Positions 1 to 22,997 of a DNA stretch of 22,997 nt are shown piece by piece. Each line of letters opens with the position of its first letter. The first letter of the stretch is position 1. Made by a program: the position numbers and the translations under genes. The DNA comes from a virus, in the IMG/VR virus record IMGVR_UViG_3300010883_005521, positions 1 to 22,997 of that record. The stretch is one strand, 5' to 3'. The notes below the pieces were generated by a model. It saw only the letters and a list, made by a program, of their open reading frames with translations. It was not told the DNA's origin and made no database searches.

Positions 1-1
1 A

Positions 2-670
2 AGCCTGACTTGGCAGGGTGTACCAATGCCAGAGCTATTTACTGATCGTATCTTAAAGATGCGTCAGGAGGGCTTTAACATTGACCCTATGCTTAACTTC
101 TTGAACAACATGAATGATAACCCATCAGACCAAGCGATTGTAGAGTTGTTTGACTTCATGGAGAATCAACATCTACCAATTACGGATGATGGTAACTTTC
201 TAGCCTATAAAGCCGTTGATGAAAACTTTAAAGACCTCTATAGCGGAAATTTTGACAACAGTGTTGGCAGTGAAGTAAGCGTCTCTAGAGAGTCAGTTGA
301 CTCTGACCGTGACCGTGGCTGTAGTCACGGCTTGCACGTTGGCTCTATTGGCTACGTTAGTAGCTATGGTAGTGTTGACATCCAAAACAAGATCAAAGGA
401 AACGATGACAATGGTGGGAACCAAATAGTTATCTGCAAGGTCAACCCAAGAGATGTTGTAAGTGTTCCCACGTGTTCAAAATTCCAGAAGCTACGTTGTT
501 GCCAGTATGAAGTAGTGTCTCTGTTTAGTGACATCTTTGATACATCGGTACACATGACTGATGCTGGCCTTAAAAAGGCATCCAGAACAGAAGAGTGGCA
601 GCATGAAATCGCCGCCAAGCTAAAAGGAGTCATGAAGGTATTAAAACGTGCTGAACTAGCCACAGCATGA
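2..670 (+). CDS. rIIB: rIIB-like protein, 5' end outside the window
   Basis: The reading frame is open back to base 2, with SLTWQGVP before the first ATG at 26, so the true start lies upstream and this is a 3' fragment of about 222 codons (T4 RIIB is about 310 residues). Counting from the ATG at 26, the C-terminal RIIB signature is clear: NPSDQAIVELFDF near 32-44, LPITDDGNFLAYKAV near 50-64, FDNSVGSEV near 76-84, GCSHGLHVGS near 98-107, and a final PRDVVSVP...CQYEVV block. In T4 the rII proteins are membrane-associated and needed for growth on lambda lysogens (exclusion by Rex); the molecular role of this C-terminal domain is unknown. The stop overlaps the next start as ATGA. The rIIA partner, if present, would lie upstream and is not visible. 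Confidence 0.88.
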   Translation, partial: SLTWQGVPMPELFTDRILKMRQEGFNIDPMLNFLNNMNDNPSDQAIVELFDFMENQHLPITDDGNFLAYKAVDENFKDLYSGNFDNSVGSEVSVSRESVDSDRDRGCSHGLHVGSIGYVSSYGSVDIQNKIKGNDDNGGNQIVICKVNPRDVVSVPTCSKFQKLRCCQYEVVSLFSDIFDTSVHMTDAGLKKASRTEEWQHEIAAKLKGVMKVLKRAELATA

Positions 671-831
671 TAGACCCAGAGAAAAGCGTAGCCCTGTGTA
701 AGATTTTTGCTATAACCAACCTAGCACTTTATGCTGCAACTTCAAGTGTTAGCAACTTGGTAATATCCATACTTATGCTCGGCTACGTAATTCTTTTTCA
801 ACACGTAAAAGGTAATAGACATGACAGCTAA
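667..831 (+). CDS. small membrane protein, 54 aa
   Basis: This short gene starts at an ATG that overlaps the rIIB stop (ATGA at 667-670), so it is probably translated by coupling because no good Shine-Dalgarno sequence is visible. The product (MIDPEKSVALCK...) has a short charged N-terminus, a long hydrophobic stretch that can form one or two membrane helices (about residues 11-45), and a basic tail ending in KGNRHDS. I do not recognise a family. The position directly after rIIB and before three other tiny genes is typical of phage early accessory genes. The overlap architecture and the membrane-like composition support it being real; nothing else does. Confidence 0.55.
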   Translation: MIDPEKSVALCKIFAITNLALYAATSSVSNLVISILMLGYVILFQHVKGNRHDS

Positions 832-991
832 GAAAAAAAGATACGAACCAAAGGGGATCACTAAAAAAGAAATGGAAGCACTGAAAGTTCACAATAAAGA
901 GATAGACGAAAAAGAAAAAACACTAAAGATTAAACACCAAAAAATGTGGGAAGAAAAGAAAAAACACCGAAGAGGTTTCAATGAACGATAA
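821..991 (+). CDS. small highly charged protein, 56 aa
   Basis: The ATG at 821 overlaps the end of the preceding small gene by 11 bases, with a modest AAAGG about 10 bases upstream. The product (MTAKKKRYEPKGITKK...) is extremely rich in Lys and Glu, with no hydrophobic core, and is predicted by eye to be a single charged helix or coiled coil. The C-terminus is KKKHRRGFNER. No family is recognised. A lysine-rich helix could bind nucleic acid or simply be disordered. The next gene starts within its last 11 bases, which supports a real coupled gene in this cluster. Confidence 0.5.
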   Translation: MTAKKKRYEPKGITKKEMEALKVHNKEIDEKEKTLKIKHQKMWEEKKKHRRGFNER

Positions 992-1154
992 AGAACTATT
1001 TGTAGTCTATATTCACTCCAACAAGAAATGGTATGTTTGGATATATTCATATGGCAAACTGATTGAAAAACTAGAAGTATTTACAAGTAAACTGGAGGCC
1101 GTAAAAGCGGTAGACCAATGGAAGAAGGGATTAAAAAAACATGGGGATTCGTGA
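981..1154 (+). CDS. small hypothetical protein, 57 aa
   Basis: It starts at the ATG at 981, overlapping the preceding gene, with a GAGG sequence about 6 bases upstream. The product (MNDKELFVVYIHSNKKWYVW...) has alternating aromatic and hydrophobic residues in the first 35 positions (YVWIYSYGKLIEKLEVF), suggesting a small beta sheet, followed by a helical segment (SKLEAVKAVDQWKKGLK). This looks like a compact alpha/beta domain rather than random translation. I do not recognise a family. It overlaps the next gene by 14 bases. Confidence 0.5.
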   Translation: MNDKELFVVYIHSNKKWYVWIYSYGKLIEKLEVFTSKLEAVKAVDQWKKGLKKHGDS

Positions 1155-1392
1155 AGAACTCGCTGAGAACTACGGCGCAGATATACTGTTTGCTGACGGC
1201 TATGATGATGCTATTATTGGCGTTTGTATTGGTTGCGACTCTGGTAGGGTCGTATATGACGCTGAAAAGATGGTTGACATATGCGCTAAAGACTTGGACA
1301 CCGACCAAGAAGAGGCTTTAGAGTTTCTTGAGTTCAATACATTTTGTGCATACGTTGGAGAGAACACGCCCATGTATTTAATAAGACATTAA
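1141..1392 (+). CDS. conserved-type phage hypothetical protein, 83 aa
   Basis: The ATG at 1141 is preceded by AAGGGA about 11 bases upstream. The product begins MGIREELAENYGADILFADG and contains DSGRVVYDAEKMVDICAKDL and FNTFCAYVGENTPMY. It is acidic and globular and has the look of a small phage and plasmid protein type that I associate with many unrelated genomes but for which I know no function. A competing frame at 1118-1321 gives a hydrophobic product; I prefer this frame because of its composition, the family-like pattern and the overlap with the upstream gene. It ends the small-gene cluster and is followed by a 163-base non-coding region. Confidence 0.62.
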   Translation: MGIREELAENYGADILFADGYDDAIIGVCIGCDSGRVVYDAEKMVDICAKDLDTDQEEALEFLEFNTFCAYVGENTPMYLIRH

Positions 1393-1528
1393 AAGCTGCG
1401 TATTACCCCAAGCAGTCGGGTTCATTTTCCTCGTTGCTACCATTTGAACATTAGTTAAAATATAATTCAAAATTTTATAAAAAATAATGAGTTAAAAGTC
1501 AATCCTCGCCTTATAATAAATAAGAAGA

Positions 1529-1538
1529 TTGCTATAAA
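1529..1538 (+). promoter_or_regulatory. possible extended -10 promoter element before the sugar cassette
   Basis: TTGCTATAAA at 1529-1538 matches an extended -10 element (TGN followed by a TATAAT-like hexamer) and ends 17 bases before the TTG start at 1556. No convincing -35 is seen. The 163-base region from 1393 to 1555 holds no supported gene. Its AT-rich part (about 1455-1525) has other -10-like sequences such as TATAAT at 1461-1466. The same nonamer TTGCTATAA occurs at 3589, also directly upstream of a gene. The location in the only sizable gap here favours a promoter, but it is a sequence match only. Confidence 0.4.
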
Positions 1539-1555
1539 ACAAAAAGGAGAACCTG

Positions 1556-2062
1556 TTGAAACCTCAATATAAACTAACCTGCTGCGGAAGGACTTATATC
1601 AGCAGGGCAGATTTGGACAAAATAATTACCTGCCCGTACTGCAAACAGGTCAATCCGCCATCCGAAGAAGTAGATAAGGAAGACCAAGTATTCACTTTTG
1701 GGGGTTTTTCTGGAGATAAGAAGCACGACATAAGACCGTGGGGTTCTTACACAATCCTAATAGACGAACCAAACGTAAAGGTAAAAAAAATAACTGTTTT
1801 CCCTAAGCAAAGACTAAGCCTACAGCTTCATAGAAAACGACAAGAGCTATGGAAAATCATTAGCGGAAACGGCGTAATGACAGTTGGATGTGAGGAGTTT
1901 GAAATATCAGAGGGCGACAGGATTGAAATATCTAAGTATGAGGTTCACCGAGTAGAAAACAACGGTGAGTTCAACCTAGAGTTCATTGAGGTTCAAACAG
2001 GCGTGTGCCAAGAAGATGATATTGTTAGAATAGAAGACGACTACAACAGATTGGATAATTAA
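1556..2062 (+). CDS. zinc-ribbon plus cupin protein of the mannose-6-phosphate isomerase (type II) type
   Basis: The N-terminus carries four cysteines (C9, C10, C26, C29 in LTCCGRTY...ITCPYC), a zinc-ribbon-like unit. From about residue 58 there is a single cupin domain typical of the isomerase half of AlgA/ManC-type enzymes: RPWGSYTIL (60-68), VKKITVFPKQRLSLQLH, SGNGVMTVG, EVHRVEN (129-135), LEFIEVQTG and EDDIVRIEDDY near the end. The family interconverts fructose-6-P and mannose-6-P. Of the metal-binding residues H92, E97 and H131 are visible, but the usual second His of H-x-H is K94, so activity is uncertain. No guanylyltransferase domain is present. The start is TTG with AAGGAGA 5 bases upstream; no ATG fits. 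The phosphomannomutase-like gene lies two genes downstream, which supports a mannose-related role. Confidence 0.78.
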   Translation: MKPQYKLTCCGRTYISRADLDKIITCPYCKQVNPPSEEVDKEDQVFTFGGFSGDKKHDIRPWGSYTILIDEPNVKVKKITVFPKQRLSLQLHRKRQELWKIISGNGVMTVGCEEFEISEGDRIEISKYEVHRVENNGEFNLEFIEVQTGVCQEDDIVRIEDDYNRLDN

Positions 2063-2064
2063 AT

Positions 2065-2295
2065 ATGACCACTGCAAAGAAAACCTTAGACGTATACGAA
2101 ATTGGCACAGAAGTATCTCTAACAGAAGAGATTTCTGCTAAGATTATAACTGTTGCTATTCATTCAGACAACGTGATTCAGTATGAGTGCGCGTGGTGGA
2201 GTGGAGAGTCGAGAACGAGAGAATGGTTCGCCGCTAGCGATTTCTTTAAAGTGGGAGAACAAAAAGCCCCTGTAAAAATTGGATTCTTAAGATAA
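2065..2295 (+). CDS. small hypothetical protein, 76 aa
   Basis: The ATG at 2065 lies 2 bases after the preceding stop and the stop overlaps the next ATG (TAATG), so it belongs to the same operon. The product has a beta-rich pattern (YEIGTEVSLTEEISAKIITVAI, split here by strands; IQYECAWWSGESRTREWF) and ends in KIGFLR. This resembles small SH3-like or Tudor-like barrel proteins often seen in phage genomes, with a conserved YE-x-WW-G...WF core, but I cannot name a function. Its position between two apparent mannose-pathway genes may be incidental. Confidence 0.6.
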   Translation: MTTAKKTLDVYEIGTEVSLTEEISAKIITVAIHSDNVIQYECAWWSGESRTREWFAASDFFKVGEQKAPVKIGFLR

Positions 2296-2996
2296 TGAAT
2301 TACCTATTTGATGTAGATGGAACACTGACCGCCCCCAGACAAAAGATAAACAAACAGTTTAGACAAGAGTTTGGAACGTGGGTAAATGACCAGCAGCTTA
2401 TTGGTGACAAGGTATACTTAGTAACGGGATCAGATAAGAAAAAAACCGTTCAACAGATAGGGGTTTGTCTATACCGAACCTTTGATGGGTGCTATCAAAA
2501 CTGTGGAAATAAACTGTACGTAAAAAACAGATTAGTAAAAGAGTCACAGTGGAAGATTAGTGCAGATGCAAAGATTAGGATTTTTGAAATTATTAAAAAG
2601 AGCCTATGGTATGGCATCGCTACTTCCAATGTGGAAGAAAGAACTGGCATGATAAACATATCAACGGTAGGTAGAGATTGCACGAAAAAACAACGGCAAG
2701 AGTATAGTAATTGGGATGAATATAGTTTAGAGAGAGAGTCCATAGCTAAAACTATAAGAGAAGAGTATCCAGAGCTTGATGCGTCTATAGGAGGGATGAT
2801 AAGCATTGACATTTATCCTAAAGGTAAAAATAAGTCACAGGTAATAGATGATATGGTCGGTGAAACGGTTTTCTTTGGAGACAACTGTAAAGAGGGTGGA
2901 AACGACTATGAAATATCTAGGTCGGCAGATTTTTATTACGAAGTAAATAACGACGAGGACATGAGAAAACTATTAAGAACAGTAGGTAAAAGTTAA
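2295..2996 (+). CDS. phosphomannomutase-like HAD-superfamily enzyme (eukaryotic PMM type)
   Basis: The product strongly resembles eukaryotic-type phosphomannomutase (PMM1/PMM2), which converts mannose-6-P and mannose-1-P. Motif I is FDVDGTLTAPRQKI (residues 5-18), with the nucleophile D6 and acid/base D8. Other family blocks are GMINISTVGRDC (118-129), R134 in KKQRQEY, IGGMISIDIYP (165-175, D172), and FFGDNCKEGGNDYE (193-206) for magnesium binding. Length (233 aa) is slightly under the usual 245-250. Differences include QNCGN in place of the usual ENGL and KGKNK in place of DGWDK, so substrate preference could have shifted. It starts one base into the preceding stop (TAATG) and is followed one base later by the next gene. 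Together with the cupin protein it suggests a phage route toward mannose-1-P and, through a host guanylyltransferase, GDP-mannose. Confidence 0.85.
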   Translation: MNYLFDVDGTLTAPRQKINKQFRQEFGTWVNDQQLIGDKVYLVTGSDKKKTVQQIGVCLYRTFDGCYQNCGNKLYVKNRLVKESQWKISADAKIRIFEIIKKSLWYGIATSNVEERTGMINISTVGRDCTKKQRQEYSNWDEYSLERESIAKTIREEYPELDASIGGMISIDIYPKGKNKSQVIDDMVGETVFFGDNCKEGGNDYEISRSADFYYEVNNDEDMRKLLRTVGKS

Positions 2997-2997
2997 G

Positions 2998-3531
2998 ATG
3001 AACAGATTAAAAGGAATGAGATCATATTTAGCTGGAGCTATGGATAGAGTTCCAGATGGGGGAACAGGGTGGAGAGATAAGATCACGCCTCTGCTAGAGA
3101 AAACAGGAGTTGTTGTCCTAAATCCATGTGATAAACCCGCTAGCGTGGGTAAGGAGGATAGTAATTCAAGATTAAGAATTGATGAATTAAAAATAGATGG
3201 CGACTACGAGAAGCTCAAAGAAGAGTTTGCAGTAGTAAGAACCCTAGACTTAAGATGTGTAGACATATCCGACTTTATTATAGCGAGCATTGACATTGAC
3301 GTTCATGCTTGTGGTACATACGAAGAAATATCTGTAGCCAATAGTCAGAAAAAGCCCGTGCTAGTATGGTGTCAACAAGGCAAGTCGGCTGCTCCGAACT
3401 GGTTATTTTTTATGCTGCCACATCAGCACATTTTTGATTCTATGGAAAACCTAATGGGTTACTTAGCATATGTAGACCGACATAAAGGAAAGGTAAATCA
3501 TTACAAAAGATGGTTTTTCTTTGACAAGTAA
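2998..3531 (+). CDS. nucleoside 2-deoxyribosyltransferase-like protein
   Basis: The N-terminal MRSYLAGAMDRVPDGG (7-22) matches the first strand and glycine-rich turn of the nucleoside 2-deoxyribosyltransferase superfamily. Further blocks fit the fold: VVVLNPCDKP (37-46), a central region with DISDFIIASID (DxSD-like, substrate pocket), and GTYEEISVANSQKKPVLVW, where the Glu of the TYEE segment would be the catalytic nucleophile type. The family cleaves or transfers bases on deoxynucleosides, but phage members are uncharacterised and the superfamily also contains NAD-related hydrolases. At 177 aa it has a normal length. It ends the sugar cassette and is followed by a 72-base gap containing a promoter. 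Assignment to the superfamily is fairly firm; the reaction is not known. Confidence 0.7.
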   Translation: MNRLKGMRSYLAGAMDRVPDGGTGWRDKITPLLEKTGVVVLNPCDKPASVGKEDSNSRLRIDELKIDGDYEKLKEEFAVVRTLDLRCVDISDFIIASIDIDVHACGTYEEISVANSQKKPVLVWCQQGKSAAPNWLFFMLPHQHIFDSMENLMGYLAYVDRHKGKVNHYKRWFFFDK

Positions 3532-3588
3532 AAAAGGTTTGCAATAATTAGGAAAAACCAAATAAAAAGCTGCACCGAGAGCCAAAGG

Positions 3589-3603
3589 TTGCTATAATAT
3601 AAT
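3589..3603 (+). promoter_or_regulatory. extended -10 promoter abutting a start codon
   Basis: TTGCTATAAT (3589-3598) is a perfect extended -10 (TGN-TATAAT), followed immediately by an overlapping second TATAAT (3598-3603) that runs into the ATG at 3604. No good -35 is visible, as is common for extended -10 promoters. If the first hexamer is used, transcription would begin at about 3605, that is on or next to the start codon. The position in a 72-base intergenic gap supports a real promoter. Confidence 0.6.
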
Positions 3604-4137
3604 ATGGATTTACAAGACAAACAAAGCTGGTGTGAACACGGACGAAACTTAGAAGATGTGTTCATCGAGAACTTTGGAGAAGAGCTTTCTCTGGAGATCA
3701 ATAAAGACAAAACCGAGAGTGTTTATGTCATCGACATGTACAACACTAAGGACGATGTATTATCAGACCTCAAGAGCCAGAACACGCCATTTTTCTTGGC
3801 TGGTAAAAAATACAACGTAGACCCACAGTTTGCTGTTGTGTTTAATGAAAAAGATAAATTAAACTACATCAATAAAACAACCAATGGCTCAGAGCTATAT
3901 ATTTACTTCTGGGTTAAGTGGGAAGAGCAAGAGAGGTTTGGTGTCAAGGTTACAAGTATAGATTCTATTTTTATGACTACATTCAGTAACCTATTAAAGA
4001 TATTAGACGACGACAAACTACACGAGTATAAACAAAGAAAAGGAGACACCAAAGGTAACGCAAAAGCGAGCTACGTTTTGGATGTCCGAGATATGGAATT
4101 ATTACTAAACAATAAAGAAAAACTGGGAGCTTTATAG
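3604..4137 (+). CDS. putative PD-(D/E)XK-like phage protein, 177 aa
   Basis: The N-terminus (SWCEHGRNLEDVFIENFG, 8-25) followed by YVIDMYN (41-47), SDLKSQNTPFF (54-64), DPQFAVVFNEKD (73-84) and ELYIYFWVKWEE resembles a phage family I have seen without function. The pattern E18...D44...D55-x-K57 has the order and spacing of a PD-(D/E)XK nuclease core (helix Glu, then D, then D/E-x-K), and the YIYFWV strand would complete the sheet. This is inference from pattern only. No Shine-Dalgarno sequence precedes the ATG, which sits directly on the -10 element; the conserved-looking N-terminus argues against a later start. It heads a short operon with two unknowns and SSB. Confidence 0.62.
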   Translation: MDLQDKQSWCEHGRNLEDVFIENFGEELSLEINKDKTESVYVIDMYNTKDDVLSDLKSQNTPFFLAGKKYNVDPQFAVVFNEKDKLNYINKTTNGSELYIYFWVKWEEQERFGVKVTSIDSIFMTTFSNLLKILDDDKLHEYKQRKGDTKGNAKASYVLDVRDMELLLNNKEKLGAL

Positions 4138-4326
4138 ATGGCAACAATTAAAGAAATGGCGCAAGCACATTTGTTAAACGTCCAACAGCAGATTAATGAT
4201 CTGGAAGGACAGAAGACACGTATTGATGAGGATATTAAGGCATTGGGTGAGTATTTACAGCAAGGCGCTGTAGAGCTTGATGTCGAAGATAATGTAGATT
4301 CAGCGATAGTTGAATCAGATGAATAA
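4138..4326 (+). CDS. small coiled-coil protein, 62 aa
   Basis: The ATG at 4138 follows the previous TAG without a gap, with GGGAG about 10 bases upstream. The product (MATIKEMAQAHLLNVQQQIN...) is helical through about residue 45 with heptad-like spacing of Leu/Ile (LLNVQQQINDLEG, IDEDIKALGEYL), then an acidic tail ending ESDE. A short dimerising coiled coil is likely. No family is recognised. It is co-transcribed with the putative nuclease-like gene and SSB. Confidence 0.6.
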   Translation: MATIKEMAQAHLLNVQQQINDLEGQKTRIDEDIKALGEYLQQGAVELDVEDNVDSAIVESDE

Positions 4327-4336
4327 GGATTGTATT

Positions 4337-4657
4337 ATGCATAGTTCAGAATTTTACCAGCAGTTGTCGAGTTTACCACAAACATATTCTTGGGATATTG
4401 AAGGTAATCAATCAATCGTTGGGACTGGTAAAAGGGGTAAAGCTAAAGGTTTAGCGTTTAACCCAGTCACCGCAGTGGCGCATCGTCAGGGACATGGCGA
4501 GTACGCAACAAACAAACGTGACACCATTCGAGCAGGTAAAGCTATTGGTCTTTCAAAGACTTTTGTGGAAAATTTATATCAGGCTACGACCAACCACTCT
4601 AATAGAGGTCATAGCCAAGTAGTACGAGGAAAACTTCGTTCAGCATTGGAGATTTAG
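4337..4657 (+). CDS. hypothetical phage protein, 106 aa
   Basis: I place the start at the ATG at 4337 (MHSSEFYQQLSSLPQTYSW), which has AAGGA 7 bases upstream; an in-frame ATG at 4319 overlapping the previous stop is an alternative. The product contains YSWDIEGNQSIVGTGKRGKA, then NPVTAVAHRQGHGEY and a C-terminal helical region with AGKAIGLSKTFVENLYQATT and RGKLRSALEI. The pattern suggests a small conserved phage domain with a basic, possibly nucleic-acid-binding surface. The neighbour is SSB, which starts one base after this stop. The function is unknown. Confidence 0.6.
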   Translation: MHSSEFYQQLSSLPQTYSWDIEGNQSIVGTGKRGKAKGLAFNPVTAVAHRQGHGEYATNKRDTIRAGKAIGLSKTFVENLYQATTNHSNRGHSQVVRGKLRSALEI

Positions 4658-4658
4658 G

Positions 4659-5012
4659 ATGAATATTAATTTATGGGTAGGGTGTGGCCGACTGACTAAG
4701 GACGCAGAATCTAGCGTCACTAAGAAGGGCACACCAATGAGTAAATTCAGATTGGCGGTCAATGATCGTCGAAATGATGACACGTTGTTTTTAAATGTTC
4801 TCTGTTTTGGAAAGATGGCCGAAAGCCTAAACGAACACCTGTTGAAAGGTCGTTTGGTTTCCGTGACAGGAAAAGTAAAAGTGGATGAATATGAGGACAA
4901 GACTGGAGCCATGAGAAACTCTATCTGCGTAATGGCAGATGACATCTCGCTAGGCCCAAATGCCGGACAAGGCAAAGTTTCTTCATCCGCTGAAGCGGAA
5001 GCTCCTTTTTAA
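4659..5012 (+). CDS. ssb: single-stranded DNA-binding protein
   Basis: This is a bacterial-type OB-fold SSB of 117 residues. Visible blocks are VGCGRLTKDAES (7-18), MSKFRLAVNDR (27-37), LFLNVLCFGKMAESLNEHLLKG (split: strand then helix) and RLVSVTGKVKVDEYEDKTG. The C-terminal tail is short and ends EAEAPF, which resembles the acidic IPF tip through which bacterial SSB recruits partner proteins; this suggests it can dock onto host replication and repair proteins. It would coat single strands exposed by the helicase and recombinase encoded 13 kb downstream. It is the last gene before a strong terminator, so its expression is separate from the main replication operon. Confidence 0.9.
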   Translation: MNINLWVGCGRLTKDAESSVTKKGTPMSKFRLAVNDRRNDDTLFLNVLCFGKMAESLNEHLLKGRLVSVTGKVKVDEYEDKTGAMRNSICVMADDISLGPNAGQGKVSSSAEAEAPF

Positions 5013-5034
5013 CTAAAGGTGTTACCCCAAAGGC

Positions 5035-5085
5035 AAGCCCAGCCTTGCTAGTCGAAATGTAAGACTAGCTAAATGGGCTTTTTTT
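5035..5085 (+). terminator. rho-independent terminator after ssb
   Basis: AAGCCCA (5035-5041) pairs with TGGGCTT (5074-5080), and an inner GCTAGTC (5047-5053) pairs with GACTAGC (5063-5069) around a short loop, followed by a run of seven T (5079-5085). It closes the operon that ends with ssb and separates it from the promoter at 5134. Confidence 0.85.
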
Positions 5086-5133
5086 ATGCCTAAAATTAGT
5101 CATGATAAAATGTTGAAAAAAGATATATTCTAG

Positions 5134-5161
5134 TTGACATTGAGCGTTAGCATGATATAAT
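5134..5161 (+). promoter_or_regulatory. consensus sigma70-type promoter
   Basis: TTGACA (5134-5139) and TATAAT (5156-5161) are both perfect consensus hexamers with a 16-base spacer, and TG at 5153-5154 adds an extended -10. It lies between the ssb terminator and the gene starting at 5229, giving a 5' leader of about 60 bases. A promoter of this strength should be read by the unmodified host polymerase, so the downstream operon is probably expressed early. Confidence 0.88.
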
Positions 5162-5228
5162 ACAACCATGTGTAGTTGATCTGTCTTGCGTAATGCAGTC
5201 AGGGCTGTTTAAACAAGGAGAACTTATT

Positions 5229-5588
5229 ATGATGCTCGAATTTCTTATGGCGTATGGACAACCCCCAAAGTGGGTAGGAGTTCTTGGCGCTATGACCTTT
5301 GTTGTTTTTGTTTTAGCCGCAGTATATAACGGTCTAACAAACCCAAAATACCAAAGAAAAACACCCATCAATTTGGACTTGTTTGAGATTGGGTATATAT
5401 TACCCAGCAAGACAGTGACTCCAGTAGCAACCAAAGACAATCCTATCTATAATGACTGCGTATTGGCGATGAGAAGCATGGGTTATAAAGCAGCGGAGTC
5501 AAAAAGCGTAGCCACGCGAATACTGGCAACGCACAATGTCGGATCTGTTGAGGAATTTATTACTATAGCACTATCTAAAGGGGCTTAA
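5229..5588 (+). CDS. membrane protein with RuvA C-terminal-like domain, 119 aa
   Basis: The ATG at 5229 has an ideal AAGGAG 8 bases upstream (5215-5220); an in-frame ATG at 5193 lacks one. The product has one membrane segment (about residues 15-36, VGVLGAMTFVVFVLAAVYNG), a linker, and a C-terminal three-helix stretch (about 74-119: DCVLAMRSMGYKAAESKSVA, then ILATHNVGSVEEFITIALSK) that looks like the UBA-like third domain of RuvA, which in bacteria contacts RuvB. Without the DNA-binding RuvA domains it would act as a membrane-tethered interaction module. It is the first gene behind the consensus promoter. The RuvA resemblance is by eye only and could be a generic helical bundle. Confidence 0.7.
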   Translation: MMLEFLMAYGQPPKWVGVLGAMTFVVFVLAAVYNGLTNPKYQRKTPINLDLFEIGYILPSKTVTPVATKDNPIYNDCVLAMRSMGYKAAESKSVATRILATHNVGSVEEFITIALSKGA

Positions 5589-6646
5589 TGTACAACATCA
5601 TTTCTCCCATTAACTCGCTAGGATATGGAATTGCAGGATTAAACATCTGCAAGGAACTGGATAAGAAATCCCCAGTTGCACTATTCCCCATTGGTCAACC
5701 GTCTGTCACAAGCAGGCAGGATCATGAAGCTATATCAGACATGATCGCAAACGCATCAATGCCTGACTTTAATGCTCCCTGCGTAAGGATATGGCATCAG
5801 CATGACATGTCTCAGTTCGTTGGCAGGGGAATCAAAGTAGGATTTCCTATATTTGAGCTTGACAATTTCACAAAATTAGAGAAGCATCACCTGTCTAGTG
5901 TAGACAAGCTGTTTGTCTGTTCTTCTTGGGCTAGGGACGTAATACTGTCTAAGGTTTCAATGAGCAGCGAGAATGTTCACGTGACACCACTTGGTGTTAA
6001 CACGGATATTTTCAAGCCGTCTAAACCAAACCAAAGAGACAAGACAGTGTTTTTTAATTGCGGCAAGTGGGAAATAAGAAAAGGCCACGATATTATTGTT
6101 GAAGCATTTAACAGGGCTTTTACTAAGTCTGACAATGTTGAACTTCAAATGATGTGTGAAAACCCCTTCAATACAGAGGACGAAGAAAAAAAATGGCACG
6201 ATCTTTATAAACGATCTGTCTTAGGCGATAGAATTACTATTCTAGGTAGAGTAGATACTCACGAAGAAGTGTATAATATAATGTCCAATGCAGACTGCGG
6301 GGTATTTCCATCTAGAGGGGAAGGTTGGAATTTAGAGCTTTTGGAAATGATGGCCTGCAATAAGGCGGTTATAGCCACAAACTACTCAGCGCACACGGAG
6401 TTTTGCAACAAAGACAATACCTTCTTGGTGGAGATAGACAGCCTTGAGCCAGCAAAAGACGATAAATGGTTCAATGGATTAGTGGGGAGCTGGGCTAGTA
6501 TTCAAGACTCCCAGATAGATCAAATCGCAGAATTTATGACTCACGTTCATAAGAATAAAGTAACATCCAATGCTAGTGGCGTTGAAACCGCTAAACAGTA
6601 TAGCTGGACTAACTCAGCCAACTTAATTACAGAGGTACTTTCTTAA
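5588..6646 (+). CDS. glycosyltransferase, GT4-like (GT-B fold)
   Basis: The 352-residue product shows the GT-B architecture. An N-terminal half with NSLGYGIAGLNICKEL (9-24) forms the acceptor side; the C-terminal donor domain starts with NCGKWEIRKGHDIIVEAF (157-174) and carries GVFPSRGEGWNLELLEMMAC (238-257), in which E245 and E253 form the EX7E motif that binds the nucleotide-sugar donor in family GT4. The donor sugar is not readable from this, but the mannose-type enzymes at 1556 and 2295 make GDP-mannose a reasonable guess. The acceptor could be phage DNA, a virion protein or the host surface. The ATG overlaps the preceding stop (TAATG). No signal peptide is present, so it acts in the cytoplasm. 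Confidence 0.87.
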   Translation: MYNIISPINSLGYGIAGLNICKELDKKSPVALFPIGQPSVTSRQDHEAISDMIANASMPDFNAPCVRIWHQHDMSQFVGRGIKVGFPIFELDNFTKLEKHHLSSVDKLFVCSSWARDVILSKVSMSSENVHVTPLGVNTDIFKPSKPNQRDKTVFFNCGKWEIRKGHDIIVEAFNRAFTKSDNVELQMMCENPFNTEDEEKKWHDLYKRSVLGDRITILGRVDTHEEVYNIMSNADCGVFPSRGEGWNLELLEMMACNKAVIATNYSAHTEFCNKDNTFLVEIDSLEPAKDDKWFNGLVGSWASIQDSQIDQIAEFMTHVHKNKVTSNASGVETAKQYSWTNSANLITEVLS

Positions 6647-6993
6647 TGTTTGGTTTTTTAAAGAAAGAAAAGAAAAAAGTAGACAAAATTGATGGAGATA
6701 ACCCCATCGCAGCGTCGATTAACTATTATATAAGAGAGGACGGTTCTCCATTCGCTGATATTCATGTTGCAGAAATGGACAAGAAATCAATCGAACTACT
6801 TACGGATTTGTTAATAGGGATAACTTTAAATCACTACTTGGACACTACCATTGAAATGATTAAAGATCATTTCATTGAAACAGATAACCTAGATTTATAT
6901 TTAACTATGGCTAGTAAGATAGCTGCACTGTATGACGACAAAGGAAATAAAGAGGAAGAAGAGCCATGCATAAGGCCGTCCGATGCCCTATAA
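6646..6993 (+). CDS. hypothetical phage protein, 115 aa
   Basis: The start overlaps the glycosyltransferase stop (TAATG). The product begins with a basic patch (MFGFLKKEKKKV), then a strand region NYYIREDGSPFADIHVAEMD (27-46) and a helical part with ELLTDLLIGITLNHYLDTTIEM and DLYLTMASKIAAL. This is similar in feel to a small cytoplasmic phage family whose function I do not know. The acidic C-terminus (KEEEEP) is probably disordered. No membrane segment is evident. Confidence 0.62.
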   Translation: MFGFLKKEKKKVDKIDGDNPIAASINYYIREDGSPFADIHVAEMDKKSIELLTDLLIGITLNHYLDTTIEMIKDHFIETDNLDLYLTMASKIAALYDDKGNKEEEEPCIRPSDAL

Positions 6994-7007
6994 GGGAGTA
7001 ATTAAAG

Positions 7008-7433
7008 ATGCAAAAGCAAATAGGCTGGCAGAAATACGAAGACGCATTAGAAGACCAATTAGAGTGCCCCTTCATACAAAACCTCGTAGAAAAGCTCCAA
7101 CTACAAGAGCGAGCGATGATACAGGAACTATTAGAAACGGGAGACTATTCAGATTTTTCAGGTGAGGAAGATGGAATGACTCCATCACCAGCAGCATCTT
7201 CTGTGGCAATCTCAAAAGAGATGATAGAAGAAGCAAGCGTTATAGCTAATTTTGACTGCTGGGTGGGACATGCTAATTTTGATATAACTCCGTCTGTAAA
7301 AAGCGGGATTGAAAAAACAGCAGGAGTTGAACTCCTAAAGGTACAAAGTAGATACAGATTTTTCATTGGAGTGGGACGCATGTTTCGCTTTGGGGAAGTT
7401 AGAAAAAACATTGAAGAGAAGTTTTTGACTTAA
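7008..7433 (+). CDS. hypothetical phage protein, 141 aa
   Basis: The ATG at 7008 has GGGAG about 9 bases upstream. The N-terminal half is acidic and helical (WQKYEDALEDQLECPFIQNL), a Ser/Pro/Ala linker follows near residues 55-65 (TPSPAASS), and the C-terminal part (VELLKVQSRYRFFIGVGRMF, then GEVRKNIEEKFL) forms an alpha/beta unit typical of uncharacterised phage proteins. No catalytic motif is seen. It lies between the preceding unknown and the sigma-like gene in the operon driven from 5134. Confidence 0.62.
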   Translation: MQKQIGWQKYEDALEDQLECPFIQNLVEKLQLQERAMIQELLETGDYSDFSGEEDGMTPSPAASSVAISKEMIEEASVIANFDCWVGHANFDITPSVKSGIEKTAGVELLKVQSRYRFFIGVGRMFRFGEVRKNIEEKFLT

Positions 7434-7457
7434 TTATTTTATTAAAGGATTTTGAAT

Positions 7458-7913
7458 ATGAATTTTGAAGAAGCGTTAAAAAGCAGAGATTTAGAAATGA
7501 TTATGAACAAGGCAGCTAGCAAGTTTATGAGCCAGTTAGATGTAGATGAGCTACATACTTGCAAGCTAAACGCATTGTGGAAAGCATCAGAAGGCCATGA
7601 AGAAGGTAGGTCGAAGTTCACGACATACTTATTCAATGGGGTTCGTCAGCAATGTATCTCAGCTATCAAGTTCAACAATCGACATAGGAATAAAACAAGA
7701 CCGCTGCATGACAACATATCTGACCCCACCGCTAGCGGAAACCTCCTTGATCTATACGACGAGATAGACAGCCTTCCTAATGGAGACATGCTAAGAGACA
7801 GGATGCTTTCAGACACGATAGAGGAAGTAGCTCAGAAGCACGACTGCAACAGAGAAACAGTGCGAAGAAAGATAAAAAACTCAGCAAACTTACTAAAAGA
7901 ACGACTGAAGTAG
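7458..7913 (+). CDS. sigma-70-family-like transcription factor
   Basis: The 151-residue product has the layout of a small phage sigma factor. The segment from about 35 to 80 (CKLNALWKASEGHEEGRSKF, then TTYLFNGVRQQCISAIKF and NNRHRNKT) corresponds to region 2, where helices contact the core clamp and the -10 element. The C-terminal segment (about 115-151: LSDTIEEVAQKHDCNRETVR, then RKIKNSANLLKERLK) is a helix-turn-helix like region 4. I take the ATG at 7458, which has AAAGGA 8 bases upstream. It would redirect host RNA polymerase to a phage promoter class, probably late, analogous in role to T4 gp55. It is the last gene of the operon, immediately upstream of a probably structural gene. Divergence makes the assignment moderate. 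Confidence 0.72.
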   Translation: MNFEEALKSRDLEMIMNKAASKFMSQLDVDELHTCKLNALWKASEGHEEGRSKFTTYLFNGVRQQCISAIKFNNRHRNKTRPLHDNISDPTASGNLLDLYDEIDSLPNGDMLRDRMLSDTIEEVAQKHDCNRETVRRKIKNSANLLKERLK

Positions 7914-7915
7914 TG

Positions 7916-7921
7916 TATAAT
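7916..7921 (+). promoter_or_regulatory. possible -10 element before the isolated gene at 7997
   Basis: A perfect TATAAT starts 3 bases after the stop of the sigma-like gene. No good -35 is present. It would give a leader of about 70 bases containing two T-rich runs (7963-7979) and a strong AAGGAG at 7985-7990. The downstream gene has its own terminator, which supports a separate transcript, but the element itself is only a six-base match. Confidence 0.4.
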
Positions 7922-7996
7922 AATACTAGGAGAATAGGAAGTTGCCGGATCTGGAATCTATGTTTTTTTTAATTTTTTTACTTTAAGGAGTCTGAA

Positions 7997-8647
7997 ATGG
8001 CAACTATATCAACGTCTGGGGCATACCCAGCAACAAACAAACAAGATGGCGGTACTGTCATCATGGGTGGAAATATCGAAGTAAGCGGAGTGATTACAGT
8101 TAGTAAAAGCAGCGTGGACATGGGACGAATCAAGGGCGAACCTTACGGCTCAAAAGTCGTTGAGCATGACGGCGCTGGATTAGCTACTGATTCTCAATGG
8201 GGAGCCGTTCCAGCTATTGCTGGCTCAGGTGGCACGTTTGCTTACCAACCAACAAACTCAGACCCTCAGTTTTTGATTCGTGGATATGCTACTAAGATTA
8301 ATAATTCAGCATCTACCACTATTCAAATTCCCGGCACTGACTTTGGCAGCTCCCGTTATGACGGCATCGCTGGCAGAATTAGTAATGTCGCTGCTGGTTC
8401 TGGAGCAGGTACAGTTATTGATGTGATGGCTAAACCATCCACGTCTATTCATCCTGAAAGAACGAAGGGTGGAGATGCAGGTTTAACGTATACCTACGCA
8501 GCACCTTCTGGCAATGGAGCTATTACTTCCTCTGGTGATAGAAATGCAATTGGGCCTCATAACGCCAATCAAGTACCATTGAACTATATGGATGGATCTG
8601 CTACTCCCAAGTCGGACGAATACAAGTCTCGATTTACTAACGAGTAG
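7997..8647 (+). CDS. Gly/Ser/Thr-rich protein, probable virion component, 216 aa
   Basis: The ATG has a strong AAGGAG 6 bases upstream. The product is rich in Gly, Ser, Thr, Ala and Asn, with no Cys and little helical propensity: TSGAYPATNKQDGGTVIMGG near the start, EVSGVITVSKSSVDMGRI, and a repeated G-x-A-G-T/S texture (VAAGSGAGTVIDV). This is typical of beta-structured virion surface proteins such as capsid decoration or fibre proteins, but I do not recognise a family. Codon choice (more GCT, GGT, CCT and fewer AGA) looks different from its neighbours and is consistent with high expression. It stands alone between a possible promoter and a terminator, immediately downstream of a sigma-like gene. 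The structural role is inferred. Confidence 0.7.
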   Translation: MATISTSGAYPATNKQDGGTVIMGGNIEVSGVITVSKSSVDMGRIKGEPYGSKVVEHDGAGLATDSQWGAVPAIAGSGGTFAYQPTNSDPQFLIRGYATKINNSASTTIQIPGTDFGSSRYDGIAGRISNVAAGSGAGTVIDVMAKPSTSIHPERTKGGDAGLTYTYAAPSGNGAITSSGDRNAIGPHNANQVPLNYMDGSATPKSDEYKSRFTNE

Positions 8648-8665
8648 ACTTGGTTATATTCTCAT

Positions 8666-8705
8666 GTAATTTGCCCCCTAGTGGGGCAGGTTACTTGTTT
8701 TTATT
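8666..8705 (+). terminator. rho-independent terminator
   Basis: GTAA-TT-GCCCC (8666-8676 area) pairs with GGGGC-AGG-TTAC (to 8694); the core TGCCCC/GGGGCA has a short CTAGT-type loop and is followed by a T-rich run (8695-8705). It lies 20 bases after the stop of the structural-type gene and just before the PAS gene. Confidence 0.82.
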
Positions 8706-8719
8706 TGGGGGGTTAGAAT

Positions 8720-9292
8720 ATGTCAACAGAAGACGTAACGCTAATGTGCACGATGCTGGGTAGCCTCTTAACCTTTCTGGCTGCCGTTTGGGTAAAAGTA
8801 CTAAAACCTGCGATGAAATTTATAGATAAGCACGACGATGTTGTGGGGTCTATAAAAACGATAGAGGAGGAACTCACGTGTAACGGAGGGTCAAGCCTTA
8901 AAGATGCTGTTGTAGCGCTCAATGTAACCTGCGTTAGAATAGAAGATAGGCAAACTGTAATGGAGCAGAGAACAAAAGCCTCTCTTCACTATAGTAAAAT
9001 ACCCCTATTTGAGACAGACGATAAGGGTAGATTAATCTGGTCGAACGCAGCGTTCAGGCAACTCACAGGACAATCCATGACAGACATAAAAGGTTTTGAT
9101 TGGCTAACATATATTCATGAAGATGAGAGAGTAGAGTTCCTAGAAGAGTTCAACTCTTGTCTTAGTATGAGTAGGAAGTTTTCAAAAGAAGTCGATACTT
9201 CTGATGGAAGAAATGTAAGGATGACAGGATACCCTTACAAACTAAATGACAATAAACAAGGAGGTTTTCTAATTAGTCTCACAGAGGCTTAA
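8720..9292 (+). CDS. membrane-anchored PAS-domain protein, 190 aa
   Basis: One N-terminal membrane helix (about residues 8-28, LMCTMLGSLLTFLAAVWVKV) is followed by a helical linker with CNGGSSLKDAV (54-64) and a coiled-coil-like stretch. A PAS fold covers about 93-189: IPLFETDDKGRLIWSNAAFR, LTGQSMTDIKGFDWLTYIHE (115-134), DERVEFLEEF and a terminal GGFLISLTEA strand. PAS domains bind cofactors or act as interaction modules, usually attached to kinases or cyclases; here no output domain follows. The N-out or N-in orientation cannot be decided. It precedes a two-helix membrane protein, so a role at the membrane in lysis timing or host sensing is possible but speculative. The RBS is an unusual G-run (GGGGGG) about 6 bases before the ATG. 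Confidence 0.82.
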   Translation: MSTEDVTLMCTMLGSLLTFLAAVWVKVLKPAMKFIDKHDDVVGSIKTIEEELTCNGGSSLKDAVVALNVTCVRIEDRQTVMEQRTKASLHYSKIPLFETDDKGRLIWSNAAFRQLTGQSMTDIKGFDWLTYIHEDERVEFLEEFNSCLSMSRKFSKEVDTSDGRNVRMTGYPYKLNDNKQGGFLISLTEA

Positions 9293-9307
9293 GAAAGAAG
9301 GTATATT

Positions 9308-9520
9308 ATGGGTTCTAAAAAATGGTCACTTAATTGGACTGACGGTAAAAAACTAGGTCTTAACACTATTTTCGTATCGCTAGCCGCTGGCTTAACATAT
9401 CTCGGCACGCAGGTTGCTAATGTTGATTGGGGTTCTATGACAGCTCTCGCTGTGCCTATCGCAACACTGCTAATTGGGTCAGCATCCCAGTGGGCAAGGG
9501 ATAGTTCGTCAGAAGAATAA
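9308..9520 (+). CDS. small two-helix membrane protein, holin-like
   Basis: The 70-residue product has a basic N-terminus (MGSKKWSLNWTDGKK), two hydrophobic segments (about 17-38, LNTIFVSLAAGLTYLGTQVA, and about 45-61, MTALAVPIATLLIGSAS), and a charged C-terminus (QWARDSSSEE). This topology and size match class II holins, which form the inner-membrane lesion at lysis. There is no endolysin gene in the window to support it, so other small membrane roles are possible. GAAGG lies 6 bases before the ATG. It shares a transcript with the PAS gene and is followed by a terminator. Confidence 0.6.
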   Translation: MGSKKWSLNWTDGKKLGLNTIFVSLAAGLTYLGTQVANVDWGSMTALAVPIATLLIGSASQWARDSSSEE

Positions 9521-9571
9521 AGTTGTATTTGTGACACGCAAGACGTGATGATGATTGAAGCGGAAATAAAA

Positions 9572-9601
9572 TTGAAAAATAATAAGTACATTCACTAAAT
9601 A
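9572..9601 (+). promoter_or_regulatory. possible promoter upstream of nrdA
   Basis: TTGAAA (9572-9577) and TAAATA (9596-9601) are separated by 18 bases. If used, transcription would begin near 9608, at the first base of the hairpin 9608-9646. The 152-base gap from 9521 to 9672 contains no other supported gene, and no promoter is visible between the hairpin and nrdA. Both hexamers deviate from consensus. Confidence 0.35.
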
Positions 9602-9607
9602 AAGCAC

Positions 9608-9646
9608 ACTCGCTCCGTAGACTCCGTTCTGCGGGCGAGTTTTTTA
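9608..9646 (+). terminator. rho-independent terminator or leader hairpin before nrdA
   Basis: ACTCGC-T-CCG (9608-9617) pairs with CGGGCGAGT (9632-9640) with one bulged T, and the inner AGA/TCT extends the stem; T-run to 9645. It ends the lysis-like transcript. Because it is only 27 bases upstream of the nrdA start and could be at the very 5' end of an nrdA transcript, it might also act as an attenuator or mRNA-stabilising hairpin. Confidence 0.8.
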
Positions 9647-9672
9647 TTGCACTAAGGATTAAGGGATTAACA

Positions 9673-11913
9673 ATGGAAGTAACCAAGCATAGTGGTCATC
9701 TAGAATCATACGATGTTGAAAAAATTCATAAAGTTGTTGAGTGGGCCACAGATGGTATAAATAATGTATCCTTATCAGATATAGAAATGAATATGAATCT
9801 CTCTCTTAGAGATAAAATAGGGACTGATGAAATCCATCAGATATTAATAAAAAGCGCTAGCGACTTAATCTCAGAAGCGTCCCCAAATTACCAATACGTA
9901 GCAGCTAGACTTCTAAACATGAGTCTACGCAAATCAGTCTGGCAAGACGTTGCTCAAGAACCCTGTCTTCATACCCATGTTTTACAGATGATAGACAGTG
10001 GTATATATGACCACGAAATTATGGACAACTGGACACCTGAAGAAGTTGAAGTCTTGGGAAATTACATCAAACATGATAGAGACAATCTATTCACCTATTC
10101 TGGACTACAGCAGTTGATAGATAAGTATCTCATTAAGAATAGAACAACTAACATCATATATGAAACTCCTCAGTTAGCATACATGGCTATAGCTATGTGC
10201 TTATTTAACAAGTATGATGACAAGGTTAAGAAAACTAAAGAAGCATACGATTCTTACTCTACGTTTAAAGTCAATCTGCCCACCCCTATTATGGCGGGCG
10301 CTCGCTCAACCATTAAACAGTTTGCATCCTGTGTTCTAGTGGATGTTGAGGACGACCTTGATGGTATATTCTCAAGCCTGCACGCAGTAGGAAAATACAC
10401 TGCAAGACGTGCTGGTATCGGTCTTAACGCAGGAAGAATCAGGCCTATCAATTCGCCTGTTCGAGGGGGAGAGGTTATCCACACTGGACTGATCCCATAT
10501 CTTAAGATATTTGAATCATCAGTAAAGGCCACCTCTCAAAACGGACTAAGGGGAGGGTCTGCCACTGTACATCTACCATTCTGGCATTATGAGATAGAAG
10601 ACATTATTGTCCTAAAGAATAACGCTGGGACGGACGATAATAGAGTTAGAAAGCTAGATTACTCTGTTCAGTTTTGTAAATTGTTCTACGAGAGACTAAT
10701 TAAGAACGAAGACATTACACTTTTTAGTCCACACGAGGCTAAGGGTCTATATGAGGCGTTTGGAAACAATGAAAAGTTTGAAGAGCTATACCTCAAATAT
10801 GAATCTTCAAGGTCTATCAAGATGAAGAAAAAAATCAACGCAAGAAAACTGGCAGAGGTCTTCGCTAGAGAAAGACTCGAAACGGGCAGAATCTATAGCA
10901 TGAACATTGATACAGCAAACGAGCATGGCTCGTGGGACGTTCCTGTTTACATGAGCAACCTTTGTCAAGAAATTATACAGCCAACTATCCCCATTAAGAA
11001 CATAGACGATAAAGATGGAGAGATTGGAATATGTATACTATCTGCCATCAACTTGGTTGAGCTTAACTCGGACAAGGATATAGAATCCGCCTGTAGTGTA
11101 GCGGTTCAGTCCCTTGAGTCCGTAATTGATTACCAAGATTATCCAGTAAAGGCTGGTGAGAACTTCACTAAAAAAAGACGATCTCTAGGCATTGGCGTAA
11201 CTAATCTAGCAGGATTTTTAGCCAAGAACAAGCTGACCTATGAAGATAAACAAACCCCCAAAGTCGTGCACGATTTAATGGAGAAGATACAGTGGTATTT
11301 GTTAGACGCTTCCTGTAGGTTGGCTGAAGAGCTTGGCCCATGTGAGAAGTTCAATGAAACAAAATACTCTAAAGGATTACTTCCAATAGATTGGTATAAA
11401 AAAGATGTAGACGAGATAGTTAAGCCAAAGTATTCCATGGACTGGGAAGGGCTTAGGGCGAGAATTAAAAGCTTTGGACTAAGACACTCAACCCTGTCGG
11501 CCATCATGCCGTGTGAGTCTAGCTCGGTCATTCAGAACAGTACTAACGGGATAGAACCAGTGCGACGGCTCCTCTCCTACAAGAAGGCAAAGAACGGTGT
11601 TTTAAAACAATTAGTGCCCAACTACCATAAAAGTAGAAAATATTACACTTTAGCATTTGACATGCAGGATAATAATGCTATAATTAAAATCGTAGCCGTG
11701 CTTCAGAAGTTTGTAGACATGAGTATTAGTGCAAACCTATACTACAACTATGAACATTATGAAGACGGGTCGATACCACTAAGCCAAATTATCAAAGATA
11801 ACCTAACCAGTTATAAATATGGTATCAAGAACCTATATTATTGTAACACTCCAGATGGAGATGGAAAACTAGAAGAAGACACCAATTGCGAAAGTGGAGC
11901 TTGCTCTATATAA
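9673..11913 (+). CDS. nrdA: class Ia ribonucleoside-diphosphate reductase, alpha subunit
   Basis: This 746-residue protein reduces NDPs to dNDPs with NrdB. An N-terminal ATP-cone is present (about 1-90, VTKHSGHLESYDVEKIHKVV). Catalytic residues are visible: C220 in ASCVLVDV and C454 in GICILSAINL form the active-site redox pair, and SNLCQEI supplies N429, C431 (thiyl radical) and E433. KNLYYCNT gives the radical-transfer pair Y722/Y723. The C-terminus CESGACSI carries C739 and C744, the shuttle that passes electrons from thioredoxin or glutaredoxin, almost the same as in E. coli NrdA. Length is close to the 750-760 usual for the class. AAGGGA lies 6 bases before the ATG and the stop overlaps nrdB (TAATG). 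All key residues are present, so an active enzyme is expected. Confidence 0.97.
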   Translation: MEVTKHSGHLESYDVEKIHKVVEWATDGINNVSLSDIEMNMNLSLRDKIGTDEIHQILIKSASDLISEASPNYQYVAARLLNMSLRKSVWQDVAQEPCLHTHVLQMIDSGIYDHEIMDNWTPEEVEVLGNYIKHDRDNLFTYSGLQQLIDKYLIKNRTTNIIYETPQLAYMAIAMCLFNKYDDKVKKTKEAYDSYSTFKVNLPTPIMAGARSTIKQFASCVLVDVEDDLDGIFSSLHAVGKYTARRAGIGLNAGRIRPINSPVRGGEVIHTGLIPYLKIFESSVKATSQNGLRGGSATVHLPFWHYEIEDIIVLKNNAGTDDNRVRKLDYSVQFCKLFYERLIKNEDITLFSPHEAKGLYEAFGNNEKFEELYLKYESSRSIKMKKKINARKLAEVFARERLETGRIYSMNIDTANEHGSWDVPVYMSNLCQEIIQPTIPIKNIDDKDGEIGICILSAINLVELNSDKDIESACSVAVQSLESVIDYQDYPVKAGENFTKKRRSLGIGVTNLAGFLAKNKLTYEDKQTPKVVHDLMEKIQWYLLDASCRLAEELGPCEKFNETKYSKGLLPIDWYKKDVDEIVKPKYSMDWEGLRARIKSFGLRHSTLSAIMPCESSSVIQNSTNGIEPVRRLLSYKKAKNGVLKQLVPNYHKSRKYYTLAFDMQDNNAIIKIVAVLQKFVDMSISANLYYNYEHYEDGSIPLSQIIKDNLTSYKYGIKNLYYCNTPDGDGKLEEDTNCESGACSI

Positions 11914-12992
11914 TGAAAAGTATTTTGAATAAAATGAATGTTGACACCTTAAAACAACCGTTGTTTTTAGGCGAAGATCTATCACTGCAAAGGTATGACA
12001 AGTTTAAGTATCCAGTATTCTTTAACCTGTTCAAAAAGCAGTTAGAGTTTTTCTGGAGACCTGAAGAGATTGAGCTAAAAAAGGATAGGAGTGACTTCAA
12101 GGATGACTCAGTGATGTCAGAAAATGAAAGGTTTATTTTCACCTCTAACCTTAAATATCAAACTGTGATGGACTCTGTTATTTGTAGGGGAGTCCCTACT
12201 ATTCAGGAGTACGTGTCAAACCCTGAGCTTGAAGCCTGTCTTAATGTCTGGCAGTTCTTTGAGCAGATTCACAGCTACAGCTATACATATATTATTAAAA
12301 ATGTATACTCGAACCCTAGTGAAATTTTAGACTCTTGTTTAACAGATAAAGAAATAGTAGCTAGGGCAGATGTGGCAGTTAAAGAATACGATAAATTACG
12401 TAGCTTCGGCAAGGGTGGAAGCACTAAAGACTTAAAGAAGCAAATCTACTTAACTCTAATTAGCATAAATATATTAGAGGCCGTAAGGTTCTACGTTTCA
12501 TTCATCTCTGCTTTTGCTTTTGCTGAGAATAAAAAGATGGCAGGCAATGCAGATATTGTTAAGCTAATAAAGAGAGACGAAGCAATACATCTGTACAACA
12601 CTCAAGAAATACTTAAAATTCTACAGAGTGTTAAGTCAGAGGGGTTTGTACAAATTGCTAAAGAATGCGAAGAAGAGGCGTGCAAAATGTTTGAGAGCGC
12701 AGCTACGGAGGAGAAAAAATGGGCATCGTACTTATTTAAGGATGGGTCTATCATTGGATTGAATGAGCCAGTTATGCATCAGTACGTTGACTGGCTATGT
12801 ATGTCGAGGCGAAAGTCGATAGGTCTACCATATGAGTCGGGCTTAAAAAACCCTATATCTGGTTGGACAGAGCCTTGGATGAGCAGCGAAGCAGTTCAAG
12901 TCGCACCACAAGAACATGAGATAACTTCGTATAAGATTGGAGCTAGCACTAACGATCTTGACAGTGTAGACTTTGGAGATATTAAACTATGA
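11913..12992 (+). CDS. nrdB: class Ia ribonucleoside-diphosphate reductase, beta subunit
   Basis: The 359-residue product is the diiron-tyrosyl radical subunit. Iron ligands are D87 (YQTVMDSV), E117 and H120 (FFEQIHSYSY), E189 (INILEAVRFY), E223 and H226 (RDEAIHL); the radical tyrosine is Y124, four residues after H120, as in E. coli. FFWRPEE (46-52) includes the Trp of the radical transfer path. The start is the ATG at 11913, which overlaps the nrdA stop by one base; a longer in-frame TTG at 11886 would extend into nrdA and is not favoured. The stop overlaps the dut start as ATGA. It forms the holoenzyme with NrdA to raise dNTP supply for phage replication. Confidence 0.97.
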   Translation: MKSILNKMNVDTLKQPLFLGEDLSLQRYDKFKYPVFFNLFKKQLEFFWRPEEIELKKDRSDFKDDSVMSENERFIFTSNLKYQTVMDSVICRGVPTIQEYVSNPELEACLNVWQFFEQIHSYSYTYIIKNVYSNPSEILDSCLTDKEIVARADVAVKEYDKLRSFGKGGSTKDLKKQIYLTLISINILEAVRFYVSFISAFAFAENKKMAGNADIVKLIKRDEAIHLYNTQEILKILQSVKSEGFVQIAKECEEEACKMFESAATEEKKWASYLFKDGSIIGLNEPVMHQYVDWLCMSRRKSIGLPYESGLKNPISGWTEPWMSSEAVQVAPQEHEITSYKIGASTNDLDSVDFGDIKL

Positions 12993-13456
12993 CACATTTT
13001 ATGTCTCCGAGTTCATACTCCAGACTCATCGAAACAACTATCAAAGTTAAGAGGTTGGAAAAAAACGCAATTATTCCAACTAAACCAAATAATGATGACG
13101 CTGGATGGGACTTATATGCTATCATAAGTAGGAGCTTAGCGCCCAATCAACGTGTGGTATATAGGACTGGTATATCGTTAGAAATACCAGAAGGTATAGT
13201 TGGGTTGGTATGGCCAAGGTCAGGACTCTCTGTCAAGCATGGCATAGATGTTCTAGCAGGAGTAATCGACTCTGGGTATCGAGGAGAAATTCAGGTGTGT
13301 CTACTTAATACTAGCGACATTTGGGTAGAAATTCAAGAAGGAGAGAGGATTGCACAAATCCTATTTCAGGAAATTCCAAAAATTAAACTAGAAGAAGTTA
13401 CACTGCTAGCAAACTCAGATCGAGGTGAAAATGGGTTTGGTAGCAGTGGCAAATAG
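12989..13456 (+). CDS. dut: dUTP diphosphatase
   Basis: All five motifs of trimeric dUTPase are present in 155 residues: DAGWDLYA (37-44), PRSGLSVKHG (76-85), GVIDSGYRGEIQV (91-103, with the catalytic Asp of the motif), GERIAQILF (118-126) and the C-terminal RGENGFGSSG (145-154) that closes over the substrate. It hydrolyses dUTP to dUMP and pyrophosphate, keeping uracil out of phage DNA and giving dUMP for dTMP synthesis. The ATGA overlap with nrdB shows translational coupling. A second ATG at 13001 is also possible and would shorten the N-terminus by four residues. Confidence 0.96.
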   Translation: MTHFMSPSSYSRLIETTIKVKRLEKNAIIPTKPNNDDAGWDLYAIISRSLAPNQRVVYRTGISLEIPEGIVGLVWPRSGLSVKHGIDVLAGVIDSGYRGEIQVCLLNTSDIWVEIQEGERIAQILFQEIPKIKLEEVTLLANSDRGENGFGSSGK

Positions 13457-13467
13457 AAAGAGTTCAC

Positions 13468-14157
13468 ATGAAAAAATCTGCTGTAAACAGACAAAAACGA
13501 CAAGCTCAGTCTAGAAAAATCGTTCCCCTCTCAGCGAAAACAGAAAATCAAAAAGACTACATAAGAGATATTGTAGACAATGACATAGTGTTTTGCACTG
13601 GCCCATCCGGCTGTGGTAAATCATTCATTGCGGCGGGTATGGCAGCAAGCCTGATATTTACAAAGCAGGTAGAGCAGATTATAATCACGAGACCCCTAGT
13701 ATGTGCGGGAAAAGATATAGGGGCATTGCCCGGAGAACTAGATGAAAAAATCAGACCATACCTAATGCCGATGGAGGAAAACTTGAGGTATTTTCTAGGC
13801 AGAGATTTTTACGCTCAACTTTTTAATGGTAGAAAAATTAGATATGAACCATTAGAAGTCATGAGAGGAGCCACGTTTCATGGGGCGTATATGATTCTGG
13901 ACGAAGCGCAAAACTGCACACTGGATCAGATAAAAATGTTTGTGACACGGATGGGAGAAGGGTCTAAGGTTTTAGTCAATGGAGATACTAGACAGACAGA
14001 CATCCATAGGTTTAGTGGGCTGATGGAGTGCATTGATAGACTAGATGGAGTTAGAGGAGTGGGGATTAGTCAGTTGTACTACGAAGATATACAGAGAAAT
14101 GGAATAATAGGAAGGGTTCTTGAAGCCCTAGAAGAGGACTCTTATGATCAACTATGA
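13468..14157 (+). CDS. phoH: PhoH-like P-loop ATPase
   Basis: The 229-residue product is a single PhoH domain. Walker A is GPSGCGKS (45-52), Walker B MILDEAQN (142-149), and the family block ITRPLVCAGKDIGALPGEL (73-91) precedes DEKIRPYLMPMEENL. NGDTRQTD near 171-178 is the sensor-like segment. PhoH proteins are ATPases related to superfamily 1 helicases; in phages they are common but their job is unsettled (RNA metabolism or phosphate-stress related). The N-terminus is short and basic (MKKSAVNRQKRQAQSRK), without the KH or PIN domains found in some bacterial versions. AAAGAG precedes the ATG by about 7 bases. Confidence 0.92.
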   Translation: MKKSAVNRQKRQAQSRKIVPLSAKTENQKDYIRDIVDNDIVFCTGPSGCGKSFIAAGMAASLIFTKQVEQIIITRPLVCAGKDIGALPGELDEKIRPYLMPMEENLRYFLGRDFYAQLFNGRKIRYEPLEVMRGATFHGAYMILDEAQNCTLDQIKMFVTRMGEGSKVLVNGDTRQTDIHRFSGLMECIDRLDGVRGVGISQLYYEDIQRNGIIGRVLEALEEDSYDQL

Positions 14158-14503
14158 TTATGTTTGTACGGATTGTAACCATGAATTAAAGAATGTTATG
14201 CAGTCAATAAAAGATGAGCCGAAAAAAAAATGTCCAGAATGTGGAAATAATGCACTCGAAAGGGTGATGTATGGTGGATCCTACGGGTTTGTTAGTAACA
14301 CTTCAACCATCGGCCAGCTAGCGGATAAAAACGCTAGGGGTATGGGTCACTACCAAAGGTCTGAAATAGAGGCAAAGGTAAAAGAAAACAAACCTCCGTC
14401 TAGTCAGACTATATATGGTAAATATGCAACAGCAACTAAGTCTGAGATAAGTAAAATGACACCTCAGCAGCAGCAAAACTATATCACGAAGGGGCACAAG
14501 TGA
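14144..14503 (+). CDS. FmdB-type zinc-ribbon protein
   Basis: The N-terminal YDYVCTDCNHEL...KKCPECGN has the four cysteines C8, C11, C30 and C33 of the FmdB putative regulatory zinc ribbon, including the typical Y-x-Y/F start and P-x-x-x-CPECG second half. The remainder (VMYGGSYGFVSN, then a Lys/Gln/Ser-rich tail) is probably disordered. The family is small, and its function is not established. It overlaps phoH by 14 bases and its stop overlaps the next GTG start. A role as an adaptor in transcription or RNA processing is a guess. Confidence 0.8.
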   Translation: MINYDYVCTDCNHELKNVMQSIKDEPKKKCPECGNNALERVMYGGSYGFVSNTSTIGQLADKNARGMGHYQRSEIEAKVKENKPPSSQTIYGKYATATKSEISKMTPQQQQNYITKGHK

Positions 14504-14793
14504 GTGATAAAATGCACGAGGAATGCTTTGACAGGCTAGGTAACCCCACACTAACAGACAGGGAGACAGTCTACGCTAAGAGAAGAATAGTAAACGAAAC
14601 CGAGGCGTATTTAGTAGCTACACATCAGGACATCCCATTCAATCCACGTGGAACACCAGCGTCCATAGAAGACTATGTAAACATTAGACTAAAAAAAACG
14701 TCGCAGGAAACTTTCAACTTTTACATGTTGTTTCTTAAGACGAACAATTCTTTATATTTAACTAAAGCACAAAGGAGATTTTTAAATGACTAA
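14500..14793 (+). CDS. hypothetical protein, 97 aa
   Basis: I accept the GTG at 14500, which overlaps the previous TGA (GTGA) and has GAAGGGG 6 bases upstream; an ATG at 14512 is in frame but lacks a comparable RBS. The product (MSDKMHEECFDRLGNPTLTD) contains ETVYAKRRIVNETEAYLVAT and a C-terminal helical part with FNFYMLFLKTNNSLYL. It is mixed charged and likely all-helical. No family is recognised. The C-terminus overlaps the next gene by 8 bases. Confidence 0.6.
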   Translation: MSDKMHEECFDRLGNPTLTDRETVYAKRRIVNETEAYLVATHQDIPFNPRGTPASIEDYVNIRLKKTSQETFNFYMLFLKTNNSLYLTKAQRRFLND

Positions 14794-15079
14794 AAAAGGG
14801 CCATTAGGAAAAGCGGAAGAGTTTTACGTGGAGCATCACTGTAACACTAGTACTGTAGAAGAAATAGCCAAAGAGCTAGATAGACCAAAATCCACCATTA
14901 AAAAAAAGGTTGACACATGTAAGAAAGACACTGTACTAGGGACTGCTGGCTCACAAATCGCCAGACAAGACGGTATTGCCATAATGACAGAAAACGCATC
15001 TGCTACATCAGACGAGACTAATAAGTCTCAACAGATAGCTATCAGAGCTAAAAACTGTACTACAGGCACTACTAAGTAA
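14786..15079 (+). CDS. small helix-turn-helix protein, 97 aa
   Basis: The N-terminal half MTKKGPLGKAEEFYVEHHCN, TSTVEEIAKELDRPKSTIKK contains a helix-turn-helix (about 23-42: VEEIAKELDRPKSTIKKKV) of the kind seen in MarR/sigma region 4-like DNA-binding units. The C-terminal half has GIAIMTENASATSDETNK and is probably flexible. It could be a phage transcription regulator or a DNA-binding accessory protein. AAGGAG precedes the ATG by about 10 bases. The stop overlaps the next ATG (TAATG). Confidence 0.66.
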   Translation: MTKKGPLGKAEEFYVEHHCNTSTVEEIAKELDRPKSTIKKKVDTCKKDTVLGTAGSQIARQDGIAIMTENASATSDETNKSQQIAIRAKNCTTGTTK

Positions 15080-15528
15080 TGTTAATATCGGGAAGAGAAA
15101 ACTGGTTGCAACACTACAGGGCTGACAAGAGCAGCATCTGGGTAAGCACCGAGATGTCCAATGGAGAGATTATCTTCTTTAAAGAAGACGAGGGAGAGAG
15201 ACTTTCGTATTGGCTAGACGTTAAACAGATGTGCGTTAGTGATGATTTATCAATTCACTCAATAACACTACAGTTTAAGTCCCACAAGGTAACAACCGAT
15301 ACGTCCGACTGTGAAGCAGTGTACCTAACAAAGGCCGCTATAGGCAGGTTAGGAGCTGAGCGCAGTCGTGACTGTATCACCGTTGGCAGATTGAATGATG
15401 GGGTAGTCCACAAAACCATGTGGATGACACCAGAACTTATTGAAGAAATATCCACACAAGACACTATTGAGGAATGTATCCAAGAGGCATTGATATACCA
15501 TGACAAAGAAAAGAACAGAACTAAGTAA
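15079..15528 (+). CDS. hypothetical protein, 149 aa
   Basis: The start overlaps the preceding stop. The product has a beta-rich N-terminal half (SSIWVSTEMSNGEIIFFKED, then YWLDVKQMCVSDDLSIHSIT) and a helical C-terminus (TPELIEEISTQDTIEECIQE). No motif is recognised. Location between a helix-turn-helix protein and the recombination genes suggests a DNA-transaction role, but nothing in the sequence proves it. It overlaps the next gene by 29 bases, a larger overlap than is usual here. Confidence 0.58.
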   Translation: MLISGRENWLQHYRADKSSIWVSTEMSNGEIIFFKEDEGERLSYWLDVKQMCVSDDLSIHSITLQFKSHKVTTDTSDCEAVYLTKAAIGRLGAERSRDCITVGRLNDGVVHKTMWMTPELIEEISTQDTIEECIQEALIYHDKEKNRTK

Positions 15529-15949
15529 CTACAAGTCACCATCTACAGGTGAATATTGCACCTGCGCCCAGTACCTAGCTGAAATTATGTGTACTCGGAT
15601 GGCGGAAAAAGAAAACGAAGGCAGTCAAGCATATAAGTTTTGGAACACGCCGAAGTGGAAAAAAACATATGCTTATCAGGTGATGCTTGCCAATAAACTT
15701 GTAAGAAAGTTTATCTGCTCAGCTATAGTCAAAGCTATAAATTCTAAAGAGCTAAAGCACGTGTATTCGCTCGGTTATCCAGATTTAGAGCAAGTAATTT
15801 CTAAATATCAAAAGATAGTTGAGCAACAGGACGTACAATCAGCTACAATAAAGATACAGGAACAACCGAAACGACGATCTGGCTCTTTCGGTAGTAAATC
15901 TAGTATGCAAAAACTGAGAGGCTTAGATGGCAAAGAAAAAGAAGGTTAA
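15500..15949 (+). CDS. hypothetical phage protein, 149 aa
   Basis: The product starts MTKKRTELSNYKSPSTGEYC and continues with CAQYLAEIMCTRMAEKENEG, YKFWNTPKWKKTYAYQVMLA and a helix NKLVRKFICSAIVKAINSK. I associate the pattern TGEYCT-x-AQY-AE...KAEKEN-G...YKFWN with a phage family that recurs near recombinase genes, of unknown function. The C-terminal 30 residues are basic and low in complexity (RRSGSFGSKSSMQK). It overlaps the RecA-like gene by 23 bases, so the two are translationally coupled; an accessory role in recombination is a reasonable inference. Confidence 0.62.
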   Translation: MTKKRTELSNYKSPSTGEYCTCAQYLAEIMCTRMAEKENEGSQAYKFWNTPKWKKTYAYQVMLANKLVRKFICSAIVKAINSKELKHVYSLGYPDLEQVISKYQKIVEQQDVQSATIKIQEQPKRRSGSFGSKSSMQKLRGLDGKEKEG

Positions 15950-17030
15950 CAAATTTATAGACGACGTTGTAAGTAGTAGTATCTGCTCTAACTATGGGGA
16001 CGTTATAAGAACGGGTTCAGAAGTCTTAGCAAACATTAGTAGTCTCTCTGTCATTGGTATATCCCCAGCGTTAGACATCGCGCTCGGTGGTGGACTGCGA
16101 GAGGGGAGCTGTGTCGTCATGACGGGGGATCCTAAGAGTGGCAAAACTACTACAGCCCTACATTTTGCAGCTAAATGTCAAAAGATAGGAAAGAAAGTAA
16201 TATACGCAAACACGGAAGGCAGACTGGCTAAGCAAAATTTTGAAGGAATCAAAGGATTAGACCCAGATAAGATTCTCATCATAGAATCGACTGATGATAA
16301 AATTTTGTCAGCGGAGGATTTTTTAAACATTCTGGAGTACTATATCAATAATGATCCATCGTGTTTAATTATTGTTGACTCTGTATCCAACATGGTTCCA
16401 CGGGATGAGCTAGAGGGCGAGGTTAGAACTGGCGTTAGAAACGCACTACCGAGACTCCTATCAATGTTCTTTAAGCGTATCGGTGGATCAGTAACGAAAA
16501 ACAAAACGATATTAATTTGTATCACACACAACATTGCGAACACTGGAGGTAGTAGATTCTCGCCACTTAAAATGGCTGACTGTGGGAACATGTTACAGTA
16601 TCAAGCTGGTACTAATATGATTATTACACATCGTGGAAAGTGGCAGGTTCCAGCTCAGACAGGCCCACACGTAGGCCAAATTGCAAACTGGAATATTAAG
16701 ACATCAAACGCAGGTGGTATACCAAACTCAACAGCGGAGAGCTGGATACGCTATGGAATAGGCCTAGACGAAGTGCAGGAAGTAGTTCAAATTGCCTGTG
16801 AGTTCAGGCTAATAAAAACAGCAGGAGCTTGGTATACAATACAATGTGCTATAGATGAACAAGAAGATCCATCTGTGTCAAAGATTCTTAAGGACAACGA
16901 AGTGTCAGACAAAGAAGAAGACATAGAGAGGTTCTTTAAATTCCAAGGCGTGAATAACTTATGCGATTTTTTAAATGAAAACCAAGAAGTTGCAGACTTC
17001 ATATATGCCAAAGTCAAGGAGTTATTTTGA
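15927..17030 (+). CDS. RecA/UvsX-like recombinase
   Basis: The 367-residue product is a RecA-fold ATPase. Walker A is GDPKSGKT (67-74), preceded by the typical SPALDIALGGGLREG (46-60) and followed by IYANTEGRL, where the Glu after the strand is the catalytic-Glu position. Walker B is LIIVDSVSNMVP (147-158). QYQAGTNMIITHRGK and WNIKTSNAGGIPNS resemble the DNA-binding loop region. The protein would form filaments on single strands coated by the phage SSB, catalyse strand exchange and support recombination-dependent replication. The C-terminal 90 residues (VQIACEFRLIKTAG, then KVKELF) are divergent from bacterial RecA. Neighbouring nuclease genes fit a recombination module. Confidence 0.88.
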   Translation: MAKKKKVNKFIDDVVSSSICSNYGDVIRTGSEVLANISSLSVIGISPALDIALGGGLREGSCVVMTGDPKSGKTTTALHFAAKCQKIGKKVIYANTEGRLAKQNFEGIKGLDPDKILIIESTDDKILSAEDFLNILEYYINNDPSCLIIVDSVSNMVPRDELEGEVRTGVRNALPRLLSMFFKRIGGSVTKNKTILICITHNIANTGGSRFSPLKMADCGNMLQYQAGTNMIITHRGKWQVPAQTGPHVGQIANWNIKTSNAGGIPNSTAESWIRYGIGLDEVQEVVQIACEFRLIKTAGAWYTIQCAIDEQEDPSVSKILKDNEVSDKEEDIERFFKFQGVNNLCDFLNENQEVADFIYAKVKELF

Positions 17031-17449
17031 AGGTCATTGGGCTGAATGGTATGAGGTATAACCTAAACCTATCCAAGTACAACGTCTATAAAAATGACAG
17101 CAGAAAAAGATCTAAGCATCACATAAGAGCAAGACAGTTGATAGCAGAAGTCTACCATAGTTACAGAGTGCTTGAGGAAGTAAAAATGCCGGGCAGTACG
17201 GCAACTCACAGAAAATCTGTGCTGTACTTAGATTTCTTTATACCGAACATTAAGGTTGCCTTTGAGGTACATGGTCGTCAGCACTACGAACATGTCCCAT
17301 TCTTCCACAAGACAAAGGCTGACTTCTTAAGGGCGAAGGCTAGGGATGAAGATAAGATTGATTGGTGCGAACTAAATAACATAACATTAGTAACCCTTAA
17401 ATATTCAGGAACAGACGATGAGTGGAGAAAATCAATTAAAAGCATCTGA
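17027..17449 (+). CDS. PD-(D/E)XK-type endonuclease, putative junction or repair nuclease
   Basis: The core resembles the DUF559/Vsr-like branch of PD-(D/E)XK nucleases: YLDFFIPN (67-74, with D69), VAFEVHGRQHYE (77-88, with E80, H82 and H86) and a basic segment HKTKADFLRAKARDEDK (94-110). The last strand is NNITLVTLKYS. The start is TTG at 17027, overlapping the recA-like stop (TTGA), with AAGGAG 6 bases upstream; the first ATG at 17051 has no RBS. Being coupled to the recombinase suggests Holliday-junction or branch cleavage, as T4 gp49 or T7 gp3 do, though those are different families. The product overlaps the next gene by 32 bases. Confidence 0.72.
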   Translation: MKVIGLNGMRYNLNLSKYNVYKNDSRKRSKHHIRARQLIAEVYHSYRVLEEVKMPGSTATHRKSVLYLDFFIPNIKVAFEVHGRQHYEHVPFFHKTKADFLRAKARDEDKIDWCELNNITLVTLKYSGTDDEWRKSIKSI

Positions 17450-17894
17450 AAGATTATCAGAGCATATTAAGACCATAGAAGAATACGTTAACGCATCCAA
17501 TGCATCGTATTCGATGTTCAACGCAGAGTATATTATATCCTCAAATTTAACAAGAGACGACTTGTCTTCGATGACAAGCAAAGAAATGTTCGACGCAGCA
17601 TATCTCTTGTATGGGTATTCAACGTATATTCAAGATGAAATAAATAAGAACAAGGTTGCATTTAACTGGTGTGAAGACCAAATAGAAAAACTAGTTGCAG
17701 CTAACTTAAACAATTTTGACCAGTATACTAAACACAACGTTAAAAGACAGTTAATAATTAAAGAGAACAGTTACGCATCAAGCGTAGACAACATGCGAAT
17801 AACGGCAGAAGCTAGGCTTCAGTGTTTAGAAGGTAAGGTATACGAACTAAAGCGCCAAGGCGATGTTTTATTAGAAAAGGCAAAAAGACTATGA
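17418..17894 (+). CDS. helical hypothetical protein, 158 aa
   Basis: The product is almost entirely helical: ENQLKASERLSEHIKTIEEY, then a middle region with NLTRDDLSSMTSKEMFDAAY and LLYGYSTYIQDEINKNKVAF, and a C-terminal coiled coil (RITAEARLQCLEGKVYELKR). The conserved-looking core AxxLxxYxxYxQxExNxxxxxxxWCED suggests a four-helix unit. I have no family name. Position between a nuclease and a zinc-ribbon gene next to the helicase fits a recombination or helicase-loading mediator, but this is inference only. It has a 4-base ATGA overlap with the next gene. Confidence 0.6.
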   Translation: MSGENQLKASERLSEHIKTIEEYVNASNASYSMFNAEYIISSNLTRDDLSSMTSKEMFDAAYLLYGYSTYIQDEINKNKVAFNWCEDQIEKLVAANLNNFDQYTKHNVKRQLIIKENSYASSVDNMRITAEARLQCLEGKVYELKRQGDVLLEKAKRL

Positions 17895-18250
17895 AACCAG
17901 AAGATTTTAGCATTGAAGAGTTACAGGAAATATTAGAAGCGAAGATTAAAGAGTTGGAAAAAGAAGAATCTACGCCAGACGATGGAGCTTCTGTTAAAGA
18001 AGACTTCACCGTTTCTAGAAACTTAGATAATACAAAAATAAAAAGGCCAGTCAAGGCTCGTGAGAATACTTGGGTAGACACTGGGGAAAACAAAGACGTG
18101 ACAACCCCTGAGGTTGAATTAACGCCACGTAAAAGACCCAAGGCGGCCACGACAAACAAAAGATGTCACGTTTGTGGTAAAGATTTTCAAATAAGCACAA
18201 AGTTAGACAGTGGTGACTTTATGCGTTGTAACGACTGCACAGGACGATAA
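17891..18250 (+). CDS. C-terminal zinc-ribbon protein, 119 aa
   Basis: The ATGA overlap with the preceding gene defines the start. The N-terminus is an acidic helix (FSIEELQEILEAKIKELEKE), followed by a long disordered, charged linker (about 25-88), and a C-terminal zinc ribbon with C92, C95, C113 and C116 (KRCHVCGKDF...MRCNDC). Such a helix-linker-ribbon protein would suit an adaptor for single-stranded DNA or for the DnaB-like helicase that starts 2 bases after its stop. Function is not known. Confidence 0.65.
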   Translation: MKPEDFSIEELQEILEAKIKELEKEESTPDDGASVKEDFTVSRNLDNTKIKRPVKARENTWVDTGENKDVTTPEVELTPRKRPKAATTNKRCHVCGKDFQISTKLDSGDFMRCNDCTGR

Positions 18251-18252
18251 AA

Positions 18253-19743
18253 ATGGATCATATTTTGACAGACGTTGGATCAGAAAGGGCTGTATTAGCA
18301 GCCTTGTTCCAACATGGTATTGAAGCATATGTAGAAGTAGCAGACATCATTGACGCATCGTCTTTTGGACATGTGAACAATCAAGTGCTGTACGCCTGTG
18401 TTCAGCAGGTTATTGAGGGTAACTCAAAGGTTGACCTTCCGTCAATCCTATCGGCAGCGTCTCAGCTTAATCATACGGATCGAGTTGAGAACAAGCAGGA
18501 GTTGCAATACATCAAGTCCTTGTTTGATTTTCCTGTAAATAAAGATAACGTATTTAACTTTGCCGTACAGATAAAAAAGTTTGAGTTTGCTCGTAGGATT
18601 AAAAAACTATCCCTAAAGATCCATAAAGACATTGACGATATAACTGGAACTGAGAGCGTTGACGAAATCATAGGGATGCTAGAAGAACCAGTAATGGATT
18701 TTCTAAGAGAAGACGACGGTGGAGAAAGACCAGAAAAAATTGGAAAAGGCATTGAAGACTATATTCAGTTTATCACTGAGAACAAGTGTGATATAATTGG
18801 TATACCTAGTGGCTTTAATAGGTTCGACCACGCCATTGGAGGAGGTCTTCGTAGAAAGTGTGTTGATCTGGTTGCAGCAAGACCAAAGGTTGGCAAGAGT
18901 GTGTTCGCTGACAACGTAGCAATTAACGTTGCGTCAGATGGTGTTCCTGTTTTGGTTCTAGATACAGAGATGTCAAAAGAAGATCATCTTAATAGAATCC
19001 TCGCCAATCTAAGCGGCGTGCCAATATCTGACATCGCGACGGGGAAGTTCGTAGATGATGACGATCAAAGTCACGCAGTTCATGAGGCTGTAAAAAAGAT
19101 AGAGAGTATTCCATACAACTATGTCAGCGTGGCCGGTAAGCCTTTTGAGCAGATATTAAACATTATTAAGAGATGGATTATACAAGACGTAAAAATGGAT
19201 GAACACGGACGAACCAATGATTGTGTTGTCATCTATGACTATCTAAAGCTAATGTCGTCTAGTTCCATAACAAATAATATTCAAGAATACCAAGCGCTTG
19301 GGTTCCAAATCACAAATCTTCACAACTTAGCAGTAAAGTTTGATTTCCCATGCTTATCTTTTGTTCAGTTGAACAGAGACGGGATAACAAAAGAGTCTAC
19401 AGACGCTGTATCAGGGTCTGACAGGCTCATTTGGTTATGCACGTCATTCTCCATCTTTAAAACCAAGTCTCCAGAGGAGCTCGCAGAGGACGGCCCACGG
19501 GCTGGCAATAGGAAACTTGTACCCATTGTTTGTAGACATGGGTCTGGAATGGAGGATGGAAACTATATCAACATGAATATGGCGGGAGAATTTGCTAGGC
19601 TAGATGAGTTGAGGACTAGGAATGAGTTTAGGTCTCAGCCGGTTGATGATAGTGGACTGATCGATGAGGAAAATTTACATAAAGTTAACGAGGATATTGA
19701 AGAACATGGAACTGAAAAAAATCAAAAAGCTCCTTGGGAATAA
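18253..19743 (+). CDS. replicative DNA helicase, DnaB-like
   Basis: The 496-residue product has the DnaB layout. The N-terminal domain (about 1-120: SERAVLAALFQHGIEAYVEV, DIIDASSFGHVNNQVLYACV) is the primase-interacting helical domain, and the C-terminal RecA-like motor starts near 178 with IIGIPSGFNRFDHAIGGGLR. Walker A is ARPKVGKS (209-216), with Ala in place of the first Gly, as in many DnaB proteins. VLVLDTEMS (233-241) is the DnaB H1a-like block, and VVIYDYLKLM is Walker B. It unwinds the fork 5'-3' as a hexamer. The C-terminal tail is acidic and overlaps the primase gene by 38 bases. AGGA precedes the start weakly, so translation may depend on the upstream gene. Confidence 0.92.
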   Translation: MDHILTDVGSERAVLAALFQHGIEAYVEVADIIDASSFGHVNNQVLYACVQQVIEGNSKVDLPSILSAASQLNHTDRVENKQELQYIKSLFDFPVNKDNVFNFAVQIKKFEFARRIKKLSLKIHKDIDDITGTESVDEIIGMLEEPVMDFLREDDGGERPEKIGKGIEDYIQFITENKCDIIGIPSGFNRFDHAIGGGLRRKCVDLVAARPKVGKSVFADNVAINVASDGVPVLVLDTEMSKEDHLNRILANLSGVPISDIATGKFVDDDDQSHAVHEAVKKIESIPYNYVSVAGKPFEQILNIIKRWIIQDVKMDEHGRTNDCVVIYDYLKLMSSSSITNNIQEYQALGFQITNLHNLAVKFDFPCLSFVQLNRDGITKESTDAVSGSDRLIWLCTSFSIFKTKSPEELAEDGPRAGNRKLVPIVCRHGSGMEDGNYINMNMAGEFARLDELRTRNEFRSQPVDDSGLIDEENLHKVNEDIEEHGTEKNQKAPWE

Positions 19744-20725
19744 CATAGAGCTAATTCTCTCAGAGCTTGGTATTGAATTTGAAAAAAACGGAGAGAATAT
19801 CACATGCCCCTGCCCAGTGCATGGTAGTGATAGCCCCAACAGTTTTTCATACTCCACTGATAAAAACATCTGGAGCTGCTGGTCTAGAAGATGTCAGGAT
19901 GAATATTCCAACGATGTCATTGGGTTGATACAGGGCATATTATCGGGAGATGAGGAAGAAGACATCGGCTTTAGCAAAGCTCTTACGTGGGCATGTAGTG
20001 TTTTAAACATAGATAACAACAGCGTTCTTGTGGATAAAGTCGTAGGAGAAGAGGGCGATGAGTTTGTTGAGATGGTTGGAATGTTTGCAAAAGAAGAAGA
20101 GATATCGCAAGAGGATGAACAAGTATCTATGGACTGCACGCTATCTCACCCCTCAGAATATTTTAAAAGAAGAGGGTTTCAAGAAACAACCTTGGGATAT
20201 TTTGAAGTTGGGGACTGTAATCAGAAAAAGTCTACAATGGTACAAAGAGCCATTATACCCATCTACAACCTAACGGGAGAAAAAATCGTAGCATACATCG
20301 GAAGGTCAACCAAGGATTACATTATGCCAAAGTTTTTATTCACAAAGGGGTTTAATAAGCGTAGGTATCTTTACAACTATCATAATGCCATCAGCAAGGC
20401 TAGTGAAACGTCCACCTTATTTATAACTGAAGGACAAGGAGACGTGTGGAAGCTACACGAGGCTGGAGTAATGAACGCAATTGGTATATTTGGAAAATCC
20501 CTTAGCGACCAACAAAAAAGAATACTAGAACAAAGTGGAGTAACAAGGTTAGTTGTTTTAACAGATAACGATCAGGCGGGGAGAGAGTCTAAGATACAGA
20601 TTCAAAGACAAATGAGTCGTATGTTTAAGGTTGTCTTCCCTAGAATGTCCAGAAAGGACGTTGGAGATATGACAGTAAAACAAATAAAAGAGGACATATT
20701 ACCACAACTGAAAGGCATGTATTAA
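19706..20725 (+). CDS. DNA primase, DnaG-like (zinc finger plus TOPRIM)
   Basis: The start is taken at the ATG at 19706 (MELKKIKKLLGNNIELI); an ATG at 19664 would overlap the helicase gene by a further 42 bases and lacks an RBS. The N-terminal zinc-binding domain has C34, C36, H39, C58 and C63 (CPCPVHG...WSCWSRRC), of which four would bind zinc. The TOPRIM catalytic core has E242 in FITEGQGD and D287/D289 in VLTDNDQAGRE. GESP-like features are not prominent. At 339 residues it is shorter than bacterial DnaG (about 580), lacking the C-terminal helicase-binding domain, so contact with the helicase must be made differently. It makes RNA primers for the lagging strand. The stop overlaps the next ATG (TAATG). 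Confidence 0.88.
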   Translation: MELKKIKKLLGNNIELILSELGIEFEKNGENITCPCPVHGSDSPNSFSYSTDKNIWSCWSRRCQDEYSNDVIGLIQGILSGDEEEDIGFSKALTWACSVLNIDNNSVLVDKVVGEEGDEFVEMVGMFAKEEEISQEDEQVSMDCTLSHPSEYFKRRGFQETTLGYFEVGDCNQKKSTMVQRAIIPIYNLTGEKIVAYIGRSTKDYIMPKFLFTKGFNKRRYLYNYHNAISKASETSTLFITEGQGDVWKLHEAGVMNAIGIFGKSLSDQQKRILEQSGVTRLVVLTDNDQAGRESKIQIQRQMSRMFKVVFPRMSRKDVGDMTVKQIKEDILPQLKGMY

Positions 20726-21480
20726 TGGTAAATATAATTGGAATAGCTGGAAAGAAGCAGTCTGGCAAAAATACAATGGCTAACTACCTACATGGGAAAA
20801 AGTTAAAAAAACGGGGCACAATCAAGGACTTTAGTATTGATAGCTCAGGGCAACTGGTGATTGCAACCTCTGTCGATGGAGATGATGAGTTAGGGGTTTT
20901 GGACATCACCCGAAAAGACGAGGCTTTTGTTGAGTACGCTCATTGTAATATATGGCCATACATAAAATTATATAGCTTTGCTGATGGCTTGAAAAACCTT
21001 TGCGTTGACTTCTTTAACCTGTCTACTGAGCAGGTATACGGAACAGACGATCAAAAGAATACTAAGTCAAGCATCAAGTGGGCAGATCTTCCTAGTAGAA
21101 AAAGGGGGTCTAAAAATAAAGGGTATATGACAAGTCGTGAACTGCTTCAATATTTTGGGACAGATATAATGCGTAAAATGAACTTAAATGTGTGGGTAGA
21201 TTACGCATTAAAATCAATAGTCGCCGAACAAAGCGAACTTGCGGTTATAGCAGATATAAGATTCCCAAACGAGGTAGAAGCTATTCAGGCCGCTGGAGGA
21301 AAGGTGGTCAGACTAACAAGAGAATTTAAGGAAGACCAACACGAAAGCGAAAGCGCCTTAGATGAAAACAATTACAACTGGGACAACTTTGATTTTATAA
21401 TTGACAACGCTAAAGGTGGAACTCCTGAGTTTTGTCAGGATGTAAGTAAACTGTTTAACAAAATGGAGGTGACATGCTAG
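20725..21480 (+). CDS. deoxynucleoside monophosphate kinase
   Basis: The P-loop is at the N-terminus (GKKQSGKNT, 9-17), and the later blocks match phage dNMP kinases such as T4 gp1: QVYGTDDQKNT, SRELLQYFGTDIMRKM, WVDYAL, VIADIRFPNEVEAIQAAGG, VVRLTRE and DQHESESALD. It phosphorylates dNMPs (in T4: dTMP, dGMP and hydroxymethyl-dCMP) to diphosphates using ATP, feeding the NDP kinase step. At 251 residues it has a normal length. An insertion near residues 30-75 (about FSIDSSGQLVIATSVDGDDE) follows the P-loop helix. If the phage uses modified bases, this enzyme would be the one that accepts the modified nucleotide; nothing else here shows modification. Confidence 0.9.
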   Translation: MVNIIGIAGKKQSGKNTMANYLHGKKLKKRGTIKDFSIDSSGQLVIATSVDGDDELGVLDITRKDEAFVEYAHCNIWPYIKLYSFADGLKNLCVDFFNLSTEQVYGTDDQKNTKSSIKWADLPSRKRGSKNKGYMTSRELLQYFGTDIMRKMNLNVWVDYALKSIVAEQSELAVIADIRFPNEVEAIQAAGGKVVRLTREFKEDQHESESALDENNYNWDNFDFIIDNAKGGTPEFCQDVSKLFNKMEVTC

Positions 21481-22487
21481 TCACATATATACGTAGTTCG
21501 AGTTTTAACAACTATTCTTTTTGTCAAATGCAGTATTTTTTGACATATACACTGGGACACCAGTCTACATCTGGTAAAAAAGCACAGCTTGGAACCATCG
21601 TGCATAAGGTCATGGAGGTGCTGGCAGGATGTCAGCAATTGATTCAAAATAAAAAGAAAATGCTTTTAGTCGATGACGCGCTTGGTGATATTAAATTCAC
21701 TAAGAAGAAACTAGCAAGCGACAAATTTGTTAACGATTTAGTCCAGATGAGTTATGACTGGTACACGGAAAACTGTACGCACCATTATACGAAGGGTGAC
21801 TATAAATTCTGCGAAGAGACTACATGGATAGCGTTAAACCATAGTGATGGAACTTTTGATCCTAGGAATAGAAAGATTGTAGCATCTGAGCCACATTTTG
21901 ATATTGTCATAGATGAACCTTGGGCTAAGTTTGACTACACGCTTCCCACAGGAAAGAGGCTGGAAGGGCAGTTAGCCATAAAAGGAACCATCGACATGGT
22001 TACTGAGGTGTCAGATGGAACTATAGAAGTGGTTGACTGGAAGACTGGAAAAAGAATGGACTGGGCGACGGGGGAGAAAAAAACATACGAAAAATTATGT
22101 TCAGACCCTCAGTTGTTACTTTACAATTATGCCATCTCAAAGATGTTTCCAGAATACGAACAAGCCATTATGACAATCTTTTTTATCAAGGACGGCGGGC
22201 CGTTTTCCCTTTGTTTTGACAGTAAAGACAGAGAAAAGTTCTTAGAGACGTTGAAGTTAAAATTTCAGCAGATCAGCAGAAACGACATGCCAAAGCCGCT
22301 TTCTAGAGACAGAAAACACTGGAAGTGTACAAAGCTGTGTCATTTCTACAAAAACAACTGGCCGGGCACTGAGAAAAATATGTGTATACATATAGAGGAG
22401 CACCTTAAAGAACACGGAATGGATAAAACTGTTTCAGAGTGCACCGCCAAGGGATTTAGCGTGGGTCATTACGAGGCTCCGGGATAA
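21474..22487 (+). CDS. Cas4/RecB-like PD-(D/E)XK exonuclease with Fe-S-type cysteines
   Basis: The 337-residue product has the RecB-family nuclease pattern. RSSSFNNYSFCQMQYFL (8-23) includes C17; LGTIVHKVMEVL (39-50) carries H44 and E48; GTIDMV (171-176) has D174; EVVDWKTGKR (185-194) supplies D188 and K190; and PQLLLYNYA (212-220) is the QxxxY motif with Q213 and Y217. C285, C289, C304 and possibly C323 near the C-terminus, together with C17, are placed like the four cysteines of a 4Fe-4S cluster in Cas4/AddB proteins. It probably resects DNA ends for the recombinase. No cas1, cas2 or repeats are near, so it is a stand-alone phage nuclease. RBS GAGGTG is close to the ATG, and it overlaps the kinase gene by 7 bases. 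Confidence 0.85.
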   Translation: MLVTYIRSSSFNNYSFCQMQYFLTYTLGHQSTSGKKAQLGTIVHKVMEVLAGCQQLIQNKKKMLLVDDALGDIKFTKKKLASDKFVNDLVQMSYDWYTENCTHHYTKGDYKFCEETTWIALNHSDGTFDPRNRKIVASEPHFDIVIDEPWAKFDYTLPTGKRLEGQLAIKGTIDMVTEVSDGTIEVVDWKTGKRMDWATGEKKTYEKLCSDPQLLLYNYAISKMFPEYEQAIMTIFFIKDGGPFSLCFDSKDREKFLETLKLKFQQISRNDMPKPLSRDRKHWKCTKLCHFYKNNWPGTEKNMCIHIEEHLKEHGMDKTVSECTAKGFSVGHYEAPG

Positions 22488-22496
22488 GGAAAGACT

Positions 22497-22997
22497 ATGA
22501 TTGAAGTACAGATTACAGAGAAAATGAAGAAAAGAGCTTGGGCGAAGTCTCGCGAAATGGGGGTTATCAAAAACTCTATCATGAGTGGGGATGGAAACAT
22601 AGCAGGATTCTTAGGAGAAGAGGTGGCGAATACTATAATTAAAGGTGAGATAAATAATACCTATGATTATGACATCATAACCAAGGGTGGTATCAAATAC
22701 GATGTTAAAACTAAGAGATGCACATCTCCACCTAAACCCTTTTATGACTGTTCAGTTGCTGGATTTAACACAAAGCAAAAGTGTGACAGATATGCCTTTG
22801 TCAGAATAGAAAACAAAAATAATAGATGGGGAAGAGCTTGGGTTCTTGGTTGGCTAGAACACGACGACTACTATAGTAAAGCTAAAAAATTAACCAAAGG
22901 TCAAACTGATCCATCTAACAATTTTGTAGTAAGGGCAGACTGTTATAATGTTTCCATATCAAAGTTAACTAAATTTTCAGGAGCAACAAATGATAGA
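22497..22997 (+). CDS. PD-(D/E)XK-type protein, 3' end outside the window
   Basis: The ATG at 22497 has AAGGA 6 bases upstream, and the frame is open for 167 codons to the window end. The product has a nuclease-like core: GFLGEEVAN (37-45), then YDYDIITKGGIKYDVKTKR (56-74) with D69, K71 and K73 in DVKTK, which is the D-x-K of PD-(D/E)XK enzymes; E41/E42 would be the helix Glu. A strand AFVRIENKNNRWGRAWVLGW follows. The predicted fold is an endonuclease or a modified-DNA-processing enzyme, but there is no family name I can support. It follows the Cas4-like gene by 9 bases in the same operon. The next gene probably starts within its last codons (22990), so only a few residues should be missing. 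Confidence 0.7.
   Translation, partial: MIEVQITEKMKKRAWAKSREMGVIKNSIMSGDGNIAGFLGEEVANTIIKGEINNTYDYDIITKGGIKYDVKTKRCTSPPKPFYDCSVAGFNTKQKCDRYAFVRIENKNNRWGRAWVLGWLEHDDYYSKAKKLTKGQTDPSNNFVVRADCYNVSISKLTKFSGATNDR
22990..22997 (+). CDS. start of a further gene, truncated by the window end
   Basis: An ATG at 22990 has a strong CAGGAG 7 bases upstream (22977-22982), and only the codons ATG and ATA are visible. The arrangement matches the short overlaps used throughout this operon, so the operon very likely continues beyond the window. Nothing can be said about the product. Confidence 0.45.

What the first reader, a model, noticed from the sequence alone, without database searches (positions are those of the whole stretch)
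1556..2996. Phage-encoded mannose-phosphate module: type II isomerase-like cupin plus eukaryotic-type phosphomannomutase
Seen: RPWGSY...VEN...FIEVQTG cupin blocks, and a HAD protein with FDVDGTLTAPRQKI and GGMISIDIYP that is close to PMM2. Known: the two families catalyse fructose-6-P to mannose-6-P and mannose-6-P to mannose-1-P. Inference: the phage boosts mannose-1-P and, through a host ManC, GDP-mannose, which the GT4 enzyme at 5588 could use for DNA, virion or surface glycosylation. The missing guanylyltransferase is the gap in the story.
Basis: partly seen in the sequence, partly recalled or inferred. Interest (0 to 1): 0.65.

Follow-up and report, generated by a model that had tools for sequence, protein, structure and literature searches.

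The report
Phage mannose-phosphate supply genes
An uncultured, T4-like virus of bacteria carries two neighbouring genes that very probably turn fructose-6-phosphate into mannose-1-phosphate, a building block for sugar coats; relatives of the virus carry the following steps too, so this looks like a virus-borne sugar-supply module rather than a lone borrowed gene.

Summary
ORF 1556-2062 is a cupin of Pfam PF01050 (type II mannose-6-phosphate isomerase domain, 1.3e-26) with an N-terminal Cys-rich (zinc-ribbon-like) extension. ORF 2295-2996 is a PF03332 (eukaryotic-type HAD phosphomannomutase) protein (2.6e-27); its AlphaFold model has PMM2/PMM1 as top PDB matches. Both keep the key active-site residues, and relatives evolve under purifying selection.

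Viral contigs fetched by the cupin alone all carry the PMM within about 5 kb, in several gene orders. Cellular relatives of this PMM often sit beside ManC, Gmd or Fcl, supporting a mannose pathway. The viral PMM groups with marine Flavobacteriales chromosomal genes, not eukaryotes.

Twelve of 15 clade records, however, encode an HldE-II-like HxGH nucleotidyltransferase, overlapping the cupin stop by 4 bp in six loci read closely. The 145-kb relative has Gmd-like and Fcl-like genes amid glycosyltransferases.

Best explanation: a viral nucleotide-sugar supply module for a surface or virion glycan. DNA glycosylation finds no support; use of the GT4 at 5588 is plausible but unshown. Phage type II isomerases were already known; I found no report of a phage PMM.

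The parts
1545..1549 (+). putative ribosome-binding site AGGAG, 6 bases before the TTG start of the cupin gene
   Evidence: sequence read directly
1556..2062 (+). standalone PF01050 cupin with Cys-rich N-terminus; predicted mannose-6-phosphate isomerase (type II-like)
   Evidence: PF01050 1.3e-26; Foldseek top match Thermococcus phosphomannose isomerase 7zvy; S88/Q90/H92/R95/E97/H131 invariant in the clade
1565..1660 (+). N-terminal zinc-ribbon-like extension (CC..CPYC), conserved in most viral relatives of this clade
   Evidence: alignment of viral cupins
2065..2295 (+). 76-aa ORF of unknown function packed between cupin and PMM; homologues lie near the module in L002, L026, L027 and L052
2295..2996 (+). 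HAD-IIB protein of the PF03332 (eukaryotic-type phosphomannomutase) family; predicted phosphomannomutase
   Evidence: PF03332 2.6e-27; AF2 pLDDT 92, top PDB matches PMM2/PMM1, TM mostly 0.8-0.87; catalytic and substrate residues conserved
5588..6646 (+). GT4-type glycosyltransferase, orthologous across the clade; possible but unshown consumer of the nucleotide sugar
   Evidence: PF13692 1.2e-18; orthologues in 10 clade records

Best explanation
The two genes encode a mannose-6-phosphate isomerase (cupin) and a HAD-type phosphomannomutase. During infection they draw fructose-6-phosphate from the host and turn it into mannose-6-phosphate and then mannose-1-phosphate. A nucleotidyltransferase (host ManC, or a viral one encoded elsewhere in this genome as in most relatives) activates this to a nucleotide sugar. 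Viral enzymes in relatives (Gmd-like, Fcl-like, NDP-sugar dehydrogenase, glycosyltransferases) indicate that the product goes into a glycan on the virion or the infected-cell surface. Shown here: families, residue conservation, purifying selection, linkage and neighbouring pathway genes in relatives. Inferred: catalytic activities, direction of flux, nucleotide base and acceptor.
For: Family matches. Key residues: PMM D6, D8, R15, R116, R134, S170 and D172 invariant; cupin S88, Q90, H92, R95, E97 and H131 invariant, which include the Ser/Gln/His/Arg residues used for phage MPIs in PMC9602691. dN/dS 0.05-0.25 between close relatives. Linkage: 14/14 cupin-selected loci have the PMM nearby with varied order; a second lineage (L005-L009) has PMM and cupin about 250 bp apart. 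HAD-PMM lies directly downstream of ManC in Alphaproteobacteria, near ManC/Gmd/Fcl in L066, L083 and L098, and near ManC in Prometheoarchaeum. Gmd-like and Fcl-like genes in G017 and G003; Fcl-like in G001, G002, G021; Gmd-like in G022. NDP-sugar dehydrogenase just upstream of the PMM in the closest relative.
Against: No nucleotidyltransferase of PF12804 or PF01467 in the 23-kb window and none visible among its ORFs; the record is a fragment. PF00483 was not found in the long clade contigs either. Gmd and Fcl matches fall below NCBI's equivalog cut-offs. HAD-IIB proteins change specificity easily: Lactococcus alpha-phosphoglucomutase is a homologue. The third residue of the cupin's HxH segment is Lys here, not His. 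No activity data.
Confidence: 0.7

Rival explanations
1. The HAD protein is mainly a phosphoglucomutase or sugar-phosphate phosphatase and the cupin has another sugar-isomerase role; the module supplies glucose-1-P for UDP- or dTDP-glucose, not mannose.
For: PF03332 contains Lactococcus alpha-phosphoglucomutase, matched at TM 0.73. L005-L009-type viruses pair PMM and cupin with an RmlA-like nucleotidyltransferase, best match glucose-1-phosphate thymidylyltransferase 3e-77. NDP-sugar dehydrogenase matches are best named UDP-glucose type.
Against: The phosphoglucomutase is more distant (19% identity) than PMMs (27-31%). Cellular orthologues sit with ManC. A glucose route would not need a PF01050 isomerase. 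Gmd-like and Fcl-like genes occur in relatives.
Confidence: 0.15
2. Catabolic role: the isomerase turns host mannose-6-P into fructose-6-P, feeding the pentose phosphate pathway and dNTP synthesis, as proposed for other marine viral isomerases (PMC4053976, PMC9602691); the PMM would run backwards.
For: Prior proposal in the literature. Ribonucleotide reductase and dUTPase lie in the same window. A class-I fructose-bisphosphate aldolase lies near the module in L017.
Against: A PMM is needed only for mannose-1-P and below, and a nucleotidyltransferase is coupled to the cupin in relatives; both point to biosynthesis. Glycan genes occur in relatives.
Confidence: 0.1
3. DNA glycosylation: the mannose donor and the GT4 at 5588 decorate hydroxymethylated virion DNA, as in T-even phages.
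For: T4-like gene set and a glycosyltransferase in the window.
Against: No thymidylate-synthase-fold (dCMP/dUMP hydroxymethylase) protein in the clade records searched, including the 145-, 100- and 87-kb contigs. Relatives carry 6-deoxyhexose glycan genes instead.
Confidence: 0.04

Closest known systems
Cyanophage type II mannose-6-phosphate isomerase (S-SCSM1 ORF118 and 11 environmental clusters; PMC9602691)
   Same: Standalone PF01050 cupin on a T4-like marine phage with the Ser/Gln/His/Arg motif conserved; in S-SCSM1 near Gmd, Fcl and glycosyltransferases.
   Different: Window cupin has a Cys-rich N-terminal extension, about 43% identity over the cupin domain, and a PMM partner; S-SCSM1 has no PF03332 protein.
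Eukaryotic phosphomannomutases PMM1/PMM2 (PF03332)
   Same: Fold and catalytic/substrate residues.
   Different: About 30% identity; the tree groups the viral proteins with marine Flavobacteriales PMMs (88/91 support), away from eukaryotes.
Bacterial manC + HAD-PMM gene pairs (Rhizobiaceae, Anderseniella and other Alphaproteobacteria)
   Same: PF01050-type isomerase domain next to a PF03332 PMM.
   Different: There the isomerase is fused to the guanylyltransferase domain; in the phage it is a separate protein and no guanylyltransferase is seen.
HldE domain II (D-glycero-beta-D-manno-heptose-1-P adenylyltransferase), for the nucleotidyltransferase of the relatives
   Same: HxGH superfamily; best specific match TIGR02199, E-values 5e-12 to 3e-19.
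   Different: Far below the family cut-off (181.5 bits), carries SSS near the C-terminus where HldE has STT (recalled), and no GmhA-type isomerase was found; not filed as HldE.

Membership tests
PF03332 phosphomannomutase (HAD-IIB) | Pfam curated score cut-off (22.4 bits) | tested here: met
   96.5 bits
PF03332 phosphomannomutase (HAD-IIB) | HAD nucleophile and acid/base Asp (DxDGT), motif II Ser, metal-site GD/GND | tested here: met
   D6, D8, S46, G195/D196, N203/D204 in the window; all invariant in 15 sequences except D196, nearly invariant
PF03332 phosphomannomutase (HAD-IIB) | Substrate-phosphate arginines and Ser/Asp of the cap (human PMM1 R28, R143, R150, S188, D190; numbering recalled) | tested here: met
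   R15, R127, R134, S170, D172 at matching spacing; R127 is Lys in one relative
PF03332 phosphomannomutase (HAD-IIB) | PMM fold closer than other HAD-IIB enzymes | tested here: met
   Foldseek: ranks 1-22 are all PMMs; PMM-like phosphoglucomutase next, phosphatases much weaker
PF03332 phosphomannomutase (HAD-IIB) | Mutase activity on mannose phosphates | not testable with these tools
   needs an enzyme assay
Type II mannose-6-phosphate isomerase (PF01050) | Pfam curated score cut-off (23.6 bits) | tested here: met
   93.5 bits
Type II mannose-6-phosphate isomerase (PF01050) | Conserved Ser, Gln, His and Arg of the 9-residue motif (PMC9602691) | tested here: met
   S88, Q90, H92, R95, invariant in 12 viral cupins; motif as described, residue matching mine
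Type II mannose-6-phosphate isomerase (PF01050) | Full bifunctional guanylyltransferase/isomerase protein (TIGR01479) | tested here: not met
   92.9 bits against 372.95; only the C-terminal domain is present. Single-domain type II forms are known
GDP-mannose pathway encoded in the window | Mannose-1-P guanylyltransferase in the same record | tested here: not met
   PF12804 and PF01467 absent from the window, none visible among its ORFs; the record is a fragment
HldE-II adenylyltransferase (gene of relatives, not in window) | TIGR02199 equivalog cut-off (181.5 bits) | tested here: not met
   45.9-69.2 bits
Gmd and Fcl (genes of relatives, not in window) | TIGR01472 (415) and NF047922 (500) equivalog cut-offs | tested here: not met
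   Gmd-like 359.6 and 402.5; Fcl-like 213-304 bits; best matches by far but below cut-off
T-even type DNA glycosylation | dCMP hydroxymethylase (PF00303 fold) encoded by the phage | tested here: not met
   none in the window or the searched clade records; fragments

The most novel reading that the evidence does not exclude
In this phage clade the isomerase, the HAD phosphomannomutase and an HxGH-superfamily (HldE-II-like) nucleotidyltransferase form a complete virus-encoded route from fructose-6-phosphate to an NDP-mannose, with a nucleotidyltransferase unrelated to all known mannose-1-phosphate guanylyltransferases replacing ManC and perhaps making ADP- or CDP-mannose that the host cannot divert. 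The window lineage would have moved or lost that third gene.
Probability: 0.2. Interest if true: 0.65.

Novelty: new variant of a known kind. Interest (0 to 1): 0.45.

Why it matters
Marine viral mannose isomerases have been read as carbon-catabolism genes (PMC4053976, PMC9602691). A linked phosphomannomutase, and in relatives a coupled nucleotidyltransferase with 6-deoxyhexose genes, point the other way: viruses building their own activated sugars. It also puts a eukaryotic-type PMM in phages, with marine Flavobacteriales as nearest cellular kin, and gives a concrete three-gene set to test.

Tried and rejected
Concern that the cupin lost its metal site (HRK instead of HxH): considered and softened. 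The third residue varies (His, Lys, Gln or Tyr) among viral relatives while Q90, H92, E97 and H131 are invariant, and the published motif lists Ser/Gln/His/Arg as key; unresolved without a structure. Origin from a eukaryote: not supported by the tree; eukaryote rows were partial sequences and one viral row with a long branch (L011) may be misplaced. Heptose pathway for the relatives' nucleotidyltransferase: no GmhA-type SIS_2 protein, though the closest relative has a split HldE-like kinase and nucleotidyltransferase. NMN adenylyltransferase: weaker match than HldE-II and no ISSTxxR motif (motif recalled). The S-SSM7 'NAD synthetase' next to its PMM does not align as a homologue of that nucleotidyltransferase. 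Near-identical phage records: none. GT4 donor specificity: PDB matches too weak to tell. Literature searches for a phage phosphomannomutase found none; the library holds open-licence papers only.

Full report
What is there. The window is a 22,997-base virus record with a T4-like gene set: rIIB, RNR subunits, dUTPase, PhoH, RecA-like, DnaB-type helicase, primase, deoxynucleotide kinase (most names read from the translations). No near DNA match exists among 50,697 phage records. The cupin ORF (1556-2062) and HAD ORF (2295-2996) are in a tight run of genes: cupin, 76-aa ORF, PMM and a deoxyribosyltransferase-like ORF are separated by 2, -1 and 1 bases. The cupin starts at TTG with an AGGAG 6 bases upstream.

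Families. The cupin reaches PF01050 at 1.3e-26 and the HAD protein PF03332 at 2.6e-27, both far above cut-off. The HAD protein also matches phrog_29277 at 3.5e-48, a phage family of unknown function. The PMM model (pLDDT 92) has PMM2, PMM1 and protozoan or fungal PMMs as its first 22 PDB matches, then the PMM-like phosphoglucomutase 4bnd (19% identity), then generic HAD-IIB phosphatases. The cupin model (pLDDT 78.5; the N-terminus is poor) has Thermococcus phosphomannose isomerase as top match.

Active sites. In 15 viral PMMs D6, D8, R15, S46, R116, R134, S170, D172, K180 and N203/D204 are invariant, D196 and R127 nearly so. In 12 viral cupins S88, Q90, H92, R95, E97 and H131 are invariant. 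The four residues that PMC9602691 uses for phage type II isomerases (Ser, Gln, His, Arg of the 9-residue motif) are among them (the residue-to-residue match is mine). The HxH second His is Lys in the window and varies among relatives. dN/dS of 0.05-0.25 between close relatives shows that both proteins are under purifying selection.

Linkage. Searching viral contigs with the cupin alone gave 14 loci; all 14 encode the PMM (in L025 it is cut by the contig end). Order varies: cupin-PMM (window, L002, L003, L018), PMM-cupin (L015-L017, L020, L026, L051) and PMM-nucleotidyltransferase-cupin (L052), with total spans of 1.4-6.2 kb. A second virus lineage (L005-L009, PMM 46-47% identical) has PMM and a shorter cupin about 250 bp apart plus an RmlA-like nucleotidyltransferase. 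The converse is looser: L010-L013 have PMM without a strong cupin.

The missing nucleotidyltransferase. The window has none (and ORFs; absence in a fragment), and PF00483 is absent from the long contigs of its clade. In 12 of 15 clade records a protein of about 145-155 aa with a GYFNPxHxGH motif (PF01467) lies near the cupin or PMM. Its start overlaps the cupin stop by 4 bases in L015, L016, L017, L020, L026 and the MAG contig L051. Its best specific match is HldE domain II, well below cut-off. The closest relative of the window (L002/G001; nrdA 85% identical) lacks it near the cupin but has, about 47 kb from the PMM, a split HldE-like kinase and nucleotidyltransferase followed by a PseC-like aminotransferase and an Fcl-like gene. 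Two larger clade records (G017, G021) also carry a PF12804-type nucleotidyltransferase, which in G017 lies near the Fcl-like gene.

Pathway context. In cells, the HAD-PMM lies directly after ManC in at least eight Alphaproteobacteria contigs, near ManC/Gmd/Fcl in L066, L083 and L098, and near ManC in Prometheoarchaeum. Among viruses, G017 (145 kb, same clade) has Gmd-like and Fcl-like genes with many glycosyltransferases; G003 has Gmd-like and Fcl-like genes near a PF01050 cupin. All Gmd and Fcl matches are below NCBI's equivalog cut-offs, so these names are likely but not certified. The NDP-sugar dehydrogenase-like gene directly before the PMM in L002 and a similar one in L017 leave open which final sugar is made.

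Origin. In the PMM tree the window clade is sister to marine Flavobacteriales genes plus L004/L006/L010-type viruses (88/91), away from eukaryotes. The Flavobacteriales copies looked at are chromosomal, beside a succinyl-CoA synthetase beta-like gene (named by eye).

Use. Most likely a glycan on the virion or infected-cell surface. The GT4 at 5588 has orthologues in 10 clade records, but these phages share most genes, so that is weak evidence that it uses this sugar. DNA glycosylation has no support. Virion glycosylation by phage enzymes has precedent in mycobacteriophages (Freeman et al. 2023, seen only as a citation).

Novelty. Phage type II isomerases were reported in 2022 (PMC9602691), and viral manA in 2013 (PMC4053976). 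I found no report of a phage phosphomannomutase in the held literature, although S-SSM7, P-TIM68 and some Acinetobacter phages carry one annotated as hypothetical or hydrolase. I rate it a new variant of a known kind: a known sort of metabolic module with a new partner set and a Cys-rich cupin.

Noticed in passing
L051 and L052 (contigs of SAR202 MAG OSU_TB57): Two contigs binned as a SAR202 (Chloroflexota) genome carry the window clade's phage genes (PMM, cupin, g4138/g4310, SSB/GT4 or rIIB); either a host hint or mis-binning.
   Followed up: partly
L110 11343-12495 (G001): Split HldE-like gene pair (kinase and nucleotidyltransferase, overlapping) on a phage contig, upstream of a PseC-like aminotransferase and an Fcl-like gene; no GmhA-type isomerase found.
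   Followed up: partly
L017 2253-3296: Phage-borne class-I fructose-bisphosphate aldolase (PF00274, 1e-97) beside an NDP-sugar dehydrogenase-like gene and near the module.
   Followed up: partly
window 8720-9292 and 9308-9520: ORF with a probable membrane segment and PAS-like sequence followed by a small holin-like ORF, both conserved in the clade (69% and 79% in L002); assignment by eye only.
   Followed up: no
L028 11992-12684 (S-SSM7 SSSM7_237), L029 9962-10708 (P-TIM68 gp126): Cyanophage proteins annotated hypothetical belong to the PF03332 phosphomannomutase family.
   Followed up: partly
L055, L060, L064: Marine Flavobacteriales carry the HAD-type PMM as a chromosomal gene between a PorP/SprF-like gene and a succinyl-CoA synthetase beta-like gene, away from sugar genes.
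   Followed up: partly
L042 9909-11489 and L041 6158-7753: Phage proteins joining a sugar nucleotidyltransferase-like N-terminal domain to a long C-terminal domain resembling a kinase (by eye).
   Followed up: no
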